Shown one piece after another: positions 1 to 61,549 of a stretch of 61,549 nucleotides of DNA. Source of the DNA: an uncultured Candidatus Saccharibacteria bacterium (GTDB taxonomy: Bacteria > Patescibacteriota > Saccharimonadia > Saccharimonadales > Saccharimonadaceae); contig CANENS010000007.1 in NCBI GenBank assembly GCA_947428935.1, forward strand, positions 1 to 61,549, read 5' to 3'. The notes beneath the pieces are model-generated. The model was given only the letters and a program-made list of their open reading frames with translations, made no database searches and was not told where the DNA came from. The translations under genes were made by a program, and so were the position numbers. Positions within the stretch are counted from its first letter, which is position 1. Each line of letters begins with the position of its first letter.

Positions 1-204
1 CCTATTTTGTTGAATATGCTTCAACTATTCCTTTCTGGATTCGTTGAGTGAACCCTGCGTCACATCTATCGTGATCTTACTTTCTCGCTCAAACAGCTTA
101 ACTTAATCCTACGAGAATGGGAAAATCGTTACAATAGACCAGAACTATTCTATAATGTAGATAGCTACTTAAAACTTAGAGGCTGTTCTAAGTTCGTTTA
201 TTGA
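1..204 (+). pseudogene. Transposase C-terminal remnant (IS3/IS481-like integrase core)
   Basis: From about base 61 a frame reads through to a TGA at 202-204 and contains LNLILREWENRYNRPE, which resembles the C-terminal W-x-x-x-Y-N-x-x-R-P segment of DDE transposases of the IS3/IS481 kind. The preceding 60 bases carry a related-looking reading in another frame (YFVEYASTIPFWIR), so at least one frameshift is present. There is no start codon in the window. Family assignment is by motif memory only. It suggests old IS activity at the left side of the island. Confidence 0.4.
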
Positions 205-369
205 ACCCTTCAACTAACCCGGTTTGTCCGTATTGAGTTTTCAACACGATCAAGCCTCCTGCGCAGTCCAGTTGTAGCACCTAAAAAGTAAGTAAACCCG
301 TTCTTAGTATAAAAGAGATGAAAATTCTAATTATTACTTATTCACTAAACTTCTATAATAGTGCAAAAA

Positions 370-555
370 CTAGTCTTCATCATCTGTATATCTGAAGTAA
401 TCATCATGTCGAGCCAACTCTCGTCGCACAGATTCTCTATCCGCTTTGCCTTTGCGATATTCCTCAATAGCCTCATCTGCCAGACCATTTTTACTGGCTA
501 TCCATTTTGCACGTTCCCGCGCTTCTTGTTTGCTGTTTTTTCTAAATAGTCCCAT
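370..555 (-). CDS. Small charged protein downstream of HsdR_N-like gene
   Basis: A 61-residue, highly charged, probably helical protein (MGLFRKNSKQEARERAKW...), not recognised. Its ATG directly abuts the TAA stop of the upstream gene, and a strong AGGAGG Shine-Dalgarno lies within the last codons of that gene, so the two are one operon and probably translationally coupled. The acidic C-terminus (YTDDED) and basic N-terminus fit a small regulatory or immunity partner, but this is inference. Confidence 0.6.
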   Translation of the reverse strand: MGLFRKNSKQEARERAKWIASKNGLADEAIEEYRKGKADRESVRRELARHDDYFRYTDDED

Positions 556-1548
556 TTACCTCCTCTCTAAATAATCTAGGATTATATCTTTGAACTCGCA
601 ATACATTTCAAAAATTCGCTCATGACTTACCTTCGTATCATCGGTCACCGGAAAATAACAATTAATAACATTATCGGGATTCTTTGGGGCGTAAGTACCG
701 CCCAAGGTTTCAATGCGCTGTATGATCCCTACTAAATTCGACTCAAAGTATTTTTGCCATGTCTGCACATTACCTACACGCACTTCAACCTTGCGCATAT
801 TCGGTCGATTTCCTCTCGCTAACCCAAATTGTACTCCATCTGTTCGATTAAAAAGTTGTTTGAATGTTCGCTCATTGATATATAAATCATTATGCGAACC
901 CAATTCCATATGCGCCAGAATCTCATCGTCATCACATCTCTGATATTTTCTCTTAAAATCCAGCCAATACCTAGTCCAAAACTCACTTGATTCTCGCGGT
1001 TTTTCCTTTTTCGTCCCAACATTCCGGGTTTTAGATGCCAGTGCGCAATTCGTCAACGATTCCATATACTCTCCGGACCAATTTTTCTTACAAAATTCCG
1101 TCAACTTATCAATAGAAAACTCCATTTTCGTCAAAATCATCGCTAAATCATTCGCTACAGGATTATCCTTATCCGTAAAATCAAACTTCCCAATTATTTT
1201 GAGGTCCTCTCGCGTGTCACTATAATCATCATAAAAGAACCAGAGTTCGCTACCCAGTAGGCAGCCAAACTTTTTGTATTTAACCCGCATATAAGATTTT
1301 AATTGTTGCAGAATATGCATATCGTTAAAGCTAACTCCCTGTCGCTTTGCTTCTATTACCACAGAGTTCGCCAGCATCACATCACCCCGTTTGGTCTCAT
1401 GCCCTACTTGTACGGGGAATTCTCGTTTAATCTCTGTATCATCCCATCCCAGAACCTCCTTCAGGCTTGCTACATAAACATTTACCAGCTCCTGTTCGGA
1501 TGTTTGTGGTTTCACCATCACTTCGCACAATTTTTGCCAATATCCCAT
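556..1548 (-). CDS. HsdR_N-like PD-(D/E)XK nuclease-domain protein (orphan)
   Basis: 330 residues. The N-terminal ~120 residues look like the type I restriction enzyme R-subunit N-terminal domain: ...EREFPVQVGHETKRGDVML... then NSVVIEAKRQG, i.e. the D and E-x-K of a PD-(D/E)XK nuclease core (about residues 55-75). There is no helicase part and no HsdM/HsdS nearby, so this is a stand-alone nuclease-domain protein. The C-terminal half (a conserved-looking region ending at LDYLERR) is not recognised. Upstream on its strand TATAGT ends 7 bases before the ATG (TATAAT would leave only 2), so the mRNA is likely leaderless. It is the first gene of a two-gene operon with the 61-residue protein. Probable defence function. 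Confidence 0.65.
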   Translation of the reverse strand: MGYWQKLCEVMVKPQTSEQELVNVYVASLKEVLGWDDTEIKREFPVQVGHETKRGDVMLANSVVIEAKRQGVSFNDMHILQQLKSYMRVKYKKFGCLLGSELWFFYDDYSDTREDLKIIGKFDFTDKDNPVANDLAMILTKMEFSIDKLTEFCKKNWSGEYMESLTNCALASKTRNVGTKKEKPRESSEFWTRYWLDFKRKYQRCDDDEILAHMELGSHNDLYINERTFKQLFNRTDGVQFGLARGNRPNMRKVEVRVGNVQTWQKYFESNLVGIIQRIETLGGTYAPKNPDNVINCYFPVTDDTKVSHERIFEMYCEFKDIILDYLERR

Positions 1549-1662
1549 ACATTATACTATAACATATTCATATGTGGAGTGGGCGTCAACGATTTTTAAG
1601 CTAAGCCAATGACAAATTTACTGCAAAGGGCGACATTAGGCTGCGCATAGTATAATGAGCAT

Positions 1663-2923
1663 ATGGGTACACCATTCGTAAAGAATAATATACAACTTAT
1701 CAATGGATACATTGATAATGGGGATTTTGATTCTGCATACGAGTTTTTTCTTAAGAGTATGGATGAACTTAGCCATAGAGAAAGAGAAGAGAAACAATAT
1801 GCTTTTCCGCCAAAATACTTTGAAAAAATAAAGATTTCCAGCGTCCCATACTATGAATGTACAAAACAAGAATTAGAAAAGGGCGACCCAACTATTGCGT
1901 ATGAGATTTATCTTAACAATGTTAAAGACAGCCAAAAGAAAAGGATGCTCTTTCTCAATCAATGTTTTTCTGCCGCAAGGAAGTGCAGTAATATTGTTCG
2001 TAAGGCCAAAATCGAGACAATAATAAAGAAAATTCTGCCAGAACACCAGAAACATGTTGATGATGTCAGCCCAAAGCTGTCGATAGAATATAATGATTTT
2101 TGCAACGAGTTAGACAAATTGTATGCTAACCATGACATCAATAATTATGATATGAAGTGACTTAAGATATGTAAAAGTAAGTATGATTTAGATAAAGTTA
2201 AAGAACTCGTAATAGCGGGGAAGTTTAGTGACGCCAATAAGTAGAGGCATTGGTTTATTATACGATAAAGTTAGTGATAATATTAGGGCTATCGGCTGGA
2301 GTCTGCCTAAGGAAGAAATAGCGGATAACATCAAGAAGCAGCAAAAAGAGAAATGCAGAAAGCTAGATAGAAATAGTATCTCATTCACCGAGTTTGTATG
2401 TAGCATGGATCCATCCAGAGTTCTTTATAACGAGCTAATGCCTTTTCTTGTTGCTTGTTTTAGAAAGTTTTCTAAAACAAACCTTCATAATTTTACTTAG
2501 ACATGATAATGAAGCTAGAAAGAAATTGCGTGAAAAAGGCAAAAAAGAAATCGTCATATCATTTGACGAATTATGTCAAGTAGAGGAAAATATATTTTAC
2601 CAGAAGAAATTATAGCAAAAAGGTATAATTTTCAGAATTTAAAATCAATTAAAGCGGCTTATTCGGAATATTTTGACATAGATGTAGAGGGGATTCTTAG
2701 AAAAAGTGTCGTTAGGAAGAATCGTCCCAAGGATTAGTTTATATGAAAAATTAAATGAACTAATAGAATATCGTCACAGAATTATACACGAACTAGACGT
2801 GAATAGGCAACTGACAAGAAAAAAATTCAGGATTATATACATATTACAACCAAAAGCCTTAAGGAGATTACTAAAGCTATAGAAAAGAAATATAATATTA
2901 AGATCGTAAAACTTAATCCGTAA
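1663..2923 (+). pseudogene. Decayed gene with C-terminal HEPN-type domain
   Basis: An intact first ORF (1663-2160, 165 aa) starts 6 bases after a TATAAT (1651-1656). Beyond its stop, coding-like segments continue in shifting frames: a KVKELVIAGKFSDANK segment near 2195, a 90-aa frame at 2228-2500, an EARKKLREKGKKEIVISF segment near 2520, and finally ELIEYRHRIIHELDVNRQ (2762-2807) running to a stop at 2921-2923. RHRIIH (2772-2789) fits the R-x4-H catalytic motif of HEPN ribonucleases and the surrounding pattern resembles RiboL-PSP/MAE_28990-type HEPN proteins. I read this as one frameshifted gene. The first 165 residues are helical and not recognised; they could still be translated. Confidence 0.5.
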
Positions 2924-3240
2924 CCCTCAAATAATACCCCAAATCCTCACCTCTCCAATTCTCCAGCACCCAACTGCGATATTCTTCCCAAAGCCCATTA
3001 TAAAGTTGGCTAAGCCTCATATTCCGTATGGCTAAGTACTATTGATAGTTCTGTACTATATACAATCATGCTTCCTCGGCTTTTGCTCGTCTATAAGTAT
3101 CTCTAACCGCTTCCTCTCCAAAATGTTCCTCAATACTAAAATCTTTCCAAAAGGTAGTTTGACATTCGTAATCTGAAAGTACACCACAGACCTTAATTGC
3201 TTTGTCGGATTCTACGGGCATATTGTATATGTTATTTGGC
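2924..3240 (-). pseudogene. Decayed second copy of the 73-aa/99-aa two-gene cassette
   Basis: On the minus strand this stretch is an obvious diverged copy of 12279-12720. It reads DYECQTTFWKDFSIEEHFGEEAVRDTY in one frame, then breaks up, and ends with WVLENWRGEDLGYYLRVTD, matching the C-terminus WVLENWKDRDLGYYLRVVD of the other copy. The upstream partner is reduced to a few codons (SDKAIKVCG) fused to the start of the second gene. Internal indels and stops make it non-functional. Its value is that it shows the ancestral reading frame of the 12.3-12.6 kb copy. Confidence 0.7.
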
Positions 3241-3283
3241 CTAATCTATAATCACCTCAATATCTAGTGATTATTTCAAAAGT

Positions 3284-3757
3284 TTACAACTCACTCTCCA
3301 GCTCAACCAACTCATCTGAAGAAATTACCTCAATGCCATTCTCTCGCAATTACTTCGCCGCTACGCCCGGGTAATCAGCTAGCTTACCAGAAAGAGTTCC
3401 ATCATAAGTTCTTTTTCCGCAGGAAGGACTATTGCGGTAAAGAACCGCCTTCGTGATTTTATGTTCTATTGCAAAATCCAAAACTGCCTGTGCACCCCGC
3501 AAAAAAGCATCAGTAATATCGTCGCCAGCCTCGGTAAAAACTTTTAACTCCTTCTCAACATATCGACATTCAGCAGCCTCGCGTGGTGTGGGCAACCCTC
3601 CTAAAAGCTCTGGACAAAGAGGAAAAGCCCGCCCCTCATCTATAATCTTGGCGACTACGGCATTATATTTACTAGTCCCATCATAACGACAATTGAAACC
3701 CGCCATACGTAAACTTACGATATAACTATCTTTAAGCGGTTGCTGCATAGAGTTCAT
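3284..3757 (-). pseudogene. DUF523-family protein, interrupted by an in-frame TAA
   Basis: Residues NCRYDG, CPELLGGLPTPREAAE, GADDITDAFLRGA and NSPSCGKRTYDGTLSG are the hallmarks of DUF523 (YbbK-like). The frame stops at a TAA (3350-3352) after GVAAK, but the next codons in the same frame read LRENGIEVISSDELVELESEL before a second stop at 3284-3286, which is the expected C-terminal strand/helix of the family. So a single nonsense change truncates the protein by about 22 residues. The N-terminus also departs from the family (SLRMAGFN where SACLLGFN-like is usual, losing the first Cys). A TATAAT lies 8 bases before the ATG. Function of the family is not established. Confidence 0.65.
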
Positions 3758-3799
3758 GACTTCAAATTATAAAATTAAAATTATCAACAAAAAACGATC

Positions 3800-3950
3800 C
3801 TGGTCGACTCAACTTCACGAAGCTATAACCGAGTTTCAAGGTATTAGTTCAGAAGATGACGACCTGTATTTATGATAGCATATAGACTGCGAGTTTAGAA
3901 TTTGGAATAAAAGAATAAGCGAGAAGTGCTGTTTTGGCGTTTTGACATAC
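3800..3950 (+). repeat. Direct repeat R1 (pair with 8138-8286)
   Basis: About 150 bp matches 8138-8286 at roughly 80% identity by eye. Both copies begin TGGTCGAC and end in AAGTGCYGTTTTGGCGTTTT. Within both, a frame reads STQLxEAITEFQG....DDLYL followed by TGA at the same place, with several synonymous differences, so the repeat is the 3' end of a gene plus its downstream sequence. R1 and R2 bracket the DUF2075-CBASS block. Confidence 0.75.
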
Positions 3951-4043
3951 TACATATTTTAAACATTGGCCGTCGTGCCTCATTATAGACCAATAAAGCT
4001 AAAAGCGTTATAATGTATCAATATAGAGTGTTAATAGGGTTGC

Positions 4044-6017
4044 ATGAGTAGCTTTAGATATTATTATTCCGCAGCGATAAAAGATTTTTTGTGCCAGTCC
4101 AACAATGAAATATTGGGCGCGCTCCATGCTAACTGCGCTTCCGCAGATGTAACCATCCAACAGAGCAAAGCATGGGAATCTGAGATACAAATATTAAAGA
4201 ATCAGCTTCAGGGATTTGATGGCAGAATTATTTTTGAATATACGATCCCTAGGATGGGCAAACGCATAGATGTAGTAGTGCTGTACTGGAATATTGTTTT
4301 TCTACTGGAATTCAAATGCGGTGAAACAGAATATCAACAGTCTGCATATGATCAAGTGTATGATTATGCTCTAGACTTGCGTAATTTTCAGAAAGAAAGT
4401 CATGACAAATTAATCGTTCCGATTGTTGTGTCGACTAGGGCGCCTGCTGTAGACTGCGAGATTTGCGAACGTGAACGAATCATAGAGCCGCTATACTGTA
4501 ATGCTAACAATATTTCTACTGCAGTCGAAACCGCAGCTTCACGCTACAATGAGCGGAACTTTGATTATACAGCCTGGGAGAATTCGGAATATCTACCTAC
4601 GCCTACGATTGTGGAAGCGGCACAAGCATTATATCGTGGCCACAATGTGCATGATATAACAAGAAGCGACGCGGGTGCGGAAAATTTAACCGTAACAACA
4701 AGCGAAATCAATCACATTATTGAATACAGCAAGGCAAATAGTAGAAAATCAATCTGTTTTGTTACGGGTGTGCCTGGCGCCGGTAAAACTTTAGTAGGTT
4801 TAAATATTGCTATACAACGTTCTAACGCTAAGCAGGGCGAGCACGCAGTATTTTTATCTGGTAACTATCCACTGGTAACGGTTTTGCAAGAAGCTCTTGC
4901 TCGCGACAAAGTAGAGCGTGAAAAACAAAATGGTCTTCGTGTCTCCAAAACAGATGCCCTGCGTAGTACGTCTGCCTTTATCCAAATTGTCCACAAATAT
5001 CGAGATTCCTTCGTAGACAATGACAATATTCCTCCAGAGCGAGTTGCGATTTTTGATGAAGCGCAGCGCGCTTGGACGCAAGGCATGATTAAAAAATTTA
5101 TGGCAACTAAGAAAGGTATTTCGTCATTTCCGTATAGTGAACCGGAATTTTTAATTAGTACAATGGATCGTCATAATGACTGGGCGGTTATCGTGTGTCT
5201 TGTTGGCGGCGGACAGGAGATCAACACTGGCGAAGCGGGTTTACCAGAATGGTTCGACGCATTACGACAATCTTTTTTGCACTGGGATATTTACATCACG
5301 CCGCAACTCAATGACAATGAATATCGTCTAGACAGAAGTTGGAGCGGCATGATTGACGGCATACGAACTTTTGAGCGGACCGAATTGCATTTAGCTACTT
5401 CGGTCCGCTCGTTTAGGACGCCACACCTAGCAGCTTTTGTAAAAGCAATGCTAGACGTGGATGTTGATAAGGCAAAAAGTTTATATCAGTGCATTAAGGA
5501 CAAGTATCCGATTGTACTTACGCGAGATTTAGCAACGGCGAAAACTTGGGTGCGTGATCATTGTCGAGGCACTACACGATACGGCTTACTCGCCAGTAGC
5601 GGTGCTTTACGTTTAAAACCCGAAGGTATTTTTGTCAAAAATGATATTTCTGTAGCTAATTGGTTTTTGAACGATAAAAATGATGTGCGGTCGAGTTATG
5701 CGTTAGAAGATGTTGTGACAGAATTTGATATTCAAGGGCTAGAGCTGGATTATTCTATTGTGGCATGGGACGCAGATTTTCGTTTTATGAACGGGGAATG
5801 GGCTTATTATAATTTTGTTGGTAGTCGCTGGAATAGAGTTAGCTCCAATGAGCGCCGGCTATATTTGAAAAATGCATACAGAGTATTACTTACGCGCGCA
5901 AGGCAGGGGATGGTAATTTTTATACCAAAGGGAGATGATAGAGATCAGAGTCGCAAAAACGAGTATTATGAAGACATTTACGACTATTTAAAAGAAATCG
6001 GGATTAAGGTTATATAG
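4044..6017 (+). CDS. PD-(D/E)XK nuclease-like + DUF2075 helicase/ATPase protein
   Basis: 657 residues. The N-terminal region has IIFEYTIPRMGKRIDVVVL...LLEFKCG (about residues 56-92), a PD-(D/E)XK-like E...D...E-x-K arrangement. The central part is a DUF2075-type P-loop ATPase: Walker A GVPGAGKT (~residues 242-249), Walker B VAIFDEAQRAW (~333-343), and the C-terminal RVLLTRARQGMVIFIP typical of superfamily 1 helicase-like proteins. Proteins of this build are found in defence islands. A TATAAT lies at 4009-4014, leaving a ~23-base leader with a weak GGG before the ATG. It stands alone between repeat R1 and the CBASS pair. Its action on nucleic acid is inferred from domains only. Confidence 0.8.
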   Translation: MSSFRYYYSAAIKDFLCQSNNEILGALHANCASADVTIQQSKAWESEIQILKNQLQGFDGRIIFEYTIPRMGKRIDVVVLYWNIVFLLEFKCGETEYQQSAYDQVYDYALDLRNFQKESHDKLIVPIVVSTRAPAVDCEICERERIIEPLYCNANNISTAVETAASRYNERNFDYTAWENSEYLPTPTIVEAAQALYRGHNVHDITRSDAGAENLTVTTSEINHIIEYSKANSRKSICFVTGVPGAGKTLVGLNIAIQRSNAKQGEHAVFLSGNYPLVTVLQEALARDKVEREKQNGLRVSKTDALRSTSAFIQIVHKYRDSFVDNDNIPPERVAIFDEAQRAWTQGMIKKFMATKKGISSFPYSEPEFLISTMDRHNDWAVIVCLVGGGQEINTGEAGLPEWFDALRQSFLHWDIYITPQLNDNEYRLDRSWSGMIDGIRTFERTELHLATSVRSFRTPHLAAFVKAMLDVDVDKAKSLYQCIKDKYPIVLTRDLATAKTWVRDHCRGTTRYGLLASSGALRLKPEGIFVKNDISVANWFLNDKNDVRSSYALEDVVTEFDIQGLELDYSIVAWDADFRFMNGEWAYYNFVGSRWNRVSSNERRLYLKNAYRVLLTRARQGMVIFIPKGDDRDQSRKNEYYEDIYDYLKEIGIKVI

Positions 6018-6355
6018 GTAACCATAAAAATAACTCCCTTGGGAGTCAATAGTTCCTGGTCGAGCGTAGTAGGCTTGGCTTTAACAGCTTTTTTAGAGGG
6101 AGAGTAGAAAAAGTTAATTCTTGAATAGTGGAGGTAATAATATATGCCGCTACAATATAACTAAAGACTCATCCTAGGCAAACTTATGAAAATCGAAATC
6201 GCAGTATATAAACAGAGGACGAATTAGCAACTACGAAATAAACATAAGTATTATACCATAAAATATGCTTGACCGCAACAATACTCTTTGATAAACTTAA
6301 TTTAGAAATGGTGGAGAAATAAAAATAATAGCAGTTTAACTGCGAGGAGGTAAAA
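6018..6355 (+). other. Intergenic region before CBASS genes
   Basis: Contains a short inverted repeat ACTCCC-TT-GGGAGT (6033-6046) just after the DUF2075 stop without a clear T-tract, and a plausible promoter TTGACC-17-TAAACT near 6272-6300. A strong GAGGAGG Shine-Dalgarno sits directly before the CD-NTase ATG. No gene seen. Confidence 0.5.
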
Positions 6356-7153
6356 ATGACCATTAATACATATCTTGAAGAGTTAGGAAGCAGTCTAGTA
6401 CTGTCTGAGAATGAAAAGAGTAACGTAGCAACATCAATTACTACACTAGAGTCGCGTCTCAATAGTTATTTTGACAACTTGGCTGAAGACTTCGCATTTG
6501 GCTCCTATACTAGGCGAACAATTTTGCCCCGCTCCGCCGATGAGCAGTCAGATATTGACTATATGGTGGTTTTCAACGGCGGCGAGAAATATGCACCTCA
6601 AACCTGCTTGAATTGGCTAAAGGGCTTTGCCGAATACCACTATCGAGCCTCAGAGATACATCAGTCATCTCCAACTATGGTGCTTGAACTAAACCATATC
6701 AAGTTTGAGCTAGTGCCTGCATACACTGAGTATGAGGCTTACTACATTCCGGACGGAAGAGGAGGGTGGATGTTCACTTCCCCAAACAACTTTAACAAAA
6801 AACTTACTGAAGCAAACAATAACAACGGCTATAAGGTTAAACCCACTATCCGCTTGATCAAGCATTGGAATATCGCCAAAAATAACAGAGACTTAGCCTC
6901 TTTCAAGATGGAACAAAAGATTGCAGACTTATTATACTGCCCTCAATGCGGATATTCTAACTATGTCGATTATCTGTTAAAAACACTAAAAGAATTCTAC
7001 GGCTGCTTTTATTTGTATGGCTATACAACTTCAGGTGGCGCCACTAGAACGAACAATGCCATCAGTCGCATCCATGATGCTGTTTGGTACGAAAATCATA
7101 ATCAGCAAGACAGAGCCATGTACTGCATTAAGAGTGTTTTTCCGGAGTTGTAG
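6356..7153 (+). CDS. CD-NTase (cGAS/DncV-like nucleotidyltransferase) of a CBASS system
   Basis: 265 residues. The N-terminal nucleotidyltransferase fold is clear: FGSYTRRT with GS at 49-50, DEQSDIDYMVVF with the metal-binding D66-x-D68, and a third acidic position in IKFELVPA (E118). RPTIRLIKHWN is the following helix typical of SMODS-type CD-NTases. It should make a cyclic oligonucleotide signal on phage infection. The next gene starts 2 bases after its stop and encodes a multi-TM protein, the expected effector. No cap2/cap3 ancillary genes are present, so this is a minimal (type I) layout. The nucleotide product cannot be told from the sequence. Start supported by GAGGAGG. Confidence 0.85.
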   Translation: MTINTYLEELGSSLVLSENEKSNVATSITTLESRLNSYFDNLAEDFAFGSYTRRTILPRSADEQSDIDYMVVFNGGEKYAPQTCLNWLKGFAEYHYRASEIHQSSPTMVLELNHIKFELVPAYTEYEAYYIPDGRGGWMFTSPNNFNKKLTEANNNNGYKVKPTIRLIKHWNIAKNNRDLASFKMEQKIADLLYCPQCGYSNYVDYLLKTLKEFYGCFYLYGYTTSGGATRTNNAISRIHDAVWYENHNQQDRAMYCIKSVFPEL

Positions 7154-7155
7154 TC

Positions 7156-7935
7156 ATGGCCGTCTCTGAGCGTAAGGACGAGGTGGACGAGTTATATAGA
7201 GTTGCATCTAGTGTAAGTATTGCGGCGAAGGCTACTTTTATTATCAGCTTAGTCTGCTCAGCAATTTTGCTAATTAATTTCGAGAGCGTGTTTAGAGGCG
7301 TCATCGAAGTTATTGCGGTCGTCTCAACCATAACCTATGTCATTTTGGCAAACCTTCACGATATGTTTTTCTTCTATCGAGCCGAGTCTGAAAGAAGAAA
7401 AGTCCTAATTAGTAATGCTTTGGGCATAGATGCTTCATCAAAGGAGACAAGTTTATATTACAATAATCCAGAGAAGCAGTCAGTTGTAAGGCTTGGGATT
7501 AATAGTTATGAAAGCGTTTTCTTTACAAAAAAGGTTGTTGCTAAAATGCTTATACCCCGTAGCATTGGAGGACTAATGACAATAGCGCTATATATAGCAC
7601 TATTGCTTTCATCTAGCGATCTTGGCATTATCATCCTTGTGACGCAAACCTTATTTTCTGGAGAAATACTAATCGGTATCATTAAGCTTGTATTCTATTA
7701 TTTTAAGCTCAATGCGGTACAAGGAGAATTCTATGGCATCTTGATAAAATGTAGAGCGTCGAACCAGAGAGGGATTAATGCTCTGTTGCTCGACGCAGTA
7801 ATTGACTATGAGTGCCTAAAGAGCTATTGTCAGATTGCGTTATCGTCGAAGATTTTTAATAAATATAATGAGAAATGGTCAGGAGAGTGGAAGAGCTTAT
7901 ATCGGAAAATTAAAAAAGCCGCCAATAGACCATAG
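7156..7935 (+). CDS. Four-TM CBASS effector candidate (S-4TM-like)
   Basis: 259 residues with hydrophobic segments at about 18-40, 45-70, 130-152 and 155-183. Between the pairs is a soluble stretch with YYNNPEKQSVVRLGINSYESVFFTKK. It starts 2 bases after the CD-NTase stop, so it is co-transcribed and probably translationally coupled. SMODS-associated 4TM proteins are membrane effectors thought to open pores when a cyclic nucleotide binds; the fit to that family is by TM layout and context, not by a firm motif. The C-terminal ~70 residues are soluble and basic. Alternative: another class of membrane CBASS effector. Confidence 0.7.
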   Translation: MAVSERKDEVDELYRVASSVSIAAKATFIISLVCSAILLINFESVFRGVIEVIAVVSTITYVILANLHDMFFFYRAESERRKVLISNALGIDASSKETSLYYNNPEKQSVVRLGINSYESVFFTKKVVAKMLIPRSIGGLMTIALYIALLLSSSDLGIIILVTQTLFSGEILIGIIKLVFYYFKLNAVQGEFYGILIKCRASNQRGINALLLDAVIDYECLKSYCQIALSSKIFNKYNEKWSGEWKSLYRKIKKAANRP

Positions 7936-8137
7936 CAGGACAATGTTACTACCAATACTGTTACAATAACATCTCACAACCATGGCTACGGTCTCCCGAG
8001 GTAGCTCATCAACGACCTATTTCTTAAAAATAAACAGGCATTAATGTACTAAAAGCAAATTATATTTAATGCAATATTCTATTAAAAAAATACCTTCTAC
8101 TGGGGCTGAATTCACTAAAATCACATTTATATAAACT
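7936..8137 (+). other. Intergenic spacer between CBASS effector and repeat R2
   Basis: AT-rich sequence after the effector stop. No gene and no clear terminator. It joins repeat R2 (8138-8286) and then the CIRCE promoter of the OLD gene, so the whole 7936-8365 gap is explained by those elements. Confidence 0.4.
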
Positions 8138-8286
8138 CTGGTCGACCCAACTTCGCGAAGCTATAACCGAATTTCAAGGTGTTAGATCGGAAAATGATGA
8201 CCTGTACTTATGATAGCATATGGATTGCTAGTTGGGAATCGAAAAAGAAGAATAAGCGAAAAGTGCCGTTTTGGCGTTTTGGCGTT
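8138..8286 (+). repeat. Direct repeat R2 (pair with 3800-3950)
   Basis: Second copy of the ~150-bp repeat described at 3800. It reads KLWSTQLREAITEFQG...DDLYL then TGA. It lies directly upstream of the OLD nuclease promoter, as R1 lies directly upstream of the DUF2075 gene. Recombination between R1 and R2 would remove the 4.3 kb between them. The end GGCGTTTTGGCGTTTT is itself a short tandem repeat. Confidence 0.75.
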
Positions 8287-8317
8287 TTTTTTGCTAGAAA
8301 CTCGTACAGTCAGAATG

Positions 8318-8359
8318 TTAGCACTTAAGGTTGAAGAGTGCTAATAACTGTGCTAAAAT
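8318..8359 (+). promoter_or_regulatory. CIRCE operator overlapping the promoter of the OLD gene
   Basis: TTAGCACTT, 9 bases, GAGTGCTAA (8318-8344) differs from the CIRCE consensus TTAGCACTC-N9-GAGTGCTAA at one base. The likely promoter is TTGAAG (8331-8336, inside CIRCE), 17 bp, TAAAAT (8354-8359), ending 6 bases before the ATG at 8366. The same arrangement stands before hrcA at 41239. CIRCE is the binding site of HrcA, encoded in this window. Confidence 0.85.
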
Positions 8360-8365
8360 GAGGTT

Positions 8366-10264
8366 ATGAAACTGACGGAAATTAGAATTGTAGGTTACAA
8401 ATCAATTGATGATTTGTCTTTCCCGATTAAAAAGTACGGCACTAGTTACACAACAATATTGCTCGGTAAGAACGAGACCGGGAAAAGTAATGTGTTAAGT
8501 GCGCTTGCTCTGCTAAATGAAGTACGTAACGGAACTAAGGTGGATTTTTCAGCTATAAAGAAACAGATTGACCCAGAACCGGAAACTGTTTCGGTTTTTT
8601 ATTCGGTTGAGCCAGAAAATGATACATACCGCGATTTTGTAGCCGCAAAACTAACGCTTCCGGAAAGCCTTGTGAATAAAATTAAAGTCACCAAAGCAGT
8701 GGAAGAAGTATGGTTGCAAGATGGTAACGACCAATATGGCAAGGAATGGAAAATAGACCTGATACCGAATATTCTAAAAGACGTCTTTTACGTGCAAAAA
8801 ACAATGTCTAACGGTAACGATGTTGAGAAAAATACCTATTCAATCAAGGATAAGAAAGAATTAACCGAAGAAGAGTTGGGCGGCTATTCGGAACTCAATT
8901 GGGATAAATTTGTTGAAATTGTGCAGCCAACCCTGGAAGAGTACTTCAATATGCATGAAATCCCTGTGTCAGTTTGGCGCGCAAAGGATAGTGATCTTAT
9001 TCAAGGCAGCATCCCACTCAAGGAATTTTCAGAAAAGCCATCTGCGTACCCTGCACTTCAGAATATGTTTGCCCTTTCTGGTTTTGTCAATAAAGAACAA
9101 ATCCAAAGGAAAATTCAGGAAATCGAGAAGAACTCCAATCATCGACGGAAGCTAGATAAAAAACTTTCAGATGAATCAACTAAGTATATTAATACTAAAT
9201 GGAAAGAGCACAAGGTTAAAATCGATGCTCGCATATCAGATGAACTTAACATCCAGATTAAGGTTCAAGACGGTGACAATGAGGATTGCTATTATGATAT
9301 GCGAGATAGAAGTGAGGGCTTTAAACAGTTTATATCGCTGCTTTTAAGCATCTCCATTAAAAATCAATCTGGAATTATTAAGGATAATCTGATTATAATC
9401 GATGAGCCTGAAGTACATCTACATCCATCTGGTATACGCTATATGCTTGAAGAGTTGGTAAAAATAGGTAAGAATAATTATGTTTTCTTGGCCACTCATT
9501 CAAATTTTATGATTGACCGTAACGCTAAAGAGAGACACTTTCTATTGACAAAGCGGCGAGGTGTGACGCAGGCGAAGCAAGTGTCATCGGACGAAAATCT
9601 GTGTGACGATGAAATTTTGCTAGCGGCTTTTGGTGTTGATGCAATCAGAGATTTTTTGTCACCCTACAAACTCTTAGTAGAAGGAGCATCCGACAAAATT
9701 CTTTTGCAAAAAGCTTTAGGACAAGTTGCCCCTGAATTAGATATACGTATTACAAACGGTAATGGGAACAATATAGTTGCCATAGCATCCAAACTGGCTT
9801 TTGATGATGTATATCCGATTGTTATCGTTGATGACGATATAGCCGGGCAAACATCTAAAGAAAGCATACTTAAAATTAAAGGTGGGTTTAATGAAGATAG
9901 CGTGTATACTATTAGAGATTTGGTCGGTTCTATCAAGCATGGCGCGACGGTTGAGGACACATTACCAAACGAATATCTACAGACAAAAGCCAACTCAGTA
10001 CTAACTGAGCCTGAGCATAATTTACCTAACATAGAACTTACGGAAGATAATCTATTTTGCGAGCAGCTTGTTAAACATCTACAAACTAGTCTGTCTAAGG
10101 ACGGAACACTCACCGCAAAACAGCAAAAGGAAAAGCTAAATATGATTATGGATGAAGTAAAAACCAAAATTTCAAGTGATTATGATACAAAGAACATAGA
10201 TAAGAAAGCGCCAATACTATTCGAACTTGCGCAAGCCATAGCAGTTAAATTCAAACACCATTGA
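8366..10264 (+). CDS. OLD-family ATP-dependent nuclease (ATPase + TOPRIM)
   Basis: 632 residues. ABC-type ATPase: Walker A GKNETGKS (~33-40), Walker B LIIIDEPEVHLHPSG (~343-357) and a following H-switch THSNFM. C-terminal TOPRIM: LLVEGASDK (~431-439) with the acidic IVDDD (~486-490). This is the OLD (overcoming lysogenization defect) layout; such proteins cut DNA and serve in phage defence, often with a partner. No gajB-like UvrD helicase is next to it, so it is a stand-alone (class 1-like) protein. The mRNA should be leaderless. The CIRCE operator over the promoter implies repression by HrcA and release under heat or protein-folding stress. Confidence 0.88.
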   Translation: MKLTEIRIVGYKSIDDLSFPIKKYGTSYTTILLGKNETGKSNVLSALALLNEVRNGTKVDFSAIKKQIDPEPETVSVFYSVEPENDTYRDFVAAKLTLPESLVNKIKVTKAVEEVWLQDGNDQYGKEWKIDLIPNILKDVFYVQKTMSNGNDVEKNTYSIKDKKELTEEELGGYSELNWDKFVEIVQPTLEEYFNMHEIPVSVWRAKDSDLIQGSIPLKEFSEKPSAYPALQNMFALSGFVNKEQIQRKIQEIEKNSNHRRKLDKKLSDESTKYINTKWKEHKVKIDARISDELNIQIKVQDGDNEDCYYDMRDRSEGFKQFISLLLSISIKNQSGIIKDNLIIIDEPEVHLHPSGIRYMLEELVKIGKNNYVFLATHSNFMIDRNAKERHFLLTKRRGVTQAKQVSSDENLCDDEILLAAFGVDAIRDFLSPYKLLVEGASDKILLQKALGQVAPELDIRITNGNGNNIVAIASKLAFDDVYPIVIVDDDIAGQTSKESILKIKGGFNEDSVYTIRDLVGSIKHGATVEDTLPNEYLQTKANSVLTEPEHNLPNIELTEDNLFCEQLVKHLQTSLSKDGTLTAKQQKEKLNMIMDEVKTKISSDYDTKNIDKKAPILFELAQAIAVKFKHH

Positions 10265-10294
10265 AGTCTGCAATCTAAATTGCCAAATCAAAAG

Positions 10295-11398
10295 TTATGT
10301 AGCAATAATTAAAACTTCTTTCGTTTCTTTCGTCGACAGGGCATATTTATAATCTTGACTATACTTTACTGATATATGGCTTTTGTATTTTTTTAAAAGC
10401 CCACATAACTGATTAATACTAGGTATGCCATCTTGACGATATGAGATGACGATTTTAGAGGTATTAAACTTTTTTATAATATCCTCAAATGCCACAGTAA
10501 TTTGATTCTTGTCCACCCATGGGCTTCGCTGCTGCATCTTAATCGGTTTATGCTTATATTTGTCACACAAAAGATCTGGCCATAACTTATAATTTGCGAT
10601 ACCCTCCAGAAAGTGATAGAAGTCAAGGTAATCAGTCTTGGATCCCTTGTCGGATATGTATGGAGTATCGAGATATAGTAAATCAATTCCGTCACCATCA
10701 ATATCTAAGGCATTTTGATTGTAGGATATGCATCTAAATCCATTGGAGAATATAGCATCGTTTGCCTCTTTAGCAAAATGTCTAAAATAATCTTCAAATG
10801 GCTTATCCCAGGTACTTTTATTACCAAAACTTCGCTTTACGTCAGAAAGACGCAGGTATAGATTTGCTCTATGGAAAAGATTGTATGGCCGCTTAATAAT
10901 GCAGGACTGAAATAATGAAAAATAGGCAATAGCTTGTTTATATTCATTATTAAGTTGATGAATATTATAAATAACCTCATCAAGCCATATATTCTCTTCA
11001 TCAGTATAGAAAATGTTTGCAAAATTGTTCTGTATAAAGGTATATTCTCCTGTCCTATTTTTTACTAAAAAATCTATGTCCGAAGCGTTCAGCAACGTGG
11101 TGTCATTCTCTATTAATGCCTTGCCGATAATATAATTAAACTTCAAAATATCATTGTAATATACAACCTTATTTTTTCGTTTTAGCATATGAGAAACCGA
11201 CCCAGTGCCACCAAAAGCATCTAGTACTGTCATAAAATCGATGTCGGAAATGCTTTCCCAAATCCAATCGGTGAGTTTATTTTTTGATCCCTGATAGCGA
11301 GTTGATGGGAATGGGTGAATTTCATCACTTACAGTTACTGACTCCCTATTTATCTGTGGAAGAAGGGTGCATTGTATCGGTGCACTTAAATTTCTCAT
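10295..11398 (-). CDS. D12-class adenine-N6 DNA methyltransferase
   Basis: 367 residues. Motif I is seen as STRYQGSKNKLTDWI...VLDAFGGTGSVSHMLK (residues ~32-70), the hallmark of D12-class (Dam/EcoRV-type) adenine methyltransferases, and motif IV is LLYLDTPYISDKGS (~240). The catalytic tetrad reads DTPY, not the usual DPPY. It follows the EcoRV-like nuclease gene with 2 bases between stop and ATG, in the order R then M, so both come from the promoter before the nuclease. It should protect host GATATC sites if the specificity matches EcoRV; this is inference. Confidence 0.85.
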   Translation of the reverse strand: MRNLSAPIQCTLLPQINRESVTVSDEIHPFPSTRYQGSKNKLTDWIWESISDIDFMTVLDAFGGTGSVSHMLKRKNKVVYYNDILKFNYIIGKALIENDTTLLNASDIDFLVKNRTGEYTFIQNNFANIFYTDEENIWLDEVIYNIHQLNNEYKQAIAYFSLFQSCIIKRPYNLFHRANLYLRLSDVKRSFGNKSTWDKPFEDYFRHFAKEANDAIFSNGFRCISYNQNALDIDGDGIDLLYLDTPYISDKGSKTDYLDFYHFLEGIANYKLWPDLLCDKYKHKPIKMQQRSPWVDKNQITVAFEDIIKKFNTSKIVISYRQDGIPSINQLCGLLKKYKSHISVKYSQDYKYALSTKETKEVLIIAT

Positions 11399-11400
11399 TT

Positions 11401-12213
11401 TTAATCACCATTCTTTAAGACTGTTATATCTTTTAGTTTTGGAAGATTACTTTTATATTGGATATATTCTTTCAGGTTTGAATATGGGATTGTGTCACCT
11501 CTCACCATATCTTTTGTTTGGTAAAACATCCAATAATCATCGAATACGGCAGCTCCTAGCTCAGAGAATGGCCCACTACCCTCTTTTAACTTCTGTATAT
11601 CCGTTATCGACCCTATATTTTTCGTGTTTCCAGATCCTGGCCTCGAAGCTGCAATTTTATACTTTTCTTGAACGATAAAATCAAAATCAGAAGCAACCGA
11701 AATAATACTATCCAAATCGTTTATAGAATAAACCTGCTCCTCGTCTATTTTGCTGGACTGCTGCGAATATATAACGCCTAAGACGAAATGGTGATTATAT
11801 TTCTCATACGGAAGAGTTATATTTTTGGTACTCGTTCGATTCCTGAAGTAACCGGTAAAAGCGCCGAGGGTAAAGCCGTTCACTTTATTTGCGGTTAATC
11901 GATAAGTTGACTTAATATCCATTGCAAAATATGTGTCATCGCTTTCATCAATAAAAGTAACATCCGGGTAATGATTCTGGTGTGCTGCTAGAACCATTTT
12001 TAGACCATTGTCTTTTGCAAATTTGAGAATTACCGGAAAAAGCATGAGTTCTATAATTTTAGAAACAACCTTAGTATCTATGGAAATTGTATATATTGTT
12101 TTGTAAATATCAATAAAGCCCTTAACTATCCAATCCTTTTTGTCATCCTGAAGCGCTGCAACATTTTCCGCTAGCGCTCCCTGAAGTTTTGTCTGAAAAT
12201 CAATTGCCTTCAT
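11401..12213 (-). CDS. EcoRV-like type II restriction endonuclease
   Basis: 270 residues from the ATG at 12213. The core HYPDVTFID...YFAMDIKSTYR carries the PD...D-x-K catalytic residues, and the following FTLGAFTGYFRNRTSTKNITLPYEKYNHHFVLGVIY matches the EcoRV pattern (FTLGGYTSFIRNNTKN...YPFDQY..H.I.GY.Y as remembered). EcoRV cuts GATATC. The annotated start is preferred because TATAAT (12225-12220) lies exactly 6 bases upstream; an in-frame ATG further upstream (12276) would span the promoter. Operon with the D12 methyltransferase. Confidence 0.82.
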   Translation of the reverse strand: MKAIDFQTKLQGALAENVAALQDDKKDWIVKGFIDIYKTIYTISIDTKVVSKIIELMLFPVILKFAKDNGLKMVLAAHQNHYPDVTFIDESDDTYFAMDIKSTYRLTANKVNGFTLGAFTGYFRNRTSTKNITLPYEKYNHHFVLGVIYSQQSSKIDEEQVYSINDLDSIISVASDFDFIVQEKYKIAASRPGSGNTKNIGSITDIQKLKEGSGPFSELGAAVFDDYWMFYQTKDMVRGDTIPYSNLKEYIQYKSNLPKLKDITVLKNGD

Positions 12214-12278
12214 GATATGATTATACCACATAATCTTAGAGGTTACCATCATACCAGGATGTTTCTTCGGAAGCACGC

Positions 12279-12579
12279 TTAATCCACCACCCTCAAATAA
12301 TACCCCAAATCTCTATCCTTCCAATTCTCAAGCACCCAACTGTGCCATTCTTCCCAAAGTTCACTACAAAGTTGGCTAAGTTTTGTATTCTGTTCCTCGT
12401 ACCAACACCAACACTTATGATTAAGAACTATTGAGAGTTCTGTGCCGTATATACGATCATACTTCCACTCGGCTGTAGCTCGTTTATAGGTGTCTCTAAC
12501 CGCTTCTTCCCAAAAAAGCCTCCGCAATACTAAAGTCTTCCCAAAAGGTAGTCTGACATTCGTAATCAAGCAACTTCAT
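12279..12579 (-). pseudogene. Conserved small protein (99 aa) with a one-base frameshift in a homopolymer
   Basis: From the ATG at 12579 the frame reads MKLLDYECQTTFWEDFSIAEAF and then shifts at a run of six A on the plus strand (12512-12517); downstream the other frame continues EEAVRDTYKRATAEWKYDRIYGTELSIVLNHK...YYLRVVD. The decayed copy at 2924-3240 shows the two parts belong together (FGEEAVRDTY in frame). Removing one base gives a 99-residue protein. The ATG overlaps the TGA of the upstream gene (ATGA), so translation is coupled. The family is one I associate with gut-bacterial mobile elements, function unknown. The frameshift could be real, a phase-variable tract, or a sequencing error. 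Confidence 0.65.
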
Positions 12580-12797
12580 TCTCTAAACTTCCTCATAAAC
12601 TTATCTACTGAACCGTACTGTGCTTCAATATAATGTTTATAAGTACTATAACCAAGTAAAATATCTCGATATTCTTTACTACTTATGCCGCAAGCCTTAA
12701 TCGCTTGCTTAGCTTCCATAATCATATTGTATCTACCGCTTCGACGGACTTTTTCGTACTTATAAAAATTTGGTCTCCAGTCTTTATTGACAATCAT
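12576..12797 (-). CDS. Small protein of the two-gene cassette
   Basis: 73 residues from ATG 12797 (MIVNKDWRPNFYKYEK...). A TATATT box stands 5 bases before this ATG, so it is preferred to the ATG 13 codons upstream. The protein is basic and helical (GRYNMIMEAKQAIKACGISSKEYRDILLGYSTYKHYIEAQYGSVDKFMRKF). Its TGA overlaps the ATG of the next gene. The two always occur together here (also in the decayed copy), so they act as a unit. Function unknown. Confidence 0.6.
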   Translation of the reverse strand: MIVNKDWRPNFYKYEKVRRSGRYNMIMEAKQAIKACGISSKEYRDILLGYSTYKHYIEAQYGSVDKFMRKFRE

Positions 12798-13007
12798 ATC
12801 TAAATATAGCATAGTGCAAAATCGAAGCTCGGACAAGTAACGTTGCCATAATAAGGTACAAAATATCGAGCCTTAGAATCGGAAACTAAGCCACACAAAT
12901 ACACGCTCTAAGCATTCTAGAACGTGCTCCTGCGTCCGAAGTTTACAAGCTCAAGTATTTACCCAACTTTTGCATATAAGTGCCGTTTTGCTGTTTTCTC
13001 GTTGTGC

Positions 13008-13469
13008 TTACATGTATTTTAGTTCCGGATACTTCTTCTCCAAGATCTCCAACCCAGCGTAAACCTTGCTCCGAATCTCATCATTTAGCCCTCTACTTCT
13101 CGTAGGGCTGAGGTTATCTTCTAAATCGGCATGTTTAACTACCGCAGCGTCATAGTCTTCGGCTACTTTGTTTATGTAACTCGCAAAGTCACCGTCCTTT
13201 GGATCGGTTAGGATTCCCACTAGTTCTATTACTCGTTCGGGAATGCTAGCACTCCACAAGTCGTCTAGTGTTAGATCGGTGTCTTCTAGTGTATCGTGTA
13301 GGATCGCTGCTGCCTTTTGCTCTGGAGTTCGGACTCGACTGGCAACGGTGAGAGGGTGGAGAATATAAGGTAAGCCGTTACCTTTATCTACTTGACCAAT
13401 ATGAGCCTTAACTGCTAGTTCTAAGGCTGTGTTTATATAATCGTAAGGTGTTTCTTGATATAAAGCCAT
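13008..13469 (-). CDS. HD-domain hydrolase, RelA/SpoT hydrolase-like (HD_4)
   Basis: 153 residues from ATG 13469, chosen because AAAGGAG lies 7 bases upstream. It shows YILHPLTVASRV, AAAILHDTLEDTD (the HD motif) and VVKHADLEDNLS, as in the metal-dependent hydrolase part of SpoT/RelA and small alarmone hydrolases. No synthetase or TGS part. It could remove (p)ppGpp or a related nucleotide; substrate not shown. The upstream 474-aa gene ends 21 bases before it, so both are in one operon with the GIY-YIG gene. Confidence 0.75.
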   Translation of the reverse strand: MALYQETPYDYINTALELAVKAHIGQVDKGNGLPYILHPLTVASRVRTPEQKAAAILHDTLEDTDLTLDDLWSASIPERVIELVGILTDPKDGDFASYINKVAEDYDAAVVKHADLEDNLSPTRSRGLNDEIRSKVYAGLEILEKKYPELKYM

Positions 13470-13490
13470 GTGTCTCCTTTCTTTCCCCAA

Positions 13491-14915
13491 TTATTTTTCG
13501 GTCATTTCAGCGTATTTGCGTAAGCTCTTTACGAGGTCGTCCGTTTGGAACGTACGGAACGCAATATTTTCTTGGGCTAATTTTAAGGCTGTATCAATTG
13601 GAACTGTGTCCTCATCTTGGCTAGCTAGTAGCTCCCGACACTTTTCAGCCAATTGCTCCCTTGCTTTACTTTGTTCAACTGCTCCAGAACATGCTGCCCA
13701 TAATAGTCGCATGGCGGAAACAGTATGAGAGCGACAGATCCCGCTAAACCATTCAACCACATACTCCAAAATAAACTCTTGGACTTTTGGCTCTAGCGGT
13801 TCTGCCAAAAGCATTTCTACTGCTCTAAGAGTTTTAGCAAACCACCATTTTCCTCGCGGATCATCATCGTTCCAAATAATTTCTGCACATTCTGCTTGAC
13901 TAAATTGAGATTCAGCCTCAGCCTTTTCGAGATAAACTTTGGCCTCCTCGGTTGTTTCGGGGCGGCAGAAGAAGTTATAGACTTCCTCACCTTCATAATA
14001 CTTTGCGACAAAATCAAATTTCTCCGCAGGCGACATTTTCTCGGTGCGTATATTAAGGATTTGCCCGAAAACCGATCCTAAGTTAACATCCTCTCTACCC
14101 AGCTTTTCGTCCTTTGCTATTTCTTCTAACTGTTTCCATAGCTCGGGGTTCAGTTTTTTACAATCAGGATCGTTTACAACCCAACTTAATGAATCGCTAA
14201 AGATTATGTTTTCGCTAGTTAATAATCTTAAGTAGTTATCTTTTACTCTTGGCCAGAAAATGTCATAAAGTTCCTCATTAAACCAGCTGTCGAGTTCCTT
14301 ATTGTCGTCTGGCAACAACCGCCAAATAATTGACAAAACATCGCCTGCCGTCCAAAAAAGATGTTCGTCACTTGTAGTTTGTAGTATATGTTTGAGCACA
14401 GGATAAAGTTTCGAGTAACCAAACTCCGAACTTTCTTCTGTACCTAGATAAAAATCAATTTGCTCGCTAGGCATTTTGTCATGCAAAATCCGCTGGATAA
14501 TCTCCTCGTGAGCTTTAGGCGTAAATTCGATCCGACAAGGGTACTCGAAAAATTTATCAAAATCTTTCAGATCCTCAACGTCAATTACCGTTGCTTGTGT
14601 CGGGTTGTAGAAAATCTCAACTAACTCCTCGACCCCTTTTTCGCCTGGATGTTCAAGCGCATATTTCCCCATGTAAGCCAAAATTGCAATCCGCCCATCT
14701 ATCACCTCTAGAGAATCTAGATGGTTGAGTTGTCGGTTAATTAACCGTAGCCAAATCATCGTATCTTGCCAAACTCTCGGTTTGTTAGCTAGTACGTCCT
14801 CGGCTGCTTTCAGATATATATTATCGTCACCCAGTTTCTCCGGAGGGGTTTCCATCGCTCTTTCTATATAATCTGCTATGGCTTTGATTTTGGCTTTTTT
14901 ATCATTCATATTCAT
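13491..14915 (-). CDS. Uncharacterised 474-aa soluble helical protein
   Basis: Acidic, Trp- and Leu-rich protein without TM segments or signal peptide. The spacing of helices (e.g. DEHLFWTAGDVLSIIWRLLP, AECAEIIWNDDDPRGKWWFAKTLRAVEMLL) suggests an all-helical, HEAT-like or repeat-scaffold fold. I do not recognise a family. It lies between the GIY-YIG and HD-domain genes in the same operon (42 bases after the first, 21 before the second). Two adjacent starts (MNMNDKK) are possible. Confidence 0.55.
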   Translation of the reverse strand: MNMNDKKAKIKAIADYIERAMETPPEKLGDDNIYLKAAEDVLANKPRVWQDTMIWLRLINRQLNHLDSLEVIDGRIAILAYMGKYALEHPGEKGVEELVEIFYNPTQATVIDVEDLKDFDKFFEYPCRIEFTPKAHEEIIQRILHDKMPSEQIDFYLGTEESSEFGYSKLYPVLKHILQTTSDEHLFWTAGDVLSIIWRLLPDDNKELDSWFNEELYDIFWPRVKDNYLRLLTSENIIFSDSLSWVVNDPDCKKLNPELWKQLEEIAKDEKLGREDVNLGSVFGQILNIRTEKMSPAEKFDFVAKYYEGEEVYNFFCRPETTEEAKVYLEKAEAESQFSQAECAEIIWNDDDPRGKWWFAKTLRAVEMLLAEPLEPKVQEFILEYVVEWFSGICRSHTVSAMRLLWAACSGAVEQSKAREQLAEKCRELLASQDEDTVPIDTALKLAQENIAFRTFQTDDLVKSLRKYAEMTEK

Positions 14916-14957
14916 ACCTGTCTTAATTATCCTATATTTTCACACTTTCGGCAAACT

Positions 14958-15851
14958 TTAGTTTGCATTATAGCCAAATTTCGGGTTGCGGGTTAGTAGT
15001 ACTTCTTTCCACCACGACTCCCGATCGAGAATAGTTTTATCGTCCGTTGTGGCTTTATGAATGTCGAGAATCGAGTAGCGGAAATTGTTCTTAACATAAT
15101 CTAAGCCTTGTGTTTCAACTAGGGATTTCAGCTCCCTATTCCCGCCGTGTCCGTTTTCAGCATAACTTTGCCAGCGACCGAGCAGCATCGTGTCGCCATA
15201 AGCCGATCCAACATAGCGTTTATTCGTGGCGACGTCGGTTATGAGGTAAACGCCTTTTTGGTTTTTCAGAGCAGTTTGCCAAGTTTTAAGGTTTAAGACG
15301 TATTTCAATTCCGACCAAGACAGGCTTAGATTTTCGTAGCCCGGAAACTCTGTTTCCGCCTCGTCATAAGGCTGTTCGAGAATGGTTTTAACGGTTAAGT
15401 GAGAAATCGCTTCTGGGTTACACATGACGATATTCATTGTTTTACGGTCTTCCCAAGTAATCACTAGCTTGCCGATATAGCCCGCCACCTCCGGAAACGC
15501 CGATTCGTCTGCCTCGACAAAAACTCTGCTATCATCGAGAACTTTATAAGCATTAACAAGTAGCCAGTCCTTGTCGCCGAATGGAATAAAACTAAGCACG
15601 TAGTCGCCGTTAATGTAGCGCTTGCGACCATTGGGGTTATGAGTTTTGACCGATTCGCGAACGAGATCTGCTTCGCCCTGGCTGTACATTTTTAGGAGTT
15701 CAAAACGGCGTGGCTTATCTCCGAGCCAAGGTTTAAACTCGTCCAATGTATTATTCGGGTCATAATCCCAGTCGCTATTAAAAACCAGCTTCAGTTTAGA
15801 AAGCTTTTCTTCTGGCAGGTTTAGTAGATCGGTAAGTTTGATAGTGCTCAT
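14958..15851 (-). CDS. GIY-YIG nuclease-domain protein
   Basis: 297 residues from ATG 15851 (MSTIKLTDLL), which has GAAAGGA upstream; an upstream in-frame ATG (15896) lacks this. The C-terminal third has KGVYLITDVATNKRYVGSAYG...LLGRWQSYAENGHGGNREL (~residues 195-240): the GVYLI...RYVGSA strand pair, the catalytic R (GRW) and a late E (DRESWW). The N-terminal ~190 residues are not recognised and may bind DNA. First gene of the operon with a ~170-base structured leader. Such GIY-YIG proteins are common in small mobile and defence contexts. Confidence 0.75.
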   Translation of the reverse strand: MSTIKLTDLLNLPEEKLSKLKLVFNSDWDYDPNNTLDEFKPWLGDKPRRFELLKMYSQGEADLVRESVKTHNPNGRKRYINGDYVLSFIPFGDKDWLLVNAYKVLDDSRVFVEADESAFPEVAGYIGKLVITWEDRKTMNIVMCNPEAISHLTVKTILEQPYDEAETEFPGYENLSLSWSELKYVLNLKTWQTALKNQKGVYLITDVATNKRYVGSAYGDTMLLGRWQSYAENGHGGNRELKSLVETQGLDYVKNNFRYSILDIHKATTDDKTILDRESWWKEVLLTRNPKFGYNAN

Positions 15852-16032
15852 TTTGCTCGTCCTTTCTCGGTCGCCTGCTAACAAAAATGCGACCATGTAC
15901 TAGTCGCTTAAACCTTAACAAACTCAGCTCCAAGAACCTAATTTGCGTACATAGCCGCATTTCTCCTTGGAGCTAGTGGCACTGGAAGCCATTAGCCTGA
16001 GAGTTAATTAAGATTTAAGCAATACTATTGTA
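15852..16032 (-). promoter_or_regulatory. Promoter and structured 5' leader of the GIY-YIG operon
   Basis: TGATACAAT (-10 at 16032-16027) precedes a ~170-base leader. It holds a perfect 9-bp inverted repeat AGCTCCAAG/CTTGGAGCT (15966-15974 with 15926-15934) enclosing a GCG/CGC inner stem, and a second stem GGTCGC/GCGACC close to the Shine-Dalgarno. The distal stem could mask or expose the ribosome site. No known riboswitch class recognised. Confidence 0.5.
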
Positions 16033-16117
16033 TCATATTTCGTCGCAAATGGGAAGACGCATTCCCAACAGAGGTCAGCATTGACTTTTACGGGTGTAAA
16101 ATGATATAATGAAGAGC

Positions 16118-16903
16118 ATGGCTGATGTGATGACGCGACAAGAAAAAAGTGCTATTGTTATAAAAGCACTTCTAGAGGCAGAACAATCTGAGGTGGAACA
16201 CCCCGAATACGTTATGATGAGTACTGATGAGCATTTTCCAAATATTTCTCCAAAGGAGGCACTTATTATTTTGGAGCACCTTTCGCGTTTATCGGGTTGT
16301 ATTAGCTTCGAATATCACTACAGATATCCAAATGAAGATGCATTATATAATGATGTTGACTTGATGAGCGAAATAGAAATAAATGCTATTGATTTGCGTG
16401 ATGTTGCGCCATATCTTAAGGAAGATAGTATTCAGTATAGTTTAGGTATTATTGATTTTAAAATAAAAATAGGTGATGATTTCCATAATCAGCTAAAGTA
16501 TGCAAGCAAGATCGATTTAATCAAGAAGGAATTGCCGAATATAGACGATACAGTTCTTGAACTTATCGTAAAAAGCGAAAAGTTATACATAAATATAGTG
16601 CAAAAATGCAAAAGGTATTTCTTAAGAGATCTCGGAAGGAGTATCTATTTTGCCAGTTTTTTTGACTATGCAGAAAAACATCAAAACACACCCTTTAAAT
16701 TGTCTGATGTTGGCAAGACTACCTATGATATTTATAATCTTTTGCAGAGGACGATGAGAGATCCTCTTATTTACAAAGCCTTTTTCGGAATTCAAGGTAA
16801 GAACGGGGCAATTATTGCTAATTTTAAACCAACGTATGCCGATTTAATCGCTGCTAAAACGTCGGTAGAAAAAATCGAGCAACTGGTGCGGGCGGACGCA
16901 TAA
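16118..16903 (+). CDS. Uncharacterised 261-aa soluble protein
   Basis: TATAAT at 16105-16110 ends 7 bases before the ATG at 16118 (MADVMTRQEK), so the mRNA should be leaderless; the ATG at 16109 lies inside the -10 box and is not used. Mixed charged helical protein, no TM, no motif I recognise. High use of AT-ending codons fits the island. Divergent from the GIY-YIG operon. Possible defence or element gene by location only. Confidence 0.5.
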   Translation: MADVMTRQEKSAIVIKALLEAEQSEVEHPEYVMMSTDEHFPNISPKEALIILEHLSRLSGCISFEYHYRYPNEDALYNDVDLMSEIEINAIDLRDVAPYLKEDSIQYSLGIIDFKIKIGDDFHNQLKYASKIDLIKKELPNIDDTVLELIVKSEKLYINIVQKCKRYFLRDLGRSIYFASFFDYAEKHQNTPFKLSDVGKTTYDIYNLLQRTMRDPLIYKAFFGIQGKNGAIIANFKPTYADLIAAKTSVEKIEQLVRADA

Positions 16904-17033
16904 AGCCTTATCCTACTACATGTTACATATAGCGCACTAACACATAACATACATCCGCCGTAATCTGTGGCATTTTTTCCTACAATGGAACTAGGTCGCC
17001 ACGATAGACGACTATAACGAGAAGAAAGGCTTT

Positions 17034-17240
17034 ATGGCGGAATTGTTTACCTCCGAAGATCTAACGATGCTTTCGGCGCTTCTAGAACGCGAACTAGGGC
17101 TAAATTTACGCAGTGAAGAACTCACTACGGCTGCAGTGTCCATTGTTCGATTTGTATGCGCGAAAATGCTCCGTCAAAAAGCCTCAGAAAGGAAACTAAA
17201 TAATGGCGAACAACAAGACGCAAGCAGTATTCAAATCTAG
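17034..17240 (+). CDS. Small element-borne protein (68 aa)
   Basis: MAELFTSEDLTMLSALLERELGLNL...; helical, not recognised. AGAAAGG stands 7 bases before the ATG and TACAAT near 16982 may be its -10. Its 3' end overlaps the next gene by 38 bases. First gene of a compact run (17034-19617) that leads to the serine recombinase, so probably part of the integrated element. Confidence 0.6.
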   Translation: MAELFTSEDLTMLSALLERELGLNLRSEELTTAAVSIVRFVCAKMLRQKASERKLNNGEQQDASSIQI

Positions 17241-17574
17241 CACGCCGAGAGTTAAAACTGCGACTCAAGAAGAACTGGAGTGGGCAGCCGAAGCTCTAAC
17301 ATGGCATACGCACATTCGTGTAGATGAAGGATTAAATCAGATTACGCGTATTACCAGTAAATACGGCGATGAGGAATTCTTTGACGCATATAAACTCGCT
17401 GCGGAGCGGAAAGGTTCTGCCGAGATTGCCAAAGAGCTAGCATTGGTGCTTACCGATGGCTTTGGGATGGCTTATATCTCGCCGAGGCATTTTGATGTCG
17501 AGGAATTGGAAGGTATTATAGTAGACATGTGTTATGCAGAGATGGCGAAATGGGAGCGTAGACATGAGCGATAA
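17203..17574 (+). CDS. Element-borne hypothetical protein (123 aa)
   Basis: MANNKTQAVFKSSTPRV...; a mixed protein with FDVEELEGIIVDMCYAEMAKWERRH at the end. Shine-Dalgarno AAAGGAAA lies before the ATG inside the previous gene. Its stop overlaps the start of the helicase-like gene by 11 bases, so the three are one translational unit. Not recognised; a replication accessory role is possible by context. Confidence 0.6.
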   Translation: MANNKTQAVFKSSTPRVKTATQEELEWAAEALTWHTHIRVDEGLNQITRITSKYGDEEFFDAYKLAAERKGSAEIAKELALVLTDGFGMAYISPRHFDVEELEGIIVDMCYAEMAKWERRHER

Positions 17575-19159
17575 TAACGAGCAAAGAGATGACTCTACTT
17601 TAGTCGAAAAAGTTGTTCAAAAATTATCGCAGGACAACACACTATTCTGCAATAGTGAGGATAAACAGGCATATATAGCGATTCAAAAAAGCGGAAGAGT
17701 TGTATTTCAAATTCAAAGCGATGATTTTAGGGCATGGCTTCTAGGTTGGCACTTAGAGCAATATGGAAAAGTTTTGAGGCGAGCCATCGTAGAGGAAGTA
17801 GTTCAGAATGCTTGCGCCATTGCCCAGTATATCAATAAGCAGTCATATAAGCTTGGTATTAGAGTAAGTAGGGTGGATGACAATAATGCTAACCCTAAGG
17901 AGCTATATTACGACTTAGGCGATGCAGCCGTACATACTACCCGCGACAGATGGGAAATTGTGGACAATCCACCGATCGTGTTTAGACGCTTTTCTCACCA
18001 AGAGAAACAAGTTCTACCAGAGGCTACAAGCAGAAAAAGTGATATTGAACTGCTACATAAATATATTAACATTCAGAACAGAAACGACTGGCTACTATTT
18101 CTTACATTTATGATTTCGGCTTTTATCCCTGACTTTCCAAAGCCACTATTGCTATTGGTGGGAGCGCCTGGTGCAGGCAAAAGCACTTTAATGAAGTTAA
18201 CCAAACAATTGGTAGATCCGTCACTAATAGACGGTATAGGACAAATTCGCAATTGCGAGAGTATCATTCGGCCAGCCTCAAAGCATGCATTGCTTTACTT
18301 CGATAACATCAGTTATGTAAATCAAGACATTTCTGATACTTTGTGTGGAGTTGCAACTGGTACAAGCCTAGTAAATCGAAAAATGTACACAGATAGTGAA
18401 GAAGTTATATATAAAGTACAACGCTCTGTAATGTTGAATGGCGTTACGGAAATCCTGAGTCGCGAAGATATTCTTGACCGCTCGATCCCAGTCTCAGTAC
18501 AGCGTATTGACAGAAATAAGCGACTGAATGAAAACAAACTTATGAATGAGTTCAATTCAGACAAGCCCATCATTCTAGGTGCTATCTGTAACATTTTGGT
18601 GGATGTATTGCGCATTTATCCTAGCGTAAAGCTGGAGAAATATCCACGCATGGCGGATTTCGCTGGTTATGCTTTTGCAGTGGCGGAAGCTATGACTGGT
18701 TATTCCGGAGATGAATTCATAAAAGCGTATGACGCTGTTGAAGATCGTCAAGTTGCAACCGCTCTCAACGCAAGCCCGACAGCGCAAGCGGCACGATTCC
18801 TAGTTAGTAAAACTGGAGGTTGGCAAGGCACAGCAACAGACTTTCTAAACTTCACTTTTAATGACGGTAGAGTCGCTACGGCTGATGATCTAAATATCAT
18901 TCAGTCAATTCGTGAACAGCCTACGTGGTGCAGGAATGTATCAGCGCTCGGTAAATCTCTAAATAGAGCTGAGGCTACACTAAAAAGCTTGGGGATTGTC
19001 CTAGAACGCGGTTCGGACGGAAGTCCTATATATCGCAATGGGCAACGCTGGATTACGCTTACTGATATTAATTGGCAAAACAAGGCTAATAACTCAGATT
19101 CCGAGACCAGTGATCTAGGTACTAAAACAACTACTAAAGAAAATAAGGAGAACAAATGA
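17564..19159 (+). CDS. P-loop replication ATPase/helicase of the integrated element
   Basis: 531 residues from ATG 17564 (MSDNNEQRDD). Central ATPase: KPLLLLVGAPGAGKSTL (Walker A, ~residues 195-212), HALLYFDNIS (Walker B, ~245-254), QRSVMLNGVTEIL (sensor, ~290) and ILDRSIPVSVQRI (arginine finger). This is the D5/phage-primase-associated helicase layout seen in ICEs and prophages of Gram-positives. The N-terminal ~190 residues lack clear primase motifs. The C-terminal ~100 residues may be a winged helix. Likely acts on the excised circle. Start overlaps the previous stop; the next gene overlaps by 4 bases. Confidence 0.7.
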   Translation: MSDNNEQRDDSTLVEKVVQKLSQDNTLFCNSEDKQAYIAIQKSGRVVFQIQSDDFRAWLLGWHLEQYGKVLRRAIVEEVVQNACAIAQYINKQSYKLGIRVSRVDDNNANPKELYYDLGDAAVHTTRDRWEIVDNPPIVFRRFSHQEKQVLPEATSRKSDIELLHKYINIQNRNDWLLFLTFMISAFIPDFPKPLLLLVGAPGAGKSTLMKLTKQLVDPSLIDGIGQIRNCESIIRPASKHALLYFDNISYVNQDISDTLCGVATGTSLVNRKMYTDSEEVIYKVQRSVMLNGVTEILSREDILDRSIPVSVQRIDRNKRLNENKLMNEFNSDKPIILGAICNILVDVLRIYPSVKLEKYPRMADFAGYAFAVAEAMTGYSGDEFIKAYDAVEDRQVATALNASPTAQAARFLVSKTGGWQGTATDFLNFTFNDGRVATADDLNIIQSIREQPTWCRNVSALGKSLNRAEATLKSLGIVLERGSDGSPIYRNGQRWITLTDINWQNKANNSDSETSDLGTKTTTKENKENK

Positions 19160-19617
19160 AAGAAGTAAAGAATCAAGAAAATCAACTACCGCTTTTGGCT
19201 CAGACAGGCGATATTTGTAGGAAGCCTTATACAGATAAAAATAGTGAAGCTAATGTATGGAGAAAGTTTAGTATGGAGGAGCTTGGAAAGAAACTTGAGC
19301 ATGATCTATTGCAAATCCCAACTTTTAAAGCGCCATATACTACAACTAGTAGTCCAGCCCGTCTTTTAAGCTGCGAAGTGGTTTCCGAGCCGGACGAGAG
19401 AGGTGTTTTTACGGCGTTTATTGAGTTCCTTCCAGGTGATAACGTTGAAAAATACTGTTTCCTCGAGGCAATGGGGCTTGAGAAAATCGATCTAGCAGAA
19501 GTCGGTCTCGCAGATTTCGACTTTTCATCTCGCAGCATTGAGGATAGCCTAGAAGAACTTGAAGCAAAAATTAAGCAAGGACTACTCACTAGGGCTTCGA
19601 AAAGCAAAAGCGCATAA
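19156..19617 (+). CDS. Element-borne hypothetical protein (153 aa)
   Basis: ATGA overlap with the helicase stop shows coupling. The protein is acidic in its C-terminal half, ends in a basic tail (RASKSKSA) and has no motif I recognise. Last gene of the 17034-19617 operon, followed by an inverted repeat at 19670-19699. Confidence 0.6.
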   Translation: MKEVKNQENQLPLLAQTGDICRKPYTDKNSEANVWRKFSMEELGKKLEHDLLQIPTFKAPYTTTSSPARLLSCEVVSEPDERGVFTAFIEFLPGDNVEKYCFLEAMGLEKIDLAEVGLADFDFSSRSIEDSLEELEAKIKQGLLTRASKSKSA

Positions 19618-19669
19618 GGTAAAAACGCTAAAACGGCAAAACGTTAATTCTTAAAAGATTTTTCCTTTA

Positions 19670-19713
19670 GGCTCTTGGTTAGTCTAGGTTTAGAGCCTAA
19701 GGGGCATCTTTTT
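19670..19713 (+). terminator. Probable terminator after the element operon
   Basis: AGGCTCT (19670-19676) pairs with AGAGCCT (19693-19699), followed by AAGGGGCATC and TTTTT at 19709-19713. The T-tract is about 10 bases past the stem, so it is not ideal. Confidence 0.45.
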
Positions 19714-19752
19714 AAGCGATTTTAGGTTATAATTAGAACATAAGGAGTAGAT

Positions 19753-21675
19753 ATGTCAATGAGAACAGACACCTCGAAACTAAAATTCGTTATCTACACT
19801 CGAAAATCTACTGAGAGTGCGGAGAGGCAAATTGCTTCATTGGGCGACCAGCTAGACGTAGCTAGAGAAATCGCCAAGCATAACAAATACAAAGTAGTAA
19901 AAACATTTAGTGAATCCGGCTCCGCACGTAAGGTTAACAATCGCCCACAATTTAATAAAATGCTTAAAATGATTGAATCTGGCGAAGTGAACGCGATTAT
20001 CTGCTGGCATACTAATCGTCTGGCTCGCAATCCGCTTGAAAGTGGTATGATTCAACAGTTACTAATTGACGGCAAAATTAAACTTATTCATACTCATGAT
20101 AAGATTTATTATCCAGAAGATAACATGGTTGTCTTTAGCGTTGAGGCTGGCATGAATGCGGAATACCCCAAGAAGCTTTCCGAGGATGTAAGACGTGGAG
20201 TTTATAGGAAGAATAAGCGAGGTGGATATAATACCGTTGCGCCGCAAGGCTACCTTAATAGCCATACTGACGATGGGCAAGCAATTATTATTGAAGATCC
20301 AAAAAGGTTTCCGCTTATCAAGAAAATGTTTAACCTTTATTTAACTGGTACATATAGTATTCCGGAGCTAGCCGATATAGTCAACAATGAGTGGGGGTAT
20401 TTGACTAAAAAACATAAAAAGCGCGGCGGAGTGCCACTAAGCACGACTACTATTAACGGTATTCTCTCTAATCCATTTTATATGGGTAAGATTAAAGATA
20501 TGGAAGATGAAACTATTCTTCATCAAGGCGCATGGAAGCCTATGATTACCGAAGAAGAATACTGGAGGGTCCAAGAGCTAAAGGGGGCTTATGCTATTAA
20601 ACATAATTTACGACCTAAATGTCGTGCGCATGGTAATCGTTACGATTTAAAAGGCTTAATTATTTGCGGCTGTTGCGGGTGTTCTATTATTGGTGAGAAA
20701 CATATCAGAAAAACGCTGGATGGTGGTGCGCACGAACACATTTATTATAAGTGTACTAAGAAAAGCCCGCACCGCAAATGTACTATGCGCGGCAGCATTA
20801 CCGAAGAAGAAGCAACGCGCCAAATTTACGCCCTACTTGACGACTATAGGATACACCCTACATTATACGAATGGTCTAAAAAGATTATGGAATCAATTCA
20901 TAAGAAAGAGATCGAGGAGCGCTATAACATTTCCGAAATGCATAATACAGCTTTGGAAAAATGCCAGAATAAGTTGAGTAAACTACTAGATATGCGCCTG
21001 AACCTAGACGATTACGATGAAGAAGATGACGAAATGTATAGGCAAAAAGAAAAAGAACTCAAAGACCAAATTAGACGTATTAAAGAAGCTCATCGAGAAG
21101 TTAAGGAGCTTAACCGAAACTGGTATGAGATTATTGGTAAAACTTTAGAGATTCTTCAAAGCCCAACCGAAAAATTTGATGCAGCGCTAGACGTAGGCGA
21201 GAAACGTGCTATATTACAAGCCATTGGGCCAAAAGCTGTACTTACAGAGCGAGAAGTGTTACGAGGCGGTAATTTAAGGGCCATAACGCGGAAAATTATA
21301 GAGGTAGAACCGTATCCATGGCTCGAAAAAATCGTAAAATCGTCAAAAAAATTAGCCCCTGAACTTGCTAAGGGCCAGAACGCAGTTTTACAGGGGCAAA
21401 ACAGTCAAAAACGGGCTTTATATTCTGTGTGGTCGGGGCGACTGGACTCGAACCAGCGACCTCACGGTCCCAAACCGTGTGCGCTACCAACTGTGCTACG
21501 CCCCGATACTTCAATTATACCACACCTTTTCATAATCTACCAGACCGCTGTGATGCAAAATTTGAATCGTGCAAGAAAATATCCAGGCGGGTTGCACCTA
21601 AATGTAGGGAACAAGCACTCGAATAGCGTTAGCCCGTCTCGCATTATCGATAGTAAATCACCATTAAGTCAATGA
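19753..21675 (+). CDS. Large serine recombinase (integrase) running into tRNA-Pro
   Basis: Resolvase domain: YTRKSTES (catalytic Ser near residue 17), SGSARKVNNRPQFNKML, ICWHTNRLARNP; then a recombinase domain (GGVPLSTTTINGILSNPFYMG) and a zinc ribbon (CGCCGCS...C...C) with a coiled coil after it, as in large serine integrases. AAGGAG stands before the ATG. The last ~85 codons are unusual: from about 21425 the frame reads through the reverse strand of the tRNA-Pro gene (SGRLDSNQRPHGPKP) and stops in flanking DNA at 21673-21675. So its C-terminus is probably made by the junction with host DNA. Confidence 0.85.
   Translation: MSMRTDTSKLKFVIYTRKSTESAERQIASLGDQLDVAREIAKHNKYKVVKTFSESGSARKVNNRPQFNKMLKMIESGEVNAIICWHTNRLARNPLESGMIQQLLIDGKIKLIHTHDKIYYPEDNMVVFSVEAGMNAEYPKKLSEDVRRGVYRKNKRGGYNTVAPQGYLNSHTDDGQAIIIEDPKRFPLIKKMFNLYLTGTYSIPELADIVNNEWGYLTKKHKKRGGVPLSTTTINGILSNPFYMGKIKDMEDETILHQGAWKPMITEEEYWRVQELKGAYAIKHNLRPKCRAHGNRYDLKGLIICGCCGCSIIGEKHIRKTLDGGAHEHIYYKCTKKSPHRKCTMRGSITEEEATRQIYALLDDYRIHPTLYEWSKKIMESIHKKEIEERYNISEMHNTALEKCQNKLSKLLDMRLNLDDYDEEDDEMYRQKEKELKDQIRRIKEAHREVKELNRNWYEIIGKTLEILQSPTEKFDAALDVGEKRAILQAIGPKAVLTEREVLRGGNLRAITRKIIEVEPYPWLEKIVKSSKKLAPELAKGQNAVLQGQNSQKRALYSVWSGRLDSNQRPHGPKPCALPTVLRPDTSIIPHLFIIYQTAVMQNLNRARKYPGGLHLNVGNKHSNSVSPSRIIDSKSPLSQ
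21430..21505 (-). tRNA. tRNA-Pro(TGG)
   Basis: On the minus strand it begins CGGGGCG and ends CGCCCCG-A-CCA with CCA encoded. Anticodon stem CACGG/CCGTG, loop TTTGGGA, anticodon TGG. TATAAT is at 21519-21514, upstream. Its 3' end faces the serine recombinase, which is the usual side for an integrated element. Confidence 0.93.
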
Positions 21676-21934
21676 CAACCCTGGAGAATCAGTATTGCTC
21701 CGTAAATATTTCTAGCTATTGACCTCTGCTTTTATGGCGATGAGATGAGTTTTTGGTTAAAGCGAATAGATTCTTTTGATAATAAACAGAGATAGTACAA
21801 AGCTCATGCAAAAAGACCAAAAATTCATTTTAGCCAAAAACAGAGGCCAGTATTTGCGGGACAAGGCCTGGAAAATCCACTTTAGAACCTTTCTTTTCTC
21901 TAGAGTTCATGATAAAATAATACAGTATATATTA
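21676..21934 (+). other. Spacer between tRNA-Pro genes
   Basis: No gene supported. An open frame through 21776-22021 only reads through the next tRNA gene. A TATAAT-like box is seen shortly before 21935 (GATAAAATAATACAG). Confidence 0.4.
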
Positions 21935-22010
21935 CTGGGTGTGGCGCAGTTGGTAGCGCGCGCGGTTCGGGACTGCGAGGTCGTCGGTTCAAATCCGATC
22001 ACCCAGACCA
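21935..22010 (+). tRNA. tRNA-Pro(CGG)
   Basis: CTGGGTG pairs with CACCCAG, CCA encoded. Anticodon stem GCGGT-like arm with loop TTCGGGA, anticodon CGG. T-arm GGTTCAAATCC. Second proline isoacceptor, 430 bases from the first and in opposite orientation. Confidence 0.93.
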
Positions 22011-22238
22011 TTATTTTATGAGCGGAAGCCATTAATTATTTAAAAAGTTGTACTGGGTTCTAGTTGATGGGTAGGGCTTAGCTTTAAAATGTTTTAGATC
22101 GACTTTTGTAACTTTTACCAGAATTGCTTCGAGGATATTACCCGATTTTGGGAAATGGTAACCGCTATTTAGTAATTTTTAATATTATTTATCGTAGTTC
22201 TATATAATATATAATTGATCCATTAGACAGGAGGGAAC

Positions 22239-24143
22239 GTGTCACAACAAAATACCCAGAAGAAACCAGCGAAGAATACGAACTTTTTGCGTTGGATAGT
22301 TTTTGTGGTCTTGCTTTGCTGTTTTTGTTTATTACTCACTAATACCTTGATGTCACAAAACGCCGTGGAAGAGGTGCCGATTTCCGACGTGATCGCGCGC
22401 GCGAATGACGAAAAAGGCGATATTGCGAAAATCACCGTTGAGGGTAGCACGCTCAAGATTACCAAAAAAGGCGAGAATAATTATTCGCAGACTTCGCGTA
22501 AAGATTCTTCCGGAACGCTGTATGATCAGGGTCTCATTGATCACTGCGCGGACCTTTCTGGCGACGAGTTGACAAAATGCCGCGAACAGTATCCGGTTGT
22601 GGAGTACGTCGAGGTCTCGAATTTCTGGGACAATATCTTAGATTTGACCATTATTATCCTACCGGTAGTGGCGGTGATCGTTTTCTTTAATTATATGATG
22701 CGTCAGGCCCAATCCATGAATAATCAGTCAATGGGCTTCGGTAAGGCGAAAGCAAAGCTGTACGGCCCAGACAAGAAAAAAGTCACTTTTGGCGATGTGG
22801 CAGGGAATGAAGCGGCCAAGCAAGACCTAGCCGAGATTGTTGATTTTTTGAAAGAGCCGAAAAAGTACGAGAAGTTGGGCGCAAAAATTCCACGTGGAGT
22901 TCTACTGGCTGGTGAGCCGGGTACAGGAAAAACTCTGATGGCGCGCGCGGTAGCAGGCGAAGCATCGGTGCCCTTCTTTAGTATTTCGGGCTCGGAATTC
23001 GCAGAAATGTTTGTTGGGGTTGGCGCATCGCGGGTGAGAGATCTTTTCGCCAAGGCGAAGAAAAATGCCCCATCAATTATCTTCATCGACGAAATTGATG
23101 CTGTTGCACATAAGCGTGACGCTCGTGGCGGGGCAGGTCGCGAAGATGAGCAGACTTTGAACCAAATTCTAGTCGAGATGGATGGATTCGATAATGATTC
23201 TGGCGTCATCGTGATTGCCGCGACCAACCGCGTTGATATGCTGGATAAAGCATTGCTGCGTCCAGGACGTTTTGATCGCCATGTCAACGTAACTTTGCCG
23301 GAGCGCAAAGATCGCTTGGAAATTCTGAATGTGCATTTCAAGAATAAGCCAAAAGAAGAGAATGTAAACCTGGACGCTTTGGCCGCCAAGACAGCAGGAA
23401 GCTCTGGTGCTGATCTTGCCAATATTGCCAACGAAGCTGCGATTACTGCTGCACGTGAAGGTCATAAAGAAATCACCAATAGGGACTTAACTGAGGCCTT
23501 CGAGCGAGTTGCGATTGGTCCCGAGCGTAAAAGTAAAGTTATGAATAACCAAGAACGCAAAATAACCGCTTATCACGAAGCTGGTCACGCTATCGTGGGT
23601 CACGTTTTGCCTGATTCTGATCCGGTACACAAAGTAACCATTATCCCACGTGGCCATACTGGCGGAGTGACTTGGTTCCTGCCTCCCGAGGATCGCAGCT
23701 ATAAGAATATTTATGAGCTGAAGGATGTATTAGCGCGGGCGATGGGCGGGCGCATTGCCGAGAAAATTGTTTTTGGACCAGAAGCAATTACGACTGGCGC
23801 CTCGTCGGATCTGAAGAATGTCGCTGAATTGAGCAAAGGCATGATAGTGGAAGAAGGTATGGGCGCGGAAACTCGCAACTTGGTCTTCCCAGAAACAGAT
23901 ACTGGTTATTATTCTCTTGGTACGTCAAAGCCTTATTCGGAAAAAACTGCGGAGCTGATCGATAAAGAAGTACGTGGTTTGAGTGATGAAGCAGCTAAGC
24001 GGGCCGAGTTGATCCTCCAGGTTAATCGCGACGTACTCGATAGTTTGGCTGAAGCTTTGTTGAAGCAGGAAACACTTGAGGAAGATGATCTCGAGCCATT
24101 ACTGAAGAACGCTAAGATGCCGGATTCAGCGAAGCTGCACTAA
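22239..24143 (+). CDS. ftsH: FtsH ATP-dependent zinc metalloprotease
   Basis: 634 residues from GTG 22239 with AGGAGGGAAC upstream. TM segments at ~19-38 and ~134-153 bracket a short external domain. AAA+ module: Walker A GEPGTGKT (225-232), Walker B IIFIDEID (280-287), second region of homology with ATNR...LRPGRFD. Zinc protease: HEAGH (~446-450) and a later acidic zinc ligand region ([11 protein letters not shown]). Membrane-bound quality-control protease for misfolded membrane and regulatory proteins. Length is near the family norm. Promoter is probably TATAAT near 22201-22210, with a leader of about 30 bases. Confidence 0.97.
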
Positions 24144-24146
24144 TTT

Positions 24147-24737
24147 CTAGAGCCAATTTTGTACTCCACCGTGATGGGAGCAGGTTCCACGTCGATTTTG
24201 GCTATAACTGTAAGTTCCATCTTTGCAAATTGCCGTCGCATTGCCGTTATCCTCGTAGCTTGGTCGGCAGACGGTTTGCCCGGCCGTGTTGGTGTAAGAG
24301 CCGTTGGCACAAGTTGTTTGGGGCGCGGGAGCTGGAGCGATGTAAATTCCATTAGCTACGACGCGATTGATCGGGGCTCGGGTTACTTCTCGACCAGTCT
24401 CGCGGCGTGCTGTTTCGACGCCATCAATATAAGTAACTTCATAGGTTATCATGATTTCGCCAGGCGTGCCCTCGCTATCTACTCTGGTTTGGCCTTGGGG
24501 TAAATTCGCGTCGTCAATATTAATAACCTCGAATGGTATAGCGACGGCTTGTGTCTCAGTTTTGGTTTCAACCTTGGGTTCGATTTTCTGCTCGACTGGC
24601 GCCACAACTTGCGTTTGTTCACTAATGGGAGCCTCGCTGTGATTAATATTGGCGCTCTGTATGCCACCGACTACGGCAGCTCCGCCAAACAGTGCACCGA
24701 TGATACCCGTGACAATTTTCGGCGTAGTTTTAATCAT
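24147..24737 (-). CDS. Surface protein with G5 domain and DUF3761
   Basis: 196 residues from ATG 24737, with GAGG upstream. N-terminal hydrophobic segment (VTGIIGALFGGAAVVGGI) acts as signal or anchor. A G5 domain follows (~70-130: IPFEVINIDDANLPQGQT...GEIMITYEVTYIDGVET...), then DUF3761 at the end (AICKDGTYSYSQNRRGTC SHHGGV pattern, Cys/His-rich). G5 domains bind polysaccharide such as N-acetylglucosamine. It ends 3 bases from the ftsH stop, convergent with it. Likely outer-surface contact with host or wall polymer. Confidence 0.85.
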   Translation of the reverse strand: MIKTTPKIVTGIIGALFGGAAVVGGIQSANINHSEAPISEQTQVVAPVEQKIEPKVETKTETQAVAIPFEVINIDDANLPQGQTRVDSEGTPGEIMITYEVTYIDGVETARRETGREVTRAPINRVVANGIYIAPAPAPQTTCANGSYTNTAGQTVCRPSYEDNGNATAICKDGTYSYSQNRRGTCSHHGGVQNWL

Positions 24738-24943
24738 TTTAATCCTCATAATTAACTTTATGCTACCATGATAATATAAAAATATAAAAAATAAATAGCT
24801 AAGTCAAAATATGATTGATAAGTAAAGCAGTTTGGCAATAAGGAATGAGTCAGGTATCAACAACAAAATTCACAAAAGCATTGACACATAGATTCCGCTA
24901 GAGTATAATCAAAACACAACTAGTAAGTGGAGAGGTTTGTTTT

Positions 24944-26272
24944 ATGAAGAAAAGTTCAATAGTATACCTATTGGCGCTAGCTTTTGCGATTGGCTTAACA
25001 ACATTACCAATCGCTTCGCCGTCGCACGCGGCTTGTTCTGGAATTTGTACAGATTCGGTGGCTGTGGGTAAAGAGCGTCTTATCGCGCTCATGAATGCTG
25101 TACGTCAGCAGGTTATGAATGAGGACGATACACACTATATGACTTGGCGAAGTGCTAGCAATGCAATTTCGCGGCTTGAGCGCACAAGCGATAATCAGAG
25201 CGTAAGCGAACTAAAAAGCATAGTCGAAACGGCGGGAGGTGATGTCTCAGATTGGGATAACAAAACCCTTCCGGAAATAGTTGCAATTGCCGAAAGCACA
25301 CCAGATTATGCTACGAATGAGGAGCTGAAAGCCAAGACCGCTGCGGTCCAATCGGAAATCGATCAAGTTTCCGCGACGCTTAAGACATATCTTAACACTC
25401 CGGATTCTACGCTTACTGCGCCGGAGTTAGTCGCCCAGGTCAAGGCTTCAACTGCCTATATGAAATATGGCGCTCTCAATCAGGCTTGGCAGAACGTAGC
25501 CGGAGTGATTTCGACGCCAGATACTGATCCTTCAATGGCTGATCTCGGCGCTTTGTACGATCAATTGTATAACGCCGCTTTCGATATAAAGAACAATCTC
25601 GACCTTTCTTCGGTCGATGCTGTTTTAGGTAATGCCGGCAGTTCGAAGCCTGGCGAGGGGGCGACTGAAAGCGCTCCTAGTAATTCAGAGTTGCAGGAAT
25701 TGGTTGACCGCTATCGTAATGATGAAACATTTTTGAAATATGAACAACTAGTAATCGCCGTTGATGAGGCGCAAATGGTCTTGGATGGCTTACAGGAATC
25801 GCGTGATGCGCAGATACGAGCTCTTTCCTCCAGCAGTGCCGAGACTGCAGTTGCGATTAGTAATGTTGGCGACGCCATGCGCAATCTCGGCGTCAATACT
25901 ACGTTAGGGCAGAATATCGTGGATCCAACGGCGGATGATTTGCGCAACGCTATCAGCGAGGCCAAGGCGGTACCCGATTACGATAAATATGAGGAATTAG
26001 TACGTACGATTTGGGAAGCTGAAAATGCCCTACGGAATGATGATACAAACGCGGCTGCATTGTCCAACCTCTTAAGCAAAGTCCAGAAGGCAGTTGCTAA
26101 TCTGGCTGCTCCAATGACGGGTGCACAACCCGGATCAGAAGCTGATGGTACAGCGACCTGGAGTAATTCAATTTTGGGTGGCCTCATTGTCATTATGACC
26201 GCCGCCGGCGCCACGCTGGTAGCAAAACGCCAGATCGTGCGTCTAAACAAACAGAAACAATTGCAACAATAA
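24944..26272 (+). CDS. Secreted, C-terminally anchored helical surface protein
   Basis: 442 residues. Signal peptide at 1-29 (hydrophobic LLALAFAIGLTTLPIA, cleavage after SHA). The body is Ala/Ser-rich and helical with repeated motifs such as YLNTPDSTLTAPELV and RYRNDETFLKYEQLV / AVPDYDKYEELV, i.e. two or three similar helical modules. C-terminal TM at ~408-430 followed by a basic tail (AKRQIVRLNKQKQLQQ). No LPXTG. Promoter TTGACA-17-TATAAT (near 24883-24911) and GGAGAGG before the ATG. A strong terminator follows. Confidence 0.75.
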   Translation: MKKSSIVYLLALAFAIGLTTLPIASPSHAACSGICTDSVAVGKERLIALMNAVRQQVMNEDDTHYMTWRSASNAISRLERTSDNQSVSELKSIVETAGGDVSDWDNKTLPEIVAIAESTPDYATNEELKAKTAAVQSEIDQVSATLKTYLNTPDSTLTAPELVAQVKASTAYMKYGALNQAWQNVAGVISTPDTDPSMADLGALYDQLYNAAFDIKNNLDLSSVDAVLGNAGSSKPGEGATESAPSNSELQELVDRYRNDETFLKYEQLVIAVDEAQMVLDGLQESRDAQIRALSSSSAETAVAISNVGDAMRNLGVNTTLGQNIVDPTADDLRNAISEAKAVPDYDKYEELVRTIWEAENALRNDDTNAAALSNLLSKVQKAVANLAAPMTGAQPGSEADGTATWSNSILGGLIVIMTAAGATLVAKRQIVRLNKQKQLQQ

Positions 26273-26296
26273 ACTCTAAAACTCCAAAATCCAAAC

Positions 26297-26326
26297 ACCC
26301 CCTCCTAATTGAGGGGGGTTCTTGAT
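26297..26326 (+). terminator. Rho-independent terminator after surface protein
   Basis: CCCCCTC pairs with GAGGGGG around a short loop, followed by GTTCTTG. The T-tract is short. Confidence 0.6.
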
Positions 26327-26401
26327 CACAGACACCAAAAAGCTCATCGTCGAAAATCAATGCCATGCTTCCATTGTAGCATACATTACTCTAAAAGTCA
26401 A
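26300..26401 (-). ncRNA. Orphan promoter with short leaderless ORF or small RNA
   Basis: On the minus strand TTGACT (26401-26396), 17 bp, TACAAT (26378-26373) is a strong promoter, and an ATG follows exactly 6 bases later at 26366, as in the leaderless genes of this window. The ORF is 57 codons (MALIFDDELFGVCDQEPP...), running through the GC hairpin into the antisense of the surface gene. Either a micro-peptide or an RNA ended by the hairpin at 26297-26320. Confidence 0.35.
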
Positions 26402-26441
26402 TGTTTACCCGACCCCTGTACTTGTGATATAATTGTTTTAT

Positions 26442-26528
26442 GCCCGAGTGGCGGAACTGGCAGACGCGCTAGCTTCAGGTGCTAGTCTGAGTAATCAGGT
26501 GCAGGTTCAATTCCTGTCTCGGGCACCA
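26442..26528 (+). tRNA. tRNA-Leu(CAG)
   Basis: GCCCGAG pairs with CTCGGGC, then A-CCA encoded. Long variable arm. Anticodon stem CTAGC/GCTAG, loop TTCAGGT, anticodon CAG. TATAAT lies just upstream. Confidence 0.93.
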
Positions 26529-26600
26529 GTGACGAATCTGTTCGAACTATTCGAACTTTGAATATACTTTCAGTCTGAAATATGACTGATTTTTTATTTA

Positions 26601-26634
26601 ATAAAAAATCCCCACAAGTGATTTTGATACTTGT
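26601..26634 (-). terminator. Terminator of the phosphatase gene
   Basis: On the minus strand ACAAGT and ACTTGT form a stem, followed by GGGGA and a run of six T. Confidence 0.5.
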
Positions 26635-26677
26635 GTCAAATACCTAGGGGGTTAAATATTTTGACACACCCAAAATA

Positions 26678-27217
26678 TTATATTTCATAAAAGTCTATCT
26701 GACAATTTTTCGGTACATAACTTGATAAATCTCCATTCTTTGGTATTTCATTAAAATAAAAATATATTGCTCTTAAGATACCACCATGAGCTACGATTAA
26801 TATATTTTTATTTTCATTGTTTTTTATAATTTCATCTAAAAAATTATGAACTCTTTTAAATAAAGATGGTAAATCTTCAAAATTTGCATCTTCAGATTTG
26901 TAATTGTAATCAAAAAATATTTTTTTCCCAAGACCTTCTTTTTCTAAATCTTTTCCATCTAAGTTGCCCAAAGTTCTTTCTTTTAGTCTATTATCATATA
27001 TTACAGGAATATTGTTGATATTAATTATCTCACATGTGTGCTTAGTTCTTAACATTGGAGAACAATAGATTACATCATAAGCCTTATCTTTCATCAACTC
27101 TTTTGTTTGCTCTGCTTGACTGATTCCAATATCATTAATATCTTCATCTAGATGTCCATTATAAATGCCTTTTATATTCAAATCAGTTAATCCATGTCTA
27201 ATTATATATAATTTCAT
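26678..27217 (-). CDS. Histidine phosphatase (phosphoglycerate mutase-like)
   Basis: 179 residues. RHG motif at the start (IIRHGLTDLN, catalytic His), the second arginine in YCSPMLRTKHT, an acidic residue in LKERTLGNLDG, and the second catalytic His in IVAHGGILRA. Broad-specificity phosphatase family; substrate unknown. Shine-Dalgarno AAGAGG. The gene and its flanks are strikingly more AT-rich than the core genes around it (runs of AAA/TTT, codons ending A/T) and lie directly after tRNA-Leu, which suggests recent acquisition at the tRNA. Confidence 0.88.
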   Translation of the reverse strand: MKLYIIRHGLTDLNIKGIYNGHLDEDINDIGISQAEQTKELMKDKAYDVIYCSPMLRTKHTCEIININNIPVIYDNRLKERTLGNLDGKDLEKEGLGKKIFFDYNYKSEDANFEDLPSLFKRVHNFLDEIIKNNENKNILIVAHGGILRAIYFYFNEIPKNGDLSSYVPKNCQIDFYEI

Positions 27218-27401
27218 AAATACCTCTTATTTCAATAATAGCATATTTAATTTGATTAAAAGCAAATTATTAATTTTTGTATACTCTTATAAAAAATAGT
27301 ATTATACTTAATATTTGAATTTCTTTTAAAATTTTAAAAGTTGTAAATAACTACGTCAGCAGCACCAGATTGATAGATAATTTAAACTTCGAGTATTAGA
27401 A

Positions 27402-27429
27402 AAAACGACTTGTCAAAAAGTCGTTTTTA
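27402..27429. terminator. Bidirectional terminator hairpin
   Basis: AAAACGACTT, 5-base loop, AAGTCGTTTTT with A-run and T-run on the two sides. It sits at the right side of the AT-rich phosphatase segment. Confidence 0.65.
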
Positions 27430-27439
27430 CGTATTTGTC

Positions 27440-27852
27440 AAGGAATTATGCAACAAGGCCGGTAATTGATCCTGATTATTGAGATCCAAGAACTTTTTGG
27501 TTTGGTAGTGACGCTGATTTTGATTAAGATGCGACAGAGTCATGATGATAGAATTTCACTTTTGACGAAAAATTCGGTCACCGAGGCGGAATTGCGTACG
27601 CAGATTGAACAAGAAATGTGGGTAAAAATTATGCGGGAACAGCAGTGCAAAATGCATAAGCGTCGCAGAATTCCAATTCAGAACAGAGACTTGCTCAAGA
27701 CTAGTCATAAGATGTTAGCGTAAAAACACCGTTATCTGTTGATGAAGAAACGCCGGCCACTCCATTGCGCCCTTCGCCGTGTTCGGAGAATCTAGTGGCG
27801 AATACTTCGGATTTAAATCCAGGTTCAATAACTCCTAAAATGCAGGAATGAT
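27440..27852 (+). pseudogene. Possible decayed gene fragment
   Basis: An 85-codon ORF (27466-27723) and, in other frames, DPDY...FWFGSDADFD...DATES at its start and VKTPLSVDEETPATPLRPSPCSENLVANTSDLNPG after it look like pieces of one coding sequence broken by frameshifts. No start signal and no recognised family. Low confidence. Confidence 0.3.
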
Positions 27853-27972
27853 GGTGTGGGGTTTGCCTTTGAAGTGAAAGCAGAAAACATCCTCCCGAAG
27901 CTCCCCGAAATAGTCATCTATGCTATAATATAAGTTAAAGATTTATAGATCAAGTTAAAGAAAGGGAATGAC

Positions 27973-28674
27973 ATGTCCGGACATAGTAAATGGGCGACGA
28001 CTAAACGCCAAAAAGCGGTAGTAGATGCTAAGCGTGGTGCATTATTTACCAAAATTGCTAATCAAATTGCAATTGCAGCGCGCGCTGGCACTGATCCAAA
28101 TATGAATCCGTCGCTGGCCATGATGTTGGAAAAAGCGCGCCAAGCTAATATGCCGAAGGCGAACATTGAGCGAGCGATTGCGCGTGTGTCAGATAAGTCG
28201 GCAGCGGCTTTGACTGAAGACGTTTACGAAGGCTACGGGCCGGGCGGTGTTGGCATTATTATCGAGGTCGCCACCGATAATAAGAAGCGCACCATGCCGG
28301 ACGTTCGCAACGCTCTCTCGAAAAATGGCGGCCGGATGGCGGATCCTGGTTCGGTCATGTTCCAGTTTGCAAAAAAGGGCTTTATTGAAGTTGCTGAGCG
28401 TGGCGAAGATAATATAATGCTCGCGCTTGACGCTGGCGCCGAAGACGTCGAGGAAGGGGAAGAAGGCTTGGGAATCATCACGGATGCCAGCGATCTCATG
28501 AAGGTGCGTCAAGCGCTGCTGGACGGCGGTCTAACGGTCCAGGTCGCCGAGCTGCGTTATTTGCCCACTACTACGGTAGCGGTCGAGGGCGACGATGCGG
28601 CCAAGCTAGAGAAATTGCTCGATGCGCTCGACGACCTGGACGACGTGACCGCCGTCCACACCAATGCGGAGTAA
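27973..28674 (+). CDS. yebC: YebC/TACO1-family protein
   Basis: 233 residues beginning MSGHSKWATTKRQKAVVDAKRGALFTKIA, the signature of the family, with GVGIIIEVATDNKKRT and the C-terminal AELRYLPTTTVAVEGDDA. YebC proteins bind ribosomes and help translation through proline stretches, or act as regulators. Promoter TATAAT near 27924-27930 with a leader of ~40 bases and AAAGGGAA before the ATG. Length is near the family norm. Confidence 0.95.
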   Translation: MSGHSKWATTKRQKAVVDAKRGALFTKIANQIAIAARAGTDPNMNPSLAMMLEKARQANMPKANIERAIARVSDKSAAALTEDVYEGYGPGGVGIIIEVATDNKKRTMPDVRNALSKNGGRMADPGSVMFQFAKKGFIEVAERGEDNIMLALDAGAEDVEEGEEGLGIITDASDLMKVRQALLDGGLTVQVAELRYLPTTTVAVEGDDAAKLEKLLDALDDLDDVTAVHTNAE

Positions 28675-28695
28675 AAAGGCTCGAGACTTAACTCT

Positions 28696-28848
28696 CTAAG
28701 CCTGCTCGCCAGTCGTACTCAGGGGCCATTTTGGGTCAAGGTCTGAATCCCAATTTTTATGTTCAAACTCTGCTAATTCTGTACCTAGCTGCTGAATTAT
28801 ATTTAAAACATCAGTAGTTGCACGTCGGATCTTTATTTTTTCGTTCAT
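28696..28848 (-). pseudogene. Truncated GNAT acetyltransferase N-terminus (50 aa)
   Basis: MNEKIKIRRATTDVLNIIQQLGTELAEFEHKNWDSDLDPKWPL matches the N-terminal beta-alpha part of GNAT N-acetyltransferases (IRxAT...D...I..L...L..FE....D..LD..W). A TAG follows and no acetyl-CoA-binding part remains; the yebC gene ends 22 bases further. Its ATG overlaps the TGA of the HIT-like gene, so the remnant is still translationally coupled. Confidence 0.6.
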
Positions 28849-29342
28849 CTTTCTATTAAGTCTTTTAAACTTCGAACCGTTAGCCCCTCTTTGAGTTCTT
28901 TGCGTCCACCGATTGATGGCTTAACCTTCTCTCCTTCCTTCGGCATGAAAATATGGCAGTGCAGCCTCGTCAGAGAAGCTCCAGACTTAGCCGGATCGCC
29001 AAAACGGAAGCACAAACCTCCACCTTCCAGGTGATATTCCTCAATTAGTCTCTTCCAAACCGCGAGTAAATCCATCCACATTTCCACCGGCATATCCTCG
29101 AGATGGTAAATCGGCTGCATCGACACGACTAAGAAGTGCTTTTCCGCCCCTGCGTAGGGAAAGCGGTTGTTTGAAACATGCCAAAAATCGGTTTGAAACA
29201 GAATCTCCTGCTCGATATGCTCTGGAGCCATTGGGTCTTTGTCTTCCGTTTCCATCCTCAGCATGATATCAAGCTGCTCTTGATCTCGGGCATTCGGGGG
29301 GTAGATATATTTATATTCGGGCACTTCTAATGGTTCATTCAT
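28845..29342 (-). CDS. HIT-like nucleotide hydrolase/phosphorylase
   Basis: 165 residues from ATG 29342; TATGAT ends exactly 6 bases upstream, so leaderless. The C-terminal part has LTRLHCHIFMP, the H-x-H-x of the HIT superfamily, after HFLVVSMQPIYHLEDMP and GGGLCFRFGDP, more like the Ap4A phosphorylase/GalT-type branch than HINT. Probably acts on dinucleotides or nucleotidylated compounds. Followed by the GNAT remnant. Confidence 0.75.
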   Translation of the reverse strand: MNEPLEVPEYKYIYPPNARDQEQLDIMLRMETEDKDPMAPEHIEQEILFQTDFWHVSNNRFPYAGAEKHFLVVSMQPIYHLEDMPVEMWMDLLAVWKRLIEEYHLEGGGLCFRFGDPAKSGASLTRLHCHIFMPKEGEKVKPSIGGRKELKEGLTVRSLKDLIER

Positions 29343-29496
29343 ATATAGATCATATCGTTTAATACTCAAAAAAGCAAGGTGGCAGTCCAAGAATCGGCGT
29401 TATTGTATGACCGCTTTCTCCAGATAAGATTACTATAAAAATTACAACAATCTTGAAGTAGTGTAGCAAAATATGCGATACAATTTCAGGAAACTT

Positions 29497-30468
29497 CTAG
29501 TTATCATTCTGATCCGCGTTGACCGGATTTTTGGCCAAACAGATGGTTTCAATACCTTTTTTCTCAGCCAAAGCATGCGAGCGTTTACTCCAATTTCTTT
29601 CTGGGTGGTCTTCAAGATAATAAATCTTTTTTACGCCTTTATCAGCCAAAACTTTCATGCACTTATCGCAAGGAAATAAAGTGATATAGATTGGTGTATC
29701 AATTGTATTGGCTTCACCGAGTAGTCTCAAAAGATTGATCTCGGCGTGCTCTGTCGTAGCATAAAAGAGCTCGGTGCGTTGTTCGATATCGTATTTTGGA
29801 ATAGTAAAGTCGATTTGGTTCGAGGAGAAATACCACTTTCCACCCCAATTGCAAGCCGCCGCCACTGGGCAAACTGGATCGCTAGAGTTTTTGACCTCCT
29901 TGAGCAACTGTGGGATCGGCTCCGGCATTCCACCCTTTTTGTATCCAATTCGGCGTTTCAAGCCTGCTGCGGCCAAAGCGACTTTTTCATCAATATCTTG
30001 TGCCTTTTTGATCCGGCTGGCGATCATAATTTTGCGAATTTTATCGGAAGTCGAGGTTTTGGCTTGACGGGGAAGTACTTTAACCTCGCCGCAATACCTG
30101 CCGAGTTTCTTGATATCCTCATCCGAGTAGGTTTCCTTAATCGCGATCAAGACGTCCGGTTTCACTGTCTTGATCAAATTCCACTTCGGCTCATCAATCC
30201 CTTTAATCACAATCGCATCAGCAATATTCAGCATATTGATAAAATCGTAGCGCTCTTTTTCGGGAATCACTGGGCGAGTCGGGCCTTTGCGTTTGCGAAT
30301 TTTTTCATCACTATCCATAGCGATGATCAAAAAATCGCACAGAGCCCGCGCCTTCAAAATGTAGCGTAAATGGCCAAGATGGAAAAGATCCCAAGAGCCT
30401 TGGACCAAACCAATTTTCTGACCGGCTTTGCGAGCAATTTTCGTATTTGCTAACCAATTTTCGTCCAT
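29497..30468 (-). CDS. Nucleotidyltransferase-dCMP deaminase fusion
   Basis: 323 residues. N-terminal ~1-140: cytidylyltransferase-like (RfaE-C/CTP-transf) fold with GLVQGSWDLFHLGHLRYI containing H-x-G-H. C-terminal ~190-320: zinc cytidine/dCMP deaminase with HAEINLLRLL (H-A-E) and FPCDKCMKVL (P-C-x-x-C). The two are normally separate proteins. It lies 15 bases downstream of thyA on the same strand, so the deaminase likely makes dUMP for thymidylate synthase. The role of the nucleotidyltransferase half is unknown. Confidence 0.88.
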   Translation of the reverse strand: MDENWLANTKIARKAGQKIGLVQGSWDLFHLGHLRYILKARALCDFLIIAMDSDEKIRKRKGPTRPVIPEKERYDFINMLNIADAIVIKGIDEPKWNLIKTVKPDVLIAIKETYSDEDIKKLGRYCGEVKVLPRQAKTSTSDKIRKIMIASRIKKAQDIDEKVALAAAGLKRRIGYKKGGMPEPIPQLLKEVKNSSDPVCPVAAACNWGGKWYFSSNQIDFTIPKYDIEQRTELFYATTEHAEINLLRLLGEANTIDTPIYITLFPCDKCMKVLADKGVKKIYYLEDHPERNWSKRSHALAEKKGIETICLAKNPVNADQNDN

Positions 30469-30483
30469 CGTCTGCCCCGGTTT

Positions 30484-31401
30484 TTAAATCGCTACTGGTA
30501 TGCCCTTGACCGCGGGTTCCGGTTCGTAATCGCTTAATTCTAAATCATCCGCCCGGTAATCAAAAATACTGTCGTGGCGGTTCTTGATTTCAAGAGTCGG
30601 GAAAGGATGGCTTTTGCGCGCCAGAACCTCGTCAATTAATGGCATTTGGTTTTCATAAATATGCGCATCCGAAATCATGTGGATGAATTCATACGGCTCT
30701 AAATCAAGCAAGTCTGCCATAATTAGCAGTAGCGCAGAATATTGCACCCAGTTGCTGGGGCAGCCAATCAAAACATCGCAGCTACGCTGAAACATAACCA
30801 TACTTAGCTTATTTTCTATAATACGAAAATGAATCCAGCCATGGCACGGACAAACCACAACTTTTTGTTGGTGGTTTGTATTACGAATAGTATATTGCGG
30901 AATCCAAGGCGTGATGAAATGTGCTTTCAGCTCGGGACGCTCGCGCATTTGCTCGATAATTTCTGCAAACTGATTAAAAGACTTACCCTCGGCGGTCGGA
31001 AAATCGTGAAAAGCCGCACCATAGGAACCAGATCCTAAATCGCCAGTTTTCAACCCGCGTTTCGCACATTTCTTTTCCGTGCACCAAGCCGCCCACCATT
31101 TACAGCCGAATTTTTCCAAGTCCTCCTGTGTGTGAGCACCATTGATAAAAGCCAAAAGCTCACCCACCGCACCTTTCCAAAAACCTTTTAGACTGCGTTC
31201 AGTCAAAAAGGGCACCCCATTCTCTAAAACATTAAACCGCAGCACTGGCGCACCAAGCAGATCCACCGTCCGCACTTCTTCACCTTTCTCATCCACCATC
31301 GGTGAACGGCTCCACATCCCCTGATCTAAAATCGCGCGAATCAAATTCTTGTACTGCTCATCCGGTGTCCTCTCTACATATGGCTTATACTTTGCTTTCA
31401 T
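30484..31401 (-). CDS. thyA: Thymidylate synthase
   Basis: 305 residues. QKVVVCPCHGWIHF holds the catalytic Cys (usual form LPPCH; here VCPCH), with QRSCDVLIGCPSNWVQYS, the dUMP-binding R/Q and LIGxPxN region, and DAHIYENQ near the C-terminus. Converts dUMP to dTMP with methylene-tetrahydrofolate. A Cys-rich insert (WWAAWCTEKKCAKRGLKTGDLGSGSYG) is seen around residues 100-128. First gene of the thyA-dCMP deaminase pair. Confidence 0.93.
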   Translation of the reverse strand: MKAKYKPYVERTPDEQYKNLIRAILDQGMWSRSPMVDEKGEEVRTVDLLGAPVLRFNVLENGVPFLTERSLKGFWKGAVGELLAFINGAHTQEDLEKFGCKWWAAWCTEKKCAKRGLKTGDLGSGSYGAAFHDFPTAEGKSFNQFAEIIEQMRERPELKAHFITPWIPQYTIRNTNHQQKVVVCPCHGWIHFRIIENKLSMVMFQRSCDVLIGCPSNWVQYSALLLIMADLLDLEPYEFIHMISDAHIYENQMPLIDEVLARKSHPFPTLEIKNRHDSIFDYRADDLELSDYEPEPAVKGIPVAI

Positions 31402-31460
31402 CTGACCTCCTCCAATAAGCCTATTTTAGCAGAGGTAAATTTCAGTGTCTAGACTAACTT

Positions 31461-31650
31461 TTGTCTTTTAAAAAATATGTATGTTATAATGAAGGTGCAT
31501 CACTTTTATCAACAGACAACTATTAGTCTACGTATGGCGAGCTAAATAGTCCGTAGAGGGCGCCGAGAGTACCCTTTGAGACTATTGGCTTGATGAAAGC
31601 AGAAGATAGTTGTTGATAAGAGTGATGCACCTCGCGGTGCCCTTTTTGTT
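31461..31650 (+). ncRNA. Multi-branched structured RNA with own promoter and terminator
   Basis: TTGTCT (31461-31466), 18 bp, TATAAT (31485-31490). The RNA is closed by a 21-bp stem: 31494-31514 pairs with 31611-31631 with one G-U. Inside, short stems ACTATT/GATAGT, TCTACG/CGTAGA, AGGG/CCCT and GCTT/AAGC suggest a branched fold. The 3' strand of the closing stem overlaps a terminator hairpin GCACC-TCGC-GGTGC (31627-31640) followed by CCTTTTT. It could be a stable small RNA (6S-like by its closing stem, but branched) or an attenuator for the membrane protein at 31767. No known class recognised. Confidence 0.7.
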
Positions 31651-31766
31651 TGTTGGGGTCAAAAACTCAACCACTCCGAGCTTTCTCCAGCAAGCAAAAT
31701 CATTAAACCTAGAACTACACAGGGCACCGCGGCAATAACAATATCATAACCAAAAGGGAAGGCGGT

Positions 31767-32840
31767 ATGGAAAAAGCGAACAATGGTCAGGGCGGATCGA
31801 CTTTTCAAGGTCCAATTATGAACGAAGTATCGACTCCGAATCAAGCAACCGATAATAACACCTTTAATAATACAACCAATATGGGCCAGCCAGATGGAAC
31901 CCCAGCAGGAGATTGGCCAAACAATCCTCAAATCCAAAATAATACATTTGGCCCTCAACCGGTCCAGCCGTTCAATAATGGCTACCAAGCGGCGCCAGCT
32001 CCAAAACGCACGTCTAAAGCCGTAATCGTTTGCGCGATTGTGATTCCAATTGTGGTAATCTTGGGTATTTTGGGCACGGCCGTGGTCGTTTTGATATTTG
32101 GCGTCGGTAGCTATGCGGAAACCTTCACCGCTTTTGACGAATTTGACAAAAAAATGGCTGAAATTGCTAATGGTAATAGCTGCTCTCAGATGACTTCGAA
32201 GATAGGCTCCGAGACTGTTTCAGGGACGACTTACGAAGGTTATATTTCAAGTTGTGCAGACGATATTGTTGCCGCCATAGAAGCAGCTGGTCAGTTTGCC
32301 AAAACCTATGGCGCGAAACACAATCCAGAGATTAAGGCGGGACTCGAAGCTTATAAAAATACACTTGATACTTTTTACACTGATGAGCGCGGTCTGCGCG
32401 CAAAAATGAACAATTTCGGTGCTTGGCATGAATTTATGAAAATCATTTCTGAGGTAGGGGCAGGCAATTTCTTCGAAAATCCGGACGAAAACCGTGCTGC
32501 GCTTAGCCGAGCGCTCGATATTATTAGGGAAACGAATGTTCCTGCAGCCGTTGCTTTTGCAGATGAATGTGAAACGAGATTTGACGATTTGTATCAAGCA
32601 GCGGTAGCCTATGCAGCTAATCCTAGCTTCTCAGGATATGACATGCTACAAACCGCCTATACCACGTTCGATAATTATATTGACGCATTGGATGAGGTGA
32701 GTGTGTATGGCATAGATATTGCGAAGATTGACGAGTTACAGGTAAAAATGAACGATCTGCGCGACATCATGAATACGGTTTACGCCGAAGAAGAAGGAAC
32801 TGCCTTTGAAAAATATAGCGAATCTCAGAGTATGACATAA
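31767..32840 (+). CDS. Membrane-anchored surface protein with disordered N-terminus
   Basis: 357 residues. The first ~75 residues are Asn/Gln/Pro-rich (cytoplasmic, low complexity), then a TM at ~86-110 (AVIVCAIVIPIVVILGILGTAVVVLIFGV), then a ~245-residue external helical domain with one CSQMTSK/SSCADD cysteine pair. AAGGGAAGGCGG precedes the ATG. It lies 120 bases after the structured RNA. The same plan (N/Q/P-rich head then TM) is used by the next gene. Function unknown. Confidence 0.7.
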   Translation: MEKANNGQGGSTFQGPIMNEVSTPNQATDNNTFNNTTNMGQPDGTPAGDWPNNPQIQNNTFGPQPVQPFNNGYQAAPAPKRTSKAVIVCAIVIPIVVILGILGTAVVVLIFGVGSYAETFTAFDEFDKKMAEIANGNSCSQMTSKIGSETVSGTTYEGYISSCADDIVAAIEAAGQFAKTYGAKHNPEIKAGLEAYKNTLDTFYTDERGLRAKMNNFGAWHEFMKIISEVGAGNFFENPDENRAALSRALDIIRETNVPAAVAFADECETRFDDLYQAAVAYAANPSFSGYDMLQTAYTTFDNYIDALDEVSVYGIDIAKIDELQVKMNDLRDIMNTVYAEEEGTAFEKYSESQSMT

Positions 32841-32920
32841 ATATATGCTGTTTGGGCTGAGTTTTCCGCAACTTAGTCTTAGTAAATTAGTAAAAATAAA
32901 TTTTTATATAGAGAGACAAT

Positions 32921-33352
32921 ATGGACAACGGTCTTAATCAAAGTCAAATAAACCCCAATCTACCAAACAACCAATCGCAAGATCCGAATTTCCGCGTTCA
33001 GCCGAATCCTAATGTTGGCACAAATATGGGGCAAGCCGGGTCTCAGCAACCAATCTGGAATAATACGAATCAATATGCTCAGCCGATTGGAGATAAAGAC
33101 CAGAAAACAAAAGAAAGACTATGTATCGTGGGATTCTGTATTAGTATTATTTCAATGTTGGTAGCCCCTTTTGCGCTACCTATTCTGCCGATCATATTGG
33201 CTATTGGTTGTGCAGTTGAAGGCTTGAAGACTAGAAGGCGTGGGTTGGCAATTGCTACTATCGTTTTATCTATTCTTGCGATCGTAGTTTGGCTAGTATT
33301 TTGGCTCATCGCACTAGCTATCAACGGAAGCGGAAAAGATCTTTATAGATAA
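32921..33352 (+). CDS. Small membrane protein, DUF4190-like
   Basis: 143 residues. N/Q/P-rich head (1-60), then two TM helices (~70-95 and ~110-135) with KTRRRG between, the layout of DUF4190-type proteins. GGAGAGACA-like sequence before the ATG is weak. Probably in the same unit as the preceding gene, 80 bases upstream. Confidence 0.6.
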   Translation: MDNGLNQSQINPNLPNNQSQDPNFRVQPNPNVGTNMGQAGSQQPIWNNTNQYAQPIGDKDQKTKERLCIVGFCISIISMLVAPFALPILPIILAIGCAVEGLKTRRRGLAIATIVLSILAIVVWLVFWLIALAINGSGKDLYR

Positions 33353-33399
33353 ACAATTTGATGCTACCCGTAGATTATATAACAAAAATGGGAATCTAA

Positions 33400-33487
33400 T
33401 TGCCGAGTTTTCACCCACCAGAATCCACAGGCGACGGATTTCGCCGGTCCTCACCCCCATTATAGCACAGGTTGCAACAAAAGTCAA
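33400..33487 (-). promoter_or_regulatory. Orphan promoter with 5' hairpin (divergent member F of the leader family)
   Basis: TTGACT (33487-33482), 17 bp, TGTGC-TATAAT (-10 33464-33459), then a hairpin GGCGA/TCGCC and the tail GATTCTGGTGGGTGAAAA, similar to GATCTGTAGTGGGAAAA of the copy at 61287-61357. No gene follows on this strand. Confidence 0.45.
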
Positions 33488-33506
33488 GGTATGTTACAAT
33501 GATAGC

Positions 33507-33593
33507 GGAAGGGTGGCCGAGTGGTTGATGGCACTGGTCTTGAAAACCAGCAGGTTAATAGCCTCGCAAGTTCGAATCTTGTCCCTTCCGCCA
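33507..33593 (+). tRNA. tRNA-Ser(TGA)
   Basis: GGAAGGG pairs with CCCTTCC, then G-CCA encoded. Long variable arm; anticodon stem CTGGT/ACCAG, loop CTTGAAA, anticodon TGA. TACAAT upstream at about 33495. Confidence 0.93.
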
Positions 33594-33802
33594 TAGGATT
33601 TTATTACCTATAGGTAAGAAAATCCTATGAAAGAGGGCAAGCCGCGAACGAAAGTTCGCCCGCCGTAGGAATTGAGAGAAAAGAAAGTTTACTTTCTTTT
33701 CCGAGGTGACGACCGGCGGATAAGGAATTACGAAGTAATTCCGCTTCTTGTCCCTAAATTCAAGGAGGCAAACGGAGAATCCGTTCTTGTCCCTTCCGCC
33801 AT
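33577..33802 (+). repeat. tRNA-Ser tail duplicated around a string of short hairpins
   Basis: TCTTGTCCCTTCCGCCAT at 33577-33594 (tRNA 3' end) recurs exactly at 33785-33802. Between and just after are several perfect short inverted repeats with small loops: CATAGGATTTT/AAAATCCTATG, GCGAAC-GAAA-GTTCGC, AAAGAAAGT/ACTTTCTTT, GGAATTAC-GAA-GTAATTCC, AACGG/CCGTT and TTCGTAATC/GATTACGAA (to ~33835). CCGCCG/CGGCGG encloses part. Looks like a tRNA-targeting mini-element or its scar. Confidence 0.6.
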
Positions 33803-33869
33803 GGATACTGTTTCGTAATCTTTTGATTACGAAAGGTATTTAAGAAAAAGAAGGGGGAATTTGCAATCT

Positions 33870-33946
33870 GGTACCGTAGCTCAGTTGGTTAGAGCGTGGG
33901 ACTCATAAGCCCAAGGTCACTGGTTCAATTCCAGTCGGTACTACCA
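33870..33946 (+). tRNA. tRNA-Met(CAT)
   Basis: GGTACCG pairs with CGGTACT (one G-U), A-CCA encoded. Loop CTCATAA, anticodon CAT. It could be elongator Met or an Ile tRNA with lysidine; the body cannot decide this by eye. Confidence 0.85.
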
Positions 33947-34099
33947 TATTGTCATTAGATGGGTCTAAAAGCCCATTTTTTGTGGAAATAAAAGAGAACG
34001 GTAAACCAATTCTGCGGTTCGATGTTTATGAAACAAAGTATGTAGAAAAGTTCTGTCTTCTTTTCTCTCTTTCCGATTAGACTGTGCTATAATACCAGT

Positions 34100-34501
34100 A
34101 TGAAGAGTGAGCGCAAAGGTTTTACGGTGATTGAATTGTTGATTGTGGGGGCTTTCGCAGGGCTTTTGGTGATTCTGTTCTTCTTGCAAAAGGCGAATGT
34201 TGCTGCGATGCAGCGTGATGATCAGCGCAAAACCGCGATTAATGCGATGTATTATGCTCTAGAAGGTTATTACTATCCAAAATACGGCTATTATCCGAAC
34301 CAGTTGACGGAAGAGGAGCTGCCGGTGATTGACCCGCAGTTATTTACAGATCCTCAGGGCGTCAATTTGGGCAAAGAAGCCAGCTCTTATGTTTATGAAG
34401 CGGCGAATTGTAATAATCAGAACCAATGCCAAGAATTCATGTTACGCGCAACTTTGGAAAAGGAAGATACTTATATTAAGAAAGGTAAACAGAAGGAATA
34501 A
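34100..34501 (+). CDS. Type IV pilin-like / pseudopilin protein
   Basis: 133 residues. N-terminus MKSERKG-FTVIELLIVGAF is a prepilin peptidase site (G then F, E at +5) and hydrophobic helix. The rest has DDQRKTAINAMYYALEGYYYPKYGYYPNQL, as in major pseudopilins, and a C-x5-C near the end. TATAAT (34088-34093) ends 6 bases before the ATG: leaderless. It stands 3 bases before pgi, an odd partner. Type IV pili serve attachment and motility in this group. Confidence 0.85.
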   Translation: MKSERKGFTVIELLIVGAFAGLLVILFFLQKANVAAMQRDDQRKTAINAMYYALEGYYYPKYGYYPNQLTEEELPVIDPQLFTDPQGVNLGKEASSYVYEAANCNNQNQCQEFMLRATLEKEDTYIKKGKQKE

Positions 34502-34504
34502 CCT

Positions 34505-35806
34505 ATGATAGAATTCAGCGCCCACCAAAAAATTTCGATTGATGTTCCGCACATCCAGACTTTGTTGCAAGAAATTCAGTCGGATGAAATGGGGGGATGG
34601 TTTGACTTGCCAGCGCAGCTTGATCAGATCGAGATTGCGCGGATTAATGAAGTCGCTGGTCATATTCAATCGAACTCCAAGTTCTTGGTTTGTATTGGTA
34701 TCGGCGGTTCGTATCTGGGGCATCACGCTTTGATCGAGGCGATTCGGCCGGAAAGCCCTACTAAGGTACTGTTTGCGGGTAATTCCCTCAGCTCGCGTGC
34801 CTTGGCAGAATTGTTCGAGATTTTGGGTGATGCGGATTTTTCGGTCAACGTGATTTCAAAATCTGGCACCACTACTGAGCCAGCCGTCACCTTCCGTTTT
34901 TTGCGTGAAAAACTATTTGCGAAATATGGCGAATCAGCGAAAGATCGCATCTATGCCACTACTGATCGTGCGAAAGGTGCCCTTTACGAAGAATCGGTGC
35001 AGGAGTCGTACAAGCGCTTCGTGGTCCCGGATAATCTCGGCGGTCGTTATTCTGTCTTGAGTTCGGTCGGGCTTTTGCCGCTAGCAGTTGCTGGGGTCGA
35101 TATTGCTGAATTGCTTGAGGGTGCGAAATCTGAACGCGCGGAAATTATTGACTCGGACGAAGATATTTTGGCCGATGCGGCGCCAGTTCAATATGCAGTG
35201 GCTCGCCAAGAGTTAGCAAAGAAGGGCCACGATGTTGAAGTGTTAGCCGCTTTTGAGCCCAGCTTGCGGATTTTTGAAGAATGGTGGAAACAGCTTTTTG
35301 GCGAATCGGAAGGAAAGAACCAACAAGGGATTTTTCCAGCCTCCGCGATTTATACTACTGATTTGCATTCTATGGGGCAGTACCTGCAAGACGGCCGACG
35401 GAATATTTTTGAGACCGTCTTACGGTTCACTCAACCTCCAGTAGTCGAGGATTTGAAGCTCGATGTGGCGTCGGCTGAAAAAAATGCCGGGCTTTCTGAT
35501 TATTACGTACCAGAGCTAGAGTCCAGTCTGGACGGCTTGGAGTATTTAGCCGGTCAAGAATTAAGTTATCTTAATCAGAAAGCCCTCGAGGCCACGATCG
35601 ATGCGCATCGTGCAGGTGGAATCCCTGTTTTCGAAATTACGGCGCCTGATTTTTCGGCTCGCAGTTTCGGCGCTCTGGTTTATTTCTTTGAGCTAGCTTG
35701 TGCGCTTTCGGCTAAACTGGCCGGAGTCAATCCTTTCGACCAGCCCGGAGTCGAGGCCTATAAGGAGAATATGTTTAAACTTCTTGGTAAACCAGGGTAT
35801 GAATAA
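34505..35806 (+). CDS. pgi: Glucose-6-phosphate isomerase
   Basis: 433 residues with GIGGSYLGHHAL, VNVISKSGTTTEPAVTFR (sugar phosphate site), GGRYSVLSSVGLLPLA and a catalytic region IDAHRAGGIPVFEI. Converts glucose-6-P to fructose-6-P. Length fits the short (Firmicute-like) form. Starts 3 bases after the pilin stop and has no own Shine-Dalgarno of note, so translation likely depends on the pilin message. Fructose-6-P is also a substrate for the phosphoketolase encoded at 43-45 kb. Confidence 0.95.
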   Translation: MIEFSAHQKISIDVPHIQTLLQEIQSDEMGGWFDLPAQLDQIEIARINEVAGHIQSNSKFLVCIGIGGSYLGHHALIEAIRPESPTKVLFAGNSLSSRALAELFEILGDADFSVNVISKSGTTTEPAVTFRFLREKLFAKYGESAKDRIYATTDRAKGALYEESVQESYKRFVVPDNLGGRYSVLSSVGLLPLAVAGVDIAELLEGAKSERAEIIDSDEDILADAAPVQYAVARQELAKKGHDVEVLAAFEPSLRIFEEWWKQLFGESEGKNQQGIFPASAIYTTDLHSMGQYLQDGRRNIFETVLRFTQPPVVEDLKLDVASAEKNAGLSDYYVPELESSLDGLEYLAGQELSYLNQKALEATIDAHRAGGIPVFEITAPDFSARSFGALVYFFELACALSAKLAGVNPFDQPGVEAYKENMFKLLGKPGYE

Positions 35807-35876
35807 ACTAGTCTGAGCTATTTTCGGGATAAGTGTAGTATAATAAATATATTGAAAACAGAATTGAGGTTAAAAA

Positions 35877-36881
35877 ATGGAGGTTAGACCAGCGGGGCTA
35901 AAGCATAAAAGATCAAAAAGACGCCAGCGCGTAGTGGTGGCTCTGGGTGGAAATGCCTTGCAGCAAAATGGCGAATCGACTGCGGAAGCCCAGAAACGGG
36001 TTGCTGCCAAGGTGGGCGCGGCAATTGCGCAACTTTCCGAGCGTTACGAAGTGATCGTTGCCCATGGTAATGGTCCGCAAGTGGGCAATATCCTCCTACA
36101 TGAAGAAAATGCCGCTACCGAAGCGGCTCCGGCCATGCCGCTCGAAACAGCCGTCGCTATGAGTCAAGGCCAAATCGGTTATTGGTTGGCGCAGGCGATT
36201 GATAATGCTTTTCTGAAGATGGGGCGCTCTCGTCGCGCTGCCACTGTGATTACGCAGGTCTTAGTAGCCGCTGACGATCCGGCTTTTACGAATCCTACTA
36301 AGCCGATTGGTCAGTTTTATGACCAGCAGACAGCACAATATCTTTCCGAACAGAAAGGCTGGGCGATGCGGGAGGATGCCGGACGTGGCTATCGTCGAGT
36401 AGTGCCTTCTCCTCAGCCCACTGGTATCGTGGAGGCAGAGCAAATTGTCGATTTGGTCCAATCCGGTGCGATTGTGATTGCGGCGGGCGGGGGCGGCATC
36501 CCAGTAATCTACAATTCGCGCCGCAAAATTTTGCAAGGCGTTGACGCTGTGATTGACAAAGACTTATCGGCGGAGCTACTGGCGGAACTAGTCGGGGCGG
36601 AGATTTTTGTCTCGGTTACTGCAGTTCCTTACGCTTATTTGAATTATGGTAAGAGTAACCAAATTAAGCTCGAAAAGATTACGAGTGTAGAGGCGCGTCA
36701 ATATATCGCCGAAGATCAATTCGCGCATGGTTCGATGCTATCCAAGATCGAAGCGGCTACAAAGTTCGCGGAGTCAATACCTGGAAAAACCATCGGCATT
36801 ATTGCTTCGCCGGAGCAGCTTTTGCGTAGTATGGAGCAGAAGACCGGCACCATTATCGTTGCTGAGCCAGAACGAACTTAA
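35877..36881 (+). CDS. arcC: Carbamate kinase
   Basis: 334 residues. VVVALGGNALQQ, VIVAHGNGPQVGN, VIAAGGGGIPV, GVDAVIDKDLSAELLA and HGSMLSKIEAATKF are the standard amino-acid-kinase motifs of ArcC. Makes ATP from carbamoyl phosphate, the last step of the arginine deiminase pathway; arcA and arcB are not in the window. Extra basic N-terminus (~18 residues, KHKRSKRRQR). GAGG before the ATG; TATAAT near 35840. Confidence 0.95.
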   Translation: MEVRPAGLKHKRSKRRQRVVVALGGNALQQNGESTAEAQKRVAAKVGAAIAQLSERYEVIVAHGNGPQVGNILLHEENAATEAAPAMPLETAVAMSQGQIGYWLAQAIDNAFLKMGRSRRAATVITQVLVAADDPAFTNPTKPIGQFYDQQTAQYLSEQKGWAMREDAGRGYRRVVPSPQPTGIVEAEQIVDLVQSGAIVIAAGGGGIPVIYNSRRKILQGVDAVIDKDLSAELLAELVGAEIFVSVTAVPYAYLNYGKSNQIKLEKITSVEARQYIAEDQFAHGSMLSKIEAATKFAESIPGKTIGIIASPEQLLRSMEQKTGTIIVAEPERT

Positions 36882-37477
36882 AGATATTCTTGACTTTTTA
36901 GCATAAGTGTGATAAGATAGAGGTAAGCTGCTCGATCGGCTCTATCTGTAGTGGTAATTCTTCAGAAACAAGCCATTGTAGCGTGGACTTCATCCATCAC
37001 ACTCTAGATATAGATACTAACCTGTTGTAAGGGAAATGGATCGCCTGTTTTTATCAGCTGCGTTATATATAATTTTAGGCGTTATGCGAAAAGCATAATA
37101 TTTTTCAAAAATAAGCTATAAGGGAAACAAAATTAGCGGTCTCGCTCCATAAATAATTTTCTATAGAAGAATTGTTGCAATTTTTACAACATATTTGACG
37201 TCGTCAACAAAAGTGGGTATCCGATTATGGAACAAAGATAAAATTAGCATAATTGACTTAAAAATAAACTATAGAATTTTCGAGAAAGGCATAAAAGTCT
37301 TAAAATTAAACTCAAAAATTATCAAAAATAGCACAAACGTTTAGAGAAATAAGCAATAAGATTAAGTGTCTTAGCATGGGCTGAATTGAAAAAAATAAAT
37401 CTTTGCTTTTACTATAAACAGAAACTGGTTCAAAAAATTAAACTGTGGTACAATAGAAGTAAGAATTAGGTGGGCAG
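36882..37477 (+). other. Long AT-rich intergenic region with orphan leader RNA
   Basis: 600 bases without a gene. It starts with promoter/hairpin unit A (36890-36960). Further on are a hairpin GTGGA/TCCA region (36981-36999), a T-run at 37056-37062 that might end the RNA, a perfect palindrome TTGACGTCGTCAA (37195-37207) that could be an operator, and a TACAAT-type -10 (GGTACAATAG) before the flavoprotein gene. Confidence 0.5.
36890..36960 (+). promoter_or_regulatory. Promoter + 5' hairpin leader unit (member A)
   Basis: TTGACT (36890-36895), 17 bp, TAAGAT (36913-36918). Then stem GATAG...CTATC around AGCTG (36926-36930)/CGGCT (36937-36941), then ATCTGTAGTGGTAAT. Same unit as at 42629, 61287, and related to 52965 and 54420. 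Confidence 0.65.
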
Positions 37478-38842
37478 ATGGGAAGAAAATTAGACTACGA
37501 ATATGTTGTGATTGGGAGCGGTGCGTCTGGTAGCGCGGCGGCTTTGATGGCTGCTAACTTGGGTGCTCGCACGGCGATCGTCGAGGCTGATTCTTGGGGT
37601 GGCACTACTTTGAATTACCGTGACATTCCATATGCCGCTGCGCTGGGCTTTGCCCAGCGCTACGCCGAGGCGATCGCCGGGTCGCGCTTTGGCATGTCGA
37701 GCACTACTCTGCGCTATAATTATCCGACCGTACTGAATTGGCAGGCGACCGCGGTGCGGCGTGCGGGTGGTGGCAGCCGGCGCATTTTCGAGAGTGCCGG
37801 GATCGATTGTTATCGTGGTTTTGCGCAATTTGTTAATCCCTATGAGATTGAGATCGATAACCTGCGTATTAGTAGTGAAAAGTTTTTGCTAGCCACTGGA
37901 ACCACGCTGAGCGTAGGCGGAATCGCGGGAATTGATCGCGTAAATTGTTGGTCGCCCGACACCGCGCTGCGGATGGCGAAATTGCCAAAAGTGCTTCTGA
38001 TCGTCGGTGGTGGCTCGACCGGTTGCGAGTTGGCGGAATATTTTGCGGCCCTGGGTGTGAATGTGATTTTACTTGAAGCAGAAAATCGGATATTGTCGCG
38101 CGAAGATGCCGAAGTAAGTACGGTGATTGAGCGGCACTTGCGGGATCGTTTTGGCGTGAATATTTTGACTAGCGCACGGGTGTTTGAACTACGGCAGGAC
38201 GAGCATAGCGAGCAGGTGATTTTTGTGCAAAATGGTCAGAAGAAGGCTGTACGTGTCGAGTCGATTATTATCGCAACTGCTCCAGAGCCAGCGCTTGACT
38301 TTGGCTTAGAGAACGCTGGTGTAAAATATAGCCCGACTGGCATCGAAGTGGACCAAAATTTGCGTACTTCAAACCATCATATTTGGGCGGCCGGCGATGT
38401 TCTAGGCGGCGAAAGTTCGGCTGAGCGCTCGACTTACGAAGGGAAATTGGCAACCATGAACGCTATTCAAAAATCAAATACTGTCGTCAATTATACCGGT
38501 TTCACACGCCTGACGAATACCTTACCGAAAGTGGCCAAGGTTGGGTTGAACGAGCAGGATTGTGAAAAAATCGGTCAAAAATATCGTTCTACTATTGTGC
38601 CACTTGACGAAATTAGTGCTTCAAATACGAATGATTTTCGTGCTGGCTTTGTGAAGATTTTGGTAGATTTGAAATCGCAAGTAATTGGTGCTACGGTAGT
38701 TTCTCCTGACGCAGATCTTGTGGTACAAGAGTTGGCGCTCTCAGTGCGTTGTGGTCTAAAAGTTTCGGAATTAGCCGGGACGCCGCACGTGGCGATGAGC
38801 TGGTCGGAAGCTGTGCGCGTGGCTGCTCGACAATTGGCTTAG
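37478..38842 (+). CDS. FAD/NAD(P)-dependent oxidoreductase lacking the redox disulfide
   Basis: 454 residues of the dihydrolipoamide dehydrogenase/mercuric reductase fold: FAD site VIGSGASGSAAAL (11-23), NAD site LLIVGGGSTGCELAEYF (~170-186), IWAAGDV (~310) and the dimerisation domain to the end. Where the family has GGTCLNxGCIPSK, this protein has GGTTLNYRDIPYAA: both cysteines are gone. It also ends HVAMSWSEAV where many have HPTxSE. So it cannot do disulfide chemistry; perhaps an NADH oxidase-like or sensor role. GTGGTACAAT promoter, AGGTGG before the ATG. Confidence 0.85.
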   Translation: MGRKLDYEYVVIGSGASGSAAALMAANLGARTAIVEADSWGGTTLNYRDIPYAAALGFAQRYAEAIAGSRFGMSSTTLRYNYPTVLNWQATAVRRAGGGSRRIFESAGIDCYRGFAQFVNPYEIEIDNLRISSEKFLLATGTTLSVGGIAGIDRVNCWSPDTALRMAKLPKVLLIVGGGSTGCELAEYFAALGVNVILLEAENRILSREDAEVSTVIERHLRDRFGVNILTSARVFELRQDEHSEQVIFVQNGQKKAVRVESIIIATAPEPALDFGLENAGVKYSPTGIEVDQNLRTSNHHIWAAGDVLGGESSAERSTYEGKLATMNAIQKSNTVVNYTGFTRLTNTLPKVAKVGLNEQDCEKIGQKYRSTIVPLDEISASNTNDFRAGFVKILVDLKSQVIGATVVSPDADLVVQELALSVRCGLKVSELAGTPHVAMSWSEAVRVAARQLA

Positions 38843-38988
38843 CGAAAAAACGACAGGCGGATTAATCTACGTATATTGGAGTTTTAGTATACGGCTTTCC
38901 TGAAGCTAACAGGGGTTGAAAAAATAAAATTCACAAAATATCGAACTAGTGCTTGTTATTTTAGAAAAATTTGTGCTATGCTCCAGGT

Positions 38989-40665
38989 ATGCAAAAATAC
39001 ATCATACATTTTCGAACTAGCTTCACTTTCGCTCTGCTGATTCTGCTTAGCCTTTTATCTCCACTTGAAGTCGGTTTTCGCAATTTAAAGTTATCAGAAT
39101 CCATGATGGCTTCTTTGAATTCAGCCAACTCTTCCAATCAGAAAAAACAGCCGACTGAACTTCGGGCTCTGCTAGAACAGGGCGATGATGAAGACGGGGA
39201 TATGGAGGAACAGCCAGGAATTAAGCCTGATCCATCTGAGCCGATTACTCCCGAAGAGCCGGCTTGGAGCGCTACCGTCAAAACCGATTTAATTATTAAG
39301 GCAGTCAATCCTGGTTATACGATTGATGGTGTTCGAGACGTCGGCGAACTCATTGAATTGCAGAAAATCTCCGACGCTTCACTTTCGCTCGCTGGTTATG
39401 AGATTCGTTATATGAACTCTAGCGGAAAAAGCACCCTCCTTCTCAGTTTCTCCGAGGGTAGCATAATGACTGGCGAGACTCTTTTGGCTCGGCTGGCACG
39501 TTCGGCCGGCGACGCGACTGCGGATTTAACCTACAATACTACTTTAGCATTATCGGGCGGGCCATTGGAGATTTTATATAATGGCGAAGTGGTTGATAGT
39601 GTTTGCTGGACGGGAAAGGATACATGTGAAAAGGCGTTCAAAAGCAACAAACCTACTAGTTTAGTGCGTGACCTGAGCACGGGTAAATTTGAGCATATCG
39701 AAGAATACGAACCGCAATTTGATCCTACCAAACCTTCCTTGATTTTGCCGCCCGAGCCCGAAGAACCGAGTGATAACAATGATCAAAAATCCGAGTCTAC
39801 CACTAATACTAATATTGCACCGAAATGTCGAGGACTTGAGTTTTCGGAAGTTTTTGCTTACTATGCCGACGAGAAAAACGAGCAGTTTCTTGAATTACAC
39901 AATCCGACAGATCATGATATTGATCTTAACGGTTGCCATATTCGTTATAAAAAGAAGAAGTATGGGTTGACGGGCGTAATGGCAGTGGATGGTTATTATG
40001 CTTACTATCCGAATGTGGCGGGTTTTAGTCTGACCAAAAATCCTAACTCATCAAACACAGTCGAGCTAATTGACGCGGATGGTAAATTGGTTGACACTTT
40101 GGTATATAGCCACGGTCAGAAGAAATCAACCGCTTATGCGCAGTTTTATGGTGCAGCCGGAGAAGAAACTTGGCTCATGACTTACGCGCCAACTCCTGCG
40201 GCTCCGAATATTTACCAAGAATATCGTTCCTGCCCAGAAGGCAAAGTAATTAATCCCGCCACCGGAAGTTGTGTGAAAGCGATTGCTGCTAGTACTGCAC
40301 CCACAGATTGTCCGGCTGGGAAATATCGTAATCCACTAACGGGACGCTGTAAGAATATCGAGACGGAATCCGGGCCGAAACCTTGTGCAGAAGGCTACGA
40401 ACGCAATCCAGAAACCAACCGTTGTCGCAAAATCAAGCGCGAAAACGACGGCGCTGGCTACGCCTTAACGCCAGTTACATACTCAGATAATTCCACTTTC
40501 ATTGCTTTTGGTGTGGTCGCGGGGCTGGTCGCGATCGGTGTGATATATATAATATTACAATTCCGCCGCGAGGTTGTTCGTTTTTTGCGCAAAGTCCGCC
40601 AGCGCCTTCACCACATTGGCAAAAGCTTGCGGTCTCGGCATGTCCACGCTCGCCGTCGCAAGTAG
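38989..40665 (+). CDS. Surface protein with lamin-tail domains and Cys repeats
   Basis: 558 residues from ATG 38989; TATGCT ends 6 bases upstream (leaderless). Signal/anchor at ~7-25. Two lamin-tail-like (LTD) domains: ~95-215 (ELIELQKISDASLSLAGYEIRY) and ~285-405 (FLELHNPTDHDIDLNGCHI). Then three C-x2-G-x3-NP-x-T-x2-C units (CPEGKVINPATGSC, CPAGKYRNPLTGRC, CAEGYERNPETNRC). C-terminal TM (FIAFGVVAGLVAIGVIYIIL) and a basic tail. LTDs occur on secreted bacterial nucleases and adhesins; no catalytic domain is seen here. Its 3' end overlaps the convergent gene by 111 bases. Confidence 0.8.
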   Translation: MQKYIIHFRTSFTFALLILLSLLSPLEVGFRNLKLSESMMASLNSANSSNQKKQPTELRALLEQGDDEDGDMEEQPGIKPDPSEPITPEEPAWSATVKTDLIIKAVNPGYTIDGVRDVGELIELQKISDASLSLAGYEIRYMNSSGKSTLLLSFSEGSIMTGETLLARLARSAGDATADLTYNTTLALSGGPLEILYNGEVVDSVCWTGKDTCEKAFKSNKPTSLVRDLSTGKFEHIEEYEPQFDPTKPSLILPPEPEEPSDNNDQKSESTTNTNIAPKCRGLEFSEVFAYYADEKNEQFLELHNPTDHDIDLNGCHIRYKKKKYGLTGVMAVDGYYAYYPNVAGFSLTKNPNSSNTVELIDADGKLVDTLVYSHGQKKSTAYAQFYGAAGEETWLMTYAPTPAAPNIYQEYRSCPEGKVINPATGSCVKAIAASTAPTDCPAGKYRNPLTGRCKNIETESGPKPCAEGYERNPETNRCRKIKRENDGAGYALTPVTYSDNSTFIAFGVVAGLVAIGVIYIILQFRREVVRFLRKVRQRLHHIGKSLRSRHVHARRRK

Positions 40666-41193
40666 TCCTAACTCCTGATAATGCTTCAAAACTGGAATGG
40701 TCTTTTCGCGATACTCTAGGAAACGGGTCTGTAAGATTTTGGGGTCAGCATCGTCGGCTCGCAAACCACGATCGTTGAGCATCTTAGCTGCTTCCCAACG
40801 CGCTAAAGCACTTTGCTCGGGAAGTTGCAGCGCGATCGCCACGCGAATTGGATGTCCGCTCGCCTTTGCCACGCTCATAACTTGATCTTCTTCGCCGCTC
40901 CAGCGTCCGATGGAGGATAAGATTAGGGGATACTCCCACAGTTCTTTCTTTTCAAAATAAGGTAAAACCCACTCATAGAAAAGATTTGAAGGCATTAATT
41001 TGCCTTCCGTCGTTACATTTTGGTTAGTGGCTCGTTCCATTGCGCGCGCGATAATGCCAGAAGAAAGAAATTTCGCCCCTAGTTTCTCTGCTAGCTCCAC
41101 GCCAATCGTGTCTTTTCCGCTCATAGGTAGACCGAAAATATTGATACTACCAGTCCCTAGCCACTTTTTAATAATTCTCAACTGCTCTTCCAT
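40555..41193 (-). CDS. P-loop nucleoside monophosphate kinase-like protein
   Basis: 212 residues with NIFGLPMSGKDTIGVELAEKLGA (Walker A GLPMSGKDT, ~20-28), FLSSGIIARA, and a lid-like region RGLRADDADPKILQTRFLEYREKTIPVLKHY, as in adenylate kinases. The usual GxPGxGKGT is replaced, so the nucleotide specificity is uncertain. TATAAT (41205-41200) ends 6 bases before the ATG: leaderless. Convergent overlap with the lamin-tail gene. Confidence 0.78.
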   Translation of the reverse strand: MEEQLRIIKKWLGTGSINIFGLPMSGKDTIGVELAEKLGAKFLSSGIIARAMERATNQNVTTEGKLMPSNLFYEWVLPYFEKKELWEYPLILSSIGRWSGEEDQVMSVAKASGHPIRVAIALQLPEQSALARWEAAKMLNDRGLRADDADPKILQTRFLEYREKTIPVLKHYQELGLLATASVDMPRPQAFANVVKALADFAQKTNNLAAEL

Positions 41194-41238
41194 GTCAGTA
41201 TTATAGCATAAATAGTCATTGTCGCGAGAAAAATCCCT

Positions 41239-41276
41239 TTAGCACACTTGACACTAGAGTGCTAAAGCTCTATAAT
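41239..41276 (+). promoter_or_regulatory. CIRCE operator and promoter of hrcA
   Basis: TTAGCACAC, 9 bases, GAGTGCTAA (41239-41265). The promoter TTGACA (41248-41253), 17 bp, TATAAT (41271-41276) lies across it, so bound HrcA blocks RNA polymerase. The -10 ends 6 bases before the ATG at 41283. Confidence 0.92.
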
Positions 41277-41282
41277 GAAATT

Positions 41283-42056
41283 ATGAGTTTGACGACGAGA
41301 CAGGAGGAAATCCTGTTTGCGATTATCGAAGAATACGCTGAGCTAGCCACGCCGGTTGGTAGCGTAACTTTAGCGAAGCTTTTTAGTGTCTCTTCGGCCA
41401 CGATTCGTGCCGAGATGTCGCGCCTCGAAGAAATGGGGTATATCGCGCAGCCGCATACTTCGGCCGGACGGGTGCCAACCGATGCCGGTTATCGCTATTA
41501 TGTTAATATTTTGACTGAGCATCCCGAGCGCACCAAAGCACGCGCGATTAATGCCAATCCGGAATCTAAGCCATCCAAATCTAAGCCGATCGAGCGCGAA
41601 AATCGCGTCTTAGAAGTGCGAGTCGGCTCACAAAACCGCGCGGATTATGCGATTCGTGGCGCCGTGAATTCGCTGGTTGAGCTGACGGGGAATCTTGGGC
41701 TAGCTACGATCGGCGATCAACTCTATATCTCTGGCATTTCGCGGCTTTTTACGCAACCGGAATTTTTAGACAACGCCAGAGTGCAGGCAGTCGCAGAGTT
41801 GCTAGACAACCTAGAGCCTTGGCTTCGAGAAGCCGCTCCGGGTCAGCCTTTGAATATCTTCATTGGTCAAGAAAATCCAATCGGCAAAACTTCTCAGGTT
41901 TCCCTGATTATTAGCCGTTTCCGTTCGCCTTATTCAGACAATAGCTATATTGGTGTGCTTGGCCCTACTCGGCAGAATTATGGTCGGGTTATGTCGCTAG
42001 TGCGTTACGCTGGCCAGATTTTAGAAAAAGCTTTAATGATGGATAAAATAAGTTAA
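41283..42056 (+). CDS. hrcA: Heat-inducible transcription repressor HrcA
   Basis: 257 residues from ATG 41283. N-terminal winged helix: LTTRQEEILFAIIEEYAELATPVGSVTLAKLF...SSATIRAEMSRLEEMGYIAQPHTSAGRVPTDAGYRYYV, an almost textbook HrcA start. The rest (IFIGQENP, QVSLIISRF, GVLGPTRQNYGRVMSLV) is the GAF-like part, a little short for the family (~340). An earlier GTG (41259) is in CIRCE and not used. Negative self-control through the CIRCE before it; the same operator stands before the OLD gene. grpE follows 9 bases later. Confidence 0.95.
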   Translation: MSLTTRQEEILFAIIEEYAELATPVGSVTLAKLFSVSSATIRAEMSRLEEMGYIAQPHTSAGRVPTDAGYRYYVNILTEHPERTKARAINANPESKPSKSKPIERENRVLEVRVGSQNRADYAIRGAVNSLVELTGNLGLATIGDQLYISGISRLFTQPEFLDNARVQAVAELLDNLEPWLREAAPGQPLNIFIGQENPIGKTSQVSLIISRFRSPYSDNSYIGVLGPTRQNYGRVMSLVRYAGQILEKALMMDKIS

Positions 42057-42065
42057 GGAGTAAAA

Positions 42066-42608
42066 ATGAAGCATAAGCAACAAGAATCACCTGCTGAAAA
42101 TCTGGAAGCGCAGCGAGAACAAAATATCGAAGCCGAACCTGCGCAAGAAGTGGTCTCGGAGGACGTACAGCATTTGCAAAATCCGCAAGACACGCAGGAA
42201 GCGGATTTGCGAATTGCCGAGCTGACGAACGATTTGCAGCGCACTCGAGCAGATTTCGAGAACTTTCGCAAGCAAATTGACCTACAGAGGATGCAGACTG
42301 TTGCCTTGACCAAAGCAGAAACTATAGAAAAATTTTTGCCATTGATTGATGATTTTGATCGTGCTTTGCGGGCTTATCCAGAACAACTTGAGCCTTTGCG
42401 CAAGAATTTCGAGAAGACATTACAGACGCTTGGCTTAGCTAAGATTAATTCCGAGCCAGACACTGAGTTTAACCCCGATATTCACGAAGCAGTATCCGTT
42501 GAAGATGGCGATGGCGACAACGAGGTGATTGTTGAGACCTTGCGTTCTGGCTATTTATATGGTGATAGTGTGATTCGCGCCGCTATGGTGAAGGTAAAAC
42601 GAGTCTAA
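42066..42608 (+). CDS. grpE: Nucleotide exchange factor GrpE
   Basis: 180 residues. Long acidic N-terminal coil (QEADLRIAELTNDLQRTRADFENFRKQ), then KFLPLIDDFDRALRAYP and the C-terminal beta part INSEPDTEFNPDIHEAVS...VETLRSGYLYGDSVIRAAMVKV, the GrpE signature. Cochaperone that releases ADP from DnaK. AAGGAG before the ATG; in operon with hrcA. dnaK/dnaJ do not follow here. Confidence 0.95.
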   Translation: MKHKQQESPAENLEAQREQNIEAEPAQEVVSEDVQHLQNPQDTQEADLRIAELTNDLQRTRADFENFRKQIDLQRMQTVALTKAETIEKFLPLIDDFDRALRAYPEQLEPLRKNFEKTLQTLGLAKINSEPDTEFNPDIHEAVSVEDGDGDNEVIVETLRSGYLYGDSVIRAAMVKVKRV

Positions 42609-42628
42609 AAGGCTGGACTTTTTCTGAG

Positions 42629-42698
42629 ATTTCCACTACAGATCTAGCCGAAACTAGCAGCTTACCCCTATACTAGCACACCATAAGCATTTTGTCAA
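42629..42698 (-). promoter_or_regulatory. Promoter + 5' hairpin leader unit (member B), orphan
   Basis: TTGACA (42698-42693), 17 bp, TAGTAT (42675-42670), then AGCTG/CGGCT hairpin (42662-42646) and ATCTGTAGTGGAAAT. It reads toward the 3' end of grpE on the opposite strand; no gene follows on its strand, so a short RNA antisense to grpE is possible. Confidence 0.65.
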
Positions 42699-43079
42699 TA
42701 TCCCCTGTATCGTTTTTCGCTGATCTCGAAAGAAAACGTCAGTTTTTCCGAGTATAGACCCTACTCCCGTCGCTGGACGGTATTTTACAAATGCGCTTAT
42801 TTTAGTTGCACCACCTTCGTCCAAATATTTTTGTTGCGAAGCCCAAGCTTTGACAACAAAAACAAAACAAATAGTCAGAAAGATAAAGCGTAATAAAAGT
42901 AAAAAAGGCACTTCGCGACAGGCAACTTCAGCTTTTGTGGCACTATAGCCGATTAGTAACCCCATGGGCTCCGTGATCAATACGGCAAAAACTATCGCCA
43001 GGAGCAGGTTCGATAGGAAGGCATGTCGCTTCATTAAAGCATCAAACTTTTGATTAAGATTTTTGGGACGATTAGCCAT
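42654..43079 (-). CDS. Small membrane protein (141 aa)
   Basis: Two TM helices (~20-45 and ~58-80), then a basic soluble tail. MANRPKNLNQKF... start; TATAAT ends 11 bases before the ATG. Its last ~15 codons lie over promoter unit B, and the end (TKCLWCASIGVSC) may be non-native. Not recognised. Confidence 0.55.
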   Translation of the reverse strand: MANRPKNLNQKFDALMKRHAFLSNLLLAIVFAVLITEPMGLLIGYSATKAEVACREVPFLLLLRFIFLTICFVFVVKAWASQQKYLDEGGATKISAFVKYRPATGVGSILGKTDVFFRDQRKTIQGILTKCLWCASIGVSC

Positions 43080-43157
43080 TTCTATTCATAATTATAACAT
43101 ATGATAAAAAGGCGGGCAAAAATGTTTATTTTATCATTCTTGTGCTATAATAAACAT

Positions 43158-44177
43158 ATGTACAGCAATGACGGAGGTGAAGGCTTTGGGCAGATCACGC
43201 GGCGGGTGCGAGCTTGTGACTATTTGACAGTTGCGCAACTTTTTTTGCAAAAAAATTTTCTACTAGAGGAAGATTTAAGCTTTGATGACATCAAGCCGCG
43301 TCTTCTGGGGCATTGGGGGACCTGTCATGGTATTAATGTTGCATATGCTAATCTGAAATATTATTTTGGCCATCGGCGTACGGCGACTGGTGTCAAGGAC
43401 TACAGCGCTGATATCTTCGCTGATAATCCGAATTATACTTTCGTCTTGGGTCCGGGGCACGGCTTTCCAGCTTTGCAGGCTAATCTTTTTATCGACGGGG
43501 AATTGTATAAAGTTGATCCTGAGGCTACGCGCGACGAAGCTGGAATCGCTTATCTCTGTCGGAATTTTTCTTGGCCAGGTGGTTTTCCGTCGCACGCCAG
43601 CCCTTACACTCCGCACGTGATTTGCGAAGGTGGCGAGCTTGGTTATGCGCTCGGCGCGGCTTATGGTTTTGCCTTGGGGCATCCGGAGCAGACAGTTGCG
43701 GTTTTGATTGGCGACGGAGAATTAGAGACCGCCACCGCGCTCGATTCGCTCAACCTAGTGAAATTAGTCGGTGATCATACTGTTAATGGTAAAGTCTTGC
43801 CGATTTTGCACTTGAATGGTTATAAGATTTCGGGGCCGACTCTTTATGGACGGAAGTCGGAGCGCGAGCTACACGAACTGCTGCGCGGCTTTGGCTATAT
43901 GCCGATCGAAATCGAGGATGGCGAGCCGCCCACTTTCCAGGAGGCCTTACGACGTTCAGCAAATTTTGAGTATCCGTTTTTGATTTTGCGTACTGAGAAA
44001 GGCGCAACCGGTCCGCAGACGGTACACGAGCGGAAGGTGGCGGGGAACTACTTGGCGCACCAGATTCCGCTATTGGAGGCAAAGAGTGATCCGGAAGAGC
44101 TTAAAATACTTCAATCCTGGCTAAAGAGTTATCGTTTTGGTGAGTTGTATGATCAGCAGAAAGGATTTTTGCTGTGA
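43158..44177 (+). CDS. Phosphoketolase, N-terminal half (split gene)
   Basis: 339 residues from ATG 43158 (TATAAT 43146-43151, 6 bases before: leaderless). Matches the XFP phosphoketolase N-terminal part: IKPRLLGHWGTCHGINVAYA, FVLGPGHGFPALQANLF, NFSWPGGFPSHASPYTP, EGGELGYALGAAYG, then the thiamine-diphosphate motif GDGELETATALDSL...LHLNGYKISGPT. The protein ends at a TGA where the usual ~800-residue enzyme continues. The C-terminal part is the next gene, 24 bases on. Cleaves xylulose-5-P or fructose-6-P to acetyl phosphate. Confidence 0.9.
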   Translation: MYSNDGGEGFGQITRRVRACDYLTVAQLFLQKNFLLEEDLSFDDIKPRLLGHWGTCHGINVAYANLKYYFGHRRTATGVKDYSADIFADNPNYTFVLGPGHGFPALQANLFIDGELYKVDPEATRDEAGIAYLCRNFSWPGGFPSHASPYTPHVICEGGELGYALGAAYGFALGHPEQTVAVLIGDGELETATALDSLNLVKLVGDHTVNGKVLPILHLNGYKISGPTLYGRKSERELHELLRGFGYMPIEIEDGEPPTFQEALRRSANFEYPFLILRTEKGATGPQTVHERKVAGNYLAHQIPLLEAKSDPEELKILQSWLKSYRFGELYDQQKGFLL

Positions 44178-44201
44178 GGGAAATAATGGGAAAGGGGCAG
44201 A

Positions 44202-45383
44202 ATGATTGATGTAGTAGATGAACCAGGAGTGGAAAAGTTTTCGCCAGCGCGTGCAATTGGTGCCGCTATGGCGGACTATATGTCGAAGCACCGCGATTTT
44301 TATTTATTTTCTCCGGATGAGACTACCAGTAATAAGCTCGATGCGGTTTATGAAGTTTCCAGCCGGGCTTGGAGCCTGGCGCAGGAAAAATGGGATTTAC
44401 CAGAAGCTGTGGACGGACAGATCGTGGAGATGCTATCGGAAAATACTTTGTTTGCTTGTATGGTTGGTCATCTTATGCAGGGCGAACCAGCCGCAATGAC
44501 CAGCTACGAAGCCTTTTTCCCGATTATTACTTCGCAAATTTTGCAGCATATCAAGTTTTTGAATCAATGTGCGGAAGCGGATTGGCGCCCGGATTATCCA
44601 GCGGCGAATTTACTATCAACTAGTACATGTTGGCGTCAGGATCATAATGGCTATACTCACCAATCGCCCGCTTTGATCTCAACTTTGCTCGGTGTGCCGG
44701 GCGCGAGGGTGAATTGTCTCTTTCCGGTTGATGATGTGGCGGCAGAAGCGGCTTTTATCTATAGTCTGGATTCGAAAAACGTAGTCAATTTAATCACTTT
44801 TAACAAAACCGAGCAGCCCCGTTGGTTGGATTCGCATGCTGCGGATGCGCAGTTTAGCGCGGGCGGCGCTAGCGAATTTGAATTCTTGTCTGATGATGGT
44901 GAGCCCGATTATGTTTTAGTGGGCGCAGGAGACATTGTGACGTCGGAAGCTAGCGCCGCCCTGCGCCTGCTTCGAGCCGACTTGCCCGATAAAAAATTTC
45001 GTTTCGTCAATATTTCGGCCCTTTCCTATAATGCGATCGGTCCCGTACATCGTCGGCTCGAGCAGGATGAATTCAGTCGGCTGTTTACAGTCGACCGTCC
45101 GTTGATTGTGAATTTTCATGGTTATCCAGGAGCCTTGACCCAGATTCTACGCCGTTATACTAATCGCCGCCACGTGCATATCCACGGTTTCCGCGAACGT
45201 GGTAGCACTACCACGCCATTTCAAATGTTGAGCGTTAATCATGCTTCGCGTTATCATCTTGCACTCGATGTGGCTCGCCTTGAAAAGCGCTCGGATTTAG
45301 TAAAAAAGTATCAGGAAAAATTGCAGAGCTACGCCGATTATGCTCACGAGCACGGCGTCGACCCACCCGAATTAGAAGATTAG
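44202..45383 (+). CDS. Phosphoketolase, C-terminal half (split gene)
   Basis: 393 residues with YLFSPDETTSNKL, VEMLSENTLFACMVGHLMQGEPAAMTSYEAFFPII, STSTCWRQDHNGYTHQSPAL and VNFHGYPGALTQILRRYTNRRHVHIHGFRERGSTTTPFQ, all middle/C-terminal phosphoketolase motifs. Own Shine-Dalgarno AAAGGGG. Together the halves make ~730 residues, near the normal length, so the split costs little sequence. Both are needed for the active site at the interface, so they should assemble as a complex. Confidence 0.9.
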   Translation: MIDVVDEPGVEKFSPARAIGAAMADYMSKHRDFYLFSPDETTSNKLDAVYEVSSRAWSLAQEKWDLPEAVDGQIVEMLSENTLFACMVGHLMQGEPAAMTSYEAFFPIITSQILQHIKFLNQCAEADWRPDYPAANLLSTSTCWRQDHNGYTHQSPALISTLLGVPGARVNCLFPVDDVAAEAAFIYSLDSKNVVNLITFNKTEQPRWLDSHAADAQFSAGGASEFEFLSDDGEPDYVLVGAGDIVTSEASAALRLLRADLPDKKFRFVNISALSYNAIGPVHRRLEQDEFSRLFTVDRPLIVNFHGYPGALTQILRRYTNRRHVHIHGFRERGSTTTPFQMLSVNHASRYHLALDVARLEKRSDLVKKYQEKLQSYADYAHEHGVDPPELED

Positions 45384-45456
45384 GCATGCCGGAAGTTTGA
45401 AGCACAAAGATCTTCCATAAACATAATCCTTATTATATTTATGTCTGAATAGTTAA
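45384..45456 (+). other. Spacer after phosphoketolase
   Basis: Short AT-rich stretch leading into the repeat array. No terminator hairpin recognised. Confidence 0.3.
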
Positions 45457-45752
45457 AGTTTTACTTCGATCGCCAAAAAAGCATGCTTTCGTATTAAAGA
45501 AGTTTGCTCTCGCTTTAGAAAAGTATACTTTTGTAATGAAAAAGTATACTAAAATATATTTTCGTAATTCACCTCTGGGAAAACCAGCCAAAATCACTAG
45601 AAAATAAGTTTACTCAAGACTAGAGCAAGTATACTCAAACTATTACAAAGTTTACTCACGGAGATTAAAAATATACTCCCCGAGTTTGGAATCTTAGCTC
45701 GGGTCAAATAGGGTATACTTTTGTATTTTTGAACGTAGACTAAATTCGATAA
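45457..45752. repeat. 21-bp phased repeat array (core AAGTWTACT)
   Basis: Core copies start at 45479, 45500, 45521, 45542, 45606, 45627, 45648, 45669 and 45711, i.e. every 21 bases (one step carries an extra base), with degenerate units at 45457, 45690 and 45732 filling the grid. Best copies are AAGTATACT (45521, 45542, 45627) and AAGTTTACT (45606, 45648). The array fills the gap between two convergent genes. Twenty-one bases are two helical turns, so sites face one side, as in iterons or cooperative operators. It is not a CRISPR. In one plus frame a heptapeptide rhythm VYSxxxx appears but stops break it. Confidence 0.75.
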
Positions 45753-45753
45753 A

Positions 45754-46563
45754 CTATTTGCGTCGAGCTTGACTTGGCGTCCGCTCGCTGGTAACCCGCT
45801 TGCGGATATTCGTTACCCTAGGCTTCCGGGCGATTTGGTTTCTTTGAGTCCTTTGTGTGTTATCGCTACTGCGAGCATTAACTAACTTTGCAAACATCAT
45901 AGTACCGGAAGCGCTTTGATTGAGCCGCAAAAATTCAACCTCGACTTCTTCTCCAATCCTTTTGTCAGCTTTGTCGACTACTACCAAAGTACCGTCCTTC
46001 AAATAGGCAATTGCTTGGTTTGGTCCACTGCCAGCAGATAATAATTTTACTTTTGCGCGTTCGCCCGGCAGGAATTCGTTCTTTAGTGCCAATGCTAGCT
46101 CGTTTAAGCTTAAGACGTCGATGTGCTCAGTCGCTGCTAATTTTTTCAGATTAAAATCGTTGCTCAAAATCATACCGCTGTTCAGCTTAGCTAATTCCAA
46201 GAGCCGATTATCGACCGGCGTATGATCCAGCGGATCATCAATGATTGACAAATCAAAAAAGACCACCCGCTCCAACTCGCGCACCGCATCTAGGCCGGCT
46301 CGCGCACGAACTCGTTTTTCGTGGTCTTTGCCGTCCGCTAAAAGCTGCAGCTCGCCAGTCACACTACGCGGAATAATTAAATCACCGCTCAAAAAACCGG
46401 TCTGCGCCACCGCCAACAGTCGCGGATCCATCAAAGCGGAAGTGTCAATATAAATTCTGCGTTTTTGGTTCGAACTAATTAAAGGCTTTTGACTACTTTT
46501 AACAAACAGGATGGTCGTTTCGACAAAAATTAATAGAACAATTACCAGGATAGCTATTGTCAT
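45754..46563 (-). CDS. PIN-TRAM domain protein (YacL-like)
   Basis: 269 residues. One N-terminal TM (2-21), PIN nuclease domain (IYIDTSALMDPRLLAV D-x-S, VTGELQLLAD E, DNRLLELAK D, ILSNDFNL D) and a TRAM domain (~195-250: GTLVVVDKADKRIGEEVEVEFLR). Basic tail (RKPRVTNIRKRVTSERTPSQARRK). RNA cleavage/binding role inferred. TATAAT (46575-46570) ends 6 bases before the ATG: leaderless. Confidence 0.88.
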   Translation of the reverse strand: MTIAILVIVLLIFVETTILFVKSSQKPLISSNQKRRIYIDTSALMDPRLLAVAQTGFLSGDLIIPRSVTGELQLLADGKDHEKRVRARAGLDAVRELERVVFFDLSIIDDPLDHTPVDNRLLELAKLNSGMILSNDFNLKKLAATEHIDVLSLNELALALKNEFLPGERAKVKLLSAGSGPNQAIAYLKDGTLVVVDKADKRIGEEVEVEFLRLNQSASGTMMFAKLVNARSSDNTQRTQRNQIARKPRVTNIRKRVTSERTPSQARRK

Positions 46564-46633
46564 GTTCCTATTATACCATACTTTTACTATTTCGAGGTAA
46601 AGAAGCCAGCTAATTTTTAGCCTATAATATATT

Positions 46634-46662
46634 CAAAAACCCCCGAAACTGGGGGCTTAATT
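46634..46662 (-). terminator. Terminator of the PBP gene
   Basis: On the minus strand CCCCC-AGTTT-CGGGGG forms a stem followed by TTTTTGAAT. Lies 10-40 bases after the stop. Confidence 0.8.
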
Positions 46663-46672
46663 TTGTAGATTA

Positions 46673-49480
46673 TTATTCTGGCGCTGAGGGTGGCTCGGAG
46701 CTCGAACCGCGATTAACGCGATAGCTAGCGCTATTGGTCAAGCCACCGGCATCCGTCACTGTGACAGTAACCGTCGTACCATCGGCCAAATTAGTCGTAT
46801 CGTAGCGCAGGGAATTACCGCTAATCGAACCGCTGTCGACTACGGCGCCACCAGCTGTAATTTCATACGACACGAGATCGTAGGTGCCTTTCGAGAAGGA
46901 AATATCGATATAGGACACGGTGTTGCCGCTAATGTCGGTGTGGTTGAATCCGTTCACTCCGACGGTCGGGCGAGTGAACTCGCAGGTATCAAACTGGTCG
47001 TAGTTATAAGGCGATGGGGTGCTGACAGTGGTCTCGCCCGTAGTAGTGTCCGTGACATGCGTAACTGTAATCATTACGCGCTGGCTTTCTGGCGTACATT
47101 CAGCTGCCCGCAAGTGATTAATCTTGTTAAAGGCGATATTTTCGGTTTTATAAGTTTTAGTGTCTTTCTTGGTTTCGGTTTGCTTCTTACCTTTACCGTA
47201 CCAGCTCGGCCAGATGTCGGTGCGACCGTTGACGCTCAAAGTCTGAATACCATCGGGCTTGTTCGGCTTGTCTTCGGTATGCCACTTGCCTTCGTTAGCA
47301 TATAGATCTTTATGTACAGCTTCCATGTAATTCGCCATGACCCGGCGCACGACATTGTTGGAACTAGAAGAGAGGCCGGCGCCATCATGGTTGCCGTTCC
47401 AAACTACGGTTGCAATCGCGGTCGAAAAGCTTGCCATCCAAGAGTCCTTGGTGACCGAACTATTGCTGGTAGTGGTAGTACCAGTCTTTGAGCCGGTCCA
47501 AACTCCAGGAATCACAAAGCCATAATCTCGCGCCGTCGTGCCGAAGACTCGCTGACGAGCCGCTGGATCACTCAAAATGTCCGCCAGCTCATATGCTACC
47601 TCTTCGTCAATCACTTGGTCGCCGTCATTATCCTGCCATGCTTCGACCACCTTGCCATTTTGATCCTTTACTTCTAGTACATAGGTCAATTCTTTGTAAA
47701 CCCCACCGCGCGCAATCGAAGCATAAGCATTGGCATGCTCATCCGCTCGGACTGTGCAACCACTACCGATCGCCATAGAAAGCCCAGCGCTCGCATTGTC
47801 AGCACAGTAGGATTTATCGCCTAGACCGTGCGCGATTTCCAGCGCTTCCGGAATACCAGCAATCGAAAGAGCTTTGACCGCACCAATGTTGAGTGAGTTA
47901 CCTAATGATTCGCGCGCGGTCACGTTACCGTAGAATTGTCCGGTGAAGTTGCGCAGTGCGCATGAGCCAACATAACCAGCGCAATAGAGCGAATCGATGT
48001 TTTCGTCGCGCAGAATCGAGCCTGGACCATAAACCGTGTCTCCGCGCAGGGAGAATAAGGCGGAATAGTCCAAAATCGGCTTAATTGTGGAGCCAGGCTC
48101 TAGGTTCGCTACCGCAGCATTTACTTCGCCGTAAACCGGCGCATTCCAGTCTACCGATCCAACCATAGCAATCACTTGCCCAGTATCAACATCGACCGAA
48201 GCCAGAGCAATATTATCGCTGCGGTTGGTTGAATACATTAGTTGCGCGCCTGCCGTCACCGCATTCTCGGCCATCTCTTGAGCCCGCAGATCAATAGTTG
48301 TCTTGATAGTGTATCCGCCCGAACGCAGCATTTGGATGCCATATTTTTCTTCCAAGCGATCGCGCACTTCCATCACGAAATGCGGTGCTTTCAAGTTTTC
48401 GTACTGGTTTGACTCTGGCAAAATTTGGTCGAGAATTGCCACCTCTTTGGCCGCCTGCGACTCTTCGTTGCTAATATAGCCCATTTCCACCATATCGTTC
48501 AAGACTTTGTGTTGACGTTCAATCAGTGCTTCATGTCCAGCTTCATTATAAGGGTTCAAAATTGCTGGATTATTTGGCACAGCTGCGAGCAGCGCCGACT
48601 CCGCCAGTGTCAACTCCTTCGCTGATTTCCCGAAATAAGTTTGTGCCGCACTCTCAATCCCGTTGCGACGACCACCATAAGGCGACTCATTGAGATACAT
48701 GGCGATAATCTGCTCTTTACTATACATTTTCTCGAGCTCAATCGACAGAATGAGCTCCTTGATTTTGCGGGTAATACCACCACGGTTAGCCGAAGCCGCT
48801 TCATCAGAGAAGTAAATTTGTTTAATTAACTGCTGAGTTAAAGTCGAGCCACCCTGCACGCCCTTTCCAGTCACCGTTGAAATCACCGCGCGAATTAAAG
48901 CGCCAAAGTCCACGCCCGGATGGTTATAAAAATTCTTATCCTCAATCGCTACCGTCGCCTGACGAATGTAGGTCGACATTTCGTCTTCTTCAACCACTAA
49001 ACGATAATTAGCGCTACCAGTATCCTCCCAGAGCAATTCTCCATTACGATCATAATAACGATTCACGGTTTCTTCAATGGTTAGATCATTGAGCTGAATA
49101 TCTTTCAACTGATTTTTGTAGTAAACAAACAGCGCTCCAAGACCAATAATCCCCAGCAAAAAACAAGCCGCAAAAAACTTACCAATCCGCTTCAGACCAG
49201 CCTTAGAAAACCAAAAGGCTCGAATTCGCTCCCAACGGAAATGCGCCAAAAACCTCTTCCACGGATCTTTCGGCAGCGGCCGTAGCTCCTTGCCAGGCTT
49301 TTTGCTACTTTTGTTAGTTTTGCTAGCACTCGAAGACTGCGACGGTTGCGATCTTTGCCCAGCCGCAGAATTAACCTTTTTCGCTAGTTTATCCTTTTGT
49401 TGCTTCATCAGGCTGGAGTAAACGCCTATGTTGCCCCGCCTGGCCGGCTTTTTGCCGGAACCACTCGCAGTTTGTACCAT
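46673..49480 (-). CDS. Class A penicillin-binding protein (GT51 + transpeptidase)
   Basis: 935 residues. Basic cytoplasmic head (1-95), TM (~98-122), GT51 glycosyltransferase with EDKNFYNHPGVDF, GGSTLTQQLIKQIYF and ELILSIELEKMYSKEQIIAMYLNESPYG; transpeptidase with EPGSTIKPILDYS (S-x-x-K), SLN (GNSLNIGA) and SKTGTT (K-T-G). The C-terminal ~170 residues hold an Ig-like domain (VSYDISFSKGTYDLVSYEITAGGAVVDSG type) and Ser-rich end. Polymerises and crosslinks peptidoglycan. TATAAT (49492-49487) ends 6 bases before the ATG: leaderless. Confidence 0.95.
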   Translation of the reverse strand: MVQTASGSGKKPARRGNIGVYSSLMKQQKDKLAKKVNSAAGQRSQPSQSSSASKTNKSSKKPGKELRPLPKDPWKRFLAHFRWERIRAFWFSKAGLKRIGKFFAACFLLGIIGLGALFVYYKNQLKDIQLNDLTIEETVNRYYDRNGELLWEDTGSANYRLVVEEDEMSTYIRQATVAIEDKNFYNHPGVDFGALIRAVISTVTGKGVQGGSTLTQQLIKQIYFSDEAASANRGGITRKIKELILSIELEKMYSKEQIIAMYLNESPYGGRRNGIESAAQTYFGKSAKELTLAESALLAAVPNNPAILNPYNEAGHEALIERQHKVLNDMVEMGYISNEESQAAKEVAILDQILPESNQYENLKAPHFVMEVRDRLEEKYGIQMLRSGGYTIKTTIDLRAQEMAENAVTAGAQLMYSTNRSDNIALASVDVDTGQVIAMVGSVDWNAPVYGEVNAAVANLEPGSTIKPILDYSALFSLRGDTVYGPGSILRDENIDSLYCAGYVGSCALRNFTGQFYGNVTARESLGNSLNIGAVKALSIAGIPEALEIAHGLGDKSYCADNASAGLSMAIGSGCTVRADEHANAYASIARGGVYKELTYVLEVKDQNGKVVEAWQDNDGDQVIDEEVAYELADILSDPAARQRVFGTTARDYGFVIPGVWTGSKTGTTTTSNSSVTKDSWMASFSTAIATVVWNGNHDGAGLSSSSNNVVRRVMANYMEAVHKDLYANEGKWHTEDKPNKPDGIQTLSVNGRTDIWPSWYGKGKKQTETKKDTKTYKTENIAFNKINHLRAAECTPESQRVMITVTHVTDTTTGETTVSTPSPYNYDQFDTCEFTRPTVGVNGFNHTDISGNTVSYIDISFSKGTYDLVSYEITAGGAVVDSGSISGNSLRYDTTNLADGTTVTVTVTDAGGLTNSASYRVNRGSSSEPPSAPE

Positions 49481-49492
49481 ATCCCTATTATA

Positions 49493-49903
49493 CTACATCT
49501 CTGCTAAATTCCCAGTCATTAATTTGGTAACCAGTCATTTTTAAGTCACTTTTTAGATTCGTATAGAAAAGCACGAAAAGTCTAAAAAACGGCGCCTATC
49601 TTAGTGTAAAATCGCAAATCTTAAAATTACATTAAGAAATCTTTGGGGCCCGTATTAATCTTAATAAAAGGCGAGTAATGTCTTGTATTTGAGACAACGC
49701 CGGATATTTTTACGGTTTTTAGTTGTATCTTCATAAAAAATTGGCTTTTTCGGCGAAAATAACATCAAAAAGCTTGACTTTTTTAGCAATCTGTGCTACA
49801 ATGATGTTGTAAGGTGAAGTGATGAACTTGCGCCAGGATTTTGAGGTCTTATGGTGTAAACCTTGGGACTTTAACGTGGTGCAAACTAGAAAGGGGGAAA
49901 ATC
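49493..49903 (+). other. Intergenic region with promoter of the 135-aa gene
   Basis: About 400 bases. A TTGACT-17-TGTGC-TACAAT promoter lies near 49779-49807, leaving a ~95-base leader with AAAGGGGG before the ATG at 49904. Otherwise AT-rich, no gene seen. Confidence 0.5.
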
Positions 49904-50311
49904 ATGAACTTCTGGGGGAACATGTTTGAATGGGGCGTGAGGATATTCGACGAAATGATGGACGATATGGCCGAAGATTCTAAAGAGGCTTTTGCTGACC
50001 ATTCCGCGAATCAAGACGGCGATCATTGCAATAAGTCTGGAGAGGAGCGAGAGGAACATAATTCTGGGAGGAATCGAAGTTGCGCGCGCGTAAACTCGTA
50101 TGTATCGGGCTCACATGTGCATGTCGATATTGATATCTCATTTGGTTCTAATATCAATATCGTCAAGTATTCTTCGTCAAATATGGAAACCAAACCGACC
50201 GACCGGTCGACCGAAACTAAAAAAGGAAGTAAGCCGAAAACCAAGAAAAGGAAGAAAAAACTGAGCCGGCTAAATCTACCAGACAATCTGCGCCCGAAGC
50301 AAAAGAAATGA
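49904..50311 (+). CDS. Charged hypothetical protein (135 aa)
   Basis: Start chosen at 49904 because AAAGGGGG lies 8 bases before it. Acidic helical N-terminus (FDEMMDDMAEDSKEAF), then His/Ser/Asn-rich, SHVHVDIDISFGSNINI (amphipathic strand), then a Lys-rich tail (KKGSKPKTKKRKKKLSR). Possibly nucleic-acid or membrane binding; not recognised. Stop overlaps the next start (ATGA). Confidence 0.55.
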   Translation: MNFWGNMFEWGVRIFDEMMDDMAEDSKEAFADHSANQDGDHCNKSGEEREEHNSGRNRSCARVNSYVSGSHVHVDIDISFGSNINIVKYSSSNMETKPTDRSTETKKGSKPKTKKRKKKLSRLNLPDNLRPKQKK

Positions 50312-50706
50312 AAATAAAAGCGGAATCTGGCTCCTGCGATAATTCAACCAAATTCCATGAACGGGCTCGAGGCATAACTACTCTCAATGACGGAGTCCGC
50401 GCTAACGCGGACAAATCTTATCCAGAATGGTTTCGTTCTTCCCATAGTGTCGACGTCGATAAACACACCCTGTATGCCGTGACTACGCATGTAGATTTTT
50501 GTTTGGCTATGGAAGAATCGAGCATAGATAATCTCGAATTTTTACCTGGGTCTTACAAACAGCATAAACTATACTGGGTATTGCGTTGCAAGTGTGATGC
50601 GGAGGGTCTTGAGTATAACAAACGTGACTTTCCATATACTCAAGCGGAGTATAGAGCGGCTATTAACGCTCTTAAAAAATTGCTGCGGGAGCACGGGATT
50701 GAGTGA
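50308..50706 (+). CDS. Hypothetical protein (132 aa)
   Basis: Coupled to the previous gene by an ATGA overlap. Mixed sequence with HSVDVDKHTLYAVTTHVDFCLAMEE and LYWVLRCKCDAEGLEYNKRDFPYTQAEYRAAINALKKLLREHG, the last part probably a helix. Not recognised. Followed by a strong hairpin shared with tyrS. Confidence 0.55.
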   Translation: MKIKAESGSCDNSTKFHERARGITTLNDGVRANADKSYPEWFRSSHSVDVDKHTLYAVTTHVDFCLAMEESSIDNLEFLPGSYKQHKLYWVLRCKCDAEGLEYNKRDFPYTQAEYRAAINALKKLLREHGIE

Positions 50707-50740
50707 ACCCGAAAGTTTTGATTGCTAGTTAGTACTAACT

Positions 50741-50764
50741 AGCCCTCCACTAAAGTGGAGGGCT
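50741..50764. terminator. Hairpin between convergent genes
   Basis: AGCCCTCCAC-TAAA-GTGGAGGGCT, a perfect 10-bp stem between the 132-aa gene and tyrS. The T-tract is weak on both sides, so termination efficiency is uncertain. Confidence 0.6.
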
Positions 50765-50785
50765 AAACTTATGCTTAAATGTCTC

Positions 50786-51997
50786 CTACATGACCACGGC
50801 GAATTTATTTTTGCCGCGTTTCAAGAGGGCGATTTGGTCGATCGGTTGGTCGTCTTTCACCTTGACCCCGTTCACGCTAATTGCTCCGGCAGCTGCCAAC
50901 TTGCGCGCCTCGCTTTTACTACTAGTCAACCCAGTTTTCACCAAGATGTCGAATAACTTTTCGCCAATTTGACCCTTTGCCAGATATTGTGCAAATTCGC
51001 TAATTTCGTCTCCGCTCAGCTGGTCGAGCTCTCCGGAAAATAGCCGATCGCTCAGTGCAATAATCGCCTCCGCGTTTTTAGCGCCATGCACTACTGTAGT
51101 TACGCCCTTTGCTAGAGCTTTCTGAGCCAATCTCATTTCTGGATGCTTAGCATGTTCGGCCAGAATGCCTTCAATTGTCGGCTTATCATAAAAAGTGTAA
51201 ACTTTTAGTAAGTTCTCGACTGCGCTATCTGGTTGATTAATCCAGAACTGGTAGAAATCAAAGATTGAAGTCTTCTCGCTTGAGAGCCAGATCGCATTGC
51301 CTTCCGATTTGCCGAATTTCCGCCCCGTCACTGGGTCAATAATCAACGGGGTAGACCAAGCGTCAGCCTTGGCGCCTTCGAGCCGCTTGATCAAATGGAT
51401 ACCACTGGCACAGTTTCCGAATTGGTCCGCACCACAAAGTTGTAAATCGATACCATATTCTCGATACAAATGTAAAAAATCGTAACCCTGGATCAAGGTA
51501 TAAGAAAATTCGGCGTAAGAGATCCCACCTCCGTCTTCACCAATGCGATTCTGTACAAACTGGCGATCAAGTAATTGGGTCATGGAAAAAACCTTGCCTA
51601 CTTCACGCAAGAAATCAAGGTAATTTATCTCCTTAAACCAATCATAATTATCCACCATCGTCAAATCATCGCTCTTGACGATGTTTTTCATCTGTTCGGC
51701 GATCTGCGCCTTATTGTACTCAATTTCCTCCAGCGATTTCAAATCACGCTCGCCGTTTTCCTTTGGATCGCCAATCTGCCCGGTAGCACCTCCAGCCAAA
51801 AGATATGGTTGATAACCATGCCGCACGAAGCAGGCGCACATCATGCCAGCGGCTAGGTTACCAATGGTTAGGGAATCGGCTGACGGATCGCAGCCCCAAT
51901 AGAACTTCTTGCTTGCCCGGTTATCCAATTCCGCCAAGTCGTTAATCGAGGTTTCGGCGTGAAAACCTCTCCAGATTAGTTCTTCTGATAATTTCAT
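50786..51997 (-). CDS. tyrS: Tyrosyl-tRNA synthetase
   Basis: 403 residues. Class I motifs: CDPSADSLTIGNLAAGM (HIGH-equivalent, here TIGN), GGATGQIGDP, QGYDFLHLYREYGIDLQLCGADQFGN, and KFGKSEGN (KMSKS). C-terminal S4 RNA-binding domain (SSKSEARKLAAAGAISVNGVKVKDD). Charges tRNA-Tyr. Two TGCTATAATA boxes lie in tandem upstream; the proximal one ends 7 bases before the ATG, so leaderless initiation is likely. Confidence 0.96.
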   Translation of the reverse strand: MKLSEELIWRGFHAETSINDLAELDNRASKKFYWGCDPSADSLTIGNLAAGMMCACFVRHGYQPYLLAGGATGQIGDPKENGERDLKSLEEIEYNKAQIAEQMKNIVKSDDLTMVDNYDWFKEINYLDFLREVGKVFSMTQLLDRQFVQNRIGEDGGGISYAEFSYTLIQGYDFLHLYREYGIDLQLCGADQFGNCASGIHLIKRLEGAKADAWSTPLIIDPVTGRKFGKSEGNAIWLSSEKTSIFDFYQFWINQPDSAVENLLKVYTFYDKPTIEGILAEHAKHPEMRLAQKALAKGVTTVVHGAKNAEAIIALSDRLFSGELDQLSGDEISEFAQYLAKGQIGEKLFDILVKTGLTSSKSEARKLAAAGAISVNGVKVKDDQPIDQIALLKRGKNKFAVVM

Positions 51998-52032
51998 AAT
52001 AGATATTATAGCATATTATAGCATAGCTCAGT

Positions 52033-52055
52033 AAAAAGCACCCCCGAAGGGGCGC
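52033..52055 (-). terminator. Terminator of the hydrolase-like gene
   Basis: On the minus strand GCGCCCC-TTC-GGGGGTGC stem followed by TTTTTAC. Confidence 0.8.
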
Positions 52056-52063
52056 AATTTGGG

Positions 52064-52873
52064 CTAAAAATCCTGCAGATCCAGCGCATGCCAGGCTTCG
52101 ATGTACGCCTCATTCGAACCCACGGTATCGCCGTGATTAGCTTTAGCGGTCGCAACCGGGATACCTTTGAAATATTGCTTAATTCTGGCATTATCCAGGA
52201 ACTCATCACCATCGGCTTTACCTGGGCGGTCGCTAATGATCACGCCGGCAGTACCGTCAATTGCGTATGGCGTATCGTTGACGAAGCCGATGTCACGGAA
52301 CTGATCTGCGATAAAGACCGTCGAAAAACGGTTACCGCAGCCGTCATACCACGGAATTGTGCTTAGCCAACCTAGCGGGACAGTCAAGGCTTCGACTATA
52401 ACCGAGCCAGCCTTGCTTGCAATCCTCGACCACGGTCGCAGAATACTCGGTTCCGGCTCCGGATTAATCCCGACGCTTTTCGCGCCCGGCACCGCGTCTT
52501 CGACCCGTCTCGCCACATAGTCGCCAATCGAAATGCCAATCACTCTCGCTTGGTAATTATGCGTTTTCGCATCGGCGATCACCTGGTCGGCAATGGTCTT
52601 GATACTGCAGCCTCGCTCCGGCTGGTAGTTCACCAGCGTCACTCCGCCGTCCAGCTCCTCGAGCAAAAAATCAAAGGCTGAGCGCGGCTGGTTGACGCAT
52701 CCCGCCACCAGATAATACATCTTCTGGCCGTCTTCGGCCGGGTTAATGACGTCAAATTCGGCGCCTAGCATTTCTTTTTTCATGCTAAACCAATGCAGCC
52801 GCGCCAAGCAAAAGCTTAGCGTATTGGCGATGGCCATCAATACAATCATTTTCTTCAGCAGTTTTCGCATCAT
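52064..52873 (-). CDS. Membrane-anchored alpha/beta-hydrolase-like protein
   Basis: 269 residues. N-terminal signal/anchor (KKMIVLMAIANTLSFCLARL), then a hydrolase-like domain: YYLVAGCVNQPRSAF, RVIGISIGDYVARRVED (G-x-S-x-G nucleophile elbow, GISIG ~135), and a late His (AKANHGDTVGSNEAY). The Asp of the triad is probably in VIISDRPGKADGDEF. Substrate unknown. Transcribed from leader unit D, 120 bases upstream; GGAGGGG before the ATG. Confidence 0.65.
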   Translation of the reverse strand: MMRKLLKKMIVLMAIANTLSFCLARLHWFSMKKEMLGAEFDVINPAEDGQKMYYLVAGCVNQPRSAFDFLLEELDGGVTLVNYQPERGCSIKTIADQVIADAKTHNYQARVIGISIGDYVARRVEDAVPGAKSVGINPEPEPSILRPWSRIASKAGSVIVEALTVPLGWLSTIPWYDGCGNRFSTVFIADQFRDIGFVNDTPYAIDGTAGVIISDRPGKADGDEFLDNARIKQYFKGIPVATAKANHGDTVGSNEAYIEAWHALDLQDF

Positions 52874-52964
52874 ATCCCCTCCTTTTTTTTGTGATGCAAG
52901 ATTAATAGTTAAAGAGCCGTAGTGATAAAATCAAGGAATTGCATAGTCATATTATCGTAACATT

Positions 52965-53029
52965 ATCACCACAGATACAACCTCACCGAGGTCTAGTCTC
53001 ATTCTAGCACAGATTGGTGAAAATGTCAA
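52965..53029 (-). promoter_or_regulatory. Promoter + 5' hairpin leader unit (member D)
   Basis: TTGACA (53029-53024), 17 bp with TGTGC, TAGAAT (53006-53001), hairpin ACCTC-GGT-GAGGT (52992-52980) and tail ATCTGTGGTGAT. It is almost identical over ~57 bases to unit E before the 436-aa gene. Confidence 0.7.
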
Positions 53030-53066
53030 TGGTAAAATCCGGCCCAGGATTGTTTACGAAAAAAAC

Positions 53067-54377
53067 TTAGAGCTCTGCGTTTTTCTGCGTCTCTATAATC
53101 GGCACGAAATAACGGTAAAAATCCTCGCGCGGAATATACCGCTCGATCTCTTGTCGAAATTCATCAATAAACCCTTGCACGAAACCTAATGTAAAACCAT
53201 CACGCACGCTATTGCGCGATATAATTTCGGCCAGGAATTCTTCACTCACGAGATAAGGAAATTTACGCCGAGCGTTTGCCCTCAAACCAAAGCTGAGCGG
53301 CTCGCAAATAATTTCGCTCGGTGTCACTTCTATGATAAAGTCCCCGAGCAGACGCCGCGAAATCTTATCAACGTAGGTAATTTGCAGCTCGATCATAATA
53401 CGGTTATGAATGTAGCTAATTTTAACCACTTCCGGAAGCTTCCGCAGTCTACCAGCGCCCGCCTCGATGTTCTGGATTATCTTGGGATCCAGATCGTCAC
53501 GAACGGTTAGGGCATGCTGCCACTGCCGAATTGTTTTGCACCGGAACCTCAGTCTCTTTTGCAGCTTCACCACCTCCGCACGGTCGCGGGCGATGTTTTG
53601 CTTCAGATATTCATGATTTAGCTCAGACTCAGGCTGCTCGCACAGGGCGCGTTGCCACTGCCGAATCGTCGCGCATCGAGATCTCAGGCTCCTTTGCAGC
53701 TCAAGCACCTCTGCTCGATCATTCGCAATATTCCGCCCCAGTCTTTCGCGGTCACATGTCTCTTGGTGCAAGAATTGTTCGCGATCACGTTCTCGGATTT
53801 GCTCTTCCGCCTCGGTAGAAAAACGCTCTTCGTCGGATAATTTCGCAAGGTAGGTTTCTCGTCTTTGTTGTTCTCTAATCTGCAGATAATCTTCGTAATA
53901 GACTTGTCTGCGTGTACGGCAGAGGCATATATAACTGACTAATACCGCCGGCCAAAAACTAATTAGTAGTAGGAGAATACAGCTTAAATTTAGTTGTTCT
54001 GGAAAATCTGCTATGTAATATTTGTGATCCCGCACTATTGAATATGCTATTGCGCACAGTAGCGATACGGACCAGAGACCGCATGGCAGAACCGTGACTA
54101 ACGAAAAAGACGTTTCGACCCCCACGATTTTAATAACTACCATAGAAGCCACCATAAGAACCGACCAAATTAGTAGTATCCCGAACATAAATCCTGTGAT
54201 ATCTTCCAATATCCTGTTGTCTTGTTCGTTTTTTGATGTCATAATGCGATCTCGCAAAACCTTCCTCCGCATGCGCAGATTCGGGTCAACAAACTCCTTT
54301 CGATGTGAGATTCTCCATCGTAAATCTTTAAGCCAATCTTTAAAATCCTGTAATTTCTCAACTAAGGCATCTTTCAT
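53067..54377 (-). CDS. Membrane protein with internally duplicated coiled-coil
   Basis: 436 residues. TM segments at ~60-85, ~93-115 and ~130-150. After them a charged coiled coil holds two similar ~50-residue units, NIANDRAEVLELQRSLRSRC... and NIARDRAEVVKLQKRLRFRC..., both going on with IRQWQ and AL. The C-terminal ~150 residues are soluble, with FIIEVTPSEIICEPLSFGLR. No family recognised. Shine-Dalgarno AAGGAGGGG; promoter is unit E. Confidence 0.65.
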   Translation of the reverse strand: MKDALVEKLQDFKDWLKDLRWRISHRKEFVDPNLRMRRKVLRDRIMTSKNEQDNRILEDITGFMFGILLIWSVLMVASMVVIKIVGVETSFSLVTVLPCGLWSVSLLCAIAYSIVRDHKYYIADFPEQLNLSCILLLLISFWPAVLVSYICLCRTRRQVYYEDYLQIREQQRRETYLAKLSDEERFSTEAEEQIRERDREQFLHQETCDRERLGRNIANDRAEVLELQRSLRSRCATIRQWQRALCEQPESELNHEYLKQNIARDRAEVVKLQKRLRFRCKTIRQWQHALTVRDDLDPKIIQNIEAGAGRLRKLPEVVKISYIHNRIMIELQITYVDKISRRLLGDFIIEVTPSEIICEPLSFGLRANARRKFPYLVSEEFLAEIISRNSVRDGFTLGFVQGFIDEFRQEIERYIPREDFYRYFVPIIETQKNAEL

Positions 54378-54419
54378 AAGCCAAGCCCCTCCTTTTTAAA
54401 ATACTTGGTAGTATTTACC

Positions 54420-54481
54420 ACTACAGATACAACCTCACCGAGGTCTAGTCTCATTCTAGCACAGATTGGTGAAAATGTAAA
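54420..54481 (-). promoter_or_regulatory. Promoter + 5' hairpin leader unit (member E)
   Basis: TTTACA (54481-54476), 17 bp, TAGAAT (54458-54453), hairpin ACCTC/GAGGT (54444-54432), tail ATCTGTAGTGGTAAAT. 5' leader of about 70 bases to the ATG at 54377. Confidence 0.7.
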
Positions 54482-54539
54482 GCTAATTGGTTTTTCTGGG
54501 GATTCATGCTATGATGAAGGGAAGTAAGTGGAGATAACT

Positions 54540-55334
54540 ATGGAAGCAGCTCGAAATATCAGCAAAAAAGTTTTGGCTTTTGATGTTGATCAAACTCTCA
54601 ATATCGCGAAAACGCCGATTCCGCCGGAGGTTGCGGAGTTGCTGGCTAAATCTCTGGGCTATTTCGAGATTTGCCCGATTTCGGGGCAAAAATTCGAGCA
54701 GTTTTTGATTCAAATCGTTGAGCCGCTACGCGAGGCAGGAGTTTCTGGGCAACAACTTACGCATCTGCATCTCTTCGTAGCTCAAGGGACGCAATATTAT
54801 CGATATGATCTTGAACAGAAAGATTGGACGCAAGTCTATAATTATCCCTTGACCGAGGAACAAATCGCGCAGATTACGGCTACGCTTGAGGCGGCGGCGC
54901 GCGAACTGGGCTATTGGGAAGAGGGCAAATTGAAGCCGGGCGATCAGATTATCGAAAACCGTCTTTCGCAAATTACTTTTTCGGCTTTGGGGCAGACGGC
55001 TGGCACTGAGGAAAAATACGCTTGGGATCCCGATATGAAGAAGCGGGAGGCGATCGTGGCGAAATGTCGCGAAAAGTTGCCGGATTTTCTCTACGAAATT
55101 GGCGGTACGACTTCGATCAACGTGGCGGCGCCCGGTATGAACAAGACTTTTGGTATGACGCATTTAATGGAAGAACTTGGTGTTAAACAAGAAGAAATTT
55201 TGTATTTCGGCGACATGACGCAACCGGGAGGAAATGATTATCCGGTGGTGGAGATGGGGATTGATGCTATCACGGTGCGCTCGCACGAAGATACGACTTA
55301 TGCGCTCAGAGGAATTCTGGGGATTTTGGGATAA
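54540..55334 (+). CDS. HAD-family phosphatase, phosphomannomutase-like (HAD-IIB)
   Basis: 264 residues from ATG 54540 (GGAGATAACT upstream). LAFDVDQTLN (D-x-D), PISGQKFEQFL (motif II Ser region), KEAIVAKCREKLPDFLYEIGGTTSINVAAPGMNKTFGM (K-region) and YFGDMTQPGGNDYPVVEMG (motif IV). The overall pattern is that of eukaryotic-type PMM within the Cof/HAD-IIB group. It may interconvert or hydrolyse hexose phosphates for envelope sugars. TATGAT lies near 54511. Confidence 0.8.
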   Translation: MEAARNISKKVLAFDVDQTLNIAKTPIPPEVAELLAKSLGYFEICPISGQKFEQFLIQIVEPLREAGVSGQQLTHLHLFVAQGTQYYRYDLEQKDWTQVYNYPLTEEQIAQITATLEAAARELGYWEEGKLKPGDQIIENRLSQITFSALGQTAGTEEKYAWDPDMKKREAIVAKCREKLPDFLYEIGGTTSINVAAPGMNKTFGMTHLMEELGVKQEEILYFGDMTQPGGNDYPVVEMGIDAITVRSHEDTTYALRGILGILG

Positions 55335-55590
55335 GATGCCGCTGAATCTTCATGCAGGTTTCATTTTGCGAAGTTTTTATCGTGGGAAAAAGATTGCTAC
55401 TTCAAGACCTTGCCCCGGTAATTATATCGCATGTGATATAATTATGTGTTAAAGATGGATTAAAAGCCTATAAATGGAAGATATTAGCACGAATTATATC
55501 ATGACATGAATAATACCTAAGTGCCACATATATCATATATGATATGAAGATATTGTAATTTCGCCGAGCTAAGTCAGGAATATTAAAGTG
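55335..55590 (+). other. Intergenic region with short palindromes
   Basis: After the HAD stop. Contains repeated ATATC/GATAT palindromic sequences (GCATGTGATATAATTATG near 55428, ATTATATCATGACATGAATAAT near 55495 and CATATATGATATG near 55533). No gene supported. Confidence 0.4.
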
Positions 55591-55619
55591 CAAAAACCCT
55601 CCCAGCAAAACTGGGAGGG
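55591..55619 (-). terminator. Terminator of the 519-aa gene
   Basis: On the minus strand CCCTCCCAG-TTTTG-CTGGGAGGG then TTTTTGC; a strong intrinsic terminator just after the stop at 55633. Confidence 0.88.
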
Positions 55620-55632
55620 AAGGAGATTGGAA

Positions 55633-57192
55633 TCAAGAGTTGCTGTCCGAAGCAGTGTCATTGCCAGGATCTACTGCGACCGCTTGGGGTGCTTCCTCGG
55701 AGTTAGTATCGTTGTCGATCGGCTTTTCGTTGCCGAGCAACTCCCCAATCAGCTGAGTACTCGCCTCTTTATTGTCCGCTTCTTTCTCAAGATGCTTCGC
55801 GATCTTTTGCGCACATTTCAGCAGATCAGCCTCCGTAAAATCAAAAGTCTTTTTGGGGTGATCGGCGGTATTTATGTCGCTTTCTACGATCGCCAGACAG
55901 CCCAGGTGCAGCTCGGCGTAAGTGCCGAAAATTTCCAGCCGGCCGTGGAGCTTTCGCGCCGGAGCCTGCAACTCGTTAAACCGCGGGGCGAATTCTTCCC
56001 ACGCTTCGACCTCGATTTGCATCTGAGCAATCTTAGACAGTAGGTCCTTGTGGTCCTCCCAGCTGGGTAGCGCGTACGTCAGCTCTTCAAGCGACATTTG
56101 CGGTGAAAGTTTGCTGGCGACAATTTTGCCAGAATTCGGTACGCTCAAGTCAGGAGGCGCGATTACAAAAGTTTCATTCAGGATCGGATTCGACATCACT
56201 CTTTCCTTGAGTCCCTCGAGCTCGGTCCATATGTTGTCGTATTCCTCCATAAAATCCGCTTGGTACTGCCGGGCACGATCGATGATCTGTAACTTGTCGG
56301 CAAACTCCATGACCTTGTCCGCCTGTGAGACCGCGGCCTTTCCCTCGTCAAACGCCACGGCGGCGCGAAGACGATCGTCATCTTCCAGCGAGATTACGAG
56401 GTAATCTCGCCCTTCATAACCTTGTTTAGAGGTTACTTTCTCGAAGAATTTGATCTGCCCATCTTCAATCAACTGCGCAGCCTTATCTTCGCTAAGCCCG
56501 CAGCTTTTACTATTGCTGCCGCCCCAAGCGATTACTAATAAGATGTCGCTTGCTTCAACTGTTTGAGCCGGGTAAAACCTCGCGCAGCCGCCTTCTATAC
56601 ATGGCTCTGTGAAATATCCCGTTACCCCATAGAAGCTGTGTCCTGCCGCTACCAAGCTAGGATCTAGTTGATCTAGCGCTTTTTCGTACCTGCGCAGAAT
56701 CAGCGGACTGAGAATCCTGCCGTTCTGGTCAAAGGGCAAAATCGACTCTTCGTCCATCAGAAACCTGAGTTCTTTCGGCGCATATTGCGTATGGTCACTC
56801 CACAGGTAGTTGACTGTGGTTGCGGAAGTTGGGATGAAGCGAGACTTATCTGCTTTAGCTATTCTGTTTAGGACAGAAGCAGCATAGCTCCTTCCTTCGG
56901 CTAACAGGTCCTTGACCCGTAGCAGGTTGATTTTTGGCTCAAAATCGCGCCCCAACCGCTGCAATACGTCCATAATGTAGACCTCAGCCGTAGGTGGTTC
57001 GAGCCGCGCTCCTAACTCTTTGAGCTGATTGATCTCGTCCTCTTTAGTCCAAGGGGTACCTGATGGAGCTTGCACTCTCGGCAAAGTTCCAAAATTTTTG
57101 GCATGCTCCAGCATTTGAAAATATGCCGAATCCGGGATTTGTGCCGATGTTGCTGTCTCGTGGTTTACTGATGTCCTCTTGAATTCACTCAT
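55633..57192 (-). CDS. Uncharacterised 519-aa soluble protein
   Basis: No signal peptide or TM. Acidic, with a helical C-terminal half and an Asn/Asp/Glu-rich disordered tail (~480-519). Residues ~150-200 have a small-residue Gly/Cys patch (CIEGGCARFYPAQTVEASDILLVIAWGGSNSKSCG), perhaps a binding site. Not recognised. AAAGGAG before the ATG and a ~340-base leader from a TTGACT-17-TGTGC-TATAAT promoter (near 57568-57540). Confidence 0.55.
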   Translation of the reverse strand: MSEFKRTSVNHETATSAQIPDSAYFQMLEHAKNFGTLPRVQAPSGTPWTKEDEINQLKELGARLEPPTAEVYIMDVLQRLGRDFEPKINLLRVKDLLAEGRSYAASVLNRIAKADKSRFIPTSATTVNYLWSDHTQYAPKELRFLMDEESILPFDQNGRILSPLILRRYEKALDQLDPSLVAAGHSFYGVTGYFTEPCIEGGCARFYPAQTVEASDILLVIAWGGSNSKSCGLSEDKAAQLIEDGQIKFFEKVTSKQGYEGRDYLVISLEDDDRLRAAVAFDEGKAAVSQADKVMEFADKLQIIDRARQYQADFMEEYDNIWTELEGLKERVMSNPILNETFVIAPPDLSVPNSGKIVASKLSPQMSLEELTYALPSWEDHKDLLSKIAQMQIEVEAWEEFAPRFNELQAPARKLHGRLEIFGTYAELHLGCLAIVESDINTADHPKKTFDFTEADLLKCAQKIAKHLEKEADNKEASTQLIGELLGNEKPIDNDTNSEEAPQAVAVDPGNDTASDSNS

Positions 57193-57568
57193 AAGTTTCT
57201 CCTTTCTTGCCCATTTCTACATGGGTCGCCAGAACTGGGGATTTCCCACATGTCTCAACGAGGACTTTTCCTCGTGCGCTGACGAGCCGTTCCTGAAGAT
57301 TTTGAACAGCGAGCGGACCATTGAGTATATACCGTATGGTCTATTTGCTATCCAAAACCTAAGGAAACGGTCAAAAAATCGCAAACCTTAGCTCATGCTC
57401 TTGATTCCTTAAAATACTTAGGCATATTTGTTAGAAAACGGCCTATACGCAATACTTTATCATACAAATGCGTAAAAGTAAAGAAAATTGTCTGATTTTA
57501 ACAATCTGAATACGTCAAAATCAAACCTTATACTTCCATTATAGCACAGATTATTGAAAAAGTCAATA
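57193..57568 (-). promoter_or_regulatory. Promoter and long 5' leader of the 519-aa gene
   Basis: TTGACT-17-TATAAT (-10 near 57545-57540) opens a ~340-base leader. It contains hairpins such as GAGGA-AAA-GTCCTC (near 57264-57278) and CAGATTGT repeats. Length alone suggests RNA control. No known class recognised. Confidence 0.5.
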
Positions 57569-57714
57569 GAAAAAGCAGATTTTTTCGGAAAATCATAAAG
57601 AAAATGCTTAAAATTGGGAGAAAATGAGGTATTTTAAGGAAAGCTTAAGGTTTTATTAAGAAAGAGGTGAAAAGCTTTTCCGCACCAAAATCTAAGTTAT
57701 GCTATAATGGGAAT

Positions 57715-58482
57715 ATGAAATCTTATATCGTGGGCAATTGGAAGATGAATTTTACGGTTGGGGAAGCTTCGGTGTACCTTCATAAGCTGATGCAAAAGCT
57801 GCGCACTATGCGCGAGATTGAGGTGATTGTTGCGCCTTCTTTTGTGGCTCTGCAGCCGCTGTCTTTGCAGCTTGACCGCAAGAAATTACGCTTAGCTGCG
57901 CAGGCCGGGAATCCGCACGATTTTGGAGCCTACACCGGGGAAGTCTCTTATACGCAGTTGCGGGGGATCGTCGACTATGGGATTGTGGGGCATTCGGAGC
58001 GGCGGCAGCTCTTCCATGAGACGGATAAGGATATTCGCGCGGCGGTGGCGGCAGCTCTACGCAATCAGATTGCGCCAATCCTTTGCATTGGTGAGACGGA
58101 GACCGAACATACTTTTGGCGAGACCAAGAGTGTACTGCGAGATCAGTTGATCGGCGGGCTTTCGGAGGTTTCAACCGAGGATTTGGAGAAAATTTTGATT
58201 GCATACGAGCCAGTTTGGGCGATTAGTACTACGACTGGCACGCATTTGGCAGCGCCGGACGAGGTGAGCGAAGTGATCCAATATTTGCGTCGGACTTTGC
58301 GCGAAACCTATGGCGAAGTAGCGGCGAAAATCCCGCTGCTATATGGCGGTAGTGTTAATCCGTCGAACGCCGGTGCATACTTGACCATACCAGATGTGAA
58401 TGGTTTACTGGTAGGAGGAGCGAGTTTGGTGGCAGAGAAGTTTATTAGTATTATTGATACGGCGAAGAAAGTTAAGGATTAA
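57715..58482 (+). CDS. tpiA: Triosephosphate isomerase
   Basis: 255 residues from ATG 57715; TATAAT (57703-57708) ends 6 bases before, so leaderless. YIVGNWKMNFTVGE (substrate Lys), GIVGHSERRQLF (catalytic His), IAYEPVWAI (catalytic Glu) and YGGSVNPSN (phosphate loop). Interconverts dihydroxyacetone-P and glyceraldehyde-3-P. The next gene starts on its stop (TAATG). Confidence 0.97.
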   Translation: MKSYIVGNWKMNFTVGEASVYLHKLMQKLRTMREIEVIVAPSFVALQPLSLQLDRKKLRLAAQAGNPHDFGAYTGEVSYTQLRGIVDYGIVGHSERRQLFHETDKDIRAAVAAALRNQIAPILCIGETETEHTFGETKSVLRDQLIGGLSEVSTEDLEKILIAYEPVWAISTTTGTHLAAPDEVSEVIQYLRRTLRETYGEVAAKIPLLYGGSVNPSNAGAYLTIPDVNGLLVGGASLVAEKFISIIDTAKKVKD

Positions 58483-61229
58483 TGGCGGAAGGCACAAAAC
58501 GGTCTGAGAAAACGGGGGCAACAGGCTTGAAAAAGCAGCCGATTGATTTTGTGCCGTCGAAAAAGAGCACAAAAAAGACAGTTGCTAAAACTGCGCAGGC
58601 GGTGCCAGTACTGTCGGCTAAGGACGCTATCAACGCTCGTGCCAAGTCCACCGCGAAATCGGAAATGCCTTCGATTAGCTCGGCTAAGGAGCTAATCAAC
58701 AGTGCGATTCCGCGTGGAAATGGACGCGATTCGAAGTCGGCGGCAAATTTGCATCATAGCTCGTTACAGAAGAACTTGGAATCCACACGCACCTCGGCTT
58801 CGGCTTTGCTGAAGATGGCGAAGGCGCCCAAAGCCGCCGCGCCGCCTGATTTGACCGCGCATGCGGACCCTCTGGCGAAGACGGCGCCGATTGTGGCGGC
58901 GCGGCTCGGCGCACCAGCCGAGAGTCCGGCGGCGAAGCCGGTCGTGCGCACATCATTACGCCTTGGCAGTAGCGCGCGAGCGGCAGAGACGCCGGCGGTC
59001 ATGCCGTCAAATAGCCGCATGGTCCAGATGGCGAAACCGGTTATGAGTACGGATGAAGAGTTGATTCAGGCTTTTGAGACTAGTTTGCAGAAGCCTAGCT
59101 CCGGCGATTTGCTGGAAAACGCTATTCAATCGGCGCAGGGCAGCCCAGCGCTCGAAGCCAGTACTTCGCGCAGCTTAGCCAATATGGTGAAAGCAGCGCA
59201 CGTTGGCGATTTGGGTCGCCCGGTCGAAATCGAAGCGAATACTCGCGGCGCCACTCGCAAACTTGGTCGCAAAACTAGCGGCTCAAAGCTAGCGATTAGC
59301 GCCAAAGCCAGCCCAGCGGCCAAGGATGACGTTTATGATGCCGCTTCGCTGGATTTTATCGAGACTAGCGAGATTATTGAGTCGTTAAAGGCGGAGGCTG
59401 AGCCCAAAGTTTCGCCAAAGCCAGCTCAGAAATCTACAGTATCCGCAAATTCGGCGGTTGAAGTCAAAAAAGCCCTGGCGAAGCCGAGTAAAGCTGTTCC
59501 GACTACGCAGACGGTAGCTGCGGCTACAAGCGGCGCGCGGCGTCAACCGCGGATGTCTGATATTACCCCAGTAGCGCAAAGAAGTATGAAGGCGGCAATG
59601 CAGGGAACAGCAGCACAAGCAAAAATCGCAAAAAAAACCGCTGACGCCGAAACCATTCCGGTAAAATTAGGGACCAAAGCTGCCATTTCCCAGGTGATTG
59701 GTATGCCCTCGGCGGCCGTCAAAGTCCCTACGGTTATTGATAATGCCTTGAAGGTGAACTTTGCAGCGCCGAAAAAAAACAATAGCGCAAAAAATGACCG
59801 GCCTTTGCGTTTTTCTGAACAAGTTGAGGTAAAAAAAGCTAAAACCGCAGGCATGGTTGCAAAATCGCCTAGTAATGGCCGCCGCTCATTGAAAGATATT
59901 TTTAAAGGCACGCGTGAGGCAATCAAGAAAGTGCAGAAGGGGCCAACCGCGGGCGTGAAAGATGATACGGCTTTCGGGGCTACCCCGAGCAAGAAGCCGC
60001 AACCTAATCATAACGCTATTAATATATATGCTAGTGATTTTGGCAAAAAACAGAACGATAGTAATGCGATTAGTTTGGGGATTGTCGAAGATTATGGCTC
60101 GGAACTGGCTGATCGCCGGGCGAATGGTGCTTTGCCGGCAGCCACTTACGAACCGGACCGTTCGGATTTTGCGACTTTTGAAGATTATAGCCGAGAATTA
60201 GGTGATGTCGGCTTAGGCGCAGTACAAAGCAAAAGACAGGCCAAGCTCGGGGCTGGAGTGCAACGCAATAATTTTGCTGATGCGACGGCGAGTTATCAGG
60301 ATTTGGCGAAAACTAAGCCGTATGATCGAGAGGGCTATGTGGCCGAATCCGCTGCGGAGTTGGGGGCGGACGCTCGCGACCGCGAGCCGGCGCGCGCTGC
60401 TACCGAAGCTGAAAGACTGGGGAAGCTGGTTCAGGCGATGGATCGTGAGGAGGAGGATGATGACCGCGCGCCAGGCCAGGGCGACCTCGCTACGCAAGCA
60501 TTGGAGAGGAGAAAGTCTGGAGTCGCCCCGGCCGTCCGCCCCAGCATTGATTACTACAGCGCGGATTATTACGACCCACCGAAGAAGGCGGATTCGGCAG
60601 GCGGGCCTCGCGCCGAGAATAAACTTGCGCCGGCCGATTCTTTGCAAAATAATTCTTCGCAGAATGGGCGCGAGGCCCGCCCATCCGCCGGAATGAACAA
60701 TGCCGCGGGCCGTTACGGTTCCGCCAGTGCTACTGCCGGCCGCGGAGCCGGTTCGTATTCCGCGGAGTCCGAGGCTGCCGCGGGCTCAGTTCTGGCTTCG
60801 CTCGATCGAGCTGGTGGGATCGAAAAAGATCTTGAGGCCGCTTTTGCTCAAGCGACTCCGACCCCTGCTCTCCCCGCGAAGCCAGACAATCGCTATGCTC
60901 TCGGCCCCGATTCGCCCTTTCTACTCAAGTCGGCTAATGTTGAAAAGCGTCCACTTTCCGATAATGCCTCTATATCACCCGCCCGCACAATCAATCGTGG
61001 CGTGACCGCCAAAACTACATCTGTCCAACCCAAAAAAGGCCACAAAAAGACCGCCAAGACTCCGAAAACACATAAGCAGAAACCGTCTCCGCGCGACAGT
61101 GGTGCTCGTCCCACTGTGATCGTGCCGTCTGCACATCGCTCGAAAACCCCACTTTTCTGTCTCATTATCTTCACGATTATCCTCGGCGTGGTGGCCGGCG
61201 CGACGCTCTATCTCTGTTTCTTCCAGTAA
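58482..61229 (+). CDS. Very long Ala/Lys-rich disordered protein with C-terminal TM
   Basis: 915 residues, low in hydrophobic content (SAKDAINARAKSTAKSEMPSIS...), Ala/Lys/Pro/Ser-rich for ~880 residues, then one TM at the end (FCLIIFTIILGVVAGATLYLCFF). This is a tail-anchored topology: the long part is in the cytoplasm. Short motifs recur (SADLIxxS, DYGSELADRRANGA/DYSRELGDVG; SYQDLAK). Start overlaps the tpiA stop (TAATG), so coupled. No known family; a cytoplasmic scaffold is possible. Confidence 0.6.
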   Translation: MAEGTKRSEKTGATGLKKQPIDFVPSKKSTKKTVAKTAQAVPVLSAKDAINARAKSTAKSEMPSISSAKELINSAIPRGNGRDSKSAANLHHSSLQKNLESTRTSASALLKMAKAPKAAAPPDLTAHADPLAKTAPIVAARLGAPAESPAAKPVVRTSLRLGSSARAAETPAVMPSNSRMVQMAKPVMSTDEELIQAFETSLQKPSSGDLLENAIQSAQGSPALEASTSRSLANMVKAAHVGDLGRPVEIEANTRGATRKLGRKTSGSKLAISAKASPAAKDDVYDAASLDFIETSEIIESLKAEAEPKVSPKPAQKSTVSANSAVEVKKALAKPSKAVPTTQTVAAATSGARRQPRMSDITPVAQRSMKAAMQGTAAQAKIAKKTADAETIPVKLGTKAAISQVIGMPSAAVKVPTVIDNALKVNFAAPKKNNSAKNDRPLRFSEQVEVKKAKTAGMVAKSPSNGRRSLKDIFKGTREAIKKVQKGPTAGVKDDTAFGATPSKKPQPNHNAINIYASDFGKKQNDSNAISLGIVEDYGSELADRRANGALPAATYEPDRSDFATFEDYSRELGDVGLGAVQSKRQAKLGAGVQRNNFADATASYQDLAKTKPYDREGYVAESAAELGADARDREPARAATEAERLGKLVQAMDREEEDDDRAPGQGDLATQALERRKSGVAPAVRPSIDYYSADYYDPPKKADSAGGPRAENKLAPADSLQNNSSQNGREARPSAGMNNAAGRYGSASATAGRGAGSYSAESEAAAGSVLASLDRAGGIEKDLEAAFAQATPTPALPAKPDNRYALGPDSPFLLKSANVEKRPLSDNASISPARTINRGVTAKTTSVQPKKGHKKTAKTPKTHKQKPSPRDSGARPTVIVPSAHRSKTPLFCLIIFTIILGVVAGATLYLCFFQ

Positions 61230-61334
61230 AAACGGAGTGCCCGAGTGCAGGCGTAATGCCTGCGTATCTGGTAGTTTTTTGATGTTTTTCCCACTACAGA
61301 TCTAGCCGTCGCAAGCAGCTTAACTTCTATATTA
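61228..61334 (-). ncRNA. Orphan small RNA from leader unit C
   Basis: From the -10 at 61334-61329 the RNA would run ~100 bases. It starts with the unit-C hairpin and ATCTGTAGTGG tail and ends with stem GCAGGC-ATTAC-GCCTGC (61263-61247) and CGG-GCACT-CCG followed by TTTTT (61239-61228). No gene lies on this strand. Confidence 0.5.
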
Positions 61335-61357
61335 GCACATCTTATGCTTTTTGTCAA
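61287..61357 (-). promoter_or_regulatory. Promoter + 5' hairpin leader unit (member C)
   Basis: TTGACA (61357-61352), 17 bp, TAATAT (61334-61329), hairpin AGCTG/CGGCT (61320-61304) and tail GATCTGTAGTGGGAAAA. Confidence 0.65.
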
Positions 61358-61390
61358 TATTATTTTTTGCGTTTTACTTTTTGATCTGCG

Positions 61391-61498
61391 GGGGTAATAA
61401 TAGAAGACAGTGACATACTGAGTAATAGTTATGATAGGCATTAAGCTTTCACTCATTAGTATACGTTTCTTCTAGTCACTGTCTTCTATTATTACCCC
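61391..61498. repeat. Long inverted repeat (24-bp perfect arms)
   Basis: GGGGTAATAATAGAAGACAG plus TGAC (61391-61414) is the exact inverse of 61475-61498. A second imperfect stem (ATACT..GAGT with ACTC..AGTAT) sits inside, leaving a loop of about 30 bases. No protein is encoded. Could be a MITE or a structured RNA; right edge is near the end of the window. Confidence 0.7.
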
Positions 61499-61549
61499 CC
61501 ACATCACAACCTAAAACTCAAGCATAAAAAACAATTTATCAATTTATGC

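Follow-up and report, generated by a model that had tools for sequence, protein, structure and literature searches.

A CIRCE operator over the promoter of an OLD-family gene suggests HrcA control of a putative defence nuclease in a Candidatus Saccharibacteria bacterium

The DNA analysed in this work is a stretch of 61,549 nucleotides, referred to here as the window, from an uncultured Candidatus Saccharibacteria bacterium. Within its genome, which is 1.10 Mb in 27 contigs, the window corresponds to contig C7. The features of the window that are considered here are listed below.

4044 to 6017, + strand: Schlafen-group-3 helicase, candidate defence gene PDC-S41; no CIRCE
6356 to 7935, + strand: CBASS cyclase and 4TM effector; no CIRCE
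8318 to 8344, + strand: CIRCE operator, with arms at 8318-8326 and 8336-8344
8331 to 8359, + strand: sigma-70-type promoter TTGAAG-N17-TAAAAT with extended -10
8366 to 10264, + strand: OLD-family ATPase/Toprim gene, 632 aa (Pfam AAA_15 1.4e-23; PADLOC Old 2e-25)
10295 to 12276, - strand: EcoRV-type restriction-modification pair; no CIRCE
14958 to 15896, - strand: UzuA-like GIY-YIG gene, also on a sister element in genome G024
17534 to 19159, + strand: primase-like element ATPase, 35% identical to the element ATPase of contig C12
19753 to 21675, + strand: large serine recombinase, overlapping the tRNA-Pro gene at its 3' end
21430 to 21505, - strand: tRNA-Pro, the probable integration site of the element judging from the recombinase overlap
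41239 to 41265, + strand: CIRCE of the hrcA-grpE operon (CIRCE pattern match)
41283 to 42056, + strand: hrcA, 257 aa (Pfam HrcA 2.5e-18 and HrcA_DNA-bdg; TIGR00331 2.2e-53)
42066 to 42608, + strand: grpE, in the same operon as hrcA

The initial annotation had placed an OLD-family gene behind the operator, and this is borne out by the Pfam and PADLOC matches and by the Toprim residues of the protein. The protein exhibits an ABC ATPase with Walker motifs (GKNETGKS and IDEPE) and a C-terminal Toprim domain with E439 and the DxD residues D489 and D491, all of which are invariant in 12 homologues. The N-terminal ABC ATPase, the C-terminal Toprim domain, and the invariant acidic residues are shared with the single-gene Old, GajA, and the retron-Eco8 effector. 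The top PDB matches of the AlphaFold model (mean pLDDT 87.6) are GajA and retron effector ATPases, including that of retron-Eco8, with low global TM-scores (~0.33), so that the fold match backs the domains and the family rather than the overall architecture. Membership of Gabija was examined and no GajB helicase is found next to OLD, where the neighbours are the CBASS pair and the EcoRV-type pair; only the Schlafen helicase, a separate gene some 2.3 kb upstream of OLD, gives a weak match to GajB. The score of OLD against the retron-Eco8 effector model is 59.4 bits, compared with the NCBIfam equivalog cut-off of 250. This OLD thus differs from other OLD-family nucleases in being solitary, without an adjoining GajB, and in its heat-shock operator, which is absent from every homologue found. 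A defensive role of this OLD as a putative anti-phage nuclease is plausible.

OLD stands alone between the CBASS pair and the EcoRV-type pair, with the Schlafen helicase and the UzuA-like gene near. The OLD gene probably lies inside an integrative element, judging from the recombinase and the element ATPase that neighbour it. Direct repeats that would mark where this element ends on its left side were looked for and not found. A serine recombinase ORF that overlaps a tRNA gene was observed in three elements, namely those of the window, L241, and L254 (Pro, Arg, and Leu). These overlaps suggest that such elements integrate into tRNA genes.

The presence of a CIRCE before the OLD gene, which had been reported on sight of the sequence, was confirmed. 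The arms of the site are TTAGCACTT-N9-GAGTGCTAA, and the full site, TTAGCACTTAAGGTTGAAGAGTGCTAA on the + strand, differs at one position from the consensus inverted repeat TTAGCACTC-N9-GAGTGCTAA (17/18). The weight matrix, which was trained on 59 distinct chaperone sites of the genus, assigns 30.2 bits to the OLD CIRCE and 28.5 bits to the local hrcA CIRCE. The OLD CIRCE ranks 17/59 against those chaperone sites and falls inside the range of real sites. The window contains two CIRCE matches with at most 3 mismatches (at 8318 and 41239), compared with 0.02 expected from shuffles, and none of the other window promoters checked (n=13, outside hrcA) has a CIRCE site. The whole-genome scan yielded 7 sites and the reversed control pattern yielded 0.

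The OLD promoter consists of TTGAAG at 8331-8336, a spacer of 17 nt, and TAAAAT at 8354-8359, and it carries an extended TG. As had been claimed, the CIRCE covers the -35, and the operator thus overlaps the promoter. The ATG at 8366 lies 7 nt past the -10, hence the mRNA is predicted to be leaderless, with a start that coincides with the ATG or adjoins it. The OLD CIRCE had also been described as having the same geometry as that of hrcA. The class of arrangement is indeed the same (operator over the -35, leaderless start), but the distance from the right arm to the -10 is 9 nt for OLD and 5 nt for the local hrcA. In layout, the OLD promoter matches those of hrcA and clpP in sister genera, and GCACTCTAGTTGAATGAGTGCCAGATCGTGCTAAAATAGAGGTATG in G309, which drives hrcA, is closely similar to the OLD promoter. 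The leaderless CIRCE promoter pattern was searched in 393 genomes of the order. Among the matches listed, 51 were classified by the gene behind them (21 clpP, 14 hrcA, 5 clpC, 5 dnaJ, and 6 unresolved), so that 45/51 drive hrcA, clpP, clpC, or dnaJ. The survey indicates that the OLD promoter has the genuine chaperone/protease promoter architecture of the order.

Two readings would remove HrcA from this promoter altogether. The idea that the OLD CIRCE is a chance match without function is hardly credible. CIRCE-like sites with 2-3 mismatches do exist within coding frames, for example in G123 (2) and G050 (4), but sites as strong as the OLD CIRCE are expected only about 2e-4 times per genome, before promoter position is demanded, and 19.5 million positions of simulated first-order Markov DNA contained 0 sites of at least 20 bits. 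The palindrome could instead be the operator of another regulator or an RNA hairpin, which we regard as very improbable, if slightly less so than chance. The palindrome can indeed fold as an RNA hairpin, but the predicted transcript starts near 8366, 3' of the palindrome, which leaves the palindrome outside the RNA made from this promoter. The folding of the region is also not better than that of many shuffles (z -1.4), and the sequence is the HrcA consensus, which all chaperone promoters of the genome use.

The hrcA gene is the only candidate regulator found for the OLD CIRCE and is located on the same contig. The protein is short, and its TIGR00331 score of 182 bits is below the cut-off of 197.2; its winged helix, including the recognition helix, is nonetheless conserved across the order. 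The consensus of HrcA-CIRCE and its usual targets are as given in PMC3842655 and PMC7464140. The remaining CIRCE sites of the genome are located at clpC, hrcA-grpE, dnaK (a pair), and groES-groEL, and a weaker one at a PIN-domain gene, so this genome encodes HrcA together with CIRCE-fronted chaperone genes. CIRCE is present in 118/118 same-genus genomes searched, with 1 match of the control pattern across all of them. The assignable sites in 10 same-genus genomes, picked for their high CIRCE counts, are at dnaK, groES, dnaJ, clpC, hrcA, and nrdR, and none of these 10 genomes has a defence gene behind an assignable CIRCE. The earlier view that CIRCE usually marks chaperone genes is therefore supported, since the sites are otherwise found at protein-folding/protease genes (clpC, dnaK, dnaJ, hrcA, and groES, with clpP elsewhere in the order) and at nrdR.

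Homologues of OLD with 29-52% identity were identified in other Saccharibacteria, Gastranaerophilales, an Eggerthellales MAG, an alphaproteobacterial MAG, a Spirochaetaceae MAG, Aquimarina, and a viral contig, and more distant homologues were found elsewhere too. The closest order-level homologues are carried by Candidatus Saccharibacteria. The same-genus genomes searched did not yield this OLD, neither phage records nor single-sequence scans of viral contigs and genome contigs gave any close relative, and the plasmid search with the OLD protein yielded weak partial matches only. None of the homologues with 29-52% identity has a CIRCE upstream, where the best matches differ at 6/18 positions or more, and the pairing of OLD and CIRCE was found in one genome only. 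The initial annotation had named absence from orthologous OLD loci as evidence against its proposal; the site is absent from these loci, and as a conserved trait of OLD it does not hold. As the nearest homologues are only ~50% identical, we take this absence as a sign of recent gain and not of missing function. The CIRCE was, by these comparisons, gained in this lineage after the OLD gene arrived and is not part of the OLD heritage. Weak 'OLD' BLAST matches beside CIRCE in three relatives proved to be DnaJ.

Three further CIRCE sites in front of non-chaperone genes were identified in the genus.

G000:C12:8033-8059 (L241:8033): CIRCE of a PIN_12 gene, 3 mismatches, 24.9 bits; same genome as OLD, on a sister element
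L254:15795-15821 (G024:C2:35795): CIRCE on the promoter of P0002, 2 mismatches, 27.5 bits; on a sister element in another species
L325:9197-9223 (G041:C2): CIRCE over the promoter of another OLD-like AAA_15 gene, 2 mismatches, 27.6 bits; in a different species of the genus

Together with OLD, four such genes are known, where three have nuclease or defence matches and one is unclassified. Three of the four are on or beside related serine-recombinase elements that are putatively integrated at tRNA genes. The PIN protein matches the PADLOC candidate PDC-S34 (2.2e-11) over its C-terminal part, and its gene adjoins a recombinase and the sister ATPase (35% identity, E 1e-104); this case is the weakest of the four. 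The leaderless P0002 gene behind the G024 site encodes 268 aa with no significant matches in Pfam, PADLOC, NCBIfam, PHROG, plasmid, or PDB searches. A PD-(D/E)XK-like motif (D-x-G...LPIEAKS) was spotted in P0002 by eye only. The OLD-like AAA_15 gene of G041 is only distantly related to the OLD of the window and is not on such an element, as no element ATPase or recombinase was found near it. The four cases were gathered partly by following leads and are not a complete census. The G041 case came from the listing of CIRCE in 12 further genomes; the CIRCE sites of about two dozen genomes were fully listed in this work. The G024 case came from the search with the element ATPase, where ~300 kb of sister elements were scanned and 1 further non-chaperone promoter site was identified; most sister elements examined have no CIRCE before their cargo. 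All four sites have different spacers but retain their arms, the pattern that selection on the operator would produce. Because they fall inside coding frames, the CIRCE-like pairs in G123 (L252) and the majority of the extra G050 sites were discounted.

The best explanation of these sequences is an HrcA link. With a probability of about 0.62 for the reading as a whole, the OLD nuclease gene was acquired horizontally, its promoter bears a functional CIRCE, and it is a member of the HrcA regulon that is derepressed under stress; HrcA binding, derepression, and a phage trigger are what we infer from it. It is established in Bacillus that HrcA represses as long as GroEL is free and loses its activity once unfolded protein occupies GroEL. 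This logic, applied to the OLD promoter, predicts a stress-induced nuclease. Free GroEL would keep HrcA active in the healthy cell, where HrcA on 8318-8344 would mask the -35 and block RNA polymerase. Misfolded protein, produced by heat or consisting of phage folding clients, would occupy GroEL and HrcA activity would be lost. OLD would then be made alongside the chaperones and the Clp protease from a leaderless mRNA that starts from or near the ATG. The protein-damage alarm of the cell thus probably arms the OLD defence too. Phage infection may be the source of the folding stress, by analogy with phiX174 in E. coli, for which PMC8125068 describes that the heat-shock response can be raised by phage.

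The proposal that a defence nuclease is placed under HrcA is sustained in part. In its favour are the high-quality CIRCE in a functional-looking promoter, the HrcA that is encoded, and the other nuclease-like CIRCE genes in the genus; against it is the lack of conservation in OLD homologues. It has also been reported that, in Lactobacillus plantarum, most of the non-chaperone genes predicted as HrcA targets showed no deregulation in an hrcA mutant (PMC3842655, Table 1). This result counts against HrcA control of OLD, though the non-chaperone sites there are much weaker, with p-values of 1e-7 or weaker compared with 3e-14 for hrcA (PMC3842655).

HrcA control could also be real and yet mean something other than stress-armed defence. 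The element may have recombined in an hrcA-like or groES-like CIRCE promoter that supplies the nuclease with a working promoter, with HrcA control carried along as baggage of no adaptive meaning. The close resemblance of the OLD promoter to hrcA promoters of sister genera, such as that of G309, and the absence of the site from homologues are as such a capture predicts, but four non-homologous or distantly related nuclease-like genes with four different spacers argue against a single capture, and the arms are still near-perfect despite the differing spacers. We therefore consider capture unlikely, though it deserves some weight. Less probable again is that repression is the purpose, where a universal and highly conserved repressor of the host would keep a toxic nuclease silent for safe carriage, with induction either incidental or for maintenance of the element. 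OLD and PIN are nuclease families, and their uncontrolled expression could harm the host; the occurrence of CIRCE in all 118 same-genus genomes searched and the recognition helix of HrcA, conserved in the order, are in keeping with this reading. However, other potentially toxic genes of the island (the EcoRV-like enzyme and the CBASS effector) have no site, and homologous OLD genes elsewhere manage without CIRCE.

The preferred reading, in which OLD belongs to the HrcA regulon, can be compared with known systems. The operator, the regulator family, the position of the operator over the promoter, and the chaperone targets are the same as in the class I regulon of Bacillus subtilis, whereas the regulon here would include an anti-phage-type nuclease, and CIRCE extends to clpC and clpP in the order and, in certain species, to nrdR. 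The CIRCE-bearing Hsp20 and GroES genes of viral contigs in IMG/VR are likewise on mobile DNA and use the HrcA operator of the host, but those genes are chaperones and the gene here is a putative nuclease gene. CIRCE has been described as the operator of chaperone operons, and no description of a link between HrcA/CIRCE and a defence nuclease was found in the literature searched, which lay largely outside subscription journals and preprints. Should the HrcA regulon indeed contain a defence nuclease, the folding load would be a plausible internal alarm for infection, and this would be one answer to how costly defence nucleases stay off and then get induced. The wider pattern of CIRCE-fronted nuclease-like genes, which rests on four cases, is of more interest than the single site. 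We suggest only tentatively, and with more doubt than belief, that nuclease defence genes acquired horizontally have been put under HrcA/GroEL time and again in Saccharibacteria, above all by their integrative elements, where chaperone overload would be the trigger of a delayed defence and chaperone titration would serve as a phage sensor.

Other CIRCE sites were observed in the course of this work. NrdR-like regulator genes in three species of the genus (L017, L043, and L072) have a perfect or 1-mismatch CIRCE upstream. Apparent rpmI-rplT ribosomal genes in two species have CIRCE-like palindromes upstream, at L314:904-930 (2 mismatches) and L321:1542-1568 (3 mismatches). A RelB-type antitoxin gene beside a gyrB-like gene has a 2-mismatch CIRCE upstream at L077:1501-1527 (G050:C26). 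Among the IMG/VR viral contigs, an exact CIRCE is located 28 nt before an Hsp20-like gene in L090, L102, L108, L123, and others, and GroES is preceded by CIRCE at 19 viral-contig sites. The viral contig L105 exhibits 4 tandem CIRCE-like copies that are 49 bp apart (L105:5375-5548), which are possibly a phage operator array.
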